Of a DNA stretch of 64,000 bases, positions 1 through 64,000 are shown one piece after another. Made by a program: the position numbers and the translations under genes. The first letter of the stretch is position 1. Each line of letters begins with the position of its first letter. The notes beneath the pieces are model-generated. The model searched no databases and was not told where the DNA came from. It saw only the letters and a list, made by a program, of their open reading frames with translations. The DNA comes from Desulfomarina profundi (lineage in GTDB: Bacteria > Desulfobacterota > Desulfobulbia > Desulfobulbales > Desulfocapsaceae), in contig NZ_AP024086.1 of the NCBI RefSeq assembly GCF_019703855.1, forward strand, positions 1,508,501 through 1,572,500, written 5' to 3'.

Positions 1-2
1 AA

Positions 3-1307
3 AGATCTTTCTGGAACTCGTTGAAATTCCTTTTGCAGACAAAACCGGAAATAGTAGCCGAGCTGATGCAACCGTCGTTTCTCATCGATAATATGGGAAA
101 CGAAACCGGGAAAATCATAGCGGAATATTACAGTCTCTATACCTGGCAGAAATTAATTGAAAACGAGTACCTTGCAAGAAAGGCCATAGTCAGAAGAGAT
201 TATGAAACCGCTGAGCGCAATTATAAACGAATGCTGGCGGATGACGAAAACCTGGAAGTCCTCTACGACCTTGCCTCCATCTATGACCGGCGTGGACAAT
301 ACAGGAAAGAAGCACAGGTTTTTGAGGCTATCAGAAGTTCGGGAACGACATCAGAGCGACTTGAAAGTTCCATTGAAAGTAATTCCCTGAAAATAAGCCC
401 CCATTCTGGTTTAAGTGTTAATCTTGTCAACAGGAAAGGGAGAGACGGGTATGTTAATCTGGAGAAAAGAGGTGTTGGTATTTCATTGATGTTTACGCCG
501 GACCTACAGAAAGATATAACATTTCAATTCTCCAGAAATATCTATGAAGAGGTAACTGGACCCGGTTCTTTTACCAGTTCATTCCTGGAATCAACCGGTA
601 CTGTTGAATTGACAGGAAACACTGATTTTATATTTTCTGCTGCGGCAGAAAGGTTGAGTGATGATGCCGAAACAAAATTCTACTATTCTATAGGCCTTCA
701 CTCTCAACTTGATGATTTTTTTACCGGTTTTGTCAAGGGATATAGAAAGAAAACTGACGATACGCTACTGGCAGTTAAGAACAGTATGTACAGTGAAGGG
801 CTTGAGATTGGTCTTTCGGCAGAAACTCCGATAGGTTTGAACCTGGGAGCGGCATACAGGCATCGTTATTATAGCGATGGGAATTCTCAGAACAGGTTCC
901 ATGGCTGGTCTTCATACAACCTTTATGGGGAATCCTTACTCTGGGCTTTACGGTATGATTACGAATTCCTGAAAAACAACAGTTGCAATGATTGCAGTGA
1001 TTCTGCAGGTGAGGGTGGAGTTGAGGAAAAAACTTACTGGAAACCTGACACATTTGACGAACATAGAATCACCTTGCATTTCAAGCATCTTGTTTCAGGG
1101 GATTACGGATCAAACAATCTTCTCAGTTACTATACCTTTGACAATAGTATTGGGTATGAAGACAATGAAAATGCAATATATATCGGGAAATTTGATATTT
1201 TCCTTGAAATGAGTCACCATTATTTATTAAAAGGCAATTTTGTTTTTCAAAAAAGTACTGATTTTGAAGAAAAAACTGTTCTGTTTTCTCTCTTTTATCG
1301 CTGGTAG
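3..1307 (+). CDS. TPR plus outer-membrane beta-barrel-like protein, 5' end outside window
   Basis: The frame is open to the left edge, so the true start lies outside the window; the TTG at 21 is not a credible start. The N-terminal part is helical with TPR-like signatures (tyrosine/alanine-spaced repeats around residues 50-110, including LYDLASIYDRRGQY). From about residue 130 the protein becomes rich in alternating polar/aromatic strands (for example ITFQFSRNIY, FYYSIGLHS) and ends in FSLFYRW, the terminal aromatic typical of outer-membrane beta-barrels. The architecture resembles TPR-porin proteins that export exopolysaccharide, such as BcsC or PgaA, but I cannot assign a substrate because the neighbours to the left are not visible. 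Confidence 0.6.
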   Translation, partial: RSFWNSLKFLLQTKPEIVAELMQPSFLIDNMGNETGKIIAEYYSLYTWQKLIENEYLARKAIVRRDYETAERNYKRMLADDENLEVLYDLASIYDRRGQYRKEAQVFEAIRSSGTTSERLESSIESNSLKISPHSGLSVNLVNRKGRDGYVNLEKRGVGISLMFTPDLQKDITFQFSRNIYEEVTGPGSFTSSFLESTGTVELTGNTDFIFSAAAERLSDDAETKFYYSIGLHSQLDDFFTGFVKGYRKKTDDTLLAVKNSMYSEGLEIGLSAETPIGLNLGAAYRHRYYSDGNSQNRFHGWSSYNLYGESLLWALRYDYEFLKNNSCNDCSDSAGEGGVEEKTYWKPDTFDEHRITLHFKHLVSGDYGSNNLLSYYTFDNSIGYEDNENAIYIGKFDIFLEMSHHYLLKGNFVFQKSTDFEEKTVLFSLFYRW

Positions 1308-1658
1308 TTATTGGTTTATCTGAAAATCCTGCTTCAGTAGGTATTTTTGCCCCAGTCGGATTTTCATTACTTTGTTGTTCCCGAAGGGTATAAATGGTCG
1401 AGCCATTGGGTCCTATCATGCCGGTTCAAATTCTTTTGAGCTGGCAAAAATGGTTTTTTTTAAATACGTCTGATAATAAAGCAGACATATCTCCAGGCTC
1501 ATAAGGGTTGGATGAATTGCATGAGTAATCAGGTAAGTTATACCCTGTGAGCATAACAGGCTGATTCCTGTTAAATCAGTCATACTGGCAAAATGATTTC
1601 CCTGTACGGGTTCCCGGGAAAGGGTCCCTGCAGGTTTTTTTATGGAGGTTTAGGCAAA
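1308..1658. other. Intergenic leader upstream of greA
   Basis: No gene seen. A short 7-bp hairpin (1554-1573, arms TAACAGG/CCTGTTA, loop CTGATT) lies about 85 bases before the greA start and could be a leader structure. An in-frame extension of greA back to 1593 is possible but has no ribosome-binding site. Confidence 0.4.
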
Positions 1659-2144
1659 ATGATTCAGAGAATACCGATGTCGAAAACCGGCAACATCAAG
1701 TTGCGGGAAGAACTTACACATCTGGAAAGAGTAGAACGTGGTGAAGTGGTTAAAGCAATTGAAACAGCTCGGGAGCATGGAGATCTTAAGGAGAACGCTG
1801 AATATCATGCTGCAAAAGACAGACAGGGGCATATTGAAGGGAGGATAATTGAACTTAAGGATAAACTTGCAAGAGCTGAAGTTATAGATTGTTCCAGAGT
1901 CAGCACGGATCGTGTTATTTTTGGTACAATTGTGAAACTCCTCGATATGGATACAGAGGAAGAGGTAACATATCAGCTGCTGGGCCCTGAGGAGGCAAAC
2001 GTCAAGGAGGGCTCTATTTCTGTTCTTTCGCCAATAGGCAAAAGTATGCTGGGAAAGGAAGTGGGGGATGAAGTGGTTGTAAAAACACCTGGAGGCACCA
2101 GAGAGTTTGAGGTGATTGATATCAAACCTTCAGATTTTGCGTGA
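1659..2144 (+). CDS. greA: Transcription elongation factor GreA
   Basis: GreA binds the secondary channel of RNA polymerase and stimulates cleavage of backtracked transcripts. The 161-residue product has the N-terminal antiparallel coiled coil (residues about 8-80) with the family signature AREHGDLKENAEYHAAK, which carries the acidic tip residues, followed by the FKBP-like C-terminal domain with SPIGKSMLGKEVGDEV. The length matches the roughly 158-residue family norm. I chose the ATG at 1659 because GGAGG stands at 1644-1648, ten bases upstream; a longer frame from 1593 would add 22 residues with no homology character. It stands alone on the plus strand, convergent with the TetR gene. Confidence 0.95.
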   Translation: MIQRIPMSKTGNIKLREELTHLERVERGEVVKAIETAREHGDLKENAEYHAAKDRQGHIEGRIIELKDKLARAEVIDCSRVSTDRVIFGTIVKLLDMDTEEEVTYQLLGPEEANVKEGSISVLSPIGKSMLGKEVGDEVVVKTPGGTREFEVIDIKPSDFA

Positions 2145-2252
2145 TCTGACCGGATAGTATGTATATTCGGCAACAGTACCCGCAGCTGGTTTACCTTGTG
2201 AATAATATATAAAGTCTACCGGGATTAAGCCAATGTTCAGGAGAAATACGAG

Positions 2253-2852
2253 TCAGTGTTTACCGGGATTTTCAATAAGTATCCCACTCAGAAAGAGTGA
2301 CAGAACCTGATGTGTTATCTCATCAACCGTATAATGGGTTTCCAGGGAAACGTTCCAGACCCTGGAAACCTCATCAAGGGCGCCAAAAAAAGCTCTTTTG
2401 GCTACGTCTGGTAATATATCAGGACGAAAAACTCCTTGTTTCTGCCCTTTTCTAATGATCTCTGCAATAATGTTGATATATGAACTGAACTTATTGTTTC
2501 GGTAGTTTTTGATTACCTTGTTGGTTTGGCGCAGTTCAATCTGTATGACTTCGGCGAGGTTTTTGTTTTTTTTCATTTGACGGAGATGCTGATTCGTAAA
2601 AATCTCCAGCATACGTCTTGGATCTTCTTCTTCTGAAAGCAGTTGTTGGGTTTTATCAAATATTTTTCCGACTTCTTCTTCAAATATTGAAAGAAGGATG
2701 TCGTATTTGTTGTTGAAATAGAGGTAGATTGTGCCATCGGCAACCTTGGCTTCTTTAGCAATATCGGATATTCTTGAGTTAAAGAAACCTTTTTTGGCAA
2801 ATACTTTTGTTGCAGCTAAAATGATTTTTGCGTGTTTATTTACGGCTGCCAT
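2253..2852 (-). CDS. TetR-family repressor, FadR-like
   Basis: A 199-residue regulator with an N-terminal TetR helix-turn-helix (residues about 8-55: AKIILAATKVFAKKGF, then ISDIAKEAKVADGTIYLYF) and an all-helical ligand domain. The N-terminal half and the length resemble the Bacillus FadR (YsiA) type, which senses long-chain acyl-CoA and represses beta-oxidation genes. The resemblance is supported by an 18-bp site at 2900-2917 that fits the Bacillus FadR box. No fatty-acid degradation genes are adjacent, so its regulon must lie elsewhere apart from likely autoregulation. It is divergent from purDE. Confidence 0.85.
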   Translation of the reverse strand: MAAVNKHAKIILAATKVFAKKGFFNSRISDIAKEAKVADGTIYLYFNNKYDILLSIFEEEVGKIFDKTQQLLSEEEDPRRMLEIFTNQHLRQMKKNKNLAEVIQIELRQTNKVIKNYRNNKFSSYINIIAEIIRKGQKQGVFRPDILPDVAKRAFFGALDEVSRVWNVSLETHYTVDEITHQVLSLFLSGILIENPGKH

Positions 2853-2899
2853 TGCTGAAACTAATTAAAGGTGGACTCTTAACAGACATAATTATATTA

Positions 2900-2917
2900 T
2901 GAATGACTATTCATTCA
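2900..2917. promoter_or_regulatory. Predicted FadR-type operator
   Basis: TGAATGACTATTCATTCA agrees at every position with the Bacillus subtilis FadR consensus as I remember it (TGAATGAMTANTCATTCA). It lies 48 bases upstream of the TetR start. On the minus strand a TTGACA (2944-2939) followed after 17 bases by TACATG overlaps the operator edge, so bound repressor would block its own promoter. Confidence 0.8.
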
Positions 2918-3050
2918 TGTAATATCTCGAGTGACTTTTGTCAATGTTCAAAAAATCCTGTACAGATGTTTTCGATCTGGTTATGTCATATACTTGCTGT
3001 TCTCCTTATAAACAACCCGAAAAATAAAATTCTTGTTACTGGAGCAACTT

Positions 3051-4850
3051 ATGAAAATATTGGTAGTCGGTTCAGGTGGTCGAGAACATGCCCTGGTCTG
3101 GAAAATACAGCAGAGCAAAAAGGTCAATAAAATTTATTGTGCACCCGGAAATGCCGGAATAAGCAGGATTGCTGATTGCGTTGATATTGGAGCAACTGAC
3201 GTACAGAAACTTCTGGAATTTGCCCTTGCTGAAAAAATTGATCTTACGGTGGTTGGACCCGAATCTTCACTTGTTGAGGGAATTGTAGATATTTTTGAAG
3301 AAAATAACCTGCGGATTTTCGGCCCGACTAAGCGTGCGGCCATTCTGGAAGGAAGCAAGGTGTTCACAAAAGAATTTTTTAAAAAATATGATATTCCTTC
3401 GTCTTCGTTCAAGGTATTTAAGGACAGAAAAAAAGCCAAAAAATATATAGAGAAGAAAGGAGCCCCTATTGTTGTCAAGGCAGATGGTCTTGCCGCTGGA
3501 AAGGGTGTAATTGTCGCGGGCACCGTAAAAGAAGCAAAACAGGCTGTGGATCTTATCATGAGAGATAAGGCCTTTGGCTCTGCCGGGGAAAAAGTTGTTG
3601 TGGAAGCATGCCTCACTGGAGAGGAAGCCTCATTTATTGCCTTTACTGACGGGAAAACCATTCTTCCCCTTCCAACTTCACAGGATCATAAAGCAGTTTA
3701 TGAAAACGATGAGGGGCCAAATACCGGCGGGATGGGGGCCTACTCTCCAGCGCCGGTTGTCACTGATGAAATCGCCGATTTTGTTATGAACAGGGTGATG
3801 CTGCCTACAGTGAAAGGTCTTGAAGCTGAAGGAAGACCATATAAAGGAATGTTGTATGCCGGCCTTATGATAGACGGTGATGATATTAATGTTCTCGAAT
3901 TCAACTGTCGTTTTGGTGATCCGGAAGCCCAACCACTTCTTATGAGGTTAAAAAGTGATATTGTCGATATTTTCGAAGCGGCGATTGATGGAAAACTTGA
4001 TACTGTCGATATGAAAATTGATCCTCGTCCTACTGTCTGCGTTGTCATGGCTTCAGGTGGATATCCAGGATCATATGAAAATGGTAAAATTATTAAAGGT
4101 CTTACAAAGGCTGCAGCAGTCAGTGGTGTGGAAATATTCCATGCAGGGACAGCTCGCAAAAACAGTAGAATTGTCACCAATGGTGGAAGAGTTCTGGGTA
4201 TTACAGCTGTAGGTAAGAACCTGAAAGAAGCTATTGACAGATCTTACAGGGCTGTTGCGCAGATAAAATGGACAACCTGTTATTATCGCAGGGATATCGG
4301 TGCAAAAGCACTTCGGGAAAGGCCGGGCAGAAAAGATAAGCCGGTTGTGGGTATTGTCATGGGCAGTGATTCAGACCTGATCGTCATGCAGGTAGCTGCA
4401 GACTTTCTGAAATCTATGGATATTCCGTATGAAATCACCGTGGCCTCCGCCCACAGAACCCCTGAAAAGGCAGCACAATATGCAAAGACTGCTCGAAAAA
4501 GAGGTTTGAAACTCATTATAGCAGGGGCAGGTATGGCTGCTCACTTGGCCGGTGTATTGGCTTCCCATACCGAACTGCCGGTTATCGGTGTACCCCTTGA
4601 TGCGTCATCTCTGGGGGGAATGGATTCTCTGCTTTCCACGGTACAGATGCCTCCCGGGGTTCCTGTCGCAACCATGGGAATTGGAAAAGCCGGTGCCAAA
4701 AACAGTGCAGTACTGGCGTTACGTATCCTGGCCCTGGAAGATTCGGCACTTGGTTGCAAACTTGAACGGTTTCGGTCAAAAATGGAAGAGGAAGTTGAGA
4801 AGAAAGCGGACAAAGTTGCAAAAAGTAATCAGCATGTCGGCAATAATTGA
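3051..4850 (+). CDS. purD: PurD-PurE fusion: GAR synthetase / N5-CAIR mutase
   Basis: This 599-residue protein joins two purine-synthesis enzymes. Residues 1-425 are phosphoribosylamine-glycine ligase (PurD): the N-terminal VVGSGGREHALVWKI, ATP-grasp segments including SQDHKAVYENDEGPNTGGMG, and LEFNCRFGDPEAQ. From about residue 430 a complete class I PurE follows, with GIVMGSDSDL, ASAHRTPEKA, GAGMAAHLAGV, LGGMDSLLSTVQMP and the C-terminal GKAGAKNSA. Class I PurE converts N5-CAIR to CAIR, so a PurK would be expected elsewhere. The start at 3051 has GGAG at 3041-3044. The stop lies inside the next gene (17-base overlap), implying translational coupling. PurD and PurE catalyse non-consecutive steps and are normally separate. 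Confidence 0.95.
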   Translation: MKILVVGSGGREHALVWKIQQSKKVNKIYCAPGNAGISRIADCVDIGATDVQKLLEFALAEKIDLTVVGPESSLVEGIVDIFEENNLRIFGPTKRAAILEGSKVFTKEFFKKYDIPSSSFKVFKDRKKAKKYIEKKGAPIVVKADGLAAGKGVIVAGTVKEAKQAVDLIMRDKAFGSAGEKVVVEACLTGEEASFIAFTDGKTILPLPTSQDHKAVYENDEGPNTGGMGAYSPAPVVTDEIADFVMNRVMLPTVKGLEAEGRPYKGMLYAGLMIDGDDINVLEFNCRFGDPEAQPLLMRLKSDIVDIFEAAIDGKLDTVDMKIDPRPTVCVVMASGGYPGSYENGKIIKGLTKAAAVSGVEIFHAGTARKNSRIVTNGGRVLGITAVGKNLKEAIDRSYRAVAQIKWTTCYYRRDIGAKALRERPGRKDKPVVGIVMGSDSDLIVMQVAADFLKSMDIPYEITVASAHRTPEKAAQYAKTARKRGLKLIIAGAGMAAHLAGVLASHTELPVIGVPLDASSLGGMDSLLSTVQMPPGVPVATMGIGKAGAKNSAVLALRILALEDSALGCKLERFRSKMEEEVEKKADKVAKSNQHVGNN

Positions 4851-5421
4851 CAGGGCAGTAAATATTATCCGAAGAGGTGGTATCGTTGCCTTTCCGACTG
4901 AAACCAGTTATGGACTTGCTGTAGATTATGAAAATGAAAAGGCCCTGGAAAAACTTTACAGAATGAAGCAACGATCCCATGAAAAAGCGTTACTTGTTCT
5001 TGTAGAAAGCAGGGAACAGCTTTTTCAACTCGTAACTTTTGTACCGGATGAATACAGGATACTGATGGATAGATTTTGGCCAGGGCCGCTCACCCTGATA
5101 TTTCCTGCCAGAAATGAACTGTCTACGGTTTTAACAGGGGGAAGTGGAACCATTGGTGTCAGAATTTCACCCCATCCACTGGCCACCCGTCTGGTGAGTA
5201 GCTACGGCAAACCTCTTACGGCAACGAGCGCCAATCTTTCCGGAAAATCCCCCGCAAAGTCAGCAGGGGAAATACGGAAAATTTTTAAGGAAAGAGTTGA
5301 TTTTATACTGGAGGAGGATACGGATCTTCCAGGGAACTGCTCAACAATTGTTGGAATACAGAACAGGAAACTTAAAATTCTTCGTAATGGTGTTCTGGAT
5401 CTGACTCAAATGATACTATAG
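4834..5421 (+). CDS. L-threonylcarbamoyladenylate synthase (Sua5/YrdC/TsaC)
   Basis: The 195-residue protein makes threonylcarbamoyl-AMP from threonine, bicarbonate and ATP, the first step of t6A37 modification of ANN-decoding tRNAs. It is a single YrdC domain: GGIVAFPTETSYGLA near the N terminus, the ligand loop around MKQRSHEKALLVLV, FWPGPLTLIF, and LTATSANLSGKSP. The length excludes the extra Sua5 C-terminal domain. The start at 4834 lies inside the end of purDE. Its pathway partner tsaD is present at 54.7-55.7 kb. Confidence 0.92.
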   Translation: MSAIIDRAVNIIRRGGIVAFPTETSYGLAVDYENEKALEKLYRMKQRSHEKALLVLVESREQLFQLVTFVPDEYRILMDRFWPGPLTLIFPARNELSTVLTGGSGTIGVRISPHPLATRLVSSYGKPLTATSANLSGKSPAKSAGEIRKIFKERVDFILEEDTDLPGNCSTIVGIQNRKLKILRNGVLDLTQMIL

Positions 5422-5452
5422 ATGATAACAGTACTATCTGAAGGGATTGCAC

Positions 5453-5776
5453 ATGAATTTACTGAAATGGAACAAGGAGTTTGCCCTTGAACAGGCTGCA
5501 GACGATATGGATCTGCTGCTGGAACTGATAGAAATCTTTAAAGGATCTTTCGAGAATGATCTGCAGCAGCTGGAAGAAGGTCTTGAAGAAAATGCTGCAG
5601 ACAAGATCTGTTCTGCCGCTCATTCAATCAAGGGTGCTGCAGCAAGCCTGGGAATTGAGGGCATCCGGGAAGTGGCCCTTGCTGTTGAAGAAGACAGCAG
5701 GGCAGGTAATTTGGAGGTGGCCCAGAGCCAACTGCCCCTACTGAAATCATTAATGATTGAACTACAGAATATCTGA
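5453..5776 (+). CDS. Histidine-containing phosphotransfer (Hpt) domain protein
   Basis: A 107-residue, single-domain Hpt protein. The phosphoacceptor motif AHSIKGAAASLG contains the expected histidine (about residue 57), in a helical bundle rich in Leu and Glu. Such stand-alone Hpt proteins carry phosphate between a hybrid kinase and a response regulator; no kinase is adjacent, so the partner is unknown. The start at 5453 has AAGGG at 5441-5445; an upstream TTG at 5447 is less likely. It follows the Sua5 gene by about 30 bases and probably shares the purDE transcript. Confidence 0.88.
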   Translation: MNLLKWNKEFALEQAADDMDLLLELIEIFKGSFENDLQQLEEGLEENAADKICSAAHSIKGAAASLGIEGIREVALAVEEDSRAGNLEVAQSQLPLLKSLMIELQNI

Positions 5777-5873
5777 ATTTCCAGATTGTTTACCCAAGGG
5801 CCCATTTGCATTGTAAGTAATTGTTTGAAAATGGGCTGGTCAGGTTGCAGATCCAAATAATTCAGAGGACATA

Positions 5874-5899
5874 ATGGCCGAATCAGCCAATTCGGCCAT
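5874..5899. terminator. Hairpin between convergent hpt and ettA
   Basis: A perfect 10-bp stem (ATGGCCGAAT / ATTCGGCCAT) with a 6-base loop lies between the two convergent genes. It has no T tract on either side, so an intrinsic bidirectional terminator is plausible but not certain. Confidence 0.5.
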
Positions 5900-5927
5900 G
5901 CCAGTTACAATTAATTTGAAATCTTTA

Positions 5928-7610
5928 TTATCTCGTCAGCTGCCTGTACTTAATTCTGTGGGGGCGGTCAGCTTCAGCGCCTAATCTGGCTTTTCTGTCT
6001 TTTTCATAATCAGAATAATTCCCTTCAAACCATACAACCTGCGAGTCGCCTTCGAAAGCAAGGATATGGGTAGCAATTCTGTCAAGGAACCAACGATCAT
6101 GGCTGATTACCACACCACAGCCTCCGAAATTTTCAAGGGCCTCTTCCAGAGCTCTGAGTGTATTGACGTCAAGATCATTCGTCGGTTCATCCAGTAGAAG
6201 AACATTCCCGCCTTCCTTGAGTGTTCGAGCCAGGTGGACCCTGTTGCGCTGCCCCCCTGATAGAAGGCCCACTTTTTTCTGTTGTTCAGAACCGGAAAAA
6301 TTAAATTTGGCCACGTAGGCCCGGCTGTTAACTTCCTGGGTGCCGAGCCAGACCGTGTCCTGATTGTCAGAAATGGCCTGCCAGATAGATGATTCCGGAT
6401 CCAGTGTATCTCGAGACTGATCAGCATATGCGAGCTTAACCGTTTCCCCGATACGTATGGTGCCTGAATCGGGAGTTTCCTCACCGGTGATCATCTTGAA
6501 CAGGGTACTTTTCCCGGCTCCATTCGGCCCGATAATCCCGACAATACCGCCCGGAGGAAGACTGAAGTTCATATTTTCAACAAGCAGACGATCTCCAAAA
6601 GATTTGCTGACATTTTCAGCTTCAATAACAACCTTACCGAGACGAGGCCCGGGAGGTATGAAAATTTCAAGATCCTTTGCCAGTTTCTCGGTTTCCTGAG
6701 ACAGCAATTTTTCATAGGAACTGATTCTCGCCTTTGACTTGCTTCTTTTACCCTTTGGTGACATCTTTATCCATTCGAGTTCCCTTTTCAGGGTTCGTCT
6801 GCGGTCACTTTCTCTTTTTTCCTCTAAAGACAGACGTTTCTCCTTCTGTTCAAGCCAGGATGAATAATTTCCTTTCCAGGGAATGCCTATTCCCCTGTCC
6901 AGTTCAAGAATCCAGCCGGCAACATTATCCAGGAAATACCTGTCATGGGTTACAGCTATAACAGTTCCCGGATAGGTTTGCAGATGGTGCTCAAGCCATG
7001 CAACAGACTCTGCATCCAGATGATTAGTCGGTTCGTCAAGCAGAAGGATATCAGGTTGTTTGAGAAGTATGCGGCAAAGGGCAACACGACGCTGTTCGCC
7101 GCCGGACAGGATGCCGCACTTCGTTTCCGAAGGAGGACAGCGCAGAGCATCCATTGCCATCTCAAGACGGCTGTCAAGATCCCAGGCTGACAGGTTATCC
7201 AGCTTTTCCTGGACAGTTCCCTGTCGTTCAATGAGATCCTGCATTTCCTGATCGGACATGGGTTCTGCAAATTTTTCATTAATTTCATTGAACTCATTGA
7301 GAAGATCAACGGTTTCCCTGACACCTTCCTCAACGATTTCCTTTACCGTTTTTTCGGGTTCAAGTGACGGTTCCTGGGGCAGGTAATCCACTTTCAATCC
7401 CGGTGATAAATGGGTTTCACCGTTAAATTCTGTTTCAATCCCTGCCAGTATTCTCAACAGGGTACTTTTACCAGAACCGTTAAGTCCAAGTACGCCGATC
7501 TTTGCTCCGTAGAAATAGGAGAGAGAAATATCTTTCAATACGGGTTTATTATCATAATATTTATTGACCTTTATCATCGAATAGATAATTTTTTTATCAT
7601 CTGTGCTCAT
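5928..7610 (-). CDS. ettA: ABC-F translation factor EttA
   Basis: EttA is a soluble ABC-F ATPase that binds the ribosomal E site and gates the first elongation cycles according to energy state. The 560-residue product (E. coli EttA is 555) has two nucleotide-binding domains: Walker A GLNGSGKST (about 41), signature LSGGEQRRVAL, Walker B ILLLDEPTNHLD; then GPNGAGKST (about 360), LSGGQRNRVHL and VLLLDEPTNDLD. The charged linker between them (residues about 245-320, EKRLSLEEKRESDRRRTLKRE) is the ABC-F P-site tRNA-interaction motif. There are no membrane segments. AGGAAA precedes the ATG at 7610. Confidence 0.93.
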   Translation of the reverse strand: MSTDDKKIIYSMIKVNKYYDNKPVLKDISLSYFYGAKIGVLGLNGSGKSTLLRILAGIETEFNGETHLSPGLKVDYLPQEPSLEPEKTVKEIVEEGVRETVDLLNEFNEINEKFAEPMSDQEMQDLIERQGTVQEKLDNLSAWDLDSRLEMAMDALRCPPSETKCGILSGGEQRRVALCRILLKQPDILLLDEPTNHLDAESVAWLEHHLQTYPGTVIAVTHDRYFLDNVAGWILELDRGIGIPWKGNYSSWLEQKEKRLSLEEKRESDRRRTLKRELEWIKMSPKGKRSKSKARISSYEKLLSQETEKLAKDLEIFIPPGPRLGKVVIEAENVSKSFGDRLLVENMNFSLPPGGIVGIIGPNGAGKSTLFKMITGEETPDSGTIRIGETVKLAYADQSRDTLDPESSIWQAISDNQDTVWLGTQEVNSRAYVAKFNFSGSEQQKKVGLLSGGQRNRVHLARTLKEGGNVLLLDEPTNDLDVNTLRALEEALENFGGCGVVISHDRWFLDRIATHILAFEGDSQVVWFEGNYSDYEKDRKARLGAEADRPHRIKYRQLTR

Positions 7611-7977
7611 GGAAGTTTCCTGATTGTAATTTTTTTTTATTTTTTATTTTATCGTTTATGAAATTATGCACTGATATGTAACTGGTCACAGGATTTGTAA
7701 CTCTGTGTTTTCATCCACATTAAACCTGTTGATATGAAAGTGAAGAAAAAATATGAGCAATCGCATCACTTTCATCGTTCGTTGTGGCCGTGATCCATAA
7801 CTTCGTCCAGCCATGCTGGTTAGTGATCTGGGGCACCGTAGATTCGTGCAAGTGTGACCGGCCACTATAGTCCTTCTACCCAGGCAGTCACGACCGAGCG
7901 AATATGCAGGCCCCCTCTGATCGCTTACACTGATATTCTATTCTTTTACTCAAAATTTCATCTGTTTTCTATCAAAG
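7611..7977. other. Intergenic region with a decayed coding-like segment
   Basis: No intact gene. The piece 7775-7924 is more GC-rich than its surroundings and, read on the minus strand, gives 50 protein-like codons (for example WPVTLARIYGAPDH and PAWLDEVMDHGHNER) broken by a TAG and a TAA, with more stops just outside. This may be a remnant of a lost gene or an RNA; I cannot name it. Confidence 0.35.
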
Positions 7978-8035
7978 TTTTAAAAACAAAAGCGTGCAGA
8001 TTGATCTTTCAATCTGCACGCTTTTGTTTTTAAAA
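7978..8035 (-). terminator. Strong hairpin terminator of the torD-psrA-psrB operon
   Basis: Two perfectly complementary 26-base arms (7978-8003 and 8010-8035) enclose a 6-base loop (ATCTTT). The GC-rich core (GCGTGCAGATTG) is flanked by A/T runs that give a U tract in either direction. It lies 54 bases after the psrB-like stop. Confidence 0.85.
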
Positions 8036-8089
8036 CATGGGCAGTCATTTGGTTTATGATGCCTGCCCACGTTCTTCTATGAAGACTGT

Positions 8090-8902
8090 TTATTCCTTAT
8101 CTTCTGATGTATTGTTTTCATTCATGAGAATGGAACCGACAGCACCGATCAGACCAAGATTTCTGATGGTTTTGATTGCCGGTTTTGCAAGAGACGCGAG
8201 CATGGCGCGACGTCTTGCACTGCCGAGATCGGCAAGTTCCGGAGTATGGGTCCTGAAAAGAAGACTCATGTCCTTCTTTTTGCCGTAGTAACGGGAATTC
8301 GGGCCAAGTTCACCACCGTCGGGCTCAATACCCTTGGCTCCTTTCTTTACATATTTAGAAACTTCCGAATTCGGATCATCCAGATCTCCAAAGATCCTCG
8401 CACCAGCTATGCAGGTCTGAACACAGGCAGGTATACCGCCAGCTTCAACACGTGGTTTGCAGTAAGTACATTTATCTGCCTTGCCATCTTCTGAAACATC
8501 ATCAACAAGATCAGGGTTGACATAGCGAGCATTATACGGACAGGCGTCTGCACAGGCCCCACAGCCGAGACATCGGCTCTTGTCTATCTGAACAGTTCCG
8601 TCAAAAGGATCTTTCCAGGTGGCGGCAACTTCCATTGTTTTAGTTTTGCCTGTTTTCGCATCTTTAAATGTAACTTCCACCGGGTCAGCCGGGCATTCGG
8701 GGACACAAACCGGATCAGTACAATGATTGCACAATCCCGGGTAGTAGGTGGAAGCCATCTCGCCGTCAACCATTTCAGGTCCCATCCTGTATACCCAGTT
8801 TCGGGCGAATTCCACAGGGACCTCCCATTCGGCCTTACAGGCTATGGTGCAGGCATGACAGCCGACACATCGTTCGAGGTCAATAATCATTCCATATTGC
8901 AT
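8090..8902 (-). CDS. 4Fe-4S electron-transfer subunit, PsrB/PhsB/TtrB type
   Basis: The 270-residue subunit would carry electrons to or from the molybdopterin subunit encoded just upstream. Four cysteine groups fit four [4Fe-4S] clusters: CVGCHACTIAC, CNHCTDPVCVPECP, CLGCGACADACP and CTYC-(n)-CVQTC. It has no signal peptide, as usual for subunits that hitch-hike with a Tat-exported partner. After the ferredoxin core the tail contains a basic stretch (GSARRRAML) and a short hydrophobic piece (TIRNLGLIGAVGSILM) that might touch the membrane. AGGAGG precedes the ATG at 8902. The expected third, NrfD-like membrane subunit is not encoded next to it. Confidence 0.9.
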   Translation of the reverse strand: MQYGMIIDLERCVGCHACTIACKAEWEVPVEFARNWVYRMGPEMVDGEMASTYYPGLCNHCTDPVCVPECPADPVEVTFKDAKTGKTKTMEVAATWKDPFDGTVQIDKSRCLGCGACADACPYNARYVNPDLVDDVSEDGKADKCTYCKPRVEAGGIPACVQTCIAGARIFGDLDDPNSEVSKYVKKGAKGIEPDGGELGPNSRYYGKKKDMSLLFRTHTPELADLGSARRRAMLASLAKPAIKTIRNLGLIGAVGSILMNENNTSEDKE

Positions 8903-8936
8903 TCCTTATTCCTCCTGAAGTAACCTTAAAGCCGGT

Positions 8937-11180
8937 TTAAGCAGCCGTCGGGATATTGATGATTTTACCGTCTTTAATGAACTTGACAAAATTATTTCGC
9001 ATTCCGTTAGCACCCGTTTCCGGGTCTACGGCAATTTTGGTTACCAGGCTGGTATCATCAACACCCGCGCCAACTCCGACAGTCATAAGTGGATTGGCAG
9101 AGCCATAGCCATGTCCCATGTAGACACAGTCTTTTCGTATACCGGGAGTGGTTTTAACGATGGTCGTTGTCCTTGATTTTATTCCATCCTGATTAATGAA
9201 GCCGACTTCATCGCCGTCCTTTAAACCCATTTTTGCAGCAAGTTCATCATTCAACCAGACAGGATTTGTTGGCATGGCACTGTGCAGCCAGACATTATTC
9301 TGAGTTCTGTTGAAAGTATGGACAGGGACACGACCATAGATCAATCGGGCAAAGCCAGCCGGTGGTTCTTCTACAGGTTTATAAGTCGGCACCCCTGGGA
9401 AACCTGCATCCTCGATGTCTTCATTAAAAAAGACAACCTCAAAATCGTCGGGCATGTTGTACGGATTTTTCCCAGGTTGAATATGGATACCACCTTCCTT
9501 TTTGAGCTGGGCGAGTGAAAGGCCGGCAACTTCCAGATTTTTTTCGACCATATCTTTTGCGGTTTTCACCGGGATATCTTCTTCGTATCCCATACGTTTG
9601 GCAATTTCGTTGGTGATGAAAACCTGGTCTTTCCGCTCGAACAGAGGTGACACAAGCGGCATCCTCGCCGAGATAAACTGTTGCTGTTTTTCCGACAAGT
9701 CCCACTGAGTCCCTGTCTTAATATAATCATATCGTTCCAGATAACTGACTTCAGGAAGAAGAATATCGGCCCACATGGTGATGTCAGTAGGCATGACATC
9801 AACGCACATGACAAAATCCATCTGCCTGAGAACATTCTTCATTTTTTCCTGACCGGGAATGGTTTGAATCGGGTTTTGTCCCCAGATAACACATCCTTTG
9901 ATCGGATGAGGTTTCCCTGTCAGTGCAGCATCACGAATCAGCTCAGTAGGCGTTCCCGGAGGTGTGAAAGGATGGTATAATTCATCATCACTGTTGAGAT
10001 TGAGGTTGAATTCTTCTTCATGTTCCTTGTGTTCCCAACTGAGTTTGCCAACTTTGGGTCCGATAGCGGGTACCCAGCCACCTTTCACATAAAAAGCACC
10101 CAGAAGACCGGTAAGACAGGCAAGAGATCGTTGGCGCTGGAAATCATTTCCATACCAGGAGACATGTCTACCAGGATGAATGGAGACGTTTGGAGCGTTG
10201 TCTGCCAGCAAGTCCGCCACCTCTTTTATCTGCTGTACTGTCAGATCACATGCAGCTGCAGCTTTTTCCAGGCTCCATTCCTCAATACCTTTGGCAAATT
10301 CTTCAAATCCATCACCATATTCATCAACGAAGTCAGCATCATATTTTTTGGTCGCAATGAGATAGTTCATTATGCCAAGGAGAAAAGCTGTATCAGTACC
10401 CGGCTTTATTGGCACCCATATATCAGACTTTGCAGCAGATGCAGAATAGCGGGGGTCGACGACAATCAGTTTGGCACCGTTCTGTAATCCTTTCAGGTAT
10501 CGTTTAATATGGGAGACATGAATATTTTCACCAAAATGGCCTCCAAGAAGGAAAATAACCTTGGCATTCGGCATATCGACTTTTTCGCCAGGTGCTTTAC
10601 CGATAGTCGCAACGTAAGCTGTGTCACGAATTCCCCTGCACTGGAAAAAAGAAGCTTCACTGACATTTTTTGTACCAACAGTCCTCTCGAAAAAGTGCAT
10701 TGGGTATTTGGCTGAGGAACCATGCGGAAAAACGCAGATGCCTTTGGCACCGTATTTGTCTTCAACAGCCTTTAATTTATTCCCACATTCATCAAGAGCC
10801 TCTTTCCAGGAAATCTTCTTCCATTTGGGATTTCCACGCTCACCTACGTTTTTCAGGGGGAATTTCAGGCGGTCCGGATCGTAAAGAAGTTTGATTCCGG
10901 CGTTTCCTCTTGCACAGATGGAAGTTCCGTTGTCAATCGATTTTGGATTTCCTTCAAGTTTTACAAGGCGCCCACCCCTTTTTTTACCAACCAGCTGGCA
11001 CCGCCAGAAACACATCTCGCAAATACCCCCGACCACGGTTTCATCCTTGAAAGATCCTTTTGCTTCAAGGGGAGAACGTTTGACACCGCTCTCTGATGCT
11101 ATTGCCCGGGAAAGGGGCAAAGCTACAGCTGCCAAAGAGGCAGATTGCAAAAATTTACGCCTCGTTAAGTTGAACGCCAT
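8937..11180 (-). CDS. Molybdopterin oxidoreductase, polysulfide/thiosulfate reductase catalytic-subunit type
   Basis: This 747-residue protein belongs to the complex iron-sulfur molybdoenzyme family. It opens with a twin-arginine signal (LTRRKFLQSAS, residues about 5-15, then a hydrophobic stretch), so it should fold with cofactor and be exported. A [4Fe-4S] motif CEMCFWRC...CARG follows, then the molybdopterin domains; the likely Mo ligand is the Cys in SFFQCRGIRD. WGQNPIQTIPG and the C-terminal dinucleotide-binding domain (HTFNRTQNN, NPVWLNDELAAKMGL) are typical of the PsrA/PhsA/ArrA branch. The substrate (polysulfide, thiosulfate or another oxyanion) cannot be told from sequence. Its start overlaps torD by 26 bases and has AAGGAGG upstream. 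Confidence 0.88.
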   Translation of the reverse strand: MAFNLTRRKFLQSASLAAVALPLSRAIASESGVKRSPLEAKGSFKDETVVGGICEMCFWRCQLVGKKRGGRLVKLEGNPKSIDNGTSICARGNAGIKLLYDPDRLKFPLKNVGERGNPKWKKISWKEALDECGNKLKAVEDKYGAKGICVFPHGSSAKYPMHFFERTVGTKNVSEASFFQCRGIRDTAYVATIGKAPGEKVDMPNAKVIFLLGGHFGENIHVSHIKRYLKGLQNGAKLIVVDPRYSASAAKSDIWVPIKPGTDTAFLLGIMNYLIATKKYDADFVDEYGDGFEEFAKGIEEWSLEKAAAACDLTVQQIKEVADLLADNAPNVSIHPGRHVSWYGNDFQRQRSLACLTGLLGAFYVKGGWVPAIGPKVGKLSWEHKEHEEEFNLNLNSDDELYHPFTPPGTPTELIRDAALTGKPHPIKGCVIWGQNPIQTIPGQEKMKNVLRQMDFVMCVDVMPTDITMWADILLPEVSYLERYDYIKTGTQWDLSEKQQQFISARMPLVSPLFERKDQVFITNEIAKRMGYEEDIPVKTAKDMVEKNLEVAGLSLAQLKKEGGIHIQPGKNPYNMPDDFEVVFFNEDIEDAGFPGVPTYKPVEEPPAGFARLIYGRVPVHTFNRTQNNVWLHSAMPTNPVWLNDELAAKMGLKDGDEVGFINQDGIKSRTTTIVKTTPGIRKDCVYMGHGYGSANPLMTVGVGAGVDDTSLVTKIAVDPETGANGMRNNFVKFIKDGKIINIPTAA

Positions 11181-11745
11181 ATTCCTTTTCCTCCTTTGTG
11201 AAAAAGTCGATTAAAGTAATGATGATACGATAAAAAGGGTGTTGTGCTTCCTTTTTTACCAGTTTTGAAAAAGTTTCAAACCAGGGTAGGAAATAGGTAC
11301 CTAAAAATTCGTTTTCACTTTCCTGATCTTTATCTTCGGCCAAAAATGACAGAAATTCAAGTTGATGTATCAGATTGTCCGGAAAATCCGCTTTATCAGT
11401 CAAAGCATATCCTTTTGAACAATAGTAGTGCATGACCTGCTCGGCGTATTTACCCTGCAGGGATTTGTCAAAATAAACAGAGCCGTAAGGAGGGGCCACG
11501 ACATGTGGAATACCATTGATGAAAAGTCGTGTATACTCTACCTGTAAATCTTCCAGAAAATCTCTGCTCTTTTTTATTGCAGTGTCAATAGCATCCTTTT
11601 CTTTCTCACCACCAAGTGCATCGAGTAAGGCATAGAGACTTTCAAGGTAGGTTTTATTCATCCAGTCAGTTTCCGGGTATTGCATGCTTTGGGCACAGAA
11701 CCGGTAAATCGTTGCTATATGGTCTGTTGAAAGAGAGTTTGTCAT
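11155..11745 (-). CDS. TorD/DmsD-family molybdoenzyme chaperone
   Basis: A 196-residue all-alpha protein that should bind the Tat signal of the PsrA-like enzyme and hold it until the molybdenum cofactor is inserted. Family hallmarks are EYTRLFINGIPHVVAPPYGSVY in the middle and the later PDNLIHQLEFLSFL. It is the first gene of a three-gene minus-strand operon; its 3' end overlaps the catalytic-subunit start by 26 bases, which suggests coupled translation. The region upstream (11746-12124) carries possible regulator sites. Confidence 0.88.
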   Translation of the reverse strand: MTNSLSTDHIATIYRFCAQSMQYPETDWMNKTYLESLYALLDALGGEKEKDAIDTAIKKSRDFLEDLQVEYTRLFINGIPHVVAPPYGSVYFDKSLQGKYAEQVMHYYCSKGYALTDKADFPDNLIHQLEFLSFLAEDKDQESENEFLGTYFLPWFETFSKLVKKEAQHPFYRIIITLIDFFTKEEKEYGVQLNEA

Positions 11746-12124
11746 TATTGAAGTCTTGGGAAAAACCGACCAGTGGATTGAGCTTCAAATATGTCGGAAA
11801 TATTAATATATATAGTTAGTTAAGAGAAAAATGTACCACATTGTAAGCAAATTGATCATACTTTTGAAAATTCAATTTGTAAATACCACACTGTGGTTAA
11901 AAAAGGCCTCGTTTTCTCTTGTTTTACACAACAAAAAAACAAAACAACATTGATACAATGTCGCATATTTTATCAATAACAGTAAGGATTGTAAATATTA
12001 AATTAATATCTAAAATAGATTATATATAATCTCATTTTTATTTCCCATGGAACTCAACCAAACTGGAGAAGTGGTACGTTTATCAGGTTGAACTTCGTAC
12101 GTAATTGGAATTTTTTTAAAAACG
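11746..12124. promoter_or_regulatory. AT-rich promoter region of the torD-psrA-psrB operon
   Basis: No gene seen. It contains an odd 13-bp palindrome ACCACACTGTGGT (11885-11897) and, 50 bases away, a related site TACCACATTGT (11834-11844); both share TACCACAYTGT. Their position just upstream of torD suggests paired operator sites for an unidentified regulator. A TTGAT/ATCAA pair is also present but the spacing is wrong for FNR. Confidence 0.4.
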
Positions 12125-12736
12125 TCATGGAAAGGATCTGTGCCTGATCAAATAAATAAAAAAATTGTTTATTTTACCGATTAAATCTTCAGTTTCACGA
12201 AATGGCGCGTGTTTTCCTCGATTGAGAGACTCTGTGTTTTCTCCAGCATTCCAGGCAGAGACAACAAGATCAAGTCTACCGTCAAATTTATAATTGTATT
12301 TGGCGATCAGATAACATGTCAGTAGAATATTTACTGCTGGATCAAAAAGGTCTCTTTTTTTGAGATTCTTCAGAGTAGTTTTCGAAACATATCGAAAATG
12401 TGTTCGTGATTTACTCAACTCCCTTGCAGCCGTCTTTCCTGTAGGATATAGAATCTGCCCGAGGCCAATCGCCTTTCGATTCGAAACGGCTCTGGGATTG
12501 GCTCCAGATTCTGCAAGGATAAGGGCGCGGATAAAGTCCGGGTTTACTTTATGTTTAGGCACAAAATATGAAAAGTCGGCAAAATACCGTATGAGGTAAT
12601 CATAGCGGGCTAGTTTTTCTATATCGTTTTGTTCTATTTTTTTATTTTTAAATTTTTTGAGGGACTGGTCCAGATCAGCCCATCCGATGTTTGTCATACT
12701 CAAAAGCATCAGTAATGAAAAAATAATATGTTTCAT
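12125..12736 (-). CDS. Lytic transglycosylase (SLT-domain) protein
   Basis: A 203-residue exported protein with a signal peptide (MKHIIFSLLMLLSMTNIGWA). From about residue 60 it has a soluble-lytic-transglycosylase fold: VNPDFIRALILAESGANPRAVS with the catalytic Glu, AIGLGQILYPTG, FDPAVNILLTCYLIAKYN and LVVSAWNAGE. It should cleave the glycan strands of peptidoglycan in the periplasm. It is short for the family, basically the catalytic domain alone. No operon partner is obvious. Confidence 0.88.
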   Translation of the reverse strand: MKHIIFSLLMLLSMTNIGWADLDQSLKKFKNKKIEQNDIEKLARYDYLIRYFADFSYFVPKHKVNPDFIRALILAESGANPRAVSNRKAIGLGQILYPTGKTAARELSKSRTHFRYVSKTTLKNLKKRDLFDPAVNILLTCYLIAKYNYKFDGRLDLVVSAWNAGENTESLNRGKHAPFRETEDLIGKINNFFIYLIRHRSFP

Positions 12737-12803
12737 GCTGAAATGTTAAATCTTCTTTCCGTAAGCACATTTTTTGGGGATGTGGAGAAAACCATGGGAC
12801 AAT

Positions 12804-14117
12804 TCATGGGCGAATGGCCAGCTCCTCCATATCCATCTCCAGGAATTTGGCTGTAGTACGATACAGGAGAAAGGGATCGGCAGTTCCGGTGAATTCGCGA
12901 ATGGAATGCATTGCAAGTGTGGGAATACCGACATCAACAGTTTGAATACCAAGGCGGGCTGCGGTCATCGGTCCAATTGTAGACCCACAAGCCATATCAC
13001 TTCTCATGACAAATTCCTGTGGTTTCATCTGGACTTCACTACAGATTTTTTTGTATATTGCAGCGCTCATACTGTTGGTTGCATAGCGTTGATTGGCATT
13101 TATTTTTATAACAGGAGCCTTGTTGAGAAATATTTTGTGGCCCTTATCAGATTTGCTTATAAAATTTGGATGGGTTGCATGACTGTTATCCATGGAAATG
13201 AGAAATGATTTTTCCAGGGCTCTCAGTCTCGTAGTTGGATCTGGAATGACGCGTTTAAAAAAAGATTCAGCAAAATCAGATCCGGCGCCTGCTACGGAAA
13301 CAGAACCATTTTCCTCATGATTTGTACAGAGAAGAAGACAGTTTTTATTCATCTGACCCGCTGTGATTGACTGCATCCCGACAAAGCAACTCAACAGGTT
13401 ATCAAGCTTTCCTCCACAGATAAATTCTTCCTTATGCCCTGTAAAAGCAGGCACCTGTGTGTCATAACAGAACAGGTCAAAGGTGAGAACCTCTTTAATT
13501 TTTTCCAGAGGGTTTTCCTGCTTGATTTGTTCAAAAAGGAGTGTTTTCAGGTTTGGAAGCTGTCCTGCAACAGCCTGAGCGAGAAGGGGTGGCAGATCAT
13601 CCTGGGCATTTATTTCATTTTTCTTGTTGGCTTCACGATTAAAATGAATGGCAAGGCTTGGAATAACAAGCATCGGTCTCTTGAAATCTATCAGGAAAAC
13701 GGCAAGACTGCCATCCTGCATAAGGCAACAGGTTCGACCTGCCAGGGAAAGATCACGATCAAACCAGGTCTGAAGTAGCGGCCCTCCATAGATTTCCACC
13801 CCTAGTTTCAGGTACGTGTCCTGCGCTATATCCGGAAGTGGTTTGACCTGCAGACACGGGCTGTCCGTATGGGCAGCCAGGATACGAAAACCGTCTTCCG
13901 GTTGCTCTTCTTTTCCGAAAATGCAGGCAATAAGCGAACCATTATCTCTGATGTGATAGAAAGCTGAACCGGGACCTGGAGGGATGTTTGTCCGGTCAGG
14001 CAACTGGGAAAAACCATGGTCTTCCAAAAAATGTTTCATTTGAAAAACCGCATGATATGGAGATGCAGATTTTTTGAGAAAAGAAAAGAGATGGCTGTTG
14101 AAAATTGTCTGGTTCAT
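12804..14117 (-). CDS. apeB: M18-family aspartyl aminopeptidase
   Basis: A cytosolic, zinc-dependent, normally dodecameric aminopeptidase. The 437-residue product has the M18 metal ligands and motifs in order: AAHTDSPCLQVKP, IYGGPLLQTWFDRDLSLAG, KLDNLLSCF, TNHEENGSVSVAGAGS, DNSHATHPNF and the C-terminal DVGIPTLAMHSIREF. The ATG at 14117 (MNQTIFNSHL) matches the family N terminus; a GTG at 14159 overlapping the upstream stop would add 14 residues. It probably shares a transcript with the SprA-like gene. Confidence 0.93.
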   Translation of the reverse strand: MNQTIFNSHLFSFLKKSASPYHAVFQMKHFLEDHGFSQLPDRTNIPPGPGSAFYHIRDNGSLIACIFGKEEQPEDGFRILAAHTDSPCLQVKPLPDIAQDTYLKLGVEIYGGPLLQTWFDRDLSLAGRTCCLMQDGSLAVFLIDFKRPMLVIPSLAIHFNREANKKNEINAQDDLPPLLAQAVAGQLPNLKTLLFEQIKQENPLEKIKEVLTFDLFCYDTQVPAFTGHKEEFICGGKLDNLLSCFVGMQSITAGQMNKNCLLLCTNHEENGSVSVAGAGSDFAESFFKRVIPDPTTRLRALEKSFLISMDNSHATHPNFISKSDKGHKIFLNKAPVIKINANQRYATNSMSAAIYKKICSEVQMKPQEFVMRSDMACGSTIGPMTAARLGIQTVDVGIPTLAMHSIREFTGTADPFLLYRTTAKFLEMDMEELAIRP

Positions 14118-14158
14118 TTTAAAATGATACGCTTTATTCGATGTGATGGCAGATGGCA

Positions 14159-14821
14159 CTAAGCCGATTTTTTCTGTAGTGCCTCAATTGCCTCGTAACT
14201 GCTGATCACCGTTTGAGCGGGGATTATATTTTGCGGCTGGTTTGAAGACGATTGAGATAAGGACGGATTGGGAGAATTCAGCAGGACTTCCTGGTTTTTC
14301 AGGAGAAGTTCTTTTCTGGCGGCAGCCTCTTTAACAGCAGCTTCGGCAGCTATCCGCCTGTCTGCGGAGGAAGGATTCTGTGGAGCGAGAGCCGCACGTT
14401 TAATGGTCTCCATCTTACTGATTGTGGCCTCAGGACTGTTTTCTTTGCCGACGTCAATGGGGACTTCACCAGATACAGCATAGGCATGGCCATCCGGCCC
14501 TTTTTGTGTTGTAAAATGAGCTCCGCCTCCGGCATATCGTCCCGCTGCCGCAAGATGTGCCTGTTCATGGGTCCGAACTTCACGATCCCGTTTTTTCAGA
14601 CTTTCAAGAATACGTAAGTCCTCCTCGTTGAGCTGCTCCTGTCCGTTTAGATTTTCTTTTGTTTCTTTTTTTCCCTTTATGTTTTCAGGAGATTCTCCAG
14701 AGAGAGTTACCTTGTCGCCTGCAGATAAATGGCGAGCAGAGGGAGGTTTTTCCCCACTGTTGGCCTGATATCCCTGCATGTGAGACTGGTTGAAAAAATT
14801 CGCTGGAGAAACAGTTGTCAT
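14159..14821 (-). CDS. SprA-related putative metalloprotease
   Basis: A 220-residue protein of the SprA-related family (Pfam PF12118 as I recall). The conserved core is KRDREVRTHEQAHLAAAG followed by GPDGHAYAVSGEVPIDVG; HEQAH resembles a zinc-protease HExxH-like site. The N terminus is low-complexity and polar, and the C-terminal third is rich in Ser, Asn and Gln. The biochemical role of the family is poorly known. It lies directly upstream of apeB (stop and possible GTG start overlap by one base). Confidence 0.8.
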   Translation of the reverse strand: MTTVSPANFFNQSHMQGYQANSGEKPPSARHLSAGDKVTLSGESPENIKGKKETKENLNGQEQLNEEDLRILESLKKRDREVRTHEQAHLAAAGRYAGGGAHFTTQKGPDGHAYAVSGEVPIDVGKENSPEATISKMETIKRAALAPQNPSSADRRIAAEAAVKEAAARKELLLKNQEVLLNSPNPSLSQSSSNQPQNIIPAQTVISSYEAIEALQKKSA

Positions 14822-14986
14822 AAAATTTTACAGGTAGGTTTGATAAATCACAGGCAAATTGCCGTTCAGCCATGCCCGGTTATCGTTTCCTCTGGTACAG
14901 CTGAACTGATTGCAGCAGTACACAGACAATAATTATAGGAAAAAGATGGTGAAATGGCAAATTACGTTCCACTTTCCAAACTGGAA

Positions 14987-15982
14987 TCAGCGCTGAAAGA
15001 GATTACCCAGCTCTCCCAGTACTGAACCTTCTCCAGAAGTTGAAAACCCTGCATTGTTCTGGGGTGCTGCCCTGTGGATTCGGCCGGCCAGACGGGAAAA
15101 CGGCAGAGACTGCAGCCAGACATGGCCTGGTCCAGTAAGCGTAGTGAAGAAAAAACCTTCGCCGCCAAAAATTGCTGATTTAATACCACCTACAAACTGG
15201 ATATCATAGTCAACTGTTCCGGTCATGGCAACGAGACATCCAGTGTCAATTCTCAGGGTTTCACCAGCCTGAAGATCTTTCTGCACAATGGTTCCTCCAG
15301 CATGAACAAAGATCTGCCCATCTCCTTCGAGCTTCTGCATGATGAAGCCTTCCCCACCGAAAAGGGCGGCGCCGATCTTTTTTTGAAATTCAACACCAAT
15401 AGACACACCTTTGGCGGCACAGAGGAAAGCGTCTTTCTGACAAACCAGTTTGCCCTGGTAATCTTTCAGGTCAAGGGGAATAATTTTACCGGGATAGGGT
15501 GATGCAAAGGCGATTTTGCCTTTCTCCTGGCCCTTGAAGGTAAAAATAGTTGTAAAAAGACCTTCTCCAGTAATAAGCCGTTTCCCGGCTCCTAGCATTT
15601 TATCCAGGAATCCACCCTGTTCAGAAGCAACACTCCCATCACCAAAAATGGTTTCCATTTCAATACCGTTGGACATGTACATCATTGAACCGGCTTCAGC
15701 GACAGCACTTTCATCAGGATCCAGTTCGATTTCCACATACTGCATTTCATGGCCGAAAATTTCATAGTCAATTTCATCAGCCCCCCTTTGGTGGGGTGGG
15801 GAAGGCGGCAGGTCCCTGTTCTGCAGTTCAGAAACTGAGGAAAGGGGAACCCAGTTTTCAAAATCCTGTTTCCATACCAGCGTATCGTTGTTATAAATCC
15901 CGCTGTCCAGATTTGTCTGCACCTGATAAGACGAAAAAGGACCTTCCTGTTTTCCATTTACTGCTACATACCAACTGTCCAT
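14987..15982 (-). CDS. GYF_2 / AIM24 (TIGR00266)-family protein
   Basis: A 331-residue protein with two parts. Residues 1-55 form a GYF_2-type domain ([18 protein letters not shown]...[14 protein letters not shown]). From about residue 72 an AIM24/TIGR00266 domain follows, a beta-helical tryptophan RNA-binding attenuator-like fold, with glycine-rich segments such as [24 protein letters not shown] and [19 protein letters not shown]. No signal peptide or membrane helix is seen. The cellular function of bacterial AIM24 proteins is not established. Confidence 0.82.
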
Positions 15983-16043
15983 GTTATTTCCTTTCTTCTC
16001 TGAACCTGTTTATCTGAAAAATTCACCTTGGATAAGTGAGACC

Positions 16044-17096
16044 TTAAAAATATTTTTCTTTAAGATCATAAAGCTTGTCAAGGTATTCTTCCTTGTAATG
16101 CAGGTTTTTTCCGGTATTTTCCATTTCCTCAATCAGGGAGTCTATGGCTGGACGTAAATCGATACCATGTCTGTTGTATCCCTCTGAGTTCGCTTTATCG
16201 ATTATCATTACAGCATAAAAACTGATAACCATGCGTGAAGTTGAATCTCTTCTGAAAAGATAAAGTCTTCCTCCCATTGTACTCTGGAAGAAACTGGCAT
16301 AATCGTACAGTCCTTCATCTTTAAAAACTATGCCATATTCCTTTTCAAGAACATCAGGGTACGAGGTAAGTTCGTAAAAAGTTTTTATTATTTCTTCAAA
16401 AGAAGACTTTTCCCGATCCAGAATCCCCTTAAGTACAAGAATATTTTTTTTACCGAGAATCCTGAAAAAGTGAGCTGTATTTTTTAGAATTGTGAACAGA
16501 TCATCCGTTTCATTGGTTACCACAGGAGGAGTGTCAAACAGTTTCTGCAGTAATTTTGAAAAATGGGTTTTGCTTGATTCGGAAAGATGGAAATCCTTCA
16601 TGTACTGCTGTTGATCAAGATGCTCATAGAACCTGTTAAGTACAGTTATGAGTTCCTGCGGAACTGTACTTTCAGAATCTTCTCCAGGTGAGACAATATG
16701 TTTTGATTGTTCAACATCTGAATATGTTCCAGTTTTTTCAGGATTACTTTGTTGGGTCTCTGGAGTTTTATTGTTCTTTGAGATTTTTTCCCTATCACTC
16801 AAAGTACTTGGAGGAGACAGAGAACCGCCTCCGGGATTTTCTCTATCGATGGTGGAATTCATGCTGTTTTTTATTGAAGGAAGTGCAGATTGTGCGTCAG
16901 GGCCTGGTAAATTAACCACTGATGTCTGAGTCAGTTCAGAGGGAGAATCGGAGTTGGCACGAATTGTTTTTTGTTCTGTATAAAAATAAAAAAAAGCTAT
17001 GAATATACTGATCAAAAAACAAAAAATATACAAAGCGGTTGTTGATCGTTGCTTTACCCTGGACGTTGATCTTGGCTTTTTTTCTCTTTCTTTCAT
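16044..17096 (-). CDS. Uncharacterised single-pass membrane protein
   Basis: I do not recognise this 350-residue protein. The first 22 residues are very basic (MKEREKKPRSTSRVKQRS), followed by one hydrophobic helix (ALYIFCFLISIFIAFFYFY, residues about 22-40), giving an N-in topology. Residues about 45-125 are a Ser/Pro/Asn-rich linker. The C-terminal 220 residues are a helical soluble domain (for example LITVLNRFYEHLDQQQY, RPAIDSLIEEMENTGKN) that should sit in the periplasm. There is a gap of more than 450 bases upstream. Confidence 0.7.
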   Translation of the reverse strand: MKEREKKPRSTSRVKQRSTTALYIFCFLISIFIAFFYFYTEQKTIRANSDSPSELTQTSVVNLPGPDAQSALPSIKNSMNSTIDRENPGGGSLSPPSTLSDREKISKNNKTPETQQSNPEKTGTYSDVEQSKHIVSPGEDSESTVPQELITVLNRFYEHLDQQQYMKDFHLSESSKTHFSKLLQKLFDTPPVVTNETDDLFTILKNTAHFFRILGKKNILVLKGILDREKSSFEEIIKTFYELTSYPDVLEKEYGIVFKDEGLYDYASFFQSTMGGRLYLFRRDSTSRMVISFYAVMIIDKANSEGYNRHGIDLRPAIDSLIEEMENTGKNLHYKEEYLDKLYDLKEKYF

Positions 17097-17201
17097 TTTT
17101 CCTGTTTTTTGTGGGCCCTGGGAGAATGAATTCGTTTGATGTAACCACAGTGAAGATACTATATGGTATTTGTAATGTCACGGCTAACCCGCATTTCACA
17201 T

Positions 17202-17284
17202 GAACATTGTGTTAATTTTGACATGGTTTTACAAAATTACAATCGTAGGCAGATAAGCACTGTTGTCACATTGACACAATGTTC
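17202..17284. repeat. Family A inverted-repeat element, copy 1
   Basis: An 83-bp element with ends GAACATTGTGT / ACACAATGTTC and the interior segment ATGGTTTTA. Related copies are at 41047-41126 and about 55898-55978. It has no coding capacity and resembles a miniature inverted-repeat element. It occupies the 487-base gap between 17097 and 17583, which otherwise shows no gene. Confidence 0.8.
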
Positions 17285-17583
17285 CCTCAAAATCCGTCAG
17301 GCAGACCATAACCACTGTCGGCCAGGCCGATACCACTGTATTTCGATGAATTTTTCAAAATATGTGACAGATATTGGGATTGTACAAATTATATTATGCT
17401 TGACTCAGTAGCCGGAAGGAACTATTTTGGTGTGTCAACAGATTTTTCTCATTCCCATAAGACTCAGTCAAATCAAGATTAAATGTGAGTATCAGGCAGA
17501 GTTTAAACCAGGGATGTTTTTAAAGTTCAGCAATATTTACATAGTTTACCTTTTTTTTAAATTTTACTTTTGGAGGAACACAA

Positions 17584-18513
17584 ATGGCTATTTCCGTAGT
17601 AGGACATTCTAATCCTGATACTGATTCTGTAACAGCTTCAATTGCACTGGCGGCATTGTTAAATGCACAAGGTCAGGAAGCTCAGGCATGCATGCAGTGC
17701 GCTGCTGCAGATCTCAATCCAGAATCTAAAGTGGTACTGGAAAAGTTTGGCCTTGAAGCCCCTGTAGAAATCAGCGATGCAGCTGGAAAAGATATTGCCC
17801 TTGTTGATTTCAGTGACCTGGCACAGGGACCTGCTAATCTGGCAGATGCAAATGTAGTTGCAGTTGTAGATCATCACAAAGTTGGTGATCTGACCACAAA
17901 CAATCCGATTCTCTTCAGGGCAGAACCTGTAGGATGTACCGGAACTGTTTTGAACAAAATGTTTAAAGAAGCGGGAGTTTCCATACCAAAAAATGTGGCT
18001 GGAGGAATGCTGGCTGCGATTCTGAGTGATACTGTTAATTTCAAATCACCCACCTGCACTGAAGATGACAAAATTGCAGTTAATGATTTGAAAACAGTTG
18101 CCGGTGTGGATGATACCGATGCCCTTTTTATGGATATGCTGAAGGCAAAATCTTCCGTTGACGGAGTGCCGGCAAAAGACCTTCTTTTCCGGGACTATAA
18201 AGATTTCGATATGAAAGGGAATAAGGTTGGAGTCGGCCAACTGGAACTTGCTACCCTTGACCAGGTTGCTGATATTCGTGCTGATCTGATAAAAGCGATG
18301 GAAGAAGTGAAAGCCGACGGAAGACACTCTGTTCTGCTCATGCTCACTGATGTTGTAAAAGAAGGTACGGATCTGGTCGTAATTTCCGATGATCCCGCAC
18401 TGATCGAAAATGCTTTTGGAGGTAAATTAGAAAGCAATTCCATGTGGATTGATGGGATGATGAGCCGTAAAAAGCAGACAGTTCCCAACCTGCAGAAGGC
18501 TTTTGGTTGTTAA
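17584..18513 (+). CDS. ppaC: Manganese-dependent inorganic pyrophosphatase (class II)
   Basis: Cytosolic enzyme hydrolysing pyrophosphate to phosphate. The 309-residue protein has the DHH/DHHA2 layout: N-terminal VVGHSNPDTDSVTAS with metal-binding His and Asp residues, VAVVDHHKVGD (the DHH motif), AILSDTVNFKSPT, and the C-terminal DHHA2 domain ending in MMSRKKQTVP, which binds pyrophosphate. There are no CBS domains, so it is the unregulated form, about the usual 305-310 residues. GGAGGA lies 8 bases before the ATG. It is monocistronic with its own terminator. Confidence 0.95.
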   Translation: MAISVVGHSNPDTDSVTASIALAALLNAQGQEAQACMQCAAADLNPESKVVLEKFGLEAPVEISDAAGKDIALVDFSDLAQGPANLADANVVAVVDHHKVGDLTTNNPILFRAEPVGCTGTVLNKMFKEAGVSIPKNVAGGMLAAILSDTVNFKSPTCTEDDKIAVNDLKTVAGVDDTDALFMDMLKAKSSVDGVPAKDLLFRDYKDFDMKGNKVGVGQLELATLDQVADIRADLIKAMEEVKADGRHSVLLMLTDVVKEGTDLVVISDDPALIENAFGGKLESNSMWIDGMMSRKKQTVPNLQKAFGC

Positions 18514-18543
18514 TGCAGTAGAAAACAGAAACTGTACGATGTA

Positions 18544-18589
18544 AATAATGGCGGCATGATCTTGAATGAAAGATCATGCCGCCATTATT
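18544..18589. terminator. Bidirectional terminator after ppaC
   Basis: Perfect 20-base arms (18544-18563 and 18570-18589) with a 6-base loop and a GC-rich core (GGCGGCATGATC). It lies between convergent ppaC and the candidate selenoprotein gene. Confidence 0.85.
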
Positions 18590-18607
18590 ATTCCTGACCT
18601 CATTCCC

Positions 18608-19750
18608 TCAGCTATTTTTGAGATAATCCTCTATTTTCTCTTTCAGTTCGCTGATCATTTTGTCTATGGTTACAGAGCCGCCAGCTTCAGGTCGAATTGG
18701 GAGAAGCAATCCCTTGAACTGGTTTGCTGAAGGATTGTCTGACCGTTCCTTTTCCAGTTTGGAGAATTCCTGGCTGAGATTTTGTTTTCGTTTTTGCAAT
18801 TGAGTACGTTTCTGTACATACAGATCATCGGATAACAAATTCCGTTTGTTTTCCAAGTTTTTTATCTGCTGGTTGACTGAAGCGATTCTCCTTTTGAGTG
18901 ATGTGGTCATCAGGGAATAATCATTTTCCCAACGACTTCCCGGACCAAATTTCAGGACCAGTTTTCCAATATATTTCCCTCTTCCCTTAACCTGGGTCAG
19001 CAGGCAATCACCAAAAACCCGCGGCGCAAAATTACCTCTTTTCTTGTCTGCCGAAATGATGACATCAATTTCGGGAACTGTTCTGGCAATAATCTTGTTC
19101 TGCGCAAAAGGAAGATTCGAGAGAAGAACAATCATATCTGCTTTATTCTTCAGAACTTCAACCTGATCAAACAAAACATCTTTCCAGTTCTTCACTGTAA
19201 AAAACGGTTCATATGTACCGTTTGTCCCTGTCAAACCAATAACAGCAATGTTCAGGCCATCAACTTTTTTTGTAATATATGGGGTAAAAAACAATTCTCC
19301 ATCTGCAGTAAAAATATTTGCTGAAACCCAGGGAAAACGTTTTTCTTTCGTTTTTAAAAAAAACGTTTTCCCTGCAGAAAGATCACTGCCACTTACAGCC
19401 ACAGCATCATATCCTGTTTCAATATAAGCTTGAGTTATAGTTTCAGCCGTCACCAGTTCCGGATAAGTTCGTTTATTTGCTCTCTGTCTTTTGAAAAGAA
19501 GATTCCCAGAATCTACAATGAGAGTTTTGTCTTTCTTGTTTTCAGTTCTCGATTGAATGAAATGTGCCTTACCGGACAGTCCGCCCAGTTGGTTAGCTTT
19601 TCAACCGCAGGGTTCAGTTTCCCCAAGGACCGTATTGGAAAAAAAGAGCACAATATCTGCCTTTGAGTCAGCCCTTGCGAAAGCGGGCAAGGGAATGGAC
19701 GAGTGCAGCATGACAAAGATGAAAAAAACAAAACCATATTGACGTTTCAT
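18608..19750 (-). CDS. Candidate selenoprotein, UshA/5'-nucleotidase-like, in-frame UGA at codon 50
   Basis: Read on the minus strand from the ATG at 19750 (AGGAAA upstream) the frame is open except for one TGA at 19603-19601, codon 50, and then continues to 18608, giving 380 codons. The first 27 residues are a signal peptide (KRQYGFVFFIFVMLHSS...AFA). The stretch around the TGA reads NTVLGETEPCG-U-KANQLGGLSG; related UshA-like proteins have PCGC-(n)-GGL there, so Sec replaces a conserved Cys. Sixteen bases after the UGA a stem ACUGG/CCGGU encloses a 9-base loop starting with G, fitting the bacterial SECIS rule. Downstream are VDSGNLLF, VSGSDLSAG, WVSANIF and a coiled coil. The usual DxH metal motif is not visible. 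Conventional calling would give a truncated 281-residue protein starting at 19453. Confidence 0.82.
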
Positions 19751-19783
19751 AAGACTGTTTCCTGTATCCCTGAAGTGCAGGCT

Positions 19784-20515
19784 TCAGGTGGTGATGAGCA
19801 TAAGAAATTCCGTGTTGCCCTTGGGGCCGAGAACCGGCGAAGGAACACACCCCAAATTTTTAAGACCAGACTGCTGAACAAACTGGTCAATTTTTTGGAT
19901 CGCTTCCTGGTGGAGCAGGGGATCTTTGATAACTCCACCAGGGGGTATTTTATCTTTTGTAAGCTCAAACTGGGGTTTTATCAGGGTGAGAATTGTTACA
20001 TTGTCAGAGAAAAGGGTGATAAGCGGAGGAATAAGCTTGGTTATGGAGATAAATGACACATCCATTACACCAAGATCTATCGTTTCACTGATATGTGTTG
20101 GGGTAATATTCCGGGCATTGAACCGTTCGAGGATAACCACTCTCTTATCCTGCCTGAGTTTCCAGGATAACTGGCCGTATGCCACATCAACTGCATACAC
20201 TTTATCAGCTCCATGCTGAAGCAAGCAATCGGTAAAACCGCCTGAAGATGCACCAATATCAATACATACTTTACCTTGAGGAAATAACTTGAAATGGTCA
20301 AGACCTTTTTCAAGCTTAAGTCCTCCTCTTGAAACATAGGGTATTCTTTCCTTGATCCTGATTTGAGCAGCAGGAGGGTAGAAAAAACCAGCTTTATCCG
20401 CCCGAGTATCGTCAACCAGAACTTCACCTGCACCAATCATGGCCCTGGCCTTATCGAGATCAGATGCAAGCCCTTTTTGAACAAGAAGTTGATCGAGTCT
20501 GATGTTTTTTTTCAA
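19784..20515 (-). CDS. tlyA: TlyA-family rRNA 2'-O-methyltransferase
   Basis: A 243-residue protein with an N-terminal S4 RNA-binding domain (residues 5-65: IRLDQLLVQKGLASDLDKA) and a FtsJ/RrmJ-type methyltransferase domain (VCIDIGASSGGFTDCLLQHGA as the SAM-binding motif, later VMDVSFIS and LIKPQFEL). TlyA enzymes methylate 16S and/or 23S rRNA and were once called hemolysins. The stop is followed 33 bases later by the candidate selenoprotein start; a small hairpin (CCTGAAG/CTTCAGG, 19769-19788) overlaps the stop. Confidence 0.92.
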   Translation of the reverse strand: MKKNIRLDQLLVQKGLASDLDKARAMIGAGEVLVDDTRADKAGFFYPPAAQIRIKERIPYVSRGGLKLEKGLDHFKLFPQGKVCIDIGASSGGFTDCLLQHGADKVYAVDVAYGQLSWKLRQDKRVVILERFNARNITPTHISETIDLGVMDVSFISITKLIPPLITLFSDNVTILTLIKPQFELTKDKIPPGGVIKDPLLHQEAIQKIDQFVQQSGLKNLGCVPSPVLGPKGNTEFLMLITT

Positions 20516-20562
20516 TTTAATTCAGAAAATACTGCTGCATCAGCAGTGTTCCCTCTGCCGGG

Positions 20563-21639
20563 TTAAAGATTTCCAAGTCTTTTTCTGGCAATTGCAGCTT
20601 CCGGAGAAGAACCATGTTGTTTCAGTATTTTTTTATAAATTACTCTGGCAGTTCCTTTATCCGACAGTTTTTCAAATGCAAGCCCCTGTTTCAACATCGC
20701 CGCCGGTGCTTTGGCATGATTTGAATTCTGAGATATAATCTTCTGGTACTGCATAATTGCCTTATCATATTCTTTTTGTTTGAAAAGGCATTCACCCATC
20801 ATAAACCGTCCCTCTACCTTGTTTCGGGCCGACCCGTTTTCGGCAATTCGTTCAAAAAGGGAAAAAGCCTTGGTGAATTTGTTGTTATTATATAATTTCA
20901 TGGCCTTGTCCATGTCATTATTAACTGAAGTTGCCGGCTGTTTCTTCCTGGATTCAACGTTTTCCCTGGCTGTTTCTACCTGTGCGATGGATGTGGATCT
21001 AACTTTTTTTGCGGAAACAGTACTGTTCTTTTTCTGTTTAACAGTGCGGACTGAATATTTTATTTTTTTCTTGTCTACCAGCAAGTGTTTACCCCTTGTC
21101 TTTTTAAGACCGGCATTACTTGCTGCAAGAGCCTTCGCCTTTGCCGCCGCTGCAGCGCGTGCTGCCGCTTGGGCCTTCATTTCAGCTTCTCGAATTCTCG
21201 CTTCCTGGATAGCTTTGAGATGCTCATTTTGCAGACGAATCTGCTCATTGAGTTCATTGAGTTTTCTTTCTTTTTCCTTTTGTTTTTCCTCAATAGCTCT
21301 GAGAAGCTCTTCTCTCTTTGCTTCTTCAGTCATTGCCACTTCAGTGATTGATTCCGCAAGTTCTTTATTGTTTTCCCTTAATCTTCTGTTCAGATGGTTG
21401 GTTTCTTCAAGCTGGCTCTGCAATTCAAGAATTTCCTGCTCGAGTTGGTCCATTTTTCCTGAAGACGCTGCCTGTCGTTTTTGCAGTTGACCAAACGTGG
21501 TTGATTTCATGTCTTCAAGTTTTTTATTTACAATTCGTAATTGATAGCGAAGATCATCGATATCGGCCTGGGAAGCACACTGAATCAGAAACGGGCTGCA
21601 GGCAAAGACAAGGGCGAAATTCAGGAGAGTTTTTTTCAT
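20563..21639 (-). CDS. cpoB: CpoB/YbgF-like Tol-associated TPR lipoprotein
   Basis: A 358-residue envelope protein. The N terminus is a lipoprotein signal (ALVFACSPFLIQCASQ, lipobox LIQC), unlike the soluble periplasmic CpoB of E. coli. Residues about 25-150 form a long coiled coil (EQEILELQSQLEETNHLNRRL, EEKQKEKERKLNELNEQ), followed by an Ala/Lys-rich linker. The last 120 residues are TPRs: DKAMKLYNNNKFTKAFSLFE, FMMGECLFKQKEYDKAIMQY, QGLAFEKLSDKGTARVIYK. CpoB links Tol-driven outer-membrane constriction to peptidoglycan synthesis. Position after tolB supports the call, although Pal, normally between them, is absent. Confidence 0.88.
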   Translation of the reverse strand: MKKTLLNFALVFACSPFLIQCASQADIDDLRYQLRIVNKKLEDMKSTTFGQLQKRQAASSGKMDQLEQEILELQSQLEETNHLNRRLRENNKELAESITEVAMTEEAKREELLRAIEEKQKEKERKLNELNEQIRLQNEHLKAIQEARIREAEMKAQAAARAAAAAKAKALAASNAGLKKTRGKHLLVDKKKIKYSVRTVKQKKNSTVSAKKVRSTSIAQVETARENVESRKKQPATSVNNDMDKAMKLYNNNKFTKAFSLFERIAENGSARNKVEGRFMMGECLFKQKEYDKAIMQYQKIISQNSNHAKAPAAMLKQGLAFEKLSDKGTARVIYKKILKQHGSSPEAAIARKRLGNL

Positions 21640-21660
21640 GATATAAAATATATTATTTGA

Positions 21661-21776
21661 TTAGTGCCTTACTCCTGAATTTCTGTCATAAAAAACAAGA
21701 AACCAGGGAAGGTGTTTTGAAATTAAATGGTTAGGTTTATTTCTATGGCACTTATACCCCCTTGTGGGGTGTTAGT
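21661..21776. repeat. Family B hairpin repeat, copy 1
   Basis: About 116 bp in the cpoB-tolB gap. A hairpin starts CCTTACTCCTG and closes with CCAGGGAAGG; the conserved tail is GAAATTAAATGGTTAGGTTTA, then a small CCCC/GGGG hairpin. The outer pair AGTGCC/GGCACT (21663-21668, 21747-21752) brackets it. Copies at 47153 and 50328. Confidence 0.8.
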
Positions 21777-21808
21777 ATTAAATTATTGCTTTCCAGGTAT
21801 TGTCGACA

Positions 21809-23092
21809 CTATCTAGACCATTGAGGATAAGTCTGACTACCAGGGAAAGAGAACATTCTTCTTTGGAATGATCCATCTTTCATTATAACGTATATCTGGT
21901 GTCTTTTGCCATCACGTTTTGCAAAAGCAATCTGATTCCCGTCAGGCGACCATACCGGAGATTCATGGTGACTGAGATCAACGGTGAGCTGGGTTGGGGT
22001 TTCATCTTTTAACGGATTCATTGTAAAGAGTTGATATACTCCATTTCTCAAGCTTGAATAAACAATTTTGTTTTCAGTGGGAGACCAGTTTGGTTCAGCA
22101 TTTTCCGTACCTTCAAAAGTAAGTCGCCTTATTTTTCTACTTCTCATATCCAGAAGATACAGTTGTGGTTTCCCGCTTCTATCTGAAACAAAAACGATAT
22201 AACGACCGTCCGGAGACCATGTTGGAGAAACATTTATACCTGATTTACTGGTCAGCTGTTCAAGTATATTTCCCCTGCTGTCAAGGAGATAAAGGTCTGG
22301 AGTGCCACTTTTAGAGAGAGTGAGGACCATGCGGTCACCGTCTGGTGACCAGGCAGGTGCAAGATTGAGTCCTTTTCTTCTTGATAAAACACGGGTTGTT
22401 TTTGACTGGCGCAGGTCAGTAATATAGAGATTCTGGTTACCTGTGTGGTATGAGGTATACGTGAGATAAATACCATCAGGTTTGAACCTGGGGGAGACGG
22501 TAAGATTTCTGTGCCGGGTGATCTGCCTGAGTTTTTTACCTAGTATATCGGTAAGGTACACTTCTTTTGTTTTTTTAACCCTGGATACAAATGCAATCTT
22601 TGTATTTGCAATACCATTTATTCCTGTGAGTGTTTTGATAACATGATCACAAAACTTAAAAAGCATTTTGTCCTTTTGGCCCATTGGACCTGAAAAGGAT
22701 TTTCCCATGATAACTTCATTTCCCGCGACATCAAAGAGACGAAGTTCTAGTTTTATGTTTTTCGGTGTAATGCTGTAGCTTCCAAAAACAACGTAATCAA
22801 CACCATGTCTCTTCCAGTCAGCCTTGAGACTGCCACCATATTGGGAGATTGGCAGAATTGAAATAATGCCATGAAATTTTAGTGATTTTGCCAAAGTATC
22901 GGCCATATCCCTGCCAAGGCGCTGCCGATGGCCATCAAGATTTTTATTGGTAAACCAGGGAACGGCAATATTAATTTTTCTTGTTTCCGGAGCTGTGATG
23001 TCGAGATAGACCCGACCTGCTCCAGAAGCATTGCCAGTAAAGAAAAGAGTTATGAGAATAAAAAGACCTGCTGTCGTCCGTATTATATTCAT
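21809..23092 (-). CDS. tolB: Tol-Pal system beta-propeller protein TolB
   Basis: A 427-residue periplasmic protein with signal peptide MNIIRTTAGLFILITLFF. Residues about 25-150 form the N-terminal TolB domain (INIAVPWFTNK, GVDYVVFGSYS). The remainder is a six-bladed WD40-like propeller with repeats such as LNLAPAWSPDGDRMVL, INVSPTWSPDGRYIVF, ENAEPNWSPTENKIVY and HESPVWSPDGNQIAF. TolB interacts with Pal and TolA. I chose the ATG at 23092 because it begins the signal sequence; an upstream start at 23158 adds 22 unlikely residues. Fourth gene of tolQRAB. Confidence 0.94.
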   Translation of the reverse strand: MNIIRTTAGLFILITLFFTGNASGAGRVYLDITAPETRKINIAVPWFTNKNLDGHRQRLGRDMADTLAKSLKFHGIISILPISQYGGSLKADWKRHGVDYVVFGSYSITPKNIKLELRLFDVAGNEVIMGKSFSGPMGQKDKMLFKFCDHVIKTLTGINGIANTKIAFVSRVKKTKEVYLTDILGKKLRQITRHRNLTVSPRFKPDGIYLTYTSYHTGNQNLYITDLRQSKTTRVLSRRKGLNLAPAWSPDGDRMVLTLSKSGTPDLYLLDSRGNILEQLTSKSGINVSPTWSPDGRYIVFVSDRSGKPQLYLLDMRSRKIRRLTFEGTENAEPNWSPTENKIVYSSLRNGVYQLFTMNPLKDETPTQLTVDLSHHESPVWSPDGNQIAFAKRDGKRHQIYVIMKDGSFQRRMFSFPGSQTYPQWSR

Positions 23093-23174
23093 GGCATTAT
23101 CAGTAAGTTGTTTTTTAAAACCCGAAAGAAGGCGAAACTGGGCAATAGAGGAAAACAAACCTCACCCTTGCCCG

Positions 23175-24017
23175 CTATCGTATTGAACCGGGTTTAAAGC
23201 GTAATCCTATTTCATATCGCTGCTTTTTCATCGCTGGAGGAATTGGCGGCAGGGGACTGGCTGACTCGATGGTTTTTGTGACAAATTGATCAAAGATCCT
23301 GTCCCCGGATTTCCTTTCAAAAAACATATTTGCAATATGACCGTTTTTGTTGATCGTAATAACCACAACCGCGGTCAGATCAGGTTTTTTCTGCATATAC
23401 TCGGGAAGAGACCAGAACTGATGCAATCTGGCAAAAATTGCTGCATGGTATTGTCCTTCCAGAAGATTCATACTTCCTGAGATCCGGCTGTTTCCTGATG
23501 TTTTTTTGACAGGTGCGGATTGCCTGGCAGCAGATTGCGTAAAAGTATCTTTTTTGAGCAGTTCCCGTTCCCGTTGCAATTCCTCAAGAGCTCTTCTTGC
23601 TTTTTCCTCGGCGATCTCTTCCTGCCGCAATGCTTCAGCAAGCTTTTGTCGCTTTATCCTTGCAAGTTCATTACGACTCCGGGTTTTGGTTTTTCTTCGG
23701 ACTTTTTTTCTTTTCTTACGTTTAAGAGGTTTAATGGAGACAGTTTTTTTAGGGGATTTTACGACCTTTTTTACATGAACTGCTGCGGGAGAAATTTTTT
23801 TGGTTTTCACAACCGGTTTATTTTTTTTTACAGCCGGAGCCTTCTCCACAACCGGCTCCGGCGCAACTTCTGCAACATTTATGAGGCTGACAGTGTAAAT
23901 GTCGGCAAATTTAGGTTTCGCATCAAAAAGGCCGGGAAGATACATGGCTCCGGCTATAAGAAGAAAATGCAGACCAATTGCGATAGTGGACGGTATTTTC
24001 CATTCACTTTCAGACAT
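23175..24017 (-). CDS. tolA: TolA/TonB-family inner-membrane linker protein
   Basis: A 280-residue protein with one N-terminal membrane helix (STIAIGLHFLLIAGAMYL), a long basic, Lys/Arg-rich and then helical linker (residues about 60-180, including RIKRQKLAEALRQEEIAEEKARR), and a TonB-type C-terminal domain (LHQFWSLPEYMQ, VVVITINKNGHIANMFFERKSG, PLPPIPPAM). It couples the TolQR motor to TolB/Pal at the outer membrane. The ATG at 24017 starts just before the membrane helix; a GTG at 24044, abutting tolR, is an alternative. Confidence 0.88.
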   Translation of the reverse strand: MSESEWKIPSTIAIGLHFLLIAGAMYLPGLFDAKPKFADIYTVSLINVAEVAPEPVVEKAPAVKKNKPVVKTKKISPAAVHVKKVVKSPKKTVSIKPLKRKKRKKVRRKTKTRSRNELARIKRQKLAEALRQEEIAEEKARRALEELQRERELLKKDTFTQSAARQSAPVKKTSGNSRISGSMNLLEGQYHAAIFARLHQFWSLPEYMQKKPDLTAVVVITINKNGHIANMFFERKSGDRIFDQFVTKTIESASPLPPIPPAMKKQRYEIGLRFKPGSIR

Positions 24018-24047
24018 AACTGTAATTTGAAATTGTTTGGGCACTGA

Positions 24048-24464
24048 CTATTTTTTTTCAGAAGGTTTGGTAATCATACCTATTTTATCAAATCCTACAG
24101 CTTTGATATCAGCCATTACTCCCACAACGATTCCGTATGGTACATTTTTATCAGCCCTCAGAAAAATGGGCTGTTTCTTGTTCATGGCATAATTTTTTTC
24201 CAGTTCCTGTACCATGAGGGCTCTCACCTGAACAACGTTGTTTATGCTAATCTGTCCATCCTTGTCGATAGTAACGATAATGGGTTTTTCTTCCTGCCTC
24301 AACGACTTGGAAGTCGTTTCGGGCAGGTCGATATTCAACCCCTGGGTCATCATGGGAGCCGTGACCATAAAAATAATAAGCAAAACAAGCATAACATCAA
24401 CGAGGGGAGTTACATTGATATCAGACACTAGTCGTTTTCTTCCATTCCCACGTACTGGTCCCAT
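24048..24464 (-). CDS. tolR: TolR/ExbD-family motor subunit
   Basis: A 138-residue protein with the TolR/ExbD layout: short cytoplasmic N terminus, one membrane helix (residues about 18-38, INVTPLVDVMLVLLIIFMVTAP) holding the essential Asp in PLVDVML, and a periplasmic domain ending in GIVVGVMADIKAVGFDKIGMIT. With TolQ it uses the proton gradient to drive TolA. It is 4 bases after tolQ and 3 before the GTG alternative of tolA; the tolQRAB order supports Tol rather than Exb. Confidence 0.93.
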   Translation of the reverse strand: MGPVRGNGRKRLVSDINVTPLVDVMLVLLIIFMVTAPMMTQGLNIDLPETTSKSLRQEEKPIIVTIDKDGQISINNVVQVRALMVQELEKNYAMNKKQPIFLRADKNVPYGIVVGVMADIKAVGFDKIGMITKPSEKK

Positions 24465-24468
24465 CTGT

Positions 24469-25170
24469 CTACACCCTGCTTATCATGTCTCTTTCAACAA
24501 GATTTAAAAAATCTGTTGTGAAATTATCAATTTCGCTCTGGATATAATCAAGCTGATTAGAAAAATGATTGTAAAAAATGACTGCTGGAATGGCTACAGC
24601 GAGTCCCGCTGCCGTAGCTACAAGGGCCTCGGAAATGCCGGGAGCGACTACTGCAAGGGAAGCTGATCCCCGCTGGCCGATATCGTGGAAGGAAACCATG
24701 ATTCCCCAGACTGTTCCAAACAGGCCAATGAAAGGCGTGGCACTTCCCGTGGTGGCCAGAAAGGGCAGATTTTTTCCTAAAAAGTTGATTTTCCGGGATT
24801 CAGCCTTGCGTACAGCCCGTTTAAGATTATCCATGGTTGCCAGCTGCATGTCCAGGGATTCACCGGATATGCCGGTTTCTTTTTTGCTGCGGATTTTGTT
24901 GATTTTCTGCAGTTCATTAAAACCTGTTATAAAAACCTCTGCTTCGGGGCTATAGTCAAAATCCTCTGCAGCGACAAGTGCCTCGCTCAGATTGGCGGAG
25001 CTCCAGAAAGTTTCAAGAAAATCTTCTGAATCCAATCGGACTTTTTTGAACAGTCGGGCCTTTGTGAAAACTATTGTCCAGGAAACAATGGAAAATATCA
25101 GGAGAGTAAACATAACCAGCTGACCCACCGGGCCAGCATGGAGAACCATATTAGTTATTGATAGCTGCAC
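24469..25170 (-). CDS. tolQ: TolQ/ExbB-family proton channel subunit
   Basis: A 233-residue inner-membrane protein with three helices: one near the N terminus (GQLVMFTLLIFSIVSWTIVF) and two near the C terminus (LPFLATTGSATPFIGLFGTVWG and LVATAAGLAVAIPAVIFYNHF). The signatures GLFGTVWGIM and EALVATAAGLAVAIPA are the family's proton-path motifs. It is the first gene of tolQRAB; a Family C repeat lies in the upstream gap. Confidence 0.94.
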   Translation of the reverse strand: MQLSITNMVLHAGPVGQLVMFTLLIFSIVSWTIVFTKARLFKKVRLDSEDFLETFWSSANLSEALVAAEDFDYSPEAEVFITGFNELQKINKIRSKKETGISGESLDMQLATMDNLKRAVRKAESRKINFLGKNLPFLATTGSATPFIGLFGTVWGIMVSFHDIGQRGSASLAVVAPGISEALVATAAGLAVAIPAVIFYNHFSNQLDYIQSEIDNFTTDFLNLVERDMISRV

Positions 25171-25229
25171 AACTTATATCCTTTCAATTAGTGGAGAGTC
25201 TGAAATACGTCAGGACGTTTCCGATGTCA

Positions 25230-25382
25230 CCTCAATCCGGCACTTTAAAAATGAAGAAAAATTATTCCCTTACCTGATCACAATGCTATAAAAAATATTT
25301 ATTCTTTTTGGCGTACTGATTGTGTGATGCGATTTCTTTCCCATTTTTTTTGCTCTGCAAGATTGCCAATTGCAGGATTTAG
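25230..25382. repeat. Family C inverted-repeat element, copy 3
   Basis: Left end CCTCAATCCGGCACTT (25230-25245) and right end GCCAATTGCAGGATTTAG (25365-25382) match the ends of copies at 38270-38468 and 47095-47157. It lies in the 385-base gap between tolQ and the dehydratase gene, which shows no convincing gene. Confidence 0.7.
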
Positions 25383-25555
25383 GCGTCATTCGAAGCTTCT
25401 AAAAATGTCACTCAAACAGCTTCTACCTGGGAGCAGTATCTTACCTGCTTTGAACAAAAATTCAACCGCCTTGATTATTTTACAGTAGGTATGGAAGTTC
25501 TTGAGGTGACTTTGTAAAATTGCTTGGACAGGAAATGATCTTTCAGGAAATAGCC

Positions 25556-25993
25556 TTATTTCGTCGGAGCTACCATAGCACAGGAAAAGTTCACTGTAAC
25601 TGCTGTTTTCCGGCCGGTTAATAGTTTTCCTTTTAAAAAACACACGCCTGCCAGAATTTCTTTAAGAGTGACATGCACGGTTACAGAATCACCGGGGTTG
25701 ACAGTTCTCTTGAATTTGGCATTTTCTATGCGTGTAAGAACCGGCACTTTTCGGATTCCATCCTCATTGACTAAACCTTTTTGGGCCATGAGAAGAGCAC
25801 CACTCTGAAAAATTATCTCACAGAGCAGAACTCCCGGCATTATGGGATTTTCAGGATAATGACCTGTAAAAATATCCAGATCATCGGGAATATATTTTTC
25901 CGTTACAATACTGTTTTCGTCAAAGGATAAAATAGTGTCGACCCAGAGAAAGGGCGGCCTGTGGGGGATAAGATCTATGACTGACTGTTTCAT
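25556..25993 (-). CDS. FabZ-like 3-hydroxyacyl-ACP dehydratase
   Basis: A 145-residue hot-dog-fold protein. It has the FabZ signature: LIPHRPPFLWVDTI at the start, then FTGHYPENPIMPGVLLCEIIFQSGALL with the catalytic His and Glu. It should remove water from 3-hydroxyacyl-ACP to give trans-2-enoyl-ACP. The ATG at 25993 is one base after the ketoreductase stop; a longer open frame upstream is not needed. It is the last gene of the six-gene lipid operon, and the operon contains no enoyl reductase, so its product may stay unsaturated. Confidence 0.9.
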   Translation of the reverse strand: MKQSVIDLIPHRPPFLWVDTILSFDENSIVTEKYIPDDLDIFTGHYPENPIMPGVLLCEIIFQSGALLMAQKGLVNEDGIRKVPVLTRIENAKFKRTVNPGDSVTVHVTLKEILAGVCFLKGKLLTGRKTAVTVNFSCAMVAPTK

Positions 25994-25994
25994 T

Positions 25995-26774
25995 TTACAG
26001 TCCGCCGGTAATTTCAAGTACTGTTCCGGTAATATATCCGGCCCCGGGGCCTGCCAGAAAAAGAACACTTTCTGCAATTTCCTGTGGTGTGCCAAAACGA
26101 CGCATAGGAACCATTTTTTTATAGGCAGCCACCTGTTCCCTGGTGAGATCATTAATAAATTCTGTTGCAATGAAGCCTGGTGACACACAGTTTACTGTGA
26201 TTTTTTTTCTTGCAACTTCTTTTGCAAGAGTACGGGTCAGTCCTATTTGTCCGGCTTTGGAGGCAGCGTAATTTGCCTGTCCTGAGAACCCAAGATGGGA
26301 GACGGGAGAGGTAATGTTGATAATACGACCGTATTTCTTTTTCATCATGAGTAGAACTGCATGTTTGCACATGAAAAACGTACCACTCAGGTTTACATCA
26401 ATAACATCCTGCCAATCCTGCTCCTGCATGAGCGCCAGAACAGAATCCTTCCTTATGCCCGCATTATTGATCAGTACATCTATATCTTCGAATTGTTCTT
26501 CAATTTCTGAAAAAAGTTTCTGTACCGCATCTTTATCTGAAATATCACATTGAAATAATGTGATGGAGGATGCGTGTTCAATGTTTTCTTCAAGAAAAAG
26601 TTCGGCAGTTTTTGTGTTTTCCCCATAAATACCAATAACATGAGCACCCTCTTTAACAAAAGCTTCTGAAATGGCTTTGCCGATTCCCCGGGTTGCGCCT
26701 GTAATAACTACTTTCTGTCCTTTAAAAATATTCATATCGGGTATGGTCCTTTTCACCTGTTCCTGAACCTTCAT
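25995..26774 (-). CDS. FabG-like 3-oxoacyl-ACP reductase (SDR)
   Basis: A 259-residue classical short-chain dehydrogenase. Cofactor motif TGATRGIGKA, NNAGIRKD, catalytic Ser in NITSPVSHLG, YAASK (Tyr/Lys) and the C-terminal ITGTVLEITGGL are all present, so it should reduce 3-ketoacyl-ACP with NADPH. An alternative start is the ATG at 26735 (MNIFKGQKVV), closer to the family N terminus. It starts 6 bases after the CrtI-like gene and ends one base before the dehydratase. Confidence 0.9.
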   Translation of the reverse strand: MKVQEQVKRTIPDMNIFKGQKVVITGATRGIGKAISEAFVKEGAHVIGIYGENTKTAELFLEENIEHASSITLFQCDISDKDAVQKLFSEIEEQFEDIDVLINNAGIRKDSVLALMQEQDWQDVIDVNLSGTFFMCKHAVLLMMKKKYGRIINITSPVSHLGFSGQANYAASKAGQIGLTRTLAKEVARKKITVNCVSPGFIATEFINDLTREQVAAYKKMVPMRRFGTPQEIAESVLFLAGPGAGYITGTVLEITGGL

Positions 26775-26780
26775 AAAAGA

Positions 26781-28184
26781 CTACGAGCGAAGATAACTGT
26801 CAACATCGTTGGAAACAATAACTCCATAGTTAATTGCTCCAAGCCATCCGGACATTATTATTCCTACAGAACCCACATGAAAAAGTCCCGGGACTTCCTT
26901 GAAAATTGATCTGGAAATATCAAGACCCTCAAATTTGGTACCAAAAGATGTTCCCCGGGTGTGCAGAGTATACCTGTTGAATGTTTTTGGCGTGGCAGCT
27001 TCCGTCCAGTCAATTTTATCGGCGACATCTGGAAGATACCTCTGAAGATCTTTGACACTTCTGGTAATGAGTTCTCTTTTTCTTGCCTGGTAAAGATCCT
27101 CATTCAGCCCGCTCCAGTCTCCATAACGGCTGTTCATCGAAGCAACCACGGTATAGCGGTTCAATCCCGGCCGTGTTTTCGGGTAGTATATTGAAAATGT
27201 TTTGGATTTTGTCTCTACATCAAGCAATTCTTCCGAATCAAATTGAGGTGCAGTTGAACTGAAGATAAGATCGCCGATATCCTTAATACTTTCACCATTC
27301 TTAATTCCGATATAAACCTGACAACTGGAATTGTTGACTCTTATCTTATCTGCACGGCCCATAAATTCATCAGAAAAAACATCTTTGCCGGTCAGGTTGT
27401 AAATTGTATTTGTAATACCGCTGTTTGAAACCACAGCCTTTGCAGTAATGACCTTGCCAAACACTTCAACTCCCCGAACCTTGCCTCGTTCAACCACAAT
27501 TCTGTCAACACGTGCCTGGGTACAGAGAGTGACACCGTTCTTTTCCAGCTCATCAGCCATCATGCCGATCAGTTTATCAGTGCCTCCCCTGAAAGTAAAA
27601 ACGCCACGATTCATAAAATTGGAAAAAACAATTCCATAGGTGATCGCGGGATCATCAAGGGTTGAACCGTTTGCATAAGTTATCGGTTCCATAAGGAAAC
27701 GATGTACATCAGTTCTGCCCGGGAAAAAATCTTCGAAAAGTTCACGGGTGGACAAGGTTTGGTCATCATAGAAATTCATTCCGGATACAGTCTCAAAAAA
27801 ACGATCGATGACTGGGCGGGATATGGAAAAATGATGTTCCAGGATACGGGTAAAATCTTCCTTGTCAAAGGTTGTCCGCAGGGAAAACTGCGGGTTATCG
27901 AAAACTATATTTTTGAGCTGAACTATTGATTCCATGATGGCTTTATTCCAATACTTTTTACATGTTTTGACCATGCCGTATGGAAAGCCGTGGAGAGAAA
28001 TGTCAAAAATATGACCCTTGCGCCTGAACCAGGTGGCCAAACCACCGAGTCTGTGATGGTGTTCCAGCAGAAGAACCCTGTGGCCACAATAGGCAAGCCG
28101 GTTTGCCGTGGTCATTCCGCCAAGACCGGAACCAATTATTATGGCATCGTAATTCTCTGAGAGCTGTGAAAATGTTTTTGGCAT
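26781..28184 (-). CDS. CrtI/CrtISO-like FAD-dependent desaturase or isomerase 1
   Basis: A 467-residue flavoprotein of the phytoene desaturase/retinol saturase superfamily. The N-terminal FAD site is YDAIIIGSGLGGMTTANRLAYCGHRVLLLEHHHRLGG, and the C-terminal FAD-contacting stretch is GLFHVGSVGIIMSGWLGAINYG. The middle (FTFRGGTDKLIGMMADELEKNG) is typical of CrtI-type proteins. It sits in a fatty-acid-type operon, not a carotenoid one: no phytoene synthase is present. So the substrate is probably an acyl chain. Product chemistry (desaturation, isomerisation or saturation) cannot be read from sequence. Confidence 0.85.
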   Translation of the reverse strand: MPKTFSQLSENYDAIIIGSGLGGMTTANRLAYCGHRVLLLEHHHRLGGLATWFRRKGHIFDISLHGFPYGMVKTCKKYWNKAIMESIVQLKNIVFDNPQFSLRTTFDKEDFTRILEHHFSISRPVIDRFFETVSGMNFYDDQTLSTRELFEDFFPGRTDVHRFLMEPITYANGSTLDDPAITYGIVFSNFMNRGVFTFRGGTDKLIGMMADELEKNGVTLCTQARVDRIVVERGKVRGVEVFGKVITAKAVVSNSGITNTIYNLTGKDVFSDEFMGRADKIRVNNSSCQVYIGIKNGESIKDIGDLIFSSTAPQFDSEELLDVETKSKTFSIYYPKTRPGLNRYTVVASMNSRYGDWSGLNEDLYQARKRELITRSVKDLQRYLPDVADKIDWTEAATPKTFNRYTLHTRGTSFGTKFEGLDISRSIFKEVPGLFHVGSVGIIMSGWLGAINYGVIVSNDVDSYLRS

Positions 28185-28272
28185 TACTTTTTGAAAATAT
28201 ATTATTCTGATCCCATCATCAGCATACGGTACAAGCAGTTGATCAGGGGAAGGTTGCTGTGCTGTATAACTT

Positions 28273-29655
28273 TTATAACCTCGGGAGTATATGTCTGTTC
28301 ACAATAGACACTCCACTCAGCATGGAACCGATTATACCAAGAAATCCCTGGTCTGTTCCAGCTAGAAAAAGGTTGGTAAACCCGATATCTCCATCTTTAA
28401 TTTTATCAGGACTGCCATAGATTGCCCCGTCGATTTTTGAAGTATATCTTTCAATAGTTACAGGGGTGAAGGTGTCTTCATATACTATGTTTGTTCTGAA
28501 ATTTCCAATTTTATTCTCTATTCGTTCCAGGGTCAGCCCTGAGGATATTTTCTTTTGAGCAAGATAATTTCGCCGGTTGTCCGCCAGGTTTTTCCATTGA
28601 GTGTAATTGGCCAGATGTGTGGCACGTATTTCAATTTCATTCTTTTTCTCAATGCCATGAAAATGAGCTGGAAAACAGATCACTCCGCTGGAATGATCCA
28701 CATAATCATCCGGTCTTTGATATCTGAATGTATCAGCATCGTTGTAGAAAATAATAGTTTTCCTGTTTTCTTCAAGGAATTCAGGGTTATTTTTTACTCT
28801 GAAAATTGTCTCCGTGAAAGCAAGTCGAGGACGATTGGGAGAAGGTTGGTCGGTCAGAAGCCGGCGGGTCTCATCTGCACCGATAGTGGAAAGAATATAG
28901 TCACACTCAATTTTTTCACCGGAAACAAGTTGTACTCCATGTACCTCAGTTCCATCATGGAGAATTCTGTTGACCTCCGCATTCTGCTGTATTCTGCCGC
29001 CAAAACCGGTAAAATGGCTGATCAATATATCAAGAAATTCCTTGATATTTCCCTGGGGACGAAACATCCCCTGCAGGTAAATGGCCTGGAACATAATAAC
29101 AAACTGGTTCAGATCCATATCATTTTCATGACTTGAACCATAATACATCAGGGGACAGAGCAGCATTTCCACCAGAAGATCATTCTGCAGCAGGGTGGCA
29201 AGAACCTTTTTTGCTGAACGAAAAGGAGTTTTGGCAAATGGATCAATTGTGTCAAGATAGGAAATCAGTTTTCGGAATCTGTCAATTGATTGCGGAAACA
29301 CGTGGCTGATTTCAGACTCCAACAATCTGTAGTCATTAGAAAAACGTAGTGAGGCCTTATCTTTGAAGACTATCTCACTGCCGAACTGCTGACAGAAAAC
29401 AAATTGTTTTCGTTTGAGTTTCAGTTGCCTGAACAGGCGGTTGACCGGGGCATCTTTCTGCTCGGGTGGCGCATAGTTTGTAATAGCATGCAAACCCGTT
29501 TCAAACAGAATTTTATTTCTAAAATAATAAGAATTAAGACCGCCGGGTCTTGAATGTTTTTCCAGAATAAGAATATCGGGAACAAACCGTGCAGCTCTGA
29601 TTGCGGCGGCCAGCCCTGAAAGGCCGCCGCCAATCACCAAAAGCGGAATTTTCAC
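28273..29655 (-). CDS. CrtI-like FAD-dependent oxidoreductase 2
   Basis: A second, divergent phytoene-desaturase-like flavoprotein of 460 residues. It starts with the dinucleotide motif LLVIGGGLSGLAAAIRAARF, then LEKHSRPGGLNSYYF, and ends with FLAGTDQGFLGIIGSMLSGV, the C-terminal FAD motif. Sequence similarity to its neighbour at 26781-28184 seems low outside the FAD motifs, so this is a paralogue pair rather than a recent duplication. It is 4 bases from the ACP gene, strongly suggesting that its substrate is ACP-bound. Confidence 0.85.
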   Translation of the reverse strand: MKIPLLVIGGGLSGLAAAIRAARFVPDILILEKHSRPGGLNSYYFRNKILFETGLHAITNYAPPEQKDAPVNRLFRQLKLKRKQFVFCQQFGSEIVFKDKASLRFSNDYRLLESEISHVFPQSIDRFRKLISYLDTIDPFAKTPFRSAKKVLATLLQNDLLVEMLLCPLMYYGSSHENDMDLNQFVIMFQAIYLQGMFRPQGNIKEFLDILISHFTGFGGRIQQNAEVNRILHDGTEVHGVQLVSGEKIECDYILSTIGADETRRLLTDQPSPNRPRLAFTETIFRVKNNPEFLEENRKTIIFYNDADTFRYQRPDDYVDHSSGVICFPAHFHGIEKKNEIEIRATHLANYTQWKNLADNRRNYLAQKKISSGLTLERIENKIGNFRTNIVYEDTFTPVTIERYTSKIDGAIYGSPDKIKDGDIGFTNLFLAGTDQGFLGIIGSMLSGVSIVNRHILPRL

Positions 29656-29659
29656 TAAA

Positions 29660-29911
29660 TCAGGCGTCTTTGAGAAGGGGTTGGAGGTAGGTCACACAAC
29701 TGTTCAGAGACGCCAGATTGGGATAATCTTCTTCAGGGATCTGTAATTGGTGGCGTTTTCTAAGTTCCATGACTATATCCAGAAAATCCATTGAATCCAG
29801 GTCAAGCTGGTCTCGCAGGGGTTGATCAGGATCAAGATTCTCAAAATCAGCTTCATCATCAATATCTTCTATGATCTCAAGTATTAGATCTTTAATTTCT
29901 TCACTTGTCAT
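29660..29911 (-). CDS. Acyl carrier protein
   Basis: An 83-residue acidic four-helix protein with the phosphopantetheine site DLDSMDFLDIV. It is distinct from the housekeeping AcpP type (DSLDTVE) and so probably dedicated to this operon. It lies between the ketosynthase (116 bases upstream) and the second CrtI-like gene (4 bases downstream). Confidence 0.92.
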   Translation of the reverse strand: MTSEEIKDLILEIIEDIDDEADFENLDPDQPLRDQLDLDSMDFLDIVMELRKRHQLQIPEEDYPNLASLNSCVTYLQPLLKDA

Positions 29912-30027
29912 GTAGCTCTCCAGATTCGGCGTTATCTATTCTTTCCCAGCGGGAATTGTCAGTTTAAAAGGAAACACTTCCTATAACATACCTTGCCTTT
30001 CTTTTTTATATTTATTTTTCAAAAAAC

Positions 30028-31278
30028 TTATTTTTCAACATCCTGCTCAAACTTTTTTATGATAACAGCTGAATTGATTCCAACCATTCCAAACGAATTA
30101 TTTAAAATGGTTGAAATAGAATCCGTTTTCAGGGCATGATTGATCACCATGTTTTCCAGGGCGCATTCAGGATCAAGGTTGTCGATATTAATCGTCGGAT
30201 GAATATAATTGTCCTCAAATGCAGGAAGATTTCCAGCCAGTTCGAGAACACCGGCCGCTCCCATTGCATGACCGATAATGCTCTTTGTGTTGTTGACAAA
30301 AGTTTTCCCGGAACGCCCGAAAACTTCACGAATTGCTTTACATTCCTCAATATCCCCAGATTTTGTGCCCGTGGCATGGGTATTAATAAGATCAATGTCT
30401 TCTGGGGCCAGTCCAGCTCGCGCCAGAGCCAGCTTCATGCATTCCGCCTGTCGTTTGCCGTAGGGGAGAACAAAGTCACGTGCATCCGAATTCATGGCAT
30501 AGCCTACTATTTCGCCATAAATATGAGCACCTCGCTTTAAGGCATTCTCCAGCTCTTCCAGAACATATACACACCCTCCTTCGGATATGACAATACCGTT
30601 TCTGTCAAGATCAAATGGCCGTGTGGCAAGTCGTGGGTCATCTGCATGATGCCCCAGCGCACCCTGGGCTTTGAAACTTGCAAAAATACCGAATGATCCT
30701 ACAGATTCGGAAATCCCACCGGCAAGGACCATGTCCGCTTCACCCAGTCTCAGTATTTGTGTGGCTTGGATCAAGGAAGCGTTTCCGGCGGCACAGGCAG
30801 CGCCAACAACATAGTGAGGCCCGGTAATGCCCAGGTTCATAGTTATTTCACCGGCAGGATTGTTCAGGACCGTTCTGGGATTGTGATGATGCGTCCAATA
30901 TTTAACGTCGTAATCAAACTGTTTTATATTGTACACTTCGTTTTCAGTTTCAACAGTTCCATGTTCAGTTAAACCAATTACAACGGCAACTTTTGAAACG
31001 TCATAGTGGTGTATGTCAAGTTTCGCGTCGGCCAGTGCTTCATTGGCGCAGTAAACACCAATGCAGCCAGCCCGGGTGCCTTTTTTGTTTTCTTTCTTCT
31101 TTCGATATTTTGTTTCCTGAAAGGTACATATTCCTGCAGGAGCTTTGCCGAAATAGCGGAGATCAATTTCCTGAATTTCACTTGTTCCCTGGAGAAGTTT
31201 TTCACGAAAATCTAATAAATTTGAGGCATTTGGTGCAGTGAGTCCGACACCTGTAATAACAATTCTACGAGTTTGCAT
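30028..31278 (-). CDS. FabF-like beta-ketoacyl-ACP synthase
   Basis: A 416-residue thiolase-fold condensing enzyme. The full Cys-His-His triad is visible: GAACAAGNASL (nucleophile), NTHATGTKSGD and KSIIGHAMGAAG, so it should be catalytically active rather than a chain-length factor. It begins MQTRRIVITGVG at 31278; an upstream ATG at 31296 is less typical. An insertion rich in Lys (YRKKKENKKG) sits near residue 60. It is the first gene of the lipid operon and supplies chain elongation for the ACP, ketoreductase and dehydratase behind it. Confidence 0.92.
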   Translation of the reverse strand: MQTRRIVITGVGLTAPNASNLLDFREKLLQGTSEIQEIDLRYFGKAPAGICTFQETKYRKKKENKKGTRAGCIGVYCANEALADAKLDIHHYDVSKVAVVIGLTEHGTVETENEVYNIKQFDYDVKYWTHHHNPRTVLNNPAGEITMNLGITGPHYVVGAACAAGNASLIQATQILRLGEADMVLAGGISESVGSFGIFASFKAQGALGHHADDPRLATRPFDLDRNGIVISEGGCVYVLEELENALKRGAHIYGEIVGYAMNSDARDFVLPYGKRQAECMKLALARAGLAPEDIDLINTHATGTKSGDIEECKAIREVFGRSGKTFVNNTKSIIGHAMGAAGVLELAGNLPAFEDNYIHPTINIDNLDPECALENMVINHALKTDSISTILNNSFGMVGINSAVIIKKFEQDVEK

Positions 31279-31470
31279 AATTAACTGATGTACCAAATTG
31301 AGGATTTTTTGTTCAAAATTCCCACCGCAAAACGACTTTCAGCAGCTGAATTTTTAAATAATTTGTATAACTATAATATAATTACCGGATGAATTTTATC
31401 TTGTTGAATTTACATGGTTCTCCTGGTGTCGAGTATTGACGGCGAGTTTGCATTGTGGAGGTCGGATCAA

Positions 31471-32196
31471 TTAATAAGAAAATTTACTTTTCTTTCTTCC
31501 CCCGATTTTGCCAACGAGAATACCAAATAAAAAAACAAGGGCCCCACAACCAAACCAGTAATAATTCTGCAGATCCTTGAGTCTGCTGTTTATTGAATGA
31601 CACTCGTTAAGAGAAGACTTTTCCTTTGTGTATTCTTCCAGGAGATTGTTATAGGTGTCTTTTAACTTTTTGAGTTGCACGAGAATGAATTCTTTTTCTT
31701 TTACCACTGTTTCAATCTTTTTCCCTTCAGAAGAGACGTGAGAAAGCCTGGCAATTTGATCGTTCTTGCCGTCAAGCTCCTGCTTCATCGTCTTTAACGT
31801 ATCCCGAAGGACTGCCACATCATCCTGACTTGAGAAATCTTTTTCCCCCTGTAATTTTTTTTCCAGCTGGGTGATTTTTTCCTGAAGCTGTTTTATAATC
31901 ACGCTTTTCGGTAATGCTGACTTGACATATTGCTTTGCAATCCATCCTGTCTTCCCGGTTTGGGTTCTAACCTTGAAGTATTCATTATTTTCTTCTATAA
32001 TTTTAACTTCTTCTTCAGATTTAACAACTCCGGTTACAGTAAAGGGCCTTTGGATATTGTCTCTCAGGTTTATAACCAGAAAGTCAGAAATATAGCCTGT
32101 CGCCTCCTGTTGTTCTTCCTCACCCAGGCAGCTGCATGTGTCAAAAATAACAAAAAAACTGAGTATGAGAAAAATAACTTGAAGGGATCTGTACAT
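31471..32196 (-). CDS. SH3-domain coiled-coil membrane-anchored protein
   Basis: A 241-residue protein of the SH3-plus-anchor type (TIGR04211/YgiM-like). It has a signal sequence (SLQVIFLILSFFVIF), a bacterial SH3 domain (residues about 35-100: INLRDNIQRPF...GWIAKQYV), a long coiled coil (LQEKITQLEKKLQ to KLKDTYNNLLEEYTKE) and a C-terminal membrane helix (YWFGCGALVFLFGILVG) with a basic tail. The start at 32196 has AGGAG 7 bases upstream. Its role is probably in the cell envelope; no substrate can be named. It is 192 bases upstream of the ketosynthase gene. Confidence 0.82.
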   Translation of the reverse strand: MYRSLQVIFLILSFFVIFDTCSCLGEEEQQEATGYISDFLVINLRDNIQRPFTVTGVVKSEEEVKIIEENNEYFKVRTQTGKTGWIAKQYVKSALPKSVIIKQLQEKITQLEKKLQGEKDFSSQDDVAVLRDTLKTMKQELDGKNDQIARLSHVSSEGKKIETVVKEKEFILVQLKKLKDTYNNLLEEYTKEKSSLNECHSINSRLKDLQNYYWFGCGALVFLFGILVGKIGGRKKSKFSY

Positions 32197-32427
32197 AATG
32201 AGCTCCTGCTGTCTTTCTGTTCTGCAGTTACAAGCAAGACTGCTTAACAACTCCATTTCCAGATAAACTGGATTTCCTTAATGAATGAGATCTTTGATTA
32301 ATGCTTCTCTGTATACAAATTGAATATATGGATGTCAATTTTTAACGGTTTTATCTGAAAATTCCATGACCAAAGGTCGTTTGGCAGCAATTGGGAAGTG
32401 AAATCAGCTTTGAAGTATTCATTTCAG

Positions 32428-32600
32428 TTGAAGCCTGGCCATAAAATGGCCTTTTTGCCAAGATATCTGCGTCGCTACGAAAATAAAAATGCTCACATAT
32501 GCCTTATAGGCTGCGTTTTTTATTTTTCTATGCTCCTCGGAGACTTCGCTTACCTGAAATCGAACAAAAAATCCCATTTATGGGCAGACACTGGCTAAAA
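32428..32600. repeat. Family D long imperfect palindrome
   Basis: About 170 bp whose two halves are inverted copies of each other: left CCTGGCCATAAAATGG ... CTACGAAAATAAAAATGC, right GCGTTTTTTATTTTTC ... CCCATTTATGGGC. A 66-codon open frame across it is a by-product. It may be a miniature mobile element or a large hairpin. The rest of the 555-base gap (32197-32751) shows no gene. Confidence 0.65.
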
Positions 32601-32751
32601 GATAGTGTGAAAATATACTGTTATTTATGATTGACAGTAACAGAATTTGTTATCATACTAACATGTATATGCTGCAAAAAAAATCGGGCAGTCATCTCAA
32701 TCCTTTACTTGATGTTGTTTGGTAATCCGAAAATAAAAAAAGGGCACCTGG

Positions 32752-35103
32752 ATGGGAAAACAGGAAGAAAGTGAAATTGATATCATAGAAAACATAAAAA
32801 AAGAAATCGCTCTTTCGGAAGAAAAAAGAAGAGAAAAAAGATTTCAACATAATGTTGCAGTGCTAAAACAGGGTAATCTCGCGGTTTTTGAAAATGAAGA
32901 ATTTGTTCTGAGCTTTGTTGATTATCTCAGTAACACCCTTGAGATCCCTGAAAATGAATTGAAAACACTGCTGTCAGGAATGAGCCAGGGTGCTCTATCC
33001 GAAAACAAATGTATCAAGGAAAGAAGTGTTATGCTTCTGACACTTTCCGCTGATTATATTTTTTCTCAGAACAACAGTGACCTTATTATCAATATTCTTG
33101 ATATTTTTCTCGGCTGGATTGAATACGAGAAAGACTTTATCACAGGTTTTACCGTGATCATGAAAAAACTTGAAGAGATAGTCTTTCGCTTAATTGAAAC
33201 GAATTCCTGGTCTGACGTAGAACGGGTTTTAACAAAACTCTCTCTTATTCAGAAAAATAAAATCCAAAAAAAGAAAGTATTTTCAGGACTGGTCAACGCG
33301 ACGTTTAACAGAATAGTCTCTGAGACCCTGTTAAAAACCCTTGCTGAAAATATTCTTGAAGGGGGAGAGTCTCTTCAGATTTACAAGAATATTTTTCTTC
33401 TCAGTGGAAAGAATGGAGTCAGTTTTCTCCTGGAACAGTTAAGCCGATGCTCAGACAATCAGGAAAGGATGGAGTTGATAAATCTAATTTCCTCCTTCGG
33501 GTATACTGCTTCACCGATTCTTGTGGAATACCTGCAAAAAGAACCATCATCGCTTCTTGTCTGCAATATACTGCATATAATGGCTGAGATTGGAGATCAA
33601 CAGTTGTATGGGTATCTGCGCAAATATCTTGACCACGATGACAGCCGCATTCAGCATGAGGCTGTTCGCTGTATTTTCAAGCTCGAAGGGCAGGATCTTT
33701 CATTCAGAATAGGTGAGGCGCTGGAACGGGTTGATGACCCGATGAAGTGTAAAATAATCAGACAGTTGGCTGAGTCGGATGCCGATCAATCGGACACGGT
33801 TAGAATTTTACAGAAGCTTTCAAGAAAAAGGCTGCAGACTAAAACTCCACAGTGCCTTGAATTATTAAAAACAGTTGCGGCCGTACTGAAAAAATACCCG
33901 CTTCCAGAAAGTGTTGAGCTGTTGGAAGAGATGTCGAAGGAATGTGAAGAACAACAACCAGAACTTGAACAGCTTGAATTCCAGGTAAAGGAATCCTTGA
34001 GAATTCTGCGCCCGAGACTTCGTCATTCAACACGGGAAACAGATAATGCGATGGAGACCATCTTTTTTGATGAAGATCCGGATTTAAGACAGTCAACCTA
34101 TCAAAAGATCAGAGAAACCAACGAACATATCAATGTACTTTATCAGTCCGGCGATATTGAAGGAGCAGGAAAATTCATATATAAAGAAGCCATTTCTGCG
34201 GCTCAGCAGAAAGATTTTCATACCGCTGAGTCATTGCGGGATCGCCTTATAGAAATTAATCCGATGGCCCTGAAAGATGCTATTGAACTCGGAGAATTTA
34301 TTGATGCTGAAAAAGAAAGAAACATGGAGACACAATATCTGCAGATATGGCAAGGACTCCAGGAAAAACTGGCAAAAGTTGAGGTAAATGAGCTTTTCAA
34401 CAGTCTGCGAAAAGAGTATTTTCCGAAAGATTCCATCTTAGTACGAAGTGGTGAAATAGATGACAGCCTCTATTTTCTCAATTCCGGTTATATTGGTCTT
34501 TCCAGTGTTTCAGGCAATAATGAAACTTTCTTAAAAAGAATGCAGCCAGGGGATCTGATAGGGGGAGAACATTTTTTTTCAGTATCGGTATGGACGGTGA
34601 CACTTAAAGCTCTGACTGAAGTCGAAGTTCAGGTGCTGAGTCGTGAAATTTTTGAAAAAATTACCGAAATTTATCCGCATATTGAAACAGTGCTGCAGGA
34701 ACACTATTATCAGCAGGAAAATATAGTCACACTTTTGGAGATGGCAGGTGACGACCGCCGTGAAAGTCCCCGTTATCCGGTTACTCTCTTTATCAGAAAT
34801 ATGTTGCTCGATCCCTATGGAGACAGGGAACAGAGACCGTTTACCGGCGAACTCATGGACATATCCGAAGGGGGACTTGCGTTTGTCGTAATACTTTCAA
34901 AAAAAGATAATGCAAAACTCCTTCTGGGCAGACAGGTTATTACAATAATACCTCTGGCTGGACAGAAGGAGATTCAATGTCTCGGTGTAATTGTCGGAGT
35001 AAGACTTTTTAAAAACGATGTTAATAATTTTTCAGTACACGTCAGACTCTTTAAAAAAATTGAACAGTCAGCCTTAAAACAACTGATCGGCATGTGGGAA
35101 TAG
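32752..35103 (+). CDS. HEAT-repeat / cNMP-binding / PilZ signalling protein
   Basis: A 783-residue cytosolic protein with an unusual mix of domains. Residues about 100-420 are helical repeats with HEAT character (GDQQLYGYLRKYLDHDDSRIQHEAVRCIFKL). A short TPR-like region follows. Residues about 546-650 form a cyclic-nucleotide-binding domain (FPKDSILVRSGEIDDSLYFLNSGY, then MQPGDLIGGEHFF). The last 115 residues (from about 668) are PilZ, with DRRESPRYP (RxxxR-like) and DISEGGLAF (D/NxSxxG), the c-di-GMP contacts. It may integrate cAMP-type and c-di-GMP signals. The dus gene follows after 15 bases. Confidence 0.85.
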   Translation: MGKQEESEIDIIENIKKEIALSEEKRREKRFQHNVAVLKQGNLAVFENEEFVLSFVDYLSNTLEIPENELKTLLSGMSQGALSENKCIKERSVMLLTLSADYIFSQNNSDLIINILDIFLGWIEYEKDFITGFTVIMKKLEEIVFRLIETNSWSDVERVLTKLSLIQKNKIQKKKVFSGLVNATFNRIVSETLLKTLAENILEGGESLQIYKNIFLLSGKNGVSFLLEQLSRCSDNQERMELINLISSFGYTASPILVEYLQKEPSSLLVCNILHIMAEIGDQQLYGYLRKYLDHDDSRIQHEAVRCIFKLEGQDLSFRIGEALERVDDPMKCKIIRQLAESDADQSDTVRILQKLSRKRLQTKTPQCLELLKTVAAVLKKYPLPESVELLEEMSKECEEQQPELEQLEFQVKESLRILRPRLRHSTRETDNAMETIFFDEDPDLRQSTYQKIRETNEHINVLYQSGDIEGAGKFIYKEAISAAQQKDFHTAESLRDRLIEINPMALKDAIELGEFIDAEKERNMETQYLQIWQGLQEKLAKVEVNELFNSLRKEYFPKDSILVRSGEIDDSLYFLNSGYIGLSSVSGNNETFLKRMQPGDLIGGEHFFSVSVWTVTLKALTEVEVQVLSREIFEKITEIYPHIETVLQEHYYQQENIVTLLEMAGDDRRESPRYPVTLFIRNMLLDPYGDREQRPFTGELMDISEGGLAFVVILSKKDNAKLLLGRQVITIIPLAGQKEIQCLGVIVGVRLFKNDVNNFSVHVRLFKKIEQSALKQLIGMWE

Positions 35104-35118
35104 TGTATTGTTGTTGAG

Positions 35119-36102
35119 ATGAAAAAACTTTCTCAGACAATAACAGTACGTAACCTGAAAATTTCCCCTCCTGTTGCCCTTGCGCCGATGGTTGGTCTTT
35201 CCCATTGTGCCCTCCGCCTTCTTCTGAGGGAGCAGGGTGGATTTGGGGTTTTTTTCACTGAAATGCTTGCCGCAAAAAGACTCCCGCACGAAAATGATAC
35301 AATTTCTCCTTTGCTGATAAGAGATCGAATTGAAAAACCACTCATTTACCAGATTGTCGTTTTTTCTCCGGAGCAGGTAGGTCCAGCGGTTGAAAAACTC
35401 CATCTGCTCAGAGCCGACGGAATAGACATTAATCTTGGGTGTCCGGCACCCATGGTTAAAAAACAGGGTGGGGGAATCTCTCTTTGCAATGACATTCATC
35501 ATGCAAATAAGATTCTGAGTGAAATCCGCCGCAGAACACAACTTCCTGTTAGTGCCAAAATCCGCCTTGGTGTGGAATACAGAAGAGAAAAGCTCTCTGC
35601 TTTTTGTAAAAATCTGGAAGATCTGGGACTTGACTATTTGACTATTCATGCCCGTTTGAACGGGGAAAAATTCTGCAGAAAACCTCGGTGGAATGCGATC
35701 GCCGATATTAAAAAAGGCCTATCTATACCTGTTTTCGCAAATGGCGGAATTTTCTCAACAGAAGATGCCCTCAGATGTCTTGAACAGTCTGGCGCGGATG
35801 GTCTGATGCTTGGGAGGGGAGCAGTGAGCAGACCATGGCTTGGCGCTGAGATAAGCAGGGATGTTTATAACCGACCAATTGAAATTCATACCGATTCGCG
35901 GTCGAAAGTCTTTTTCAGATTTGCAGAATTGCTGGAAAAAAAGCTTCCACCAGAACGACGCCTTGGACGATTGAAACAGTTTACCCACTACTTTGCCACA
36001 ACATATTCTTTTGGTCATTCTCTTGCCACATCAGTACAAAATTCGCCAACATTCCGCATGGCGATGAAAAATGCTGCAGAGTTTTTTGAAAATTCACAGT
36101 AA
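35119..36102 (+). CDS. tRNA-dihydrouridine synthase (Dus family)
   Basis: A 327-residue FMN-dependent TIM-barrel enzyme that reduces uridines in the tRNA D-arm. Visible motifs: LAPMVGLSHCALRLL, INLGCPAPMVKKQGGG with the catalytic Cys, VSAKIRLGVEY, LTIHARLNGEK and PVFANGGIFSTEDA ... ADGLMLGRGAVSRPW, which contact FMN phosphate. It is closest to the DusB group by these motifs, though the subgroup is uncertain. It follows the PilZ gene by 15 bases. Confidence 0.9.
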   Translation: MKKLSQTITVRNLKISPPVALAPMVGLSHCALRLLLREQGGFGVFFTEMLAAKRLPHENDTISPLLIRDRIEKPLIYQIVVFSPEQVGPAVEKLHLLRADGIDINLGCPAPMVKKQGGGISLCNDIHHANKILSEIRRRTQLPVSAKIRLGVEYRREKLSAFCKNLEDLGLDYLTIHARLNGEKFCRKPRWNAIADIKKGLSIPVFANGGIFSTEDALRCLEQSGADGLMLGRGAVSRPWLGAEISRDVYNRPIEIHTDSRSKVFFRFAELLEKKLPPERRLGRLKQFTHYFATTYSFGHSLATSVQNSPTFRMAMKNAAEFFENSQ

Positions 36103-36287
36103 GTTCAATGAATTGTAAAATGGAAAATATTGATGAAGTACCTTTGTCAATAGATGTTTAAGATAAAAATACAAACAAATCTAAAACGCTGTATTTGCCG
36201 ATAAGATATGAATACTTATTTTATTATTTGAAATATACTACCAGGATACAATAACCCCGGACCTACACATTCAAAATGGAGATAATT

Positions 36288-36605
36288 ATGATTGATTTGG
36301 TGAAAAAAGCGATGCTCACAGGTATTGGAGTTGCGTCACTCACGAAGGATAAAATAGAGGATATCGCAAAAGACTTTGCCCAGAAAGGTAAATTATCCGA
36401 ACAGGAAGGGGAAAAACTCGTTCGAGAAATGGTCAGTAAGACCGAGGAGTCAAAAGAAGAACTGAAAAAACAGATCAATACCATGGTAGAGAAGGCTCTT
36501 GCCAAAACTGAGTTTGTCAGGACCGCAGACATTGAGGAACTGCATGGAGAAATCGCCTCTCTCCGTAAGGAAATTGAGGCATTACGCAATGGGAAAACAA
36601 CCTGA
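36288..36605 (+). CDS. Phasin-like small coiled-coil protein
   Basis: A 105-residue helical protein (MIDLVKKAMLTGIGVASLTKDKIEDI...) with charged heptads through residue 100, resembling the phasin superfamily/PhaF-type small proteins often found in deltaproteobacteria. GGAG at 36277-36280 supports the ATG at 36288; an upstream start at 36276 overlaps that site. There are no signal peptide or cysteines. Without a polyhydroxyalkanoate synthase nearby the granule role is uncertain. Confidence 0.7.
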   Translation: MIDLVKKAMLTGIGVASLTKDKIEDIAKDFAQKGKLSEQEGEKLVREMVSKTEESKEELKKQINTMVEKALAKTEFVRTADIEELHGEIASLRKEIEALRNGKTT

Positions 36606-36610
36606 GATTC

Positions 36611-38224
36611 TTATTTTGCCGGCGAAACCTTTTCCTTGATCTGCTGGATAAAAACTGTCATTTCTTCCAATTTGAAAAGATAAAGTATTACACCATATAC
36701 AGCAGCGGAAACACCAATCAGGACCATTACTGCCAGAAACTGGACAATTCGATTGGTGTGTAGAACTGTTTCAAGTACAGACTGCCCGGCAAGCAGAACA
36801 GCAAGAAGACCTGCTGCAGCGCAAAGTATTTTGAGCAGGGCACGGGCAAGATATTTCAACCTGAAACCCTGCATTTTTATATGCAGAGTGGTGAAAAGAA
36901 AAATAAAATTAAGAATCATGGTGCACGATGTGGACATGGCGATTGCCAGATGTTGATATGTATCTATGGTTAAGGTGATGAAGACAATATTGGTGCCGAT
37001 GGCCAGAAAACTGGCTACAACAGGGTATTTTGTCTTGTCCAGGGCATAAAACGCGGGCACCAGTACTTTGTTTGCGGAGTATGCGAATAATCCGACAGCA
37101 TAAAAAGCAAGAGTTCGTGCTGTTGCCACCGTATCGGCTTCTGTAAAGGCACCATGTTCAAAAATCAGCCTGATAATGGGTTCAGCCAGAATTATCAGAC
37201 CGAAAGTTGCCGGGACTGTCAATGCCAGAACCATTGTGAGTGATGATACCATGGTTTCTTTCATTTCCATTATGTCTTTTCGCGCTGCCTGTTTTGCCAA
37301 AACAGGCAGCATGGCAATGGACAGAGCGACCCCGAAAAGACCTATCGGCAGTTGAACGAGTCTGAAAGCATAGTTAAGCCAGGAAACAGACCCCTCAGCG
37401 CAGCTTGAGGCAAAATTGGTATTAATAAAAATATTAATCTGTGTCGCAGAAAGTCCGATGGTTGCGGGTACCATCAGTTTTAAAATTCGTTTGAGACCAG
37501 TGTCACTAAGGTTGAGGACAGGTTTATAGCGATATCCTGTTTTATACAGGGACGGGAGCTGAATGCCCAGCTGCAGGATTCCACCGATCAATGTTCCGCA
37601 GGCCATACCCATAATGGCAGGCTGGCCGTAACGGGGCAGGATAAAAGCCAGAGAAGTACCGCCAATGATGGACCCGAGGTTGAAAAAACTTGAAGCCAGT
37701 GCAGGAATAAAGAAGCGGCCCCTGGTATTGAGCATTCCCATGACGACTGCCGAAAGAGAAATCACAATGAGAAACGGTAGCATTACCACCGTTAATTTAC
37801 GGGTGAGTTCACTTTTTCCGGCAATGAGATCAAAATCCGGTGCCAGCAGAGAGACAATCGATCCGGAAAAATAAATACCGAGGAGGGTTATAATACTGAG
37901 AAGAACAGCAATAAAAGTGAGGACAGTTGACGCAAGCTTCCATGTCTCTTCCCTGCTTTTATTCGTGTCATAATCAGAAAAAACAGTAACAAAAGCTGCT
38001 GACAGTGCTCCTTCACCAAAAAGATCCCTTAAAAGATTAGGGATTCTAAAGGCAACAACAAATGAATCGTAAGCAAACCCGGCACCAAAAAGAGAAGCGA
38101 ACACCTGTTCCCGAACAAGTCCCAGCAGCCTGCTGCACATTACGGCAACAGAAACCACTGCTGCTGATCCTGAAATAGATCTTTTATTTCTGTTTCTATC
38201 TTTTTTCTTTTTCTGAGCGATCAA
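36611..38224 (-). CDS. murJ: Lipid II flippase MurJ (MviN)
   Basis: A 537-residue integral membrane protein of the MOP superfamily, with about 14 hydrophobic helices. The N-terminal VVSVAVMCSRLLGLVREQVFASLFG is the MurJ signature; FRIPNLLRDLFGEGALSAAFVTVF follows. It flips lipid II across the inner membrane for peptidoglycan synthesis. The N terminus before the first helix is very basic (KKKKDRNRNKR). The only upstream start is a TTG at 38224 without a clear ribosome site; ATG codons further in would delete part of helix 1. Confidence 0.92.
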   Translation of the reverse strand: MIAQKKKKDRNRNKRSISGSAAVVSVAVMCSRLLGLVREQVFASLFGAGFAYDSFVVAFRIPNLLRDLFGEGALSAAFVTVFSDYDTNKSREETWKLASTVLTFIAVLLSIITLLGIYFSGSIVSLLAPDFDLIAGKSELTRKLTVVMLPFLIVISLSAVVMGMLNTRGRFFIPALASSFFNLGSIIGGTSLAFILPRYGQPAIMGMACGTLIGGILQLGIQLPSLYKTGYRYKPVLNLSDTGLKRILKLMVPATIGLSATQINIFINTNFASSCAEGSVSWLNYAFRLVQLPIGLFGVALSIAMLPVLAKQAARKDIMEMKETMVSSLTMVLALTVPATFGLIILAEPIIRLIFEHGAFTEADTVATARTLAFYAVGLFAYSANKVLVPAFYALDKTKYPVVASFLAIGTNIVFITLTIDTYQHLAIAMSTSCTMILNFIFLFTTLHIKMQGFRLKYLARALLKILCAAAGLLAVLLAGQSVLETVLHTNRIVQFLAVMVLIGVSAAVYGVILYLFKLEEMTVFIQQIKEKVSPAK

Positions 38225-38269
38225 ATGAAAACAATCCGGAATTAATTAATGATATTGATTCTGTTTACA

Positions 38270-38468
38270 CCTAAATCCTGCACTTCGAAATTTTTTCCTT
38301 TTCTGTTTGAAATGTTATGAAAGATATTTATTTTTTTCTTCATTTTCCTGTCCTTCAGGATTGGTATTTTTCCAGAATCTATTGCGTTATCAATGGTTTG
38401 AAGTATGTTTACACGTCTGTGCTCTCGATACCTTATATCTTCAGTAAGATTGACAATTGCAGGATTTA
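38270..38468. repeat. Family C inverted-repeat element, copy 2
   Basis: Ends CCTAAATCCTGCACTTCG (from 38270) and GACAATTGCAGGATTTA (to 38468) enclose about 165 bp of AT-rich sequence. Related ends occur at 47095-47157 and 25230-25382. An 86-codon minus-strand frame (38242-38502) crosses the element and is probably not a gene. Confidence 0.7.
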
Positions 38469-38953
38469 AACTCAGCCAGGCAGGTACTGTTAAAATCCAC
38501 ATAAATCAGGATGACTTTGAGCCAGAAGCCGCCTGAACTGTTGAAAGGTGCAGGTTAGTATCTATTGAACAGTACCGAGTAATAGCAGCTTCAGGAATAA
38601 AAAATGCACCTGGTGGCTTCCGGGTAAAAAGTGTTTTTGGTGGACAAAGATACATTGATTACAGTAAATTTGCCAGAAATTCATCTTTCCGTTATCTTTT
38701 CCATTGTCTTTGGATAATTAATTTTTTCAAATTGATCACCTCGAGCATTCTTGCTTGACTTTGTAATTTGAAATTGCATATATGATGACTGGTTAATTTT
38801 TTGGAAAGAATCCCGGTTCTGTAACTTCCCGGTAATGTTCTGCCTCAGGTAGCCAACATTATAGTTTCAGAATTCAGGTATAGAAGGGCTTGTGGAGTGC
38901 AAAATTTTTTTTGAAAACAGCATTGAAAAATCGTCGATTTTGAGGAGATACGA
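38469..38953 (+). promoter_or_regulatory. Intergenic leader and likely promoter of fusA2
   Basis: No gene seen. TTGACT at 38755-38760 and TATATG at 38779-38784 (18-base spacing) form a plausible sigma-70 promoter about 170 bases before the EF-G paralogue, leaving a long untranslated leader. GAGGAG just before 38954 is its ribosome-binding site. Confidence 0.5.
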
Positions 38954-41011
38954 ATGCAGGATACAAATATGATTAGAAACATAGCAATATTTGGTCATGG
39001 AAATTGCGGAAAAACTTCACTAGCGGAGGCCATGCTTTTTACTGCCGGGAAAATTAACAGATTGGGTAAGGTGGATGACGGCAGTTCCGTAATGGATTAC
39101 GAAGATGAAGAGATAAATAGAAATATTTCCATCAGCTCCAGTTTTAATAATTATACCTGGAAAAAGCACACGATCTATCTCACAGATACTCCCGGAGATG
39201 ATAATTTTCTCAATGAGGCCCTGTTTTCTTCTTATGTGTGTGACGGAGCTCTTTTTACTATCGGCGCAGTCCTTGGAGTAAAAGGACAGACGGTCAAATT
39301 TGCCAATATTGTCAAGGCTAATAATATTCCTACAATTATTGCCGTCAATAAAATGGACAGGGAGCGTGCGGATTTTTCAAAAACCCTTGAAGAAATGAAA
39401 AGTTCTCTTCCTTTCACTCCAGTCGTTCTCCAGTTGCCCATTGGGGCCGAAGATGATTTCAGGGGGTTTGTGGATATACTTGAAGAGAAAGCCTATCTTT
39501 TTGATGGGGACAAGGGAGGTGTCACACCCACTGATATTCCATCGGATTTAGCTGATGATGTGGCTGTATACAGGGAAAGCCTGATGGAAAACGTGGCGGA
39601 GACTGATGATGACTTGATTGAAAAATTTCTGGAAGAAGGGGAATTGGGCATTGACGATATGAAAACCGGACTTAAAAACGGTGTTCTGAGTGGTGATATT
39701 ACTCCTGTCTGTGTTTGCGCTGCCACGAAAAATTTTGGTACTGCTCCTCTGCTTGATGCGATTAATACCTTTATGCCGTCACCTACCGACGGAGAACCGC
39801 TTACTGCAGTTAAGCCTGAATCTGAGGAAACCGTAGAAATAAAACGATCTGTTGATGAACCGTTTACGGCCCTTGTTTTTAAGACCATGGCTGATCCCTA
39901 TGCCGGCAGGCTGACAATTTTCAGAGTTTTCAGTGGAATACTTGAAGGCGACAGTTTTTATAATGCCAGCAAAAAAGAATCGGAACGATTTGGCCAGTTG
40001 TATCTCCTTGAGGGCAAAGACCAGAAACCTGTTGACAGTGCCGGTCCCGGGATGATTGTGGCTGTTGCCAAGCTCAAGGAAACCGGAACAGGGGACACCC
40101 TCTGTGATGCAGCGAATCCAGTTCTTTTCAAGCGACCTGAACCTTTAAAGCCTGTAATTTCCTTTGCTGTAAGTGCTAAAAAAGGTGAGGAAGAAAAGGT
40201 GTTCTCATCAATCACCAAGATGCTTGATGAAGATTTGACTCTTAAGCTCACCAGACAGCAACAGACCAAGCAAGTCCTCCTCTCAGGTGTTGGACAGGTT
40301 CATCTTGACGTGGTCGGATCAAGAATCAAGAGAAAATTTGGAGTTGAGCTGGAACTCAATACACCAAAAATTCCATACATGGAAACGATCCGTTCCTCTG
40401 CCAGAGTCCAGGGAAAACACAAAAAACAGAGTGGCGGACGGGGACAGTATGGAGATTGCTGGATAGAAATATCTCCGTTGCCGGGAGGTGGCTATGAGTT
40501 TGAGGATAAAATTGTCGGCGGTGTCATTCCGCAGCAATACAGACCTGCCGTTGATAAAGGTATTCAGGAGGCTATGGAAAAAGGTGTTTTGGCCGGTTAT
40601 CCTGTAATTGATGTCAAAATCGTCCTTGTTGACGGATCTTTTCATAATGTTGATTCCTCGGAAATGGCGTTTAAAATTGCCGGTTCTCTTGCATTCAAAA
40701 AAGGCGCCCAGGAGGCCGGTCTTGTACTTCTCGAACCGTACATGAATATGGAAATACGGGTCGGAAAAGATAATGTCGGTGATGTTATGGGGGATCTGAA
40801 TTCAAGGCGCGGCAAGGTTATGGGAATGGATTCCGATGAAAATTCAGAAATCATTAATGCCCAGGTTCCGCAGGCTGAAATACTCTCTTACGCCACCGAT
40901 CTCACATCGATGACAGGCGGCCTTGGTACATTTACCATGGAATTTTCCCACTATGAAGAGGTTCCGGGGCAAATTGCAGAAAAAATTATAGCAGAGGCCA
41001 ATAAAGAATAA
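38954..41011 (+). CDS. Elongation factor G paralogue (FusA2/EF-G2 type)
   Basis: A 685-residue translational GTPase with all EF-G domains. The G motifs are IFGHGNCGKTSLAEA (P loop), TDTPGDDNF (G3, instead of the EF-G DTPGHVDF) and NKMDRERADF (G4); domains II-V continue to EFSHYEEVPGQ. The P loop GHGNCGKT differs from the usual GHVDAGKT of housekeeping EF-G. These features match the EF-G-like II group, whose role (possibly hydrolysis-independent or stress-related translocation) is not settled. It stands alone, not in the str operon (rpsL-rpsG-fusA-tuf), supporting a second, non-housekeeping copy. Confidence 0.9.
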   Translation: MQDTNMIRNIAIFGHGNCGKTSLAEAMLFTAGKINRLGKVDDGSSVMDYEDEEINRNISISSSFNNYTWKKHTIYLTDTPGDDNFLNEALFSSYVCDGALFTIGAVLGVKGQTVKFANIVKANNIPTIIAVNKMDRERADFSKTLEEMKSSLPFTPVVLQLPIGAEDDFRGFVDILEEKAYLFDGDKGGVTPTDIPSDLADDVAVYRESLMENVAETDDDLIEKFLEEGELGIDDMKTGLKNGVLSGDITPVCVCAATKNFGTAPLLDAINTFMPSPTDGEPLTAVKPESEETVEIKRSVDEPFTALVFKTMADPYAGRLTIFRVFSGILEGDSFYNASKKESERFGQLYLLEGKDQKPVDSAGPGMIVAVAKLKETGTGDTLCDAANPVLFKRPEPLKPVISFAVSAKKGEEEKVFSSITKMLDEDLTLKLTRQQQTKQVLLSGVGQVHLDVVGSRIKRKFGVELELNTPKIPYMETIRSSARVQGKHKKQSGGRGQYGDCWIEISPLPGGGYEFEDKIVGGVIPQQYRPAVDKGIQEAMEKGVLAGYPVIDVKIVLVDGSFHNVDSSEMAFKIAGSLAFKKGAQEAGLVLLEPYMNMEIRVGKDNVGDVMGDLNSRRGKVMGMDSDENSEIINAQVPQAEILSYATDLTSMTGGLGTFTMEFSHYEEVPGQIAEKIIAEANKE

Positions 41012-41046
41012 GGTCTCAATTCTGCGATTTGATCGCATTTTTTCTA

Positions 41047-41126
41047 AACATTGTGTTAATTTTGATATGGTTTTATACATTCACAAAGTCAGGCAGGTGT
41101 TTTTGTTATCAAATTAACACAATGTT
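41047..41126. repeat. Family A inverted-repeat element, copy 2
   Basis: An 80-bp element in the fusA2-mogA gap with ends AACATTGTGTTAATTTTGATA and TATCAAATTAACACAATGTT, inverted copies differing by one base. The interior ATATGGTTTTATACATTCAC is shared with the copy near 55.9 kb. Confidence 0.85.
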
Positions 41127-41185
41127 CCCAAAGGTCAGCACAGACACAATCTATCATTCAGGATTTATATCAAATATATTCGGTC

Positions 41186-41695
41186 ATGGATAATCAACAG
41201 GAACAATACAGTTGTGCTGTGCTCACCCTCAGCGACAAAGGTTCCCGGGGTGAACGTGAAGACACCAGTGGAGAATTTTTGAAGAAGACTCTTACCGAGG
41301 CCGGGTTTATTCTTCAATCCTATGAAATTATTCCTGACAGAAAAGAAATTATTATCCAGTCGTTAAAGGACCTGGTGGATAACAAAAGAATCACACTTAT
41401 TGTCACCACCGGTGGTACAGGTGTCTCACCTACGGATGTCACTCCTGAAGCAATGGAGGAGGTTGTGGAAAAAGAGGTACCTGGTATGGCAGAGGCAATG
41501 CGTGCCGCCAGTCTTTTGAAAACGAACAGAGCCATGCTTTCCAGGGGAAAAGTTGGCATTCGAGGAATGAGTCTTATAATCAATCTTCCGGGCAGCTTGA
41601 AAGCGGCCCGGGAAAATCTTGAAGTTGTCCTGCCGGTTATTCCTCATGCCCTTGAAAAGATTCTCGGAGGAACGAGTGATTGCGGGGCTGAGTGA
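41186..41695 (+). CDS. mog: Molybdopterin adenylyltransferase (MogA/MoaB family)
   Basis: A 169-residue protein that adenylates molybdopterin before metal insertion. Family motifs: AVLTLSDKGSRGEREDTSG at the N terminus, LIVTTGGTGVSPTDVTPEA, and SRGKVGIRGMSLIINLPGS at the C terminus. With moaA at 56.2 kb it belongs to the cofactor pathway that would supply the Psr-like enzyme. It converges on purM, with 3 bases between the stops. Confidence 0.92.
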   Translation: MDNQQEQYSCAVLTLSDKGSRGEREDTSGEFLKKTLTEAGFILQSYEIIPDRKEIIIQSLKDLVDNKRITLIVTTGGTGVSPTDVTPEAMEEVVEKEVPGMAEAMRAASLLKTNRAMLSRGKVGIRGMSLIINLPGSLKAARENLEVVLPVIPHALEKILGGTSDCGAE

Positions 41696-41698
41696 TTT

Positions 41699-42750
41699 TC
41701 AGACCAGCTCAACCTGAGCTGTTTCCTGTTCTCCCAGGGATATGATTTTGCCAATAACAACGGGTTCTTCTCCTACTGCTTCAAAATGGTGACAGATATC
41801 CGACACCATTTCTTCGTTGACAATTATCAGTAATCCTATACCCATGTTGAATGTGCGGTACATTTCTTCACGAGGAATATCACCCATTTTTTCAAGGAAT
41901 TGGAAAATTGGCTGAGGAGTCCAGGATCCTGTATCAATGACAGCTTTACATCCCTTTGGAAGAATACGGGGAATGTTGTCATAAAAGCCACCCCCTGTAT
42001 TGTGAACCATTCCATTCAGCTGATAATTTTTCAACACATTAAGAACAGGCTGAACATAAATCCTGGTTGGTTTGAGGAGTTCTTCACCGAGGGTGCAGGC
42101 AAGTTCCTCCCTGTAATCTTCCACAGAAAACCCATGGTCAGAAAAACAGATTTTCCTGACCAGAGAATAACCGTTTGAATGCAATCCACTTGATCTCAGG
42201 CCGATAATTACATTTCCACTGCTGATATCTGAACCGTCTATGATTTCATCACGTTCAACAATTCCTGTTACAAATCCTGCAAGATCGTAGTCTTTTTCCC
42301 TGTATAATCCGGGCATTTCGGCTGTTTCTCCACCTACCAGTGAACATTTTGACTGAATACATCCTTCAGCAATACCTTTGATTACTTCCTTTGCAATACC
42401 CAGGTCAAGCTTGCCCACTGCGAAATAATCAAGAAAACTGAGTGGAGTGGCCCCGCCAACAATGAGATCGTTGACGCACATTGCAACCAGATCAATACCA
42501 ATTGTATCATGTTTTCCACAGAGATGTGCAATGGCCAATTTTGTTCCAACTCCATCTGTGGAGGTGACGATAACCGGTTGTTTATATTTATTAGTGTCAA
42601 TGACCAGGTGGGATGCAAATCCTCCAATCCCCCAAGGACACCTCGTTGATGAGTGGATCCGACAAGATCTTTAATTTCTTCTATAAAGGCATTGCCTTTA
42701 TCAATGTCCACTCCGGCTTCGCTGTATTTTGATTGTTTATTTTCAGTCAT
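41699..42750 (-). pseudogene. purM: Phosphoribosylformylglycinamidine cyclo-ligase PurM, one frameshift
   Basis: PurM makes aminoimidazole ribotide from FGAM and ATP. The N terminus (MTENKQSKYSEAGVDIDKGNA to HQRGVLGGL) is in one frame from 42750; the rest (GGFASHLVIDTNKYKQPV, VTSTDGVGTKLAIAHLCG and onward, to 41699) is in another. The break is at a run of five C on the plus strand (42629-42633). One more G on the coding strand would give LGGIGGFASHL and a normal 350-residue PurM. Since purDE is intact and the reading is otherwise perfect, a sequencing error or slippage is more likely than decay. Confidence 0.9.
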
Positions 42751-43052
42751 AATAGAGTTGTTGTTCGTATTTAACCTTCTTCAATTGCACTGGAACCTAT
42801 AAGAATCTGCAAAGCGGACGGTGTTTTTCTGAATCTGTCAGATAAACTTTTTACCACTATTTTAAGTCGATACATAATACAAAATCCCCAAATCATCACA
42901 GATTCAGGTTCCAGCAGAAAGAGACTCTTTCTCAAGTAGCCATCATATTAACACATCCTGAAAAAAGCAATGGAATTGGGCAGCCCCCGGGTTGATTCAG
43001 GATAGTGAATTTACCCATTGCACGATGATGGCAATCTGGTAAATATGACAGC
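42751..43052. other. Intergenic region between purM and DUF2065 genes
   Basis: No gene. TGGAACCT (42791-42798) is inverted at 42906-42913 (AGGTTCCA), bracketing about 107 bases upstream of purM; it may be a chance inverted repeat or a regulator site. Confidence 0.3.
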
Positions 43053-43253
43053 ATGAAATTATTGATACTTCTTGTCGGACTCATACTCATTCTCGAAGGG
43101 TTTCCCTATGTTGCAGCCCCGGAGGCCATGAGGGACTGGCTGAAAAAACTCAGTGAAATGGACCCTGCGCATATGCGTGCAATAGGACTGATATCAATGA
43201 TTACAGGATTGATTATTTGCTATATCGTCCAGAAGACATCATTGTTTGTCTGA
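43053..43253 (+). CDS. DUF2065-family small membrane protein (YjeT-like)
   Basis: A 66-residue protein with two hydrophobic helices: LLILLVGLILILEGFPYVAAP and IGLISMITGLIICYIVQ, joined by a polar segment MRDWLKKLSEMDPAHMRA. The layout and the EGxPYxxxPE-like motif match DUF2065, a small inner-membrane family that in proteobacteria often neighbours HflKC or purA. Function unknown. Its 3' end overlaps the convergent methyltransferase gene by 15 bases. Confidence 0.82.
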   Translation: MKLLILLVGLILILEGFPYVAAPEAMRDWLKKLSEMDPAHMRAIGLISMITGLIICYIVQKTSLFV

Positions 43254-44459
43254 TTGTTCCTCAGTGTTGCGATTGAGAAAATACAATGTCCCGTTTACCC
43301 AGCTTTCACCTTCCTTTCTCAACGTTGTACTGATCCATTTGATCGGCTTCCAGCCGCTTTCTCTTGCAGTTTCCATTATATATTTCGGTGCATGAAGAAA
43401 CCTTCCGGTTTGTCCAAGATGATAACCCGGTTTGTCACTGTTCTCTATTGAAAAGCAGAAGAGGGTGCGTTCTGTGGAAACGGTTGAGATTGCTTTCATT
43501 ACTGGACCAAGATCTCCCATGTATGTCAGGACATCAGCTGCTATAATCAAATCAAAAACAGCATTCTCTTCCTGAAGATATCTTGTTATTTCACATACTT
43601 CAAGTCTATCATATATGTTTTTGCTTTGAGCCTTTTCCACCATTTTTTCTGATATGTCTATTCCTGTCAGTGTGTCACACAAGTCAGCGAAAACGGTACC
43701 GGCAAGCCCGGTTCCACAACCGAGATCAAGGCATTTTGAAAAATATTTCACTGGATAGTTGAGAGTTTTAAAAGCAGATTTAAGCTTGTCAGGCACACTG
43801 TACTGCAGGTCCTCAAGGAGGTGTTTTTCAAATGTATCTGAATATTCATTAAAAATTTCCTCTACATATTGATCTGGAATAGAAGAAGTCTTTCCTCCGG
43901 TAATTGCAAACAGCATATGTCTTGCTTGACTATTACTTGGATCAATTTTAAGAATCCGTTCGTAAAGTTGGGCAGCTTTCTCGTGGTTACCAAGACGATG
44001 ATAGACATAGGCCAGGTTTTTTAAAGCAGAAAAATGTGTGTCGTCAAGAGCCAGGGTCTTTTCATAAGACTCAGCCGCCTTGTTAAAATGACCTGTTTCC
44101 CGATAACAGTTCGCAAGATTGTAGTACGGTTCCGGATCTGAAATGAGTTTTCCGGCCAACTCGGAAAAACCAGCTATCGCATCTTCAAGCCGGCCGCATT
44201 TTTTCAAACAGAGAATATAATTGAAATGGAGATCCACATCATCAGGTACAAGTTTGAAAGCTTTTCCATACATTGCTGCCGCTTTTTCAAATGCATCCAT
44301 TTCAAAATAGAGCATCGCCATCCGGGTATAGAGGTAAGGGGATTGGGGGCAGAGATCATGAAGTTGACTCAACATTGCCTCAGCCCGGATAAAATCTGAC
44401 AACTGGTAATATTCACAGGCTTTTGCGAAAATATTTTCTATTTTTTTTGAATCCAGCAT
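43239..44459 (-). CDS. TPR-repeat SAM-dependent methyltransferase
   Basis: A 406-residue protein. Residues about 5-190 are five or six TPR units (PYLYTRMAMLYFEMDAFEKAAAMY, PYYNLANCYRETGHFNKAAESYE, LKNLAYVYHRLGNHEKAAQLYE). The rest is a class I methyltransferase with CLDLGCGTGLAGTVFADL as the SAM motif and ISEKMVEKAQSK after it, then DLIIAADVLTYMGDL. The TPR part probably recruits a protein partner. The substrate is unknown. Confidence 0.85.
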   Translation of the reverse strand: MLDSKKIENIFAKACEYYQLSDFIRAEAMLSQLHDLCPQSPYLYTRMAMLYFEMDAFEKAAAMYGKAFKLVPDDVDLHFNYILCLKKCGRLEDAIAGFSELAGKLISDPEPYYNLANCYRETGHFNKAAESYEKTLALDDTHFSALKNLAYVYHRLGNHEKAAQLYERILKIDPSNSQARHMLFAITGGKTSSIPDQYVEEIFNEYSDTFEKHLLEDLQYSVPDKLKSAFKTLNYPVKYFSKCLDLGCGTGLAGTVFADLCDTLTGIDISEKMVEKAQSKNIYDRLEVCEITRYLQEENAVFDLIIAADVLTYMGDLGPVMKAISTVSTERTLFCFSIENSDKPGYHLGQTGRFLHAPKYIMETARESGWKPIKWISTTLRKEGESWVNGTLYFLNRNTEEQSDKQ

Positions 44460-44591
44460 TTCCGGGAAAACTTATAAAAAAAGATAGACCTTGATGAGCA
44501 GACAAATGTAGAGTAAATGATTTGGGCAATATACTTGTCTGATCTGCGATGACAAGTAGTTTTTTCTAAACCCCACTCTTCGGTGTAACGT

Positions 44592-45974
44592 ATGGATAAG
44601 ATAGCAAAAAAAGAACTCGTTGGCAACGAAGGAATGGTAATTCTGGATATGGTGCGAAGATTGAATCGTCGCGGAGCGACCTCCAATCTGTCAAAACTTA
44701 TCTCCAAGACCCATCCCGCCGACATGGCATGGGTATTCAGGCACCTGACAAAGGATGAGCGGACAGCAGTATTTAATATTATAGGGGAAAGTGAATTTGT
44801 CGGTGAGTTTCTCAGCGAACTTGATGACGCATTTGTCATTGAGCTTGTAAAAGAACTTGACCCTCCCTCCATGGCTGAAATTTTATCAGACATGCCTTCT
44901 GATGATGCAGTTGACCTCCTGGAAATTCTTCCGGAAGATCTTGCTGATACAATTCGGGAGCATATGAAGAAGAAGGACAGGGAGGAAGTGGATGAACTGA
45001 TGCAGTATCATCCCGAGTCTGCCGGTGGTCTCATGTCCCCTGACTTCATGTATCTTGATGAAGAACTCACTGCCGGGGATGCCATTAATGTCATTCAGAA
45101 CCGCGGTGAAGACAAAGAAATGGTTTTCTATCTTTATATCACCCATGGGGACCGTAAACTCTCCGGTGTAATTTCTTTGCGAGAGTTGCTGCTCCATCCG
45201 GCTGAACAGAAGCTGAAAGAAATCATGAATCCCAATGTTATATCTGTCAGCACTGATACGGAAAGGGGAGAAGTAGCCCATGTAGTCTCTCAATATAATA
45301 TTCTTGCAGTGCCCGTTGTTGATTCAAATTACACCCTGGTTGGTATTGTTACGGTTGATGATATTATTGATGTTATCCGAGAAGAGGCAACTGAAGAATT
45401 TCTTCAGATGGCTGGTGCAGGTAAAGATAGAGAAATACTCCTGAAATCCACTAAAGAAAGCGCATTCATTCGGGCACCCTGGCTTTTTGCATCATGGATT
45501 GGCGGGATTGTAACCATGTTTGTCATTGGTTCATTTGAGCATGAGCTCGCCAAAGTAATTGCCCTTGCCTCCTTTATTCCCATTGTTACCGGAATGGGAG
45601 GCAATATTGCTGTTCAAAGTTCCACAATTGTGGTCAGGGGAATAGCCACAGGCAGAATCAACATGAATGAAGCCTATAAAGTCGTCTTTAAGGAAATCCG
45701 TGTAGGAATCATCCTTGGACTTGTTTACGGAACGGTTCTTGGAGTTGTTGCTTTTCTTGGTTTTGCCGAGCCCCCCCTTCTAGGTGTTGTTGTCGGGGGA
45801 GCTATTTTGAGCAGTATGGTGATGTCTGCCTTTGTCGGAACATCAATTCCTCTAATATTTAAACGCTTCGACATTGATGCTGCCATAGCGACCGGCCCTT
45901 TTGTCACCACATCCATTGATATTCTCAGCACCCTCCTTTATCTCTGGTTCGCAAAAATCTTTCTCAACCTGTAA
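44592..45974 (+). CDS. mgtE: Magnesium transporter MgtE
   Basis: A 460-residue Mg2+ channel. It has the cytosolic N domain (KLISKTHPADMAWVFRHLTKDERTAVF), a CBS pair (residues about 145-270: MNPNVISVSTDTERGEVAHVVSQYN, LVGIVTVDDIIDVI) that senses Mg2+, and five C-terminal membrane helices with FIPIVTGMGGNIAVQSSTIVVRG, the pore signature. The length matches the family norm of about 450. It precedes the protease gene by 22 bases; no M-box riboswitch is seen upstream. Confidence 0.94.
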   Translation: MDKIAKKELVGNEGMVILDMVRRLNRRGATSNLSKLISKTHPADMAWVFRHLTKDERTAVFNIIGESEFVGEFLSELDDAFVIELVKELDPPSMAEILSDMPSDDAVDLLEILPEDLADTIREHMKKKDREEVDELMQYHPESAGGLMSPDFMYLDEELTAGDAINVIQNRGEDKEMVFYLYITHGDRKLSGVISLRELLLHPAEQKLKEIMNPNVISVSTDTERGEVAHVVSQYNILAVPVVDSNYTLVGIVTVDDIIDVIREEATEEFLQMAGAGKDREILLKSTKESAFIRAPWLFASWIGGIVTMFVIGSFEHELAKVIALASFIPIVTGMGGNIAVQSSTIVVRGIATGRINMNEAYKVVFKEIRVGIILGLVYGTVLGVVAFLGFAEPPLLGVVVGGAILSSMVMSAFVGTSIPLIFKRFDIDAAIATGPFVTTSIDILSTLLYLWFAKIFLNL

Positions 45975-45996
45975 GTATTGAGTATGGACAGACAGT

Positions 45997-47094
45997 ATGA
46001 ATTTTAAAACCAGTTCATTAACATTATTTGTTGTATTCGGTATAGGACTCTGGCTGATTTTCAGCTCTTTGACAGGGTATTTCAACGGAGTAGATGCCGA
46101 TCCACGGCCTGTTACAGCCCGAGGCGATCTTGCCCAGGACGAGCAGAACACCATTGAAATCTTTCGTCTCAATTCTCCGTCGGTGGTGTACATTACAAGT
46201 ATTGCCCTGAGAAGGGGCTTTTTCTCTTTAAATGCTGTGGAAATTCCAAAAGGAACCGGGTCCGGTTTTGTATGGGACAGGAATGGTAGAATTGTAACAA
46301 ACTACCATGTCATCAGTGATGCAAATAAAATAAAGGTCACCATGGCAGACGGTTCCACCTGGAGAGCTGTTCTCATAGGTGTCGCTCCTGACAGAGATAT
46401 TGCCGTATTGCAGATTGACGCCCCATCCTCGGTTCTTCGTCCCATAACAATCGGCAGATCCAGTGATCTCCAGGTGGGTCAGAAGGTCTTTGCCATCGGC
46501 AATCCTTTTGGACTGGATCAAACAATTACTTCCGGAATCATCTCAGCCCTGGGACGACAGATTAAGTCAGTTACCGGACGAACTATCCAGGGAATGATTC
46601 AGACTGATGCCGCTATTAATCCAGGGAATTCCGGGGGCCCTCTACTTGACAGTGCGGGGAGGCTTATTGGTGTAAATACAGCTATCTACAGTCCGTCAGG
46701 GGCTTATGCGGGAATAGGGTTTGCCGTACCTGTAGATACAGTCAACAGTACCGTACCCAAGGTTATTAAATACGGCCATGTCATAAAGCCCGGTATTGGG
46801 GCCACCCTTGCTGACAAGAGACTGGCGGAGAGATTGGGGATAAAGGGAGTTTTGATTCTTGCTGTCGAGGCTGATGGTCCTGCTGCCAAAGCAGGATTGC
46901 ACCCGACCATGCAGTATATGGGGGAAATTATCCTCGGTGATATCATTACAGCAGTCGCCGGGCAACCGGTGACATCCTATGATGAACTGCGAACCGAACT
47001 TGAAAAATTTGAGGTGGGTCAGGAAGTGTCACTCACTGTTCTTCGGGGAGACCAGTTGTTTGATGTTAAAATACATCTTACTGCAATCAATTAA
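45997..47094 (+). CDS. DegP/DegQ-like periplasmic serine protease, one PDZ
   Basis: A 365-residue trypsin-like protease with an N-terminal signal/anchor (LTLFVVFGIGLWLIFSSL). The catalytic triad is visible: His in RIVTNYHVISD, Asp in PDRDIAVLQI, Ser in INPGNSGGPLL. A single PDZ domain follows (residues about 250-360: LILAVEADGPAAKAGLHPT, GDIITAVAGQPVTSYDELR). One PDZ and 365 residues fit the DegS/HhoA layout more than DegP, which has two. It should act on misfolded or signal proteins in the periplasm. Confidence 0.92.
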   Translation: MNFKTSSLTLFVVFGIGLWLIFSSLTGYFNGVDADPRPVTARGDLAQDEQNTIEIFRLNSPSVVYITSIALRRGFFSLNAVEIPKGTGSGFVWDRNGRIVTNYHVISDANKIKVTMADGSTWRAVLIGVAPDRDIAVLQIDAPSSVLRPITIGRSSDLQVGQKVFAIGNPFGLDQTITSGIISALGRQIKSVTGRTIQGMIQTDAAINPGNSGGPLLDSAGRLIGVNTAIYSPSGAYAGIGFAVPVDTVNSTVPKVIKYGHVIKPGIGATLADKRLAERLGIKGVLILAVEADGPAAKAGLHPTMQYMGEIILGDIITAVAGQPVTSYDELRTELEKFEVGQEVSLTVLRGDQLFDVKIHLTAIN

Positions 47095-47157
47095 TACCTA
47101 AATCTTGCACTTCGGCAGGTAGCGTAGACTCCGAACTTGTCAATTGCAGGATTTAGT
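47095..47157. repeat. Family C inverted-repeat element, copy 1 (compact)
   Basis: A 63-bp copy: CCTAAATCTTGCACTTCGG on the left, CAATTGCAGGATTTAG on the right. It directly abuts a Family B copy, sharing the TTTAG junction, so the two elements may have inserted next to or into one another. Confidence 0.8.
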
Positions 47158-47229
47158 GCCTTACTCCTGAATTTCTGTCATAAATACAAGAAAGGGGAAG
47201 GTGTTTTGAAATTAAATGGTTAGGTTTAC
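47153..47229. repeat. Family B hairpin repeat, copy 2
   Basis: Shares with copy 1 (21661) the hairpin CCTTACTCCTGAATTTCTG...AAGGGGAAGG and the tail GAAATTAAATGGTTAGGTTTA. It lacks the following GC-rich mini-hairpin, so it is shorter. Confidence 0.8.
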
Positions 47230-47303
47230 TCCCGGATGCTCACTCTGATTTTTGCAATGTGGGCCAGCGAACCCACAAACGCCTGGCTGAGTTTCACGCG
47301 TAA

Positions 47304-48398
47304 TCAGAAATTGATAGTTTTATCAGGTAGCAGGCCATTATTTTTCAATGCAAGATTTCTGGACCTTGCCAGTTCCCGCATATCGAGTTCCTTGTCTGAT
47401 TCGTCAATAATCTCCCTGCCGACGATTTCTTCAAGTATATCTTCCATGGAAACAATCCCCGTCATCGTACCATATTCATCCACAACAACGAAAAGATGTT
47501 GTCTACGATCAAAAAAATCTACCAGCACACGATTTAAGGGGGCTGTTTCCGGGACAAAATGGGCAGGATTGCTGAATTCATACAGTTTACAACTGCTTTT
47601 CCCTTCCGCTGCTGCCAGAAGAACGTCTTTGCGCATCACAATACCACTCACCTCGTTGGGTTCTTTTTTATACACTGGAATCCTGCTGTGACTGGAGAGT
47701 TCGGTAACCATGGACATTGCTTCTCCAACCGTAAGCTCCTCATCCATGGAAAAGGTTACCGTGCGCGGGGTCATAACTTGTCGAACAATCTTGTTTTTTA
47801 ATTCAATAATATTATTTATTACCTTTTCTTCCCCGACTTCGATATCTCCTGACTTGAGGGAAAGAGCAGCAATGGTCTGAATTTCCTCAGCACTGATTGA
47901 CTCTTCCTTCCTGTGCGGTAAAAGCCTTGTCAAAGACCTGCACACCCAAACTATCGGCTTGAGAACAAAAACCATAACCCTCAAAGGGTAGGTGATTAAA
48001 GGCGCCAGGGTGTACGCAAATGTAACGCCTATTGTTTTCGGAAGAATTTCTGAAAATATAAGAATCGCCAGGGTAAAGGTTGCAGAAAAATAGAGGAGAT
48101 TGTCATCTCCAAACATTTTTGCTGCAGCAGCCCCGGCGACAGCAGCTCCAATGGTATTGGCAATTGTATTTAAAGTGAGAATGGCTGTTATCGGTTCATC
48201 AATGTCAGAACGCAAACGCTTGAGGTGTTCGGCCGCGGAACTTCCGTTTTTTTTAAGCATCTCAACCTGACTTGCGCTTATACTGTACAGAACCGCTTCA
48301 CATATTGAACAAAGTGCTGAAATGGTGATTGCAAGGATAATGGCAATTATTAATGTCTGTAACACTGCTTTTCTCCAGGAAGAAAGGTTCTCAAACAA
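47304..48398 (-). CDS. CNNM/DUF21 transmembrane protein with CBS pair
   Basis: A 364-residue membrane protein. Residues about 1-180 form the CNNM (DUF21) domain with three or four hydrophobic helices (VLQTLIIAIILAITISALCSICEAVLYS, ANTIGAAVAGAAAAKMFG, LAILIFSEILPKTIGVTFAY). A CBS pair follows (VMTPRTVTFSMDEELTVGEAMSMV, FVVVDEYGTMTGIVSMEDILEEIVG). It stops after the CBS pair; the CorC_HlyC domain common in relatives is missing. The family is linked to Mg2+/Co2+ handling. mgtE lies nearby but on the opposite strand. Confidence 0.9.
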   Translation of the reverse strand: MFENLSSWRKAVLQTLIIAIILAITISALCSICEAVLYSISASQVEMLKKNGSSAAEHLKRLRSDIDEPITAILTLNTIANTIGAAVAGAAAAKMFGDDNLLYFSATFTLAILIFSEILPKTIGVTFAYTLAPLITYPLRVMVFVLKPIVWVCRSLTRLLPHRKEESISAEEIQTIAALSLKSGDIEVGEEKVINNIIELKNKIVRQVMTPRTVTFSMDEELTVGEAMSMVTELSSHSRIPVYKKEPNEVSGIVMRKDVLLAAAEGKSSCKLYEFSNPAHFVPETAPLNRVLVDFFDRRQHLFVVVDEYGTMTGIVSMEDILEEIVGREIIDESDKELDMRELARSRNLALKNNGLLPDKTINF

Positions 48399-48710
48399 AT
48401 TTTCAAATCATTCGATAACCTGGTAATTATCTACATTAAAGACTATGATATTTTATAGCAAAACAACCCCGGCATAATAATGACTCAGGAACAATTCCAA
48501 GGTGCTGCGTTTCATTAATTTGTACTGTTATTTGAATTATAATATATTTTATCTGATAATAAACGGAGAAGTATTTATTATCTGAAAGTCCCGCCTCAAA
48601 AGGTTGTTTTGTCAGAGTTGAGATTTTCATTGTCTCATTGAGCCTAAAGTACATGATTGATTGAACCAGCCATTCGATAGTATTTTGGGTAAATAAAAAA
48701 AGGATAAGAA
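48399..48710. other. Divergent promoter region, CBS gene / pepA
   Basis: An AT-rich 312-base region between divergent genes. It must hold both promoters, but I see no operator, repeat or RNA structure I would name. Confidence 0.3.
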
Positions 48711-50249
48711 ATGAAAGATACACAATGTACTGTTTTTAAGAACAGCGCAGAAAAATATTCAGGTGATCTCCTGGTTGCTCTGATCACTATCGACAAGGAC
48801 GAACAACTCAACGGCCCAAAGGAAGTCCAATATATTCTTGGAGAACTCAACCAGCTAGATGAGTTTAAAGGAAAGAATGGAACGTCTATACAACTCTATC
48901 CTCCCTGGGAAACGCCAGGAAAAAGACTTCCGGCCCAAAGAATGCTGCTTGTCGGACTCGGGGAAATCGATAAAAAAGATTCTCCGGACACAATCAGAGA
49001 ACTGTTGAGGACGGCCGCAGGTACTGCTGCACTCCAATGTGAAAAAAACCGTGCTGAGAACGTATGCATCATTCTCGGAAAATTCGGAAAACTTCACCTT
49101 CCTGACGCTGCAGAGGCTCTTACAGAGGGAATACTCCTGGGAGGATATAGTTTTACAAAATACAAGACAGACACAAAGGAACAGTATTCTGGATTAAAAA
49201 AGGTCATATTCTCCACGTCTTCTTCTGTCGCAGCAGTGAAAAAACGTGTGGAAATGGCAGTCACGTCCTCAAAAAGTGCTATTGTCGCAAGGAATATGGC
49301 TAACGAACCAGGCAATCTCTGGACATCTGGGGAATTTGGTCGATATGGACGAAAAATTGCAAAGAAATACAAGCTGAAATGCAGAGTCTACGGAAAGGCC
49401 GATATCAAAAAAATGAAAATGGGAGGTCTTCTGGCTGTCAACCAGGGTTCTCAGGATCCTCCTAAACTCATTGTTATTGAGTACCTGCCTGAAAAAAAAT
49501 CTGATACGATTCTTCTTGTTGGAAAAGGACTGACCTTTGATTCGGGTGGTATAAGTCTTAAACCGGCAGCAGGCATGATGGACATGAAGTATGACATGTG
49601 CGGTGGTGCCGCTGTACTTGCCGTTATGGAGACAATTGCAAAAGAGAAACCGAAAACAGGGGTTGTTGCCATTGTTCCTGCCACGGACAATATGTCAGGG
49701 GCAGGGGCCTTAAAACCCGGTGATGTCATAACACATTATAATGGAACTACCTCTGAAATTGAAAATACGGATGCGGAAGGCCGCCTTATTCTCGCTGACG
49801 CTCTTGCATTCGGTATTAAAAAATTCAAACCGGACTGTGTCATTGATGTTGCGACACTTACAGGGGCAGTAATAGTCGCTCTGGGCCATCATCACTGCGG
49901 GATATTCAGTAATAATGATCAACTGGTAGAAAGGCTGCTAAACGCAGGCATGAAATGCGGAGAACCTTTTTGGCGTTTGCCTCTTGGAGAATCGTATTCA
50001 AAACAGATTAAATCACGAATTGCGGATATCAAAAACACCGGTGGCCGGGACGGAGGGTCCATTACAGCAGCAGCATACCTGCAGAACTTTGTTGAAGATA
50101 TTCCCTGGGCTCATCTTGATATAGCAGGAACTGCCTGGGATTTTACTGAAAAATCATATATACCGAAAGGCCCTTCAGGATTTGGTGTAAGAACTTTAAT
50201 CGAAATGATACGATCATGGGAAAATGGTAAACTGAAATGTTCCGATTGA
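48711..50249 (+). CDS. pepA: Leucyl aminopeptidase PepA (M17)
   Basis: A 512-residue two-metal exopeptidase. The C-terminal catalytic domain carries LLVGKGLTFDSGGISLKP, YDMCGGAAVLAVME, ENTDAEGRLILADAL (the M17 hallmark) and DVATLTGAVIVALG. The N-terminal domain (residues 1-180) is less conserved. The length matches the E. coli enzyme (503). In E. coli PepA also binds DNA at plasmid cer sites; nothing here indicates that. It is the second aminopeptidase in the window after apeB. Confidence 0.94.
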   Translation: MKDTQCTVFKNSAEKYSGDLLVALITIDKDEQLNGPKEVQYILGELNQLDEFKGKNGTSIQLYPPWETPGKRLPAQRMLLVGLGEIDKKDSPDTIRELLRTAAGTAALQCEKNRAENVCIILGKFGKLHLPDAAEALTEGILLGGYSFTKYKTDTKEQYSGLKKVIFSTSSSVAAVKKRVEMAVTSSKSAIVARNMANEPGNLWTSGEFGRYGRKIAKKYKLKCRVYGKADIKKMKMGGLLAVNQGSQDPPKLIVIEYLPEKKSDTILLVGKGLTFDSGGISLKPAAGMMDMKYDMCGGAAVLAVMETIAKEKPKTGVVAIVPATDNMSGAGALKPGDVITHYNGTTSEIENTDAEGRLILADALAFGIKKFKPDCVIDVATLTGAVIVALGHHHCGIFSNNDQLVERLLNAGMKCGEPFWRLPLGESYSKQIKSRIADIKNTGGRDGGSITAAAYLQNFVEDIPWAHLDIAGTAWDFTEKSYIPKGPSGFGVRTLIEMIRSWENGKLKCSD

Positions 50250-50327
50250 AGTTACAATTTCTCAACCAACCGAAATGGTCGAATCTTGAGGATCGTTCAT
50301 TTATACCTCTTGGCATTTATGTTTTTT

Positions 50328-50434
50328 AATACCTTACTCCTCAGGTTTTGTCATAAAAAAAGAAAAGGGAAGGTGTTATGAAATTAAATGGTTAGGTTTA
50401 TTTTCAAGGTACATGTCCCCCTTGTGGGTGTTAG
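50328..50434. repeat. Family B hairpin repeat, copy 3
   Basis: Shares CCTTACTCCT, TGTCATAAAAAAAGAAAA, GGGAAGGTGTTATGAAATTAAATGG and the mini-hairpin CCCCCTTGTGGG. Where copy 1 has the outer pair AGTGCC/GGCACT, this copy has ATACC/GGTA, a change that keeps pairing. Confidence 0.78.
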
Positions 50435-50535
50435 ATGCAACAGAGCAATAAAAATCAGACTGCGGCAGAAATACTTTACAATCTGGATTTTCAGATAGAA
50501 AACTCCTATTGCATGCCATACAGGAGAGTTGTGAC

Positions 50536-52083
50536 GTGGTAAAAAACAGAACCGTTATCGTTATTGACAATGAGGTGCTTGCAGCAGACCTCTGTCGTAA
50601 AATGCTTCTTCCCCTTGGATACTCAGTAGTTTGTGCATTCAGCGGAGAACAGGGTATTGATCTCGCAAAAAATAAGCGTTTTGATATTGCAATTATAAGT
50701 GACAGATTGCACGACATGCCGGGTGTTGAGCTTTTTTCCCTGCTCAGGCAGAAAAATCCTGTCATGTCCGGAATTTTAGTGACCGATCAAACCAGTGTTG
50801 AACTGGTTGTAAATGCCATGAACAGCGGATTCCAGAGGCTTCTTCAAAAACCTCTTAAAGGACCGCCTCTTATTGCTGCGGTGCAGGATACATTAGAAAT
50901 AGTAGAGCTTCATGAAGAAAATATCAGGATGAATACTTTGCTTCCACTGTATGAACTTGGTGAAAAATTCATGAAGGCTGAAAAAGAAACCGAAGTTTAC
51001 CAGGAACTCCTGGCAGCAATAAGACAGGAAATTGATGTTACATCCGTCTCGATTATGATGTTTGATCAGGACGAAGAGGTATTAAGGATTGTAGCTTCCT
51101 TCGGTATTGACCCTGAAATAGCCAGCAGGGTGAGAATTAAACCGGGTGAAAAAATTGCCGGAAAAGTTTTTAAACTCAAGAAGCCGGTCATACTTAATCG
51201 CAACGAGAAAAATCCCGACCAGTTTCTTAAACTGCTGAAAAGAAGTGAAATAGCAGCTTCCATTTGTTTTCCCATGCGAAACACTGAAAAAGTTATAGGG
51301 ATGGTTAATATTGCCCAGACAAGGGAAAATACTGTTTTCAGCAGTGGCGATATCGAAATGCTGTCAGTGATAGTCAAACAGTCTCTCATGGCCCTCGAAA
51401 AAATATGGTCCATTAAAAAAAGAGAGGAAACCTGCAGGGTTACTGCGCTCCTGGAACAATATGTTTCCCCAGAAATATCAGAAATTCTTGCCGACAAAAA
51501 GGATTTCCCTCAAGATTCCGGAAAAGTACTTGAACTGACAGTTCTTTTTGCCGATATCAGAAAGTTTACTCTCCTCGTTCAGCGACTGCCACCTGCAAAA
51601 CTGAGAATATTTCTTAATGAGTTTTTTGAACTTTTTGCAGAAATTGTTTTTTCCTTCAGAGGAATGCTTGATAAATTCATGGGAGATGCTGCCCTGGTTA
51701 TTTTCGGGGCACCTCTTGAAATTGATACACCATCTCTTTCTGCTGTCAGTGCGGCGGAGCAGATAATGAGGGAATTTGAAGTTCTCAGGTGTTTGTGGAC
51801 AAAAAAGAACTCTGTTTTCAAGGAAATCGGCCTTGGCATAGGAGTCAGCCGGGGACCCATGTTTCTCGGAAATGTCGGATCAGTCAGACGTCTTGACTAC
51901 ACTGTGATAGGTACTGATGTTAATATAGCCCAACGACTGGCTTCAGAAACGGCATCCGGACAGATATTACTGACGGAGAGGGTTTATAATGATATTAAAA
52001 AAACATACAAAATAAACTCCGGAGAAAAAAAATTGCTGAGGGGTATGGATTCAGAGATTATGATATACTCCCTTACCCGCTGA
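50536..52083 (+). CDS. Response regulator - GAF - class III nucleotide cyclase
   Basis: A 515-residue signalling enzyme. Residues about 5-120 are a receiver domain (VIVIDNEVLAADLC, IISDRLHDMPG with the phosphorylatable Asp, LQKPLKGPP with the Lys). Residues about 155-310 are GAF (VTSVSIMMFDQDEEVLRIVASFG). The rest is a class III cyclase: LELTVLFADIRKFTLL, LDKFMGDAALVIFGAP and RLDYTVIGTDVNIAQRLAS, so it probably makes cAMP from ATP. The GTG at 50536 has AGGAG at 50522-50526; the TTG at 50509 has none. A cNMP-binding protein at 32.7 kb may respond to its product. Confidence 0.9.
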   Translation: MVKNRTVIVIDNEVLAADLCRKMLLPLGYSVVCAFSGEQGIDLAKNKRFDIAIISDRLHDMPGVELFSLLRQKNPVMSGILVTDQTSVELVVNAMNSGFQRLLQKPLKGPPLIAAVQDTLEIVELHEENIRMNTLLPLYELGEKFMKAEKETEVYQELLAAIRQEIDVTSVSIMMFDQDEEVLRIVASFGIDPEIASRVRIKPGEKIAGKVFKLKKPVILNRNEKNPDQFLKLLKRSEIAASICFPMRNTEKVIGMVNIAQTRENTVFSSGDIEMLSVIVKQSLMALEKIWSIKKREETCRVTALLEQYVSPEISEILADKKDFPQDSGKVLELTVLFADIRKFTLLVQRLPPAKLRIFLNEFFELFAEIVFSFRGMLDKFMGDAALVIFGAPLEIDTPSLSAVSAAEQIMREFEVLRCLWTKKNSVFKEIGLGIGVSRGPMFLGNVGSVRRLDYTVIGTDVNIAQRLASETASGQILLTERVYNDIKKTYKINSGEKKLLRGMDSEIMIYSLTR

Positions 52084-52148
52084 CCAATGTCCGCAACCGA
52101 TGCCCGTCCTGGCATCGGCAAAACAGACGTATTTCAAAAGTCATGTCT

Positions 52149-52442
52149 TCATGGACAAGTACCAGTTACAAGAAGCATTGTCTTATCGCGAAAGACAACT
52201 GTGTCTTTCGGATATAATTTTCGTCCTCGACGTGTTTCGATACTATCGTTGACCTTTACCTCCCCCTGAAGGATCACGATTTTCGCCTCAACACCATCCT
52301 GAACAAGATCAGCAAATTTTAAAAATTGACCCAGACTGATTGGCATTTTTTTTATAGTAATCACTATAGGATTTTCAGACGTTTTTGTATATTGCAATGG
52401 ACTTTCTCTCTTCTGAATTCTTGACCGGCTTTGGACGGTCAA
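52149..52442 (-). CDS. S4-domain RNA-binding protein (YbcJ/RlbA-like)
   Basis: A 97-residue protein that is essentially one S4 domain: PISLGQFLKFADLVQDGVEAKIVILQGEVKVN, then DSIETRRGRKLYPKD. This is the small RNA-binding fold found in YbcJ and YaaA-type proteins. The N-terminal 30 residues are not conserved-looking; the ATG at 52346 would begin within the domain's first strand, so I kept the longer start. No partner gene is seen. Confidence 0.82.
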   Translation of the reverse strand: MTVQSRSRIQKRESPLQYTKTSENPIVITIKKMPISLGQFLKFADLVQDGVEAKIVILQGEVKVNDSIETRRGRKLYPKDTVVFRDKTMLLVTGTCP

Positions 52443-52602
52443 GTAAAGTACTTGAAAAATAATGAGAAAATTATTTTATAATAGAGTATTCATTTTAATG
52501 AAACCTCATTCCCGAGATTACCAGGCTTGAAAAGCCGGTAAACAACGCTCGTTAAGGAAAGAGGTGAAAACATTTTAATCATTTTAAAAGGGAGTATGAA
52601 CT

Positions 52603-53109
52603 ATGAAATGTAACACAGTTTTCAATATTATAGTCAGGTATTGTGCCATTATACCTGTATTGATTCTTTTAAATGGCTGTGTTGGCATGGGTTTTAATTC
52701 GGCCCCTCCTCCTGAAGAAGACAGTAGCCTTGCCCCTGTAACAACGATGGTTGAAAGCTATGGTGATATCGAACTGCCTATTGAAATGAAACTCGTATCC
52801 AAAAAAAGTATGGCAATGCGTACGGACTCTTTCCAGGGCGGTATTCATATCTATCGGGGCAGGGTGGAAATCTCCTCACTTCGAGATTATATTGTGGCTT
52901 CCATGAGAAACCATAAATGGAAGATGGTTGGCGAAGCTTCTTATAATAACGTAATGCTCGCCTTTACAAAACCAAATAAAACCTGCATGGTTGTACTCTA
53001 TGAAGATTCTGCAGGAATTCTTGGCAAGACTCAGGCCAATTTTTATGTGACTGTTGATGTGGCTGCCGCCAGTCGGTTAAATCCATTTGGTGAGCCAATC
53101 AAACAGTAA
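52603..53109 (+). CDS. Uncharacterised outer-membrane-type lipoprotein
   Basis: A 168-residue lipoprotein: signal sequence with lipobox LLNGC near residue 25, then a Pro/Glu-rich linker (APPPEEDSS). The globular part (residues about 55-165, ELPIEMKLVSKKSMAMRT, YIVASMRNHKWKMVGEA, KTCMVVLYED) resembles a small alpha/beta domain seen in conserved deltaproteobacterial lipoproteins. Function unknown. A strong hairpin terminator follows at 53151. Confidence 0.72.
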   Translation: MKCNTVFNIIVRYCAIIPVLILLNGCVGMGFNSAPPPEEDSSLAPVTTMVESYGDIELPIEMKLVSKKSMAMRTDSFQGGIHIYRGRVEISSLRDYIVASMRNHKWKMVGEASYNNVMLAFTKPNKTCMVVLYEDSAGILGKTQANFYVTVDVAAASRLNPFGEPIKQ

Positions 53110-53150
53110 AATGGTGAAAATATATCCAGATAAGCTGAGTTACTAGGGCA

Positions 53151-53194
53151 AAAACTGATATCAGGCGGAAATATCTCCGCCTGATATCAGTTTT
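53151..53194. terminator. Bidirectional terminator overlapping the ksgA stop
   Basis: Perfect 19-base arms (53151-53169 / 53176-53194), loop AATATC, with A runs and T runs outside. On the minus strand the right arm encodes the last codons of ksgA and the loop/left arm contains its stop. Confidence 0.88.
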
Positions 53195-54075
53195 GTAATG
53201 ATGCCTGAAACTCTCATAAATTCCTCAATTGTGATGCATTCCGGTCTGATTGAGGGATTAAGACCTGCCTCTTCGATTGCCTGCCTTGTCAGTTCCTTAT
53301 TCTTCCTGCCATCTCCTTTCAACTGTTTCAGGAAAAACCCACCGCCACTGAGTGTATTCAAAACTGTTTTTCTTCTCTGGCTGAATGCGATACGAACCAC
53401 CCTGGGAAAAAGAGGCGGGAGAATATCATTTTCCAAGGAGTTACCGGGAAAAGAAACAGCAGGAGAATTGAAATCAATTCTGACAACGATAGAGTCTATT
53501 TTCGGCCGTGGATGAAATTCAGATGGCTTGAGTGTCAGCAGTTTCTCCACTGAAGCACAGGCACCCAGGAGGATGGTTGGAATACCGTATTCCTTTGTTC
53601 CCGGACGCGCAACAAGCCTGTCAGCGACCTCTTTCTGCAACATAACGGTTGCGGTTGATAGGAGGGTGTGATTATCAATGAGCTTGAATATAAAGGGATT
53701 GGAAATAGAGTAGGGGAGATTGGCAAGAATAATAAGATCGCCGATCTCATTGTGCAATTCTTTTAAATCAGCTTTAAGGATATCATTGTGAATAAGGTTT
53801 ACATTTGCAGGCAGGTCTCCTTTCTCCTTATGCAACCTGATAATACCACTGTCAATCTCATATCCATAAACATAATGAACTGCCCGGGCGAGAGGAACAG
53901 TCAGAGCACCGAGACCTACTCCAACTTCAATTACAGTATCATTTTTGCTGAGCCGGGCGCTCCTGACTATACTTTCAGCCGTGGATTTGTAGACAAGAAA
54001 GTTTTGTCCGAAACGTTTCTTGGGGGCGAGCCCCTGGTTTTTCAGTGTTGCTCTGGTATATCCGTATTTATGCAT
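53161..54075 (-). CDS. rsmA: 16S rRNA adenine dimethyltransferase KsgA (RsmA)
   Basis: A 304-residue methyltransferase that dimethylates A1518/A1519 of 16S rRNA. It has the N-terminal PKKRFGQNFLVYKS, SAM motif TVIEVGVGLGALTVPLARA, YGYEIDSGII, and the catalytic LANLPYSISNPFIFKL. It is somewhat longer than the E. coli enzyme (273), with an extra C-terminal tail ending in ITKLISGGDISA. The last codons lie in the terminator palindrome. It is 33 bases downstream of the DUF2062 gene. Confidence 0.93.
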   Translation of the reverse strand: MHKYGYTRATLKNQGLAPKKRFGQNFLVYKSTAESIVRSARLSKNDTVIEVGVGLGALTVPLARAVHYVYGYEIDSGIIRLHKEKGDLPANVNLIHNDILKADLKELHNEIGDLIILANLPYSISNPFIFKLIDNHTLLSTATVMLQKEVADRLVARPGTKEYGIPTILLGACASVEKLLTLKPSEFHPRPKIDSIVVRIDFNSPAVSFPGNSLENDILPPLFPRVVRIAFSQRRKTVLNTLSGGGFFLKQLKGDGRKNKELTRQAIEEAGLNPSIRPECITIEEFMRVSGIITKLISGGDISA

Positions 54076-54108
54076 TACAATTTATCGTCTGGGAGCAAAA
54101 AATGCTCT

Positions 54109-54597
54109 TCAAAAGCTTTTGTTGACTTTCATGGAACGTCTGAAAAAATAAAGAGCTATGAAATAACTGAGAAGGCTTATGGGAAGAGCAAACAGGATAG
54201 ACCCGGATATCATCACTGTGATTGTTTCATATCCAAGATTGCCCAAAACGGCCAGTGAAGCTGCAATACTTTCCGAATGAAGTAACTGGTCAATAACCGT
54301 CCTGATTTTCAGCCAACTTACCTCATTGGCAGTAAAAATATTTCCAAAACGAACAGAAAAATAATAAATCGGAAAGTATGTCAGTGGGTTACAGACCACC
54401 CAGCTTGAAAGTATTCCGGCAATTGTTGAGGTTCTTGATACAACTGTCATGCCAATAACCAGCAGGGTATGAAAAGGTATCGTCGGAGTCAGACCCACGA
54501 ATACACCTATTGCGGTTCCACCGGCAAGAAGAGCAGGATCTCCTTTCAGTCGTTTAAATCTCAGATAATAGTACCTGTTAATTCTTCTCAGATTCAA
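54109..54597 (-). CDS. DUF2062-family membrane protein
   Basis: A 162-residue protein with three or four hydrophobic segments (GTAIGVFVGLTPTIPFHTLLVIGMTVV, AGILSSWVVCNPLTYFPIYYFS, LPISLLSYFIALYF). The N-terminal basic region RRINRYYYLRFKRLKGDP and the NPLTYFPIYY motif are typical of DUF2062. The function is unknown. It lies between tsaD and ksgA on the same strand. Confidence 0.88.
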   Translation of the reverse strand: MNLRRINRYYYLRFKRLKGDPALLAGGTAIGVFVGLTPTIPFHTLLVIGMTVVSRTSTIAGILSSWVVCNPLTYFPIYYFSVRFGNIFTANEVSWLKIRTVIDQLLHSESIAASLAVLGNLGYETITVMISGSILFALPISLLSYFIALYFFRRSMKVNKSF

Positions 54598-54706
54598 AAT
54601 AAATTTTTAATTATGAGCTGATAGTCTATACAGTTCAGTCTGGTATTAACCCGAATCTGTAACCACTTAAATGAAGAATAACAATCCAGCGTTTATAAAT
54701 TCCCAC

Positions 54707-55706
54707 TCAATACAGAAACGATCTGGAATAGACATCTTCATTCGTTCCACTCTGTCCAAAAGTCCGGTATTTATGATACCCGGCAATCCCTATCATCGCG
54801 GCATTATCAGTACAGTATATCGGTTCTGGAACAAAAAAAGTAATACCTTCATTCCTGCACCTCTCCCCGAAAACCTGCCGTAGTCGGCCGTTACAAGAAA
54901 CACCACCCCCAGTACAACCGTATCAATTCCATGTTTACCGGCTGCCAGAATTGTTTTTTCAACAAGAACATCTACCACAGCTTCCTGAAAAGATGCACAG
55001 ATATCATGCAGAGGGATATTGTCCTCCGAATACTGCCGACAATAGTTCAGAACCGAGGTTTTCAAACCACTGAAACTGAAATCAAGAGAATCTTTTCCAA
55101 GCCATGCTCGTGGAAATGTAACACTCTTCGAATTTCCTGTCAGTGCTTTTTCCGCTATATGCGGTCCCCCGGATAGGGTAAGTTAAGAAGTTTGGCTGTT
55201 TTGTCGAAAGCCTCACCCGCTGCATCATCCCTGGTTCTTCCAAGCAGTGTAAACTTCGTGAAACTTTCGGCAAGATAAATTGAAGAAGTTCCACCGGAAA
55301 CAACCAGTGAAATATAAGGAAACAGGGGCTGTTTTTTATTCTCATTCAGGAAAACTGAAAGAATGTGGCCACTCATATGATCAACACCGACCAAGGGTAT
55401 TGAGTGAACATGGGCCAAAGCCCTGGCAAAGGAAAAACCGACCAGCAACGAACCAGTGAGTCCAGGCCCCTGGGTAACAGCTATCAAATCAATTGCCTCA
55501 AGATCAGTTTTACCACGCCTCAGGGCTTCCCGGACAACAGGGTCTATATTTTTAAGATGTTGCCTGGATGCAAGTTCAGGGACAACACCTCCAAAAGGTG
55601 TGTGGATTTCATCCTGGCTGCTGAGCACATTGGAAATCAAAGTGTCATTTTCAAGTAATGCAGCGGCCGTATCATCACAGGATGTCTCAATTGCCAGTAT
55701 CAACAT
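54707..55706 (-). pseudogene. tsaD: tRNA N6-threonylcarbamoyltransferase TsaD, two frameshifts
   Basis: TsaD transfers the threonylcarbamoyl group to A37 of tRNA, after Sua5/YrdC. The protein starts MLILAIETSCDDTAAALL and carries GVDHMSGHILS (metal His residues) and VSGGTSSIYLAE. At 55166-55170 the coding strand has CCGGGGGACC where PGGPHI needs six G; the frame then continues with WLGKDSLDFSFSGLKTSV and ASFQEAVVDVLVEKT. At 54906-54910 CTGGGGGTGG again needs six G for VVLGGGVSCNGRL; the last frame runs to CTDNAAMIGIAGYHKY and a TGA at 54707. With both bases restored the product is 333 residues, normal for TsaD. Real loss of this essential gene is unlikely. Confidence 0.9.
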
Positions 55707-55897
55707 GATTATTCTTCTTTTTATTTAATCAATCTTTATAATTTCTGATTACCCATGAAATCAGGACGGACAGGAGATGTTACCTGGTTTTTTCAGATAC
55801 TTTGATTATAGTAACTTTTATTGACGAGCCCAAAAAGAATTGGATTCATTGTAAGGAAACTTTATACAGTATTGTAATTTATGCCTGTTTCTCATAT

Positions 55898-55978
55898 ACA
55901 TTGTTTCAATATAGATATGGTTTTACACCTTCACAAGGTCAGCCAGGAAGGTACAGAGAAATGCTGGTTGGAATGTTA
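55898..55978. repeat. Family A inverted-repeat element, copy 3 (degenerate)
   Basis: Shares GATATGGTTTTACACCTTCACAA and GTCAGCCAGG with the 41.0-kb copy; the left end reads ACATTGTTTCAATATA and the right end has only GGAATGTT. It lies in the 517-base gap (55707-56223) upstream of moaA, where I see no gene. A weak CCCAAC/GTTGGG hairpin (56054-56092) also lies there. Confidence 0.65.
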
Positions 55979-56223
55979 TTCTTATTATTTCGTTGTCGGA
56001 AAGATATAATTTCATGAAATGGTCAACTCTTTCAGATTTAGGTTGTGTTCTCTCCCAACGATGGATTAAAAAGAAACCACTGTATGGTTGGGGTAAATAA
56101 AAGTCAATGACTCGCCGAAACTGTATTTCAGAAAGTGGAATTATTTTTTACGTTATGTCAATAAATTGCAACAAGCCTGCCAGGTGCAGGATTGAAGTGA
56201 AACAATAACTGCATTAGAAGATT

Positions 56224-57288
56224 GTGACAGAAAAAACAAAAAATAACTTGCAGATGCACCCGTTAGTCGATCAATTTTCCCGCACCATTTCATATCTTCG
56301 TCTTTCTATAACCGATCGGTGCAATCTTCGCTGCATGTATTGCATGCCGAAAGATGAAGAGGATAGTGCAACTTTTTCAAAAACAGGTGAAATACTCCAT
56401 CCTTCAGACCTGCTCAGTTACGAGGAACTCCTCCGTGTTGTCCGAATTGCTGTTGAAATGGGCATGAACAAACTCCGTCTTACCGGCGGGGAACCGCTTG
56501 TAAGACGTGGGATTCTGGATTTTATCCATGAACTGTTCCGTCTGAACGGCCTGAATGAAGTGCGATTGACCACAAACGGGGTTCTACTCTCTGATTATGC
56601 TGAAAGATTGTTCAGCGAGGGAGTACAACATATCAATGTGTCCCTGGACACTCTTCACGAAAAGAAATTTCAGAAAATCACTGGACGAAACTATTTTCAA
56701 AAGGTCTGGGAAGGACTGCTCAAGGCAAGGGATCTTGGTTTTAAGATAAAAATTAACGTTGTTGCCATGAAGGGTATCAACGATGATGAGTTTGTCGATT
56801 TTGCTCGTCTTGCACTCAGAGAGCCGTTCCAGGTTCGCTTTATTGAATTTATGCCGCTCGGGGAAAAGAGCAGCTGGCAGAAAGAGCAGTTTATCAAGAC
56901 TGAAGATATAAAGAAATCCATTGAAGAAGCGGGAGATCTGTCACCGGTGAAGAACAGTCGGGCCAAGGGACCTGCACGGGTATACGAATTGACGGATAAT
57001 TCAGGTAGAAAGGGAACTGTCGGGTTTATTTCACCAATAAGTCATCATTTCTGTGACCAGTGCAATCGTCTGAGACTGACTTCAGGAGGGCAACTTCGAT
57101 CATGCCTCCTCAATGATATGGAAACCGACCTGAAAGGTCTGCTGCGAAATGGAGCTACCGACGAAAAGCTGAGAGACAGTATACGGCAGACAATTCTCAA
57201 CAAACCGAAAGGGCACAGCCTCCAGGAGGATTGCGAGGGCAATGGTAGACCTTCATGCAGTGGCCAGATGTCAAGAATCGGTGGATGA
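56224..57288 (+). CDS. moaA: GTP 3',8-cyclase MoaA
   Basis: A 354-residue radical-SAM enzyme starting molybdenum cofactor synthesis: with MoaC it converts GTP to cyclic pyranopterin monophosphate. The N-terminal cluster site is RCNLRCMYC, LRLTGGEPLVR is the SAM motif, and the C-terminal cluster is FCDQCNRLRLTSGGQLRSC. The protein ends MSRIGG, which is the family's double-glycine tail. The start is a GTG at 56224; ATG at 56254 is possible. The 3' end overlaps pheA on the opposite strand by 18 bases. Confidence 0.93.
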   Translation: MTEKTKNNLQMHPLVDQFSRTISYLRLSITDRCNLRCMYCMPKDEEDSATFSKTGEILHPSDLLSYEELLRVVRIAVEMGMNKLRLTGGEPLVRRGILDFIHELFRLNGLNEVRLTTNGVLLSDYAERLFSEGVQHINVSLDTLHEKKFQKITGRNYFQKVWEGLLKARDLGFKIKINVVAMKGINDDEFVDFARLALREPFQVRFIEFMPLGEKSSWQKEQFIKTEDIKKSIEEAGDLSPVKNSRAKGPARVYELTDNSGRKGTVGFISPISHHFCDQCNRLRLTSGGQLRSCLLNDMETDLKGLLRNGATDEKLRDSIRQTILNKPKGHSLQEDCEGNGRPSCSGQMSRIGG

Positions 57289-58389
57289 ATCGGCCTGGGG
57301 GTAAGAACCGAGCCATTCAAAATAGGAACAAAGTTGTTTCAGTCGCTGGCAGCCCCTGTCGATTTTATCATCCCTGATATGCCCCATCATGTCTAGAAAA
57401 AACAGGTACTTCCACTGTTTCCCTTTAATGGGCCTGGATTCTATTTTGGCAAGATTGATATCTTCTTCGGAAAGAACCGTAAGGATCTCATTTAATGCTC
57501 CGGGTCGATCCATCAACCCGATAAGAAGCGAAGTCCTGTCCCGACCACTGGGATCCGGTGATTTTTTCCCGATAACAAGAAATCTGGTAGTATTTCCGCG
57601 GTAATCCTCAATACCTTTTACTACAACCTGCAGTTCATAGGTTTTAATTGCAAGGGACGATGCAATTGCACCTATATTAGGGTTGTTGGCTGCCATCTGG
57701 GCAGCAGCACCGGTAGAAAAAACCGGCAGGGTTGGAACCGAAGGCAGGTGCCTTCTCAGCCACTCCCGGCATTGTGCCAGGGGTTGCGCATGGGATGCTA
57801 CCGTCTGGATATCTTGAATATCTCCTGAGCGACATACAAGATTATGGCTTATTTCCAGTCGTACTTCACCGCATATCTGAACCTTGTAGTTCATAAAACA
57901 ATCAAGGGTTGAAAAAACCGCGCCTTCAATGGAGTTTTCCACCGGTACGATACCGTAACTGGTCCTTCCTTTTTCCACTTCTGCAAAAACATCATCAATG
58001 GTATCTGCCGCCTTATACTCTGCCGAGTGACCAAAATATTTAACACCGGCAAGGTGACTGAATGTTGCTTCCGGACCTAAAAACGCTACCTCCGCCTTTT
58101 TCTGTGACAGCCTGCAGGTTGTTATAATTTCATGAAAAATCGACTTTAATGCATCTGTAGGGAAGACATCATTATTCTCTTTGAGCAATCTGTCATATAT
58201 TTCTCTTTCCCTGAGAGGATCCCATTTGGCCCTGTTGCCTTCATTTTTCAGCAATCCCACCTGTTTTGCGCATGACAGTCTTTTTTTCAGAAGCTCAAGG
58301 ATCTGGTTATCAATGGAATCAATTTCATGACGGATTGCCGGTATGTTGTCTTTTTTTTCGTTCACTATTGTTTTCCTGTGCTTTTTCAT
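57271..58389 (-). CDS. pheA: Chorismate mutase / prephenate dehydratase (P-protein)
   Basis: A bifunctional phenylalanine-synthesis enzyme of 372 residues. Residues about 15-95 are a chorismate mutase domain (IRHEIDSIDNQILELLKKRL). Residues about 110-285 are prephenate dehydratase (VAFLGPEATFSHLAGVKYFG, VPVENSIEGAVFSTLD, YRGNTTRFLVIG). A C-terminal ACT domain (GALNEILTVLSEEDINLAKIESRP) gives phenylalanine feedback. An upstream start at 58419 would add 10 residues. It overlaps moaA at its 3' end. Confidence 0.93.
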   Translation of the reverse strand: MKKHRKTIVNEKKDNIPAIRHEIDSIDNQILELLKKRLSCAKQVGLLKNEGNRAKWDPLREREIYDRLLKENNDVFPTDALKSIFHEIITTCRLSQKKAEVAFLGPEATFSHLAGVKYFGHSAEYKAADTIDDVFAEVEKGRTSYGIVPVENSIEGAVFSTLDCFMNYKVQICGEVRLEISHNLVCRSGDIQDIQTVASHAQPLAQCREWLRRHLPSVPTLPVFSTGAAAQMAANNPNIGAIASSLAIKTYELQVVVKGIEDYRGNTTRFLVIGKKSPDPSGRDRTSLLIGLMDRPGALNEILTVLSEEDINLAKIESRPIKGKQWKYLFFLDMMGHIRDDKIDRGCQRLKQLCSYFEWLGSYPQADSSTDS

Positions 58390-58597
58390 TTGCTTAGATA
58401 CAACTACTCTGCTACACAATGCATTTCAGCTAACTGACCAGCTTCATTTCCCGCAAAAGGAAAATAAAGATCGGAAAAAAGGGTAATTTTATATTGACCA
58501 AACTGTAAGAAAACAAATAAAGTAGGCCAGAGAAAAGGTTCTGTCAAGTTACTCGTTACTCACACTCCGATTCAGATATAATACAATTTGGAACATC

Positions 58598-59770
58598 ATG
58601 GGAAAGAAAAAAATTGAAAAAACGTATGAAGAAATTAATACCAAAATCAAGAGCGGCAAGGCAGTTGTTGTTACCGCAGAAGAGATGATAGACATTGTTC
58701 GCAAAGAAGGCAGAGAAGGTGCTGCAGCAAAAGTTGACATAGTTACAACTGGAACATTTGCTCCCATGTGTTCGTCTGGAATGTTTTTCAACTTTGGTCA
58801 GATGACTCCGACCATCAAAGCATCCAAGGTGTGGCTCAACAAAGTTCCGGCCTATGCGGGTCTTGCTGCTGTTGATGCATATATCGGTGTTACTGAACCT
58901 GCTGAAGATGATCCTCTCAATAAAATATATCCAGGGGAATTCAGATACGGAGGAGGGCACGTCATCGAACAACTTCTGAAGGGAGAAAAAGTTCTTCTCG
59001 AAGCCAAGGCGTATGGTACAGATTGTTATGCGGCCCGCAAAATGAAGAAAGAAATCGCCCTTTCAGACCTCTCATACGCCATGTTGTGCAATCCCAGAAA
59101 CGGTTATCAGAATTATAATTGTGCTATCAATCTATCAGACAAAGCTGTCTATACATATATGGGGATGCTCAAACCCCGTTGTAGAAATGCAAATTACTGC
59201 AGCGCCGGTGCACTGAGTCCGCTTTTAAATGATCCGCTGTATAAAACTATCGGAGTGGGAACAAGGATTTTTCTCGGGGGAGGGTATGGTTATGTGACCT
59301 GGCAGGGAACTCAGCACAATCCGGCAGTTCCACGCACGCCAGGTGGTGTACCTGTTAAACCCGCTGGAACACTGATGGTCCAGGGTGATTTGAAACAGAT
59401 GTCCCCTGAATGGTTACGGGGTGTTTCTATTCAGGGTTACGGAAGTTCCATGGCCGTCGGCCTAGGCATCCCAATCCCTGTTCTCAATGCGGAAATGGCT
59501 GGTTTTACTGGTGTTTCAGATAGAGATATCATCACTCAGGTTATTGATTATGGACATGACTACACAAATGGTATTGCCCGGAGTTACGGAGAGGTGAATT
59601 ATGAGGAACTTCAATCCGGCGAAATAACCGTGAACGGGAAAAAGGTAAAGACGGTTCCCCTTTCCAGTCGGGTGAAAGCCCGTGAGATCGCCACATTGCT
59701 GAAAAAAGAAATAAACCGTGGGAATTTTTACCTGAACAAACCGGCAGAGTTATTACCAAATGGCTATTAG
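58598..59770 (+). CDS. DUF39 homocysteine biosynthesis protein (aspartate-semialdehyde sulfurtransferase type)
   Basis: A 390-residue protein of the DUF39 family, known in methanogens (MA1821-type) and sulfate reducers. There it builds homocysteine from L-aspartate semialdehyde and sulfide with a reductant. Visible conserved parts: TTGTFAPMCSSGMFFNFGQMTP, RYGGGHVIEQLLKGEKV, MLCNPRNGYQNYNCAINLSD, GGGYGYVTWQGTQHNP. Conserved Cys residues at about 58 and 170 fit a persulfide mechanism. The usual ferredoxin/NIL-domain partner is not adjacent. larE follows after 65 bases. Confidence 0.85.
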   Translation: MGKKKIEKTYEEINTKIKSGKAVVVTAEEMIDIVRKEGREGAAAKVDIVTTGTFAPMCSSGMFFNFGQMTPTIKASKVWLNKVPAYAGLAAVDAYIGVTEPAEDDPLNKIYPGEFRYGGGHVIEQLLKGEKVLLEAKAYGTDCYAARKMKKEIALSDLSYAMLCNPRNGYQNYNCAINLSDKAVYTYMGMLKPRCRNANYCSAGALSPLLNDPLYKTIGVGTRIFLGGGYGYVTWQGTQHNPAVPRTPGGVPVKPAGTLMVQGDLKQMSPEWLRGVSIQGYGSSMAVGLGIPIPVLNAEMAGFTGVSDRDIITQVIDYGHDYTNGIARSYGEVNYEELQSGEITVNGKKVKTVPLSSRVKAREIATLLKKEINRGNFYLNKPAELLPNGY

Positions 59771-59835
59771 CTGGTGCCTGGCCAGAAATGCGGGTTAGGC
59801 TTTGTATATAATCAGAACAATAACCATTGGGATTC

Positions 59836-60627
59836 ATGTACCCAAAATACCTCAGTCTACTTGAATCATTGTCGAAAATGAACCGGGTTGTTGTAGCCTT
59901 TTCCGGTGGCATTGATTCGACCCTGTTACTCTATGCTGCCATTGAATCTCTTGGTCCTTCTCATGTCACTGCTGCAACTCTATCCAGTAGCATTGTGCCA
60001 ACTATTGCCGCTGAAAATTGTAAACACGTTTTTAACAGACATTTTGCCAGTAAAATTTCTCTTCAGAAGGTTGAGATAGATCCGTTCAGATGGGAGAAAT
60101 TCACAGACAATAGTGTAAAAAGATGCTATTTTTGTAAAAAAAACATGTATCTCTGCCTTCTTGAAACCTTTTGCACCTCCAAAAAAGGCACAAGACTTCT
60201 GGATGGAACAAACAGTGATGATTTAAAAGCAGACAGGCCCGGGTATAAGGCACTGCTTGAATTGGGTGTTGCAACGCCACTGGTCCAAGCTGGTTTGGAG
60301 AAACAGGAAATCAGAACTCTTGCCAGTAATTTTGGGCTTGTCAACTCTGACAAACCCTCTAATTCATGCTTGGCAACCCGTATTCCGACTGGAACAAAAC
60401 TGGACAGGGAGATTCTCCATTCTGTTGACCTGGCTGAAAAATTCCTTTTTGACCTTGGAGTTGACGGTTGTCGAGTACGACCTTCCGGTACTTTAACAAT
60501 TCTCGAAATAAGAGAACAGGATTTTGAGAAGCTCAGTGATAAATCCTTGAGAAATATAATAACCTCAAAATTTGACAGCCTTGGACTTAAAATTCCGGCC
60601 CTCAGTTTCAAAGAGAGAAAAGAATAA
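59836..60627 (+). CDS. larE: LarE-like ATP-dependent sacrificial sulfur transferase
   Basis: A 263-residue PP-loop ATPase. The N-terminal VVVAFSGGIDSTLLL is the PP-loop; RCYFCKKNMY, DGTNSDDLKADRPG and SNSCLATRIPTG are LarE hallmarks. LarE donates its own cysteine sulfur to build the nickel-pincer cofactor of lactate racemase and related enzymes. larB and larC are not in the window. The ATG at 59836 was preferred over a TTG at 59827. Position next to DUF39 could point to a shared sulfur function. Confidence 0.88.
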   Translation: MYPKYLSLLESLSKMNRVVVAFSGGIDSTLLLYAAIESLGPSHVTAATLSSSIVPTIAAENCKHVFNRHFASKISLQKVEIDPFRWEKFTDNSVKRCYFCKKNMYLCLLETFCTSKKGTRLLDGTNSDDLKADRPGYKALLELGVATPLVQAGLEKQEIRTLASNFGLVNSDKPSNSCLATRIPTGTKLDREILHSVDLAEKFLFDLGVDGCRVRPSGTLTILEIREQDFEKLSDKSLRNIITSKFDSLGLKIPALSFKERKE

Positions 60628-61216
60628 AAAAACAGGAAGCTTTCTTTTCGTCAAAAATACTGGTATGAGTATTATTAACATCCTGAATTCAGGACAATGC
60701 CGGTGTTTTTATTTTTAATAATTTGCTGAAAATACATCAAAAACATTTAAATCAGGCGGGTTGAAAATTTACTTGCCATGTGAAGTTCCCACGCATATAT
60801 CCAGAATTATTGCAAAAAAATTACCACACCCGGATGGAGAGTTGGTTTGTTTCCCTGGTTCATACACAACGTCCGGATATGAAACGAAAAGTTATCTTTT
60901 TCATTTTCTGAAGTGCAGGATTCAGGCTACAGCTTACCAATCTTTCGAAAAGCCCTGATCAATGAATAGATTTACCGGTTGAGTGATTAATTTACTTGAT
61001 TCTGTTTTACGATTCAATTATGGTGCCATGATTAGATCGTAAAACCTTGAATACAAAGGATTGTGAAGTTTTTTTCCTGACTGGTATTACAAAATCTAAC
61101 ACAGTTTTTTCTTTGACAATTAAGTCGAGTTTAGGTAAAGCAACATTTCGAGGAAAGAGAGAGCAACACTCGTTGGTCTGTCATACTGAAAAGAAAGATA
61201 AAGCAGGGAGGAATTC
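60628..61216. other. Intergenic region upstream of HU gene
   Basis: A 589-base region with no convincing gene. It holds a half-site of the Family C repeat (CTGAAGTGCAGGATTCAG, 60908-60925). A TTGACA at 61113-61118 about 100 bases before HU is a likely -35 element, with TAAAGC after 17 bases as a weak -10. GGGAGGA is the HU ribosome site. Confidence 0.45.
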
Positions 61217-61489
61217 ATGAACAAGAAGGAACTTATTGAGAGTATCGCAAGTGCAGCAGATATAAGCAAAGCATCAGCAGAAAAAGCTCTGAACGGTACA
61301 CTGGCAGCTATTGCGGAGACTTTGAAAAAAGGGGACAAAGTTACTTTGGTAGGTTTTGGTACTTTTTCTGTATCTAAACGTGAAGCCCGCCAGGGAAGGA
61401 ACCCACAAACTGGCGCCACAATCCAGATTCCGGCAAAAAATGTTGCCAAATTCAAAGCCGGCAGCAAGCTGTCTGAGACTATCAATTAA
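61217..61489 (+). CDS. hup: DNA-binding protein HU
   Basis: A 90-residue nucleoid protein. The signature GFGTFSVSKREARQGRNPQTG is the HU DNA-binding arm region, followed by IQIPAKNVAKFKAGSKLSE. HU dimers bend and compact DNA with little sequence preference. GGGAGGA lies 7 bases before the ATG. It appears monocistronic with a terminator downstream at 61662. Confidence 0.96.
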   Translation: MNKKELIESIASAADISKASAEKALNGTLAAIAETLKKGDKVTLVGFGTFSVSKREARQGRNPQTGATIQIPAKNVAKFKAGSKLSETIN

Positions 61490-61661
61490 TTTCTGTTGAA
61501 TCATGAATTTTAAGATACGGTAACTGTTGGTCTGCACCGGTTGTAACCTTCCTCATAGTTACAGTGTCGTGATAAGGCAAAATCTAAAAATGTGAAAAAG
61601 AGGGAAGTTGATAGTTCTTTTTCCTTTTTGCTGTTTGCGAATATTGATAGCAAGTCTCTCT

Positions 61662-61697
61662 AAAAAGGCCGTTCCTGTAAAGGAAAGGCCTTTTTTT
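61662..61697 (+). terminator. Intrinsic terminator after HU
   Basis: Stem AAAAAGGCC / GGCCTTTTT with an inner TTCCT/AGGAA pair, GTAA loop, and a T7 tract ending at 61697. It stands about 170 bases beyond the HU stop; the 314-base gap to fmdE holds nothing else I can name. Confidence 0.85.
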
Positions 61698-61803
61698 ATT
61701 GTTACAGTTCGGTTTTTCGTGCGATAATCTTCAACTTCTGTCATAAAAAAGAAAACCAGACAGGTACGAAATCGGATCAAACTCTGAACTCTTTGGAAAT
61801 ACA

Positions 61804-62391
61804 ATGGAACCTTTTGAGAAATTACTGGATGAGTCAACAAGGGTGCATGGACATATCTGTGCAGGTCAGGTTATCGGTGTCAGGATGTCCATGCTTGGGC
61901 TGTCGTTGATCGGTATACAGGACCCTAAGGGACTGGACAGGAAAAAACTGTACGTAATCGTAGAAATTGATCGCTGTGCAACTGATGCTATCCAGTCGGT
62001 TACAGGTTGCAGCCTAGGTAAGAGATCTATGCACTGGCTTGACTACGGTGTAATGGCCGCGACTTTTGTGAATCTTTCTAATGGAAAAGCTGTGAGAATC
62101 ACAGCCCTTGAGGAAGCACGTGAAATATCCAAAAAATATTGTTCTGAAATTGAGAATAAATACAAGCGGCAGCTTGAGGCTTATAAAATCATGAAAGAGG
62201 AGGAGCTTTTTCGAGTTCAAAAGGTCAAGGTGAAAATCCCGGAAGAAAATATGCCAGGCAGGCCACTCAAACGTGTCCAGTGTGAAGGATGCGGAGACTG
62301 GGTCCAGGATAAGCGTGATGTTACAGTAGAAGGTAAAATACTCTGCCGCCAATGCGCAGAAGGAAGATATTACGAAATTCTGGATTCCTGA
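61804..62391 (+). CDS. FmdE-family protein with C-terminal zinc ribbon
   Basis: A 195-residue protein of the FmdE family, named after a gene near formylmethanofuran dehydrogenase. The N-terminal domain has RVHGHICAGQVIGVRMSMLGL and DRCATDAIQSVTGCSLGKRSM with the conserved Cys residues thought to bind metal. After a helical linker (residues about 110-150) a zinc finger follows (CEGCGDWVQ...ILCRQCAEG). In sulfate reducers the family is often paired with Mo/W enzymes; no target is certain here. It precedes the hisHF gene by 120 bases. Confidence 0.85.
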   Translation: MEPFEKLLDESTRVHGHICAGQVIGVRMSMLGLSLIGIQDPKGLDRKKLYVIVEIDRCATDAIQSVTGCSLGKRSMHWLDYGVMAATFVNLSNGKAVRITALEEAREISKKYCSEIENKYKRQLEAYKIMKEEELFRVQKVKVKIPEENMPGRPLKRVQCEGCGDWVQDKRDVTVEGKILCRQCAEGRYYEILDS

Positions 62392-62511
62392 TGCTTTTAC
62401 AGTTTCCTCAATATCTTTGTTTATTTCTAACAAAACTCAGGAAAATGTCCAAAAGTATCTGTATAAATCTGAGTGTCCGGAATTATATAATACATATTTC
62501 AAGGAAAAGGC

Positions 62512-64000
62512 ATGGTAACGCTTCTAGATTATGGCGCAGGTAATATCCGCAGCGTAAGAAACGCAATAAAAAAACTTGGTTTTTCAGTCAACGAGATAAA
62601 AACTCCTGAAGATATTTTCTCAGCAGAAAAATTGATTTTTCCGGGTGTAGGGAGTTTTGGCCTGGTCATGCAAAGACTGAGAGAAAAAGGATATGCCGAA
62701 CAGATAATTCGTCGAATCCAGGCTGATAAACCGTTTCTCGGAATATGTGTTGCTTTGCAGACTCTTTATGAGGGCAGCGAGGAATCCCCGGGAGTTGCCG
62801 GTCTGGGTCTGATTCCTGGGCAAATAAAACGATTCCCTGAAGGGAAAACTGCCGTTCCGCAAATTGGATGGAACGGGATAACTTCTCAAAAATTCTCACC
62901 TCTTCTTGAGGAGTATAAGGGAGAAAAACTCTACTTCGTCCACTCGTATTATGCTTCTCTTACTGAGAAAAGTGCAGATTGGACATTGGCAACGACAGAT
63001 TACGGCCTGGAATTCGTTTCCGCCGTGAAAAGGGGAAATTGTACTGCTTTTCAGTTTCATCCTGAAAAAAGTGGGGAAGCCGGTCTGAAAATGCTGGCAA
63101 ATTATCTGGCTTCATCTTTTGCTGAAACTGTTGAAATACGTGGGAAAAACAACCTCGAAAACAAATTTGTTGCCACTGAACAGGGAAAGACTTCTATTGG
63201 AAAGAGAATTATTGCCTGTCTCGATGTTCGCACAAACAGTTCAGGTGATCTTGTTGTGACAAAAGGGGACCAGTATGATGTAAAGGATGGTGGGGAGGTT
63301 CGAAATCTTGGGAAACCTGTTGCCCTGGCAAGACGATATTATGAAGAGGGTGCAGATGAAATAACTTTTCTCAATATAACAGGTTTTCGGGATTTTCCCA
63401 TGCAGGACCAACCTATGCTTGAAGTTTTGAGAAAAACATCTGAAAATGTTTTTGTCCCCCTTACAATCGGTGGTGGAATTAAGGAATTTACAGACTCAGA
63501 GGGAAAACATTATTCGTCCCTGGATGTCGCTCATGAATATTTCAGATCAGGTGCAGATAAAATATCTATAGGGAGTGATGCAGTTTATACCGTTGAAAAA
63601 TATCTTGAAAATGGAGAAAAAAACGGTTGCAGTTCAATAGAGCAGATTTCCAGGGTTTATGGTGCACAGGCCGTTGTTGTATCTGTTGACCCGAGAAGAA
63701 TATATGTTTCTTTTCCCGATGAAACCGGTCATACCGTTATTAAAACTGATATTCCCGGTCCCAAGGGAGAAAAATACTGCTGGTATCAGTGTACCGTTAA
63801 AGGTGGCCGTGAGGGCAGGGATATAGATGTTGTACAGCTGGTTACTGTCTGCGAGAAACTGGGAGCGGGTGAAATCTTATTGAACTGCATAGACAGGGAT
63901 GGAACAAACAGCGGGTTTGACCTTGAACTCATACAACTGGTCAAGGAAAATGTTTCGATCCCCGTTATTGCATCCAGTGGTGCAGGAAAAGCCGATCATT
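62512..64000 (+). CDS. HisH-HisF fusion imidazole glycerol phosphate synthase, 3' end outside window
   Basis: The frame is open from the ATG at 62512 (AAGGA upstream) to the right edge, at least 496 codons. Residues 1-200 are a HisH-type glutaminase: LLDYGAGNIRSVRNAI, KLIFPGVGSFG, LGICVALQTLYEGS with nucleophile Cys near residue 79, and AFQFHPEKSG. From about residue 231 a HisF cyclase follows: KRIIACLDVRTNSSGDLVVTK, ITFLNITGFRDFP, VPLTIGGGI and LLNCIDRDGT. Single-chain order HisH-HisF and phrases such as DLVVTKGDQYDV, SGADKISIGSDAV and VVSVDPRRIYV match yeast HIS7 and plant enzymes far better than ordinary bacterial HisF. It makes imidazole glycerol phosphate and AICAR in histidine synthesis. 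Confidence 0.92.
   Translation, partial: MVTLLDYGAGNIRSVRNAIKKLGFSVNEIKTPEDIFSAEKLIFPGVGSFGLVMQRLREKGYAEQIIRRIQADKPFLGICVALQTLYEGSEESPGVAGLGLIPGQIKRFPEGKTAVPQIGWNGITSQKFSPLLEEYKGEKLYFVHSYYASLTEKSADWTLATTDYGLEFVSAVKRGNCTAFQFHPEKSGEAGLKMLANYLASSFAETVEIRGKNNLENKFVATEQGKTSIGKRIIACLDVRTNSSGDLVVTKGDQYDVKDGGEVRNLGKPVALARRYYEEGADEITFLNITGFRDFPMQDQPMLEVLRKTSENVFVPLTIGGGIKEFTDSEGKHYSSLDVAHEYFRSGADKISIGSDAVYTVEKYLENGEKNGCSSIEQISRVYGAQAVVVSVDPRRIYVSFPDETGHTVIKTDIPGPKGEKYCWYQCTVKGGREGRDIDVVQLVTVCEKLGAGEILLNCIDRDGTNSGFDLELIQLVKENVSIPVIASSGAGKADH

Follow-up and report, generated by a model that had tools for sequence, protein, structure and literature searches.

A short UshA-like protein of Desulfomarina profundi with an in-frame UGA that is almost certainly read as selenocysteine

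A UGA-interrupted gene of the UshA-like family

On the reverse strand of the 64-kb stretch of Desulfomarina profundi DNA analysed here (the window), a long reading frame is interrupted by a single TGA, raising the question of whether this codon ends translation or specifies an amino acid and, in the latter case, what the protein does. The frame runs from an ATG at 19750, with AGGA upstream, to a TGA stop in the same frame at 18610–18608. Translation of its 380 codons (18608–19750) agreed with the first-pass annotation in showing one interruption only, the TGA at codon 50 (19601–19603). When this TGA is read as a residue, the sequence continues as ...LGETEPCG-U-KANQLGGLSG..., giving a C48-G-U50 motif. 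Ordinary (table-11) gene calling yields only 18608–19453, a 281-aa product from a GTG start, as had been predicted. The frame is the sole one on either strand of the window in which at least 20 codons from an ATG to one TGA are followed by at least 200 open codons. We conclude that UGA codon 50 is almost certainly read as selenocysteine (Sec). An N-terminal signal peptide, MKRQYGFVFFIFVMLHSSIPLPAFA (19676–19750, reverse strand, end approximate), was recognised by eye in the translation and is accompanied by a helix at residues 6–17 of the structural model, suggesting a periplasmic location for the product. Taken as a whole, the explanation that we consider very probable is Sec incorporation into a periplasmic CxU redox protein built on a disused phosphatase scaffold; within it, the Sec reading is near certain and strongly supported, while the function of the protein is what we infer.

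The UshA-like name and the CxU motif, both proposed from the letters alone, correspond to a catalogued family. The protein scores 305.4 bits against NCBIfam NF041198 (UshA_like_PCGU, 'UshA-like (seleno)protein'; cut-off 275), over profile positions 14–383 of 519, and all 42 relatives scanned match the same profile. Like the members of NF041198, it carries the PCGU...GG motif, with a UGA-encoded CxU and Cys in homologues. In most members, four CxxCH motifs mark a C-terminal domain; the window protein lacks it and therefore falls short of the full profile length; this cytochrome region is a common feature of the family, not a defining one. Since other short proteins (at L045 and L048) also exceed the cut-off, we regard its absence as a variant and not as a sign of non-membership. 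The selenoprotein family is already known, and the gene is a new short-form member of it, confirmed as a selenoprotein from raw sequence at a place where ordinary annotation would truncate it.

In 2008, a survey of Global Ocean Sampling data (PMC2398784) already counted UshA-like CxU proteins of COG0737 among the selenoproteins, 76 of the sequences having Sec and 92 Cys, and the family is listed in later reviews (PMC9312934, 2022; PMC13188914, 2026). Our literature search found no paper giving the UshA-like CxU family a function, and papers on code expansion in marine deltaproteobacteria and on selenium ecology leave UshA unmentioned. UshA-like selenoprotein family 2 (NF049981) shares the fold family and a similar place for Sec, but has a CxxU instead of a CxU, and the window protein reaches only 36.5 bits against its cut-off of 140. 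A Pfam search with the window protein returned no informative domain at E values up to 1. Relatives were gathered by family searches of whole genomes; a locus search with the single window protein gave one distant relative only.

Reading of codon 50

The Desulfomarina profundi assembly, a single contig of 4.3 Mb, contains selA (634.6 bits), selB (364.5 bits), the tRNA-Sec gene selC (74.9 bits) and two selD genes (C1:3598297–3599223 and 581421–582347; L024 and L025). Since each selD gene carries one in-frame TGA, both are probably selenoprotein genes themselves. The first-pass annotation had made its reading depend on this machinery and on the presence of Cys or Sec at codon 50 in homologues, and both were found. 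In several well-assembled genomes of relatives (G428, G435, G497, G536 and G416), tRNA-Sec and a family match were detected together with no match to selA, the family match bearing a TGA in G428, G497, G536 and G416. The archaeal-type enzyme SepSecS, sought in genomes that have tRNA-Sec and lack a selA match, was not found; a broken selA stretch is possible in these five.

The GTG-started frame downstream would be expected if the UGA were a nonsense mutation or a sequencing error in a decaying gene, so that this part alone was made. Its product would, however, be missing both the signal peptide and the fold's first strand, and the distribution of the TGA argues strongly against decay. In the same genus, the window genome and five of six relatives have a family match, each with exactly one TGA, whose position is identical in the six copies even though the five other proteins are only 42–49% identical to that of the window. 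Within the order, 193 of 194 genomes contain a match, 153 of them above the cut-off, and among the matches listed the TGA is missing from only about a dozen of the strong ones; most family members across the phylum have it too. Alternation of Cys and Sec at codon 50, claimed at the outset, was evident from the alignment: the motif reads either CGU or, with Cys at exactly the Sec50 site, CGC, and Cys is the only common replacement. On a tree of 98 members, computed with the motif columns excluded, at least nine switches between Sec and Cys were counted. Given this conservation and switching, together with SECIS-type selection at synonymous sites (see below), we rejected a pseudogene or sequencing error, which we consider very improbable.

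Four genomes of one genus lack both selA and tRNA-Sec, and all four carry CGC, forming a clade nested among Sec copies on the tree; this is the outcome expected if the codon means Sec. UGA is reassigned in some bacteria, but its reading here as another residue such as Trp, or release-factor-limited readthrough without selenium, is scarcely credible and was likewise rejected, given that the gene's own stop is a UGA in the same frame, that the window has no other long TGA-interrupted frame, that the genome encodes tRNA-Sec and the Sec machinery and that relatives substitute Cys, including where the machinery is lost. These natural replacements of Sec by Cys, in one case accompanying the disappearance of the entire machinery, make the role of selenium testable.

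As a separate observation, one long-form relative (L043, 1–1548) has both residues of the pair replaced (PSGR), its UGA having become CGA and its SECIS stem being gone, which indicates that the Cys/Sec pair is dispensable somewhere.

Downstream of the UGA, a bacterial SECIS-type hairpin was found at 19571–19589 (reverse strand), with a 7-bp stem (ACUGGGC/GUCCGGU) and a loop of 5 nt, GGACU, beginning 18 nt from the UGA. Its G-starting loop had been recognised in the first-pass annotation, although with a 5-bp stem and the loop at 16 nt, which corresponds to the lower part of this 7-bp hairpin. According to the bacterial SECIS model quoted in PMC13188914, there should be a loop of 3–9 nt, a stem of 4–16 bp, a free energy of -7.5 kcal/mol or better and a G within the first two loop positions, 16–37 nt from the UGA. 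Every one of these constraints is satisfied (-8.3 to -9.3 kcal/mol; GG at the start of the loop). Of the window's 2805 TGA trinucleotides, 47 (1.7%), the one at codon 50 among them, are followed by a compliant hairpin of -7.5 kcal/mol or lower. Rfam, run over the whole window at the gathering threshold, gave no match, as expected for a SECIS.

Since the 49-nt stretch by itself was unexceptional against dinucleotide shuffles (z -1.31), the hairpin was assessed by synonymous recoding and by comparison with Cys copies. It is more stable than synonymous recodings of the same protein (p 0.008), and by the same measure the mean z was -2.33 in 36 Sec copies as against -0.15 in six non-Sec copies. Of 66 CxU copies, 89% had a contiguous stem of at least 5 bp, as against 7% among 28 Cys copies, a difference (Mann–Whitney p 1.7e-12) that is indicative, the sequences being related; more generally, members of the family are not independent and the p-values overstate certainty. 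Codon choice differs too, the first Gly codon being GGC in 64 of the 66 Sec copies compared with 12 of the 28 Cys copies. Two outer stem pairs have changed on both sides among relatives, and covariation in the stem exceeded that of all shuffles and slid registers in an alignment picked for having the inner pairs. Thus, it is the comparison with relatives and the choice of codons, not the stability of the single sequence, that give the hairpin its significance. We conclude that synonymous sites of the Sec copies are under SECIS-type selection.

Fold and former metal site

The AlphaFold2 model of the window protein (pLDDT 92.8) matches 5'-nucleotidases and SoxB, with Z of about 31 (1ush, 30.9; 2wdc, 30.8), and the protein is thus predicted to adopt the metallophosphoesterase fold of these enzymes. 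In E. coli UshA, we take the dimetal ligands and the catalytic His/Asp to be D41, H43, D84, N116, H117, D120, H217, H252 and Q254. When the window protein was aligned to E. coli UshA, the residues at these nine positions were T40, L42, N83, G121, S122, S125, N212, D235 and a gap, so that none of the seven metal ligands and neither of the catalytic residues, His and Asp, is retained. Most of these positions are replaced across the whole family as well. The former first ligand precedes Cys48 and Sec50 by 8 to 10 residues, and the pair, which comes after the first strand, appears by this alignment to overlie the former metal site.

Could Sec be inserted into what is still a metal-dependent enzyme, a phosphoesterase or a thiosulfohydrolase-like protein in which Sec or Cys takes the place of one metal ligand? 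Besides the structural matches, such an enzyme would fit the first ligand position, where 27 of 42 relatives retain Asp, and the similarity to SoxB, a dimetal hydrolase: TIGR04486 is the second-best NCBIfam match, although the score is weak (45.5 bits, cut-off 550). The loss of every ligand and of the catalytic pair in the window protein stands against it, and none of the same 42 relatives has Asn at the Asn116 position, while a single one has His at the His117 position. In addition, the genome encodes a separate, canonical 5'-nucleotidase-like paralogue with intact GTGDLQG, GNHDF, VTHTG and GGHSHD motifs. We therefore consider a surviving hydrolase improbable. The window protein resembles UshA in its export and its fold but lacks the metal ligands, the His/Asp dyad and the C-terminal nucleotide-binding domain, and it scores 41 bits against the 600 of the UshA equivalog NF007109. 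Since the metal and catalytic residues are all replaced, no phosphatase role would be expected. The 'redox or metal site' of the first-pass annotation can accordingly be narrowed: a thiol/selenol redox site is favoured, and a classical dimetal site, its ligands gone, is disfavoured.

In a few close relatives (L068 and L142–L145), the same loop carries CxxU (PCPxU) or CxxC, the spacing having shifted several times.

Proposed role, domain forms and genomic neighbourhood

We propose that SelA, SelB, tRNA-Sec and SelD of this genome decode UGA codon 50 as Sec, directed by the hairpin downstream, and that the product would be carried to the periplasm by its signal peptide. There, Cys48 and Sec50, carried by the loop that follows the first strand, would most probably be joined in a reversible selenenylsulfide and act as a thiol/selenol redox centre at the place of the first two metal ligands. 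A redox rather than a hydrolytic role is, in our judgement, likely. Electrons may be exchanged with periplasmic c-type cytochromes, the long forms using their own four haems and the short form of the window presumably a separate cytochrome; we hold a link to cytochromes to be about evenly balanced. By analogy with SoxB, the substrates might be sulfur or selenium compounds, a tentative suggestion that is rather unlikely to be right as it stands. The electron partner of the window's short form is a guess, because its lineage has neither the haem domain nor an adjacent cytochrome gene, and the genes around it, which look like housekeeping genes, are of little help. For the family as a whole, we give even chances to a metal-free calcineurin-like domain with a CxU, CxxU, CxC or CxxC pair in the loop of the former metal site, originally wired to a four-haem cytochrome domain that some lineages, among them that of the window, lost later on while keeping Sec. 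These are leads on a functionally blank family: a phosphatase site that appears dead, Sec in the place of the metals and, as the usual partner, a fused four-haem cytochrome.

The C-terminal domain of most relatives, with its four CxxCH motifs, resembles cytochrome c554; the haem domain is of low confidence in the model of a long form. The window genus and some others have the N-terminal domain only, and the window protein contains no CxxCH. Long and short forms have interchanged at least 11 times on the tree, a count that may include a few rows truncated at contig ends. Proteins of both lengths stand as close sisters on the tree in one genus (L045, L048 and L123), suggesting that the haem domain was lost there recently. 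An inorganic-pyrophosphatase-like gene (named by inspection; 17584–18513, forward strand) converges on the selenoprotein gene, and a neighbour of this kind was found at 26 loci of the order with both long and short forms, the opposite flank usually being a RarA-like AAA+ ATPase gene (also by inspection). Since this neighbour is common to both, long and short forms occupy the same chromosomal locus, which makes the role of the haems testable. Several lineages have cytochrome genes next to a long form, whether with Cys or with Sec: cluster 20 in the genus without Sec machinery, and multihaem neighbours at L131–L133, L140 and L141. These genes, like the similarity to SoxB, a sulfur enzyme, hint at the mechanism proposed above.

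A further explanation is that the protein serves selenium supply, for instance as a periplasmic reductase or carrier of selenium oxyanions. In one genus, long-form Cys paralogues adjoin either a selD-like gene (L106 and L107) or a TusA+DsrE (YedF-like) gene (L101 and L104), which hints at a link to selenium or sulfur handling. These four loci, however, form a separate clade of Cys paralogues, the selD-like gene was named by inspection, Cys forms also occur in genomes without Sec machinery and the neighbours at the window locus look like housekeeping genes only. We consider a role in selenium supply doubtful and prefer the periplasmic redox protein described above.

Upstream of the selenoprotein gene, a TlyA-like gene (named by inspection; 19784–20515, reverse strand) lies 33 bases away and is probably co-transcribed with it; this neighbour is kept in four of the five same-genus loci examined, the fifth (L092) ending before it. 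Between the two convergent genes, a perfect 20-nt inverted repeat (18544–18589) probably acts as a two-way terminator.
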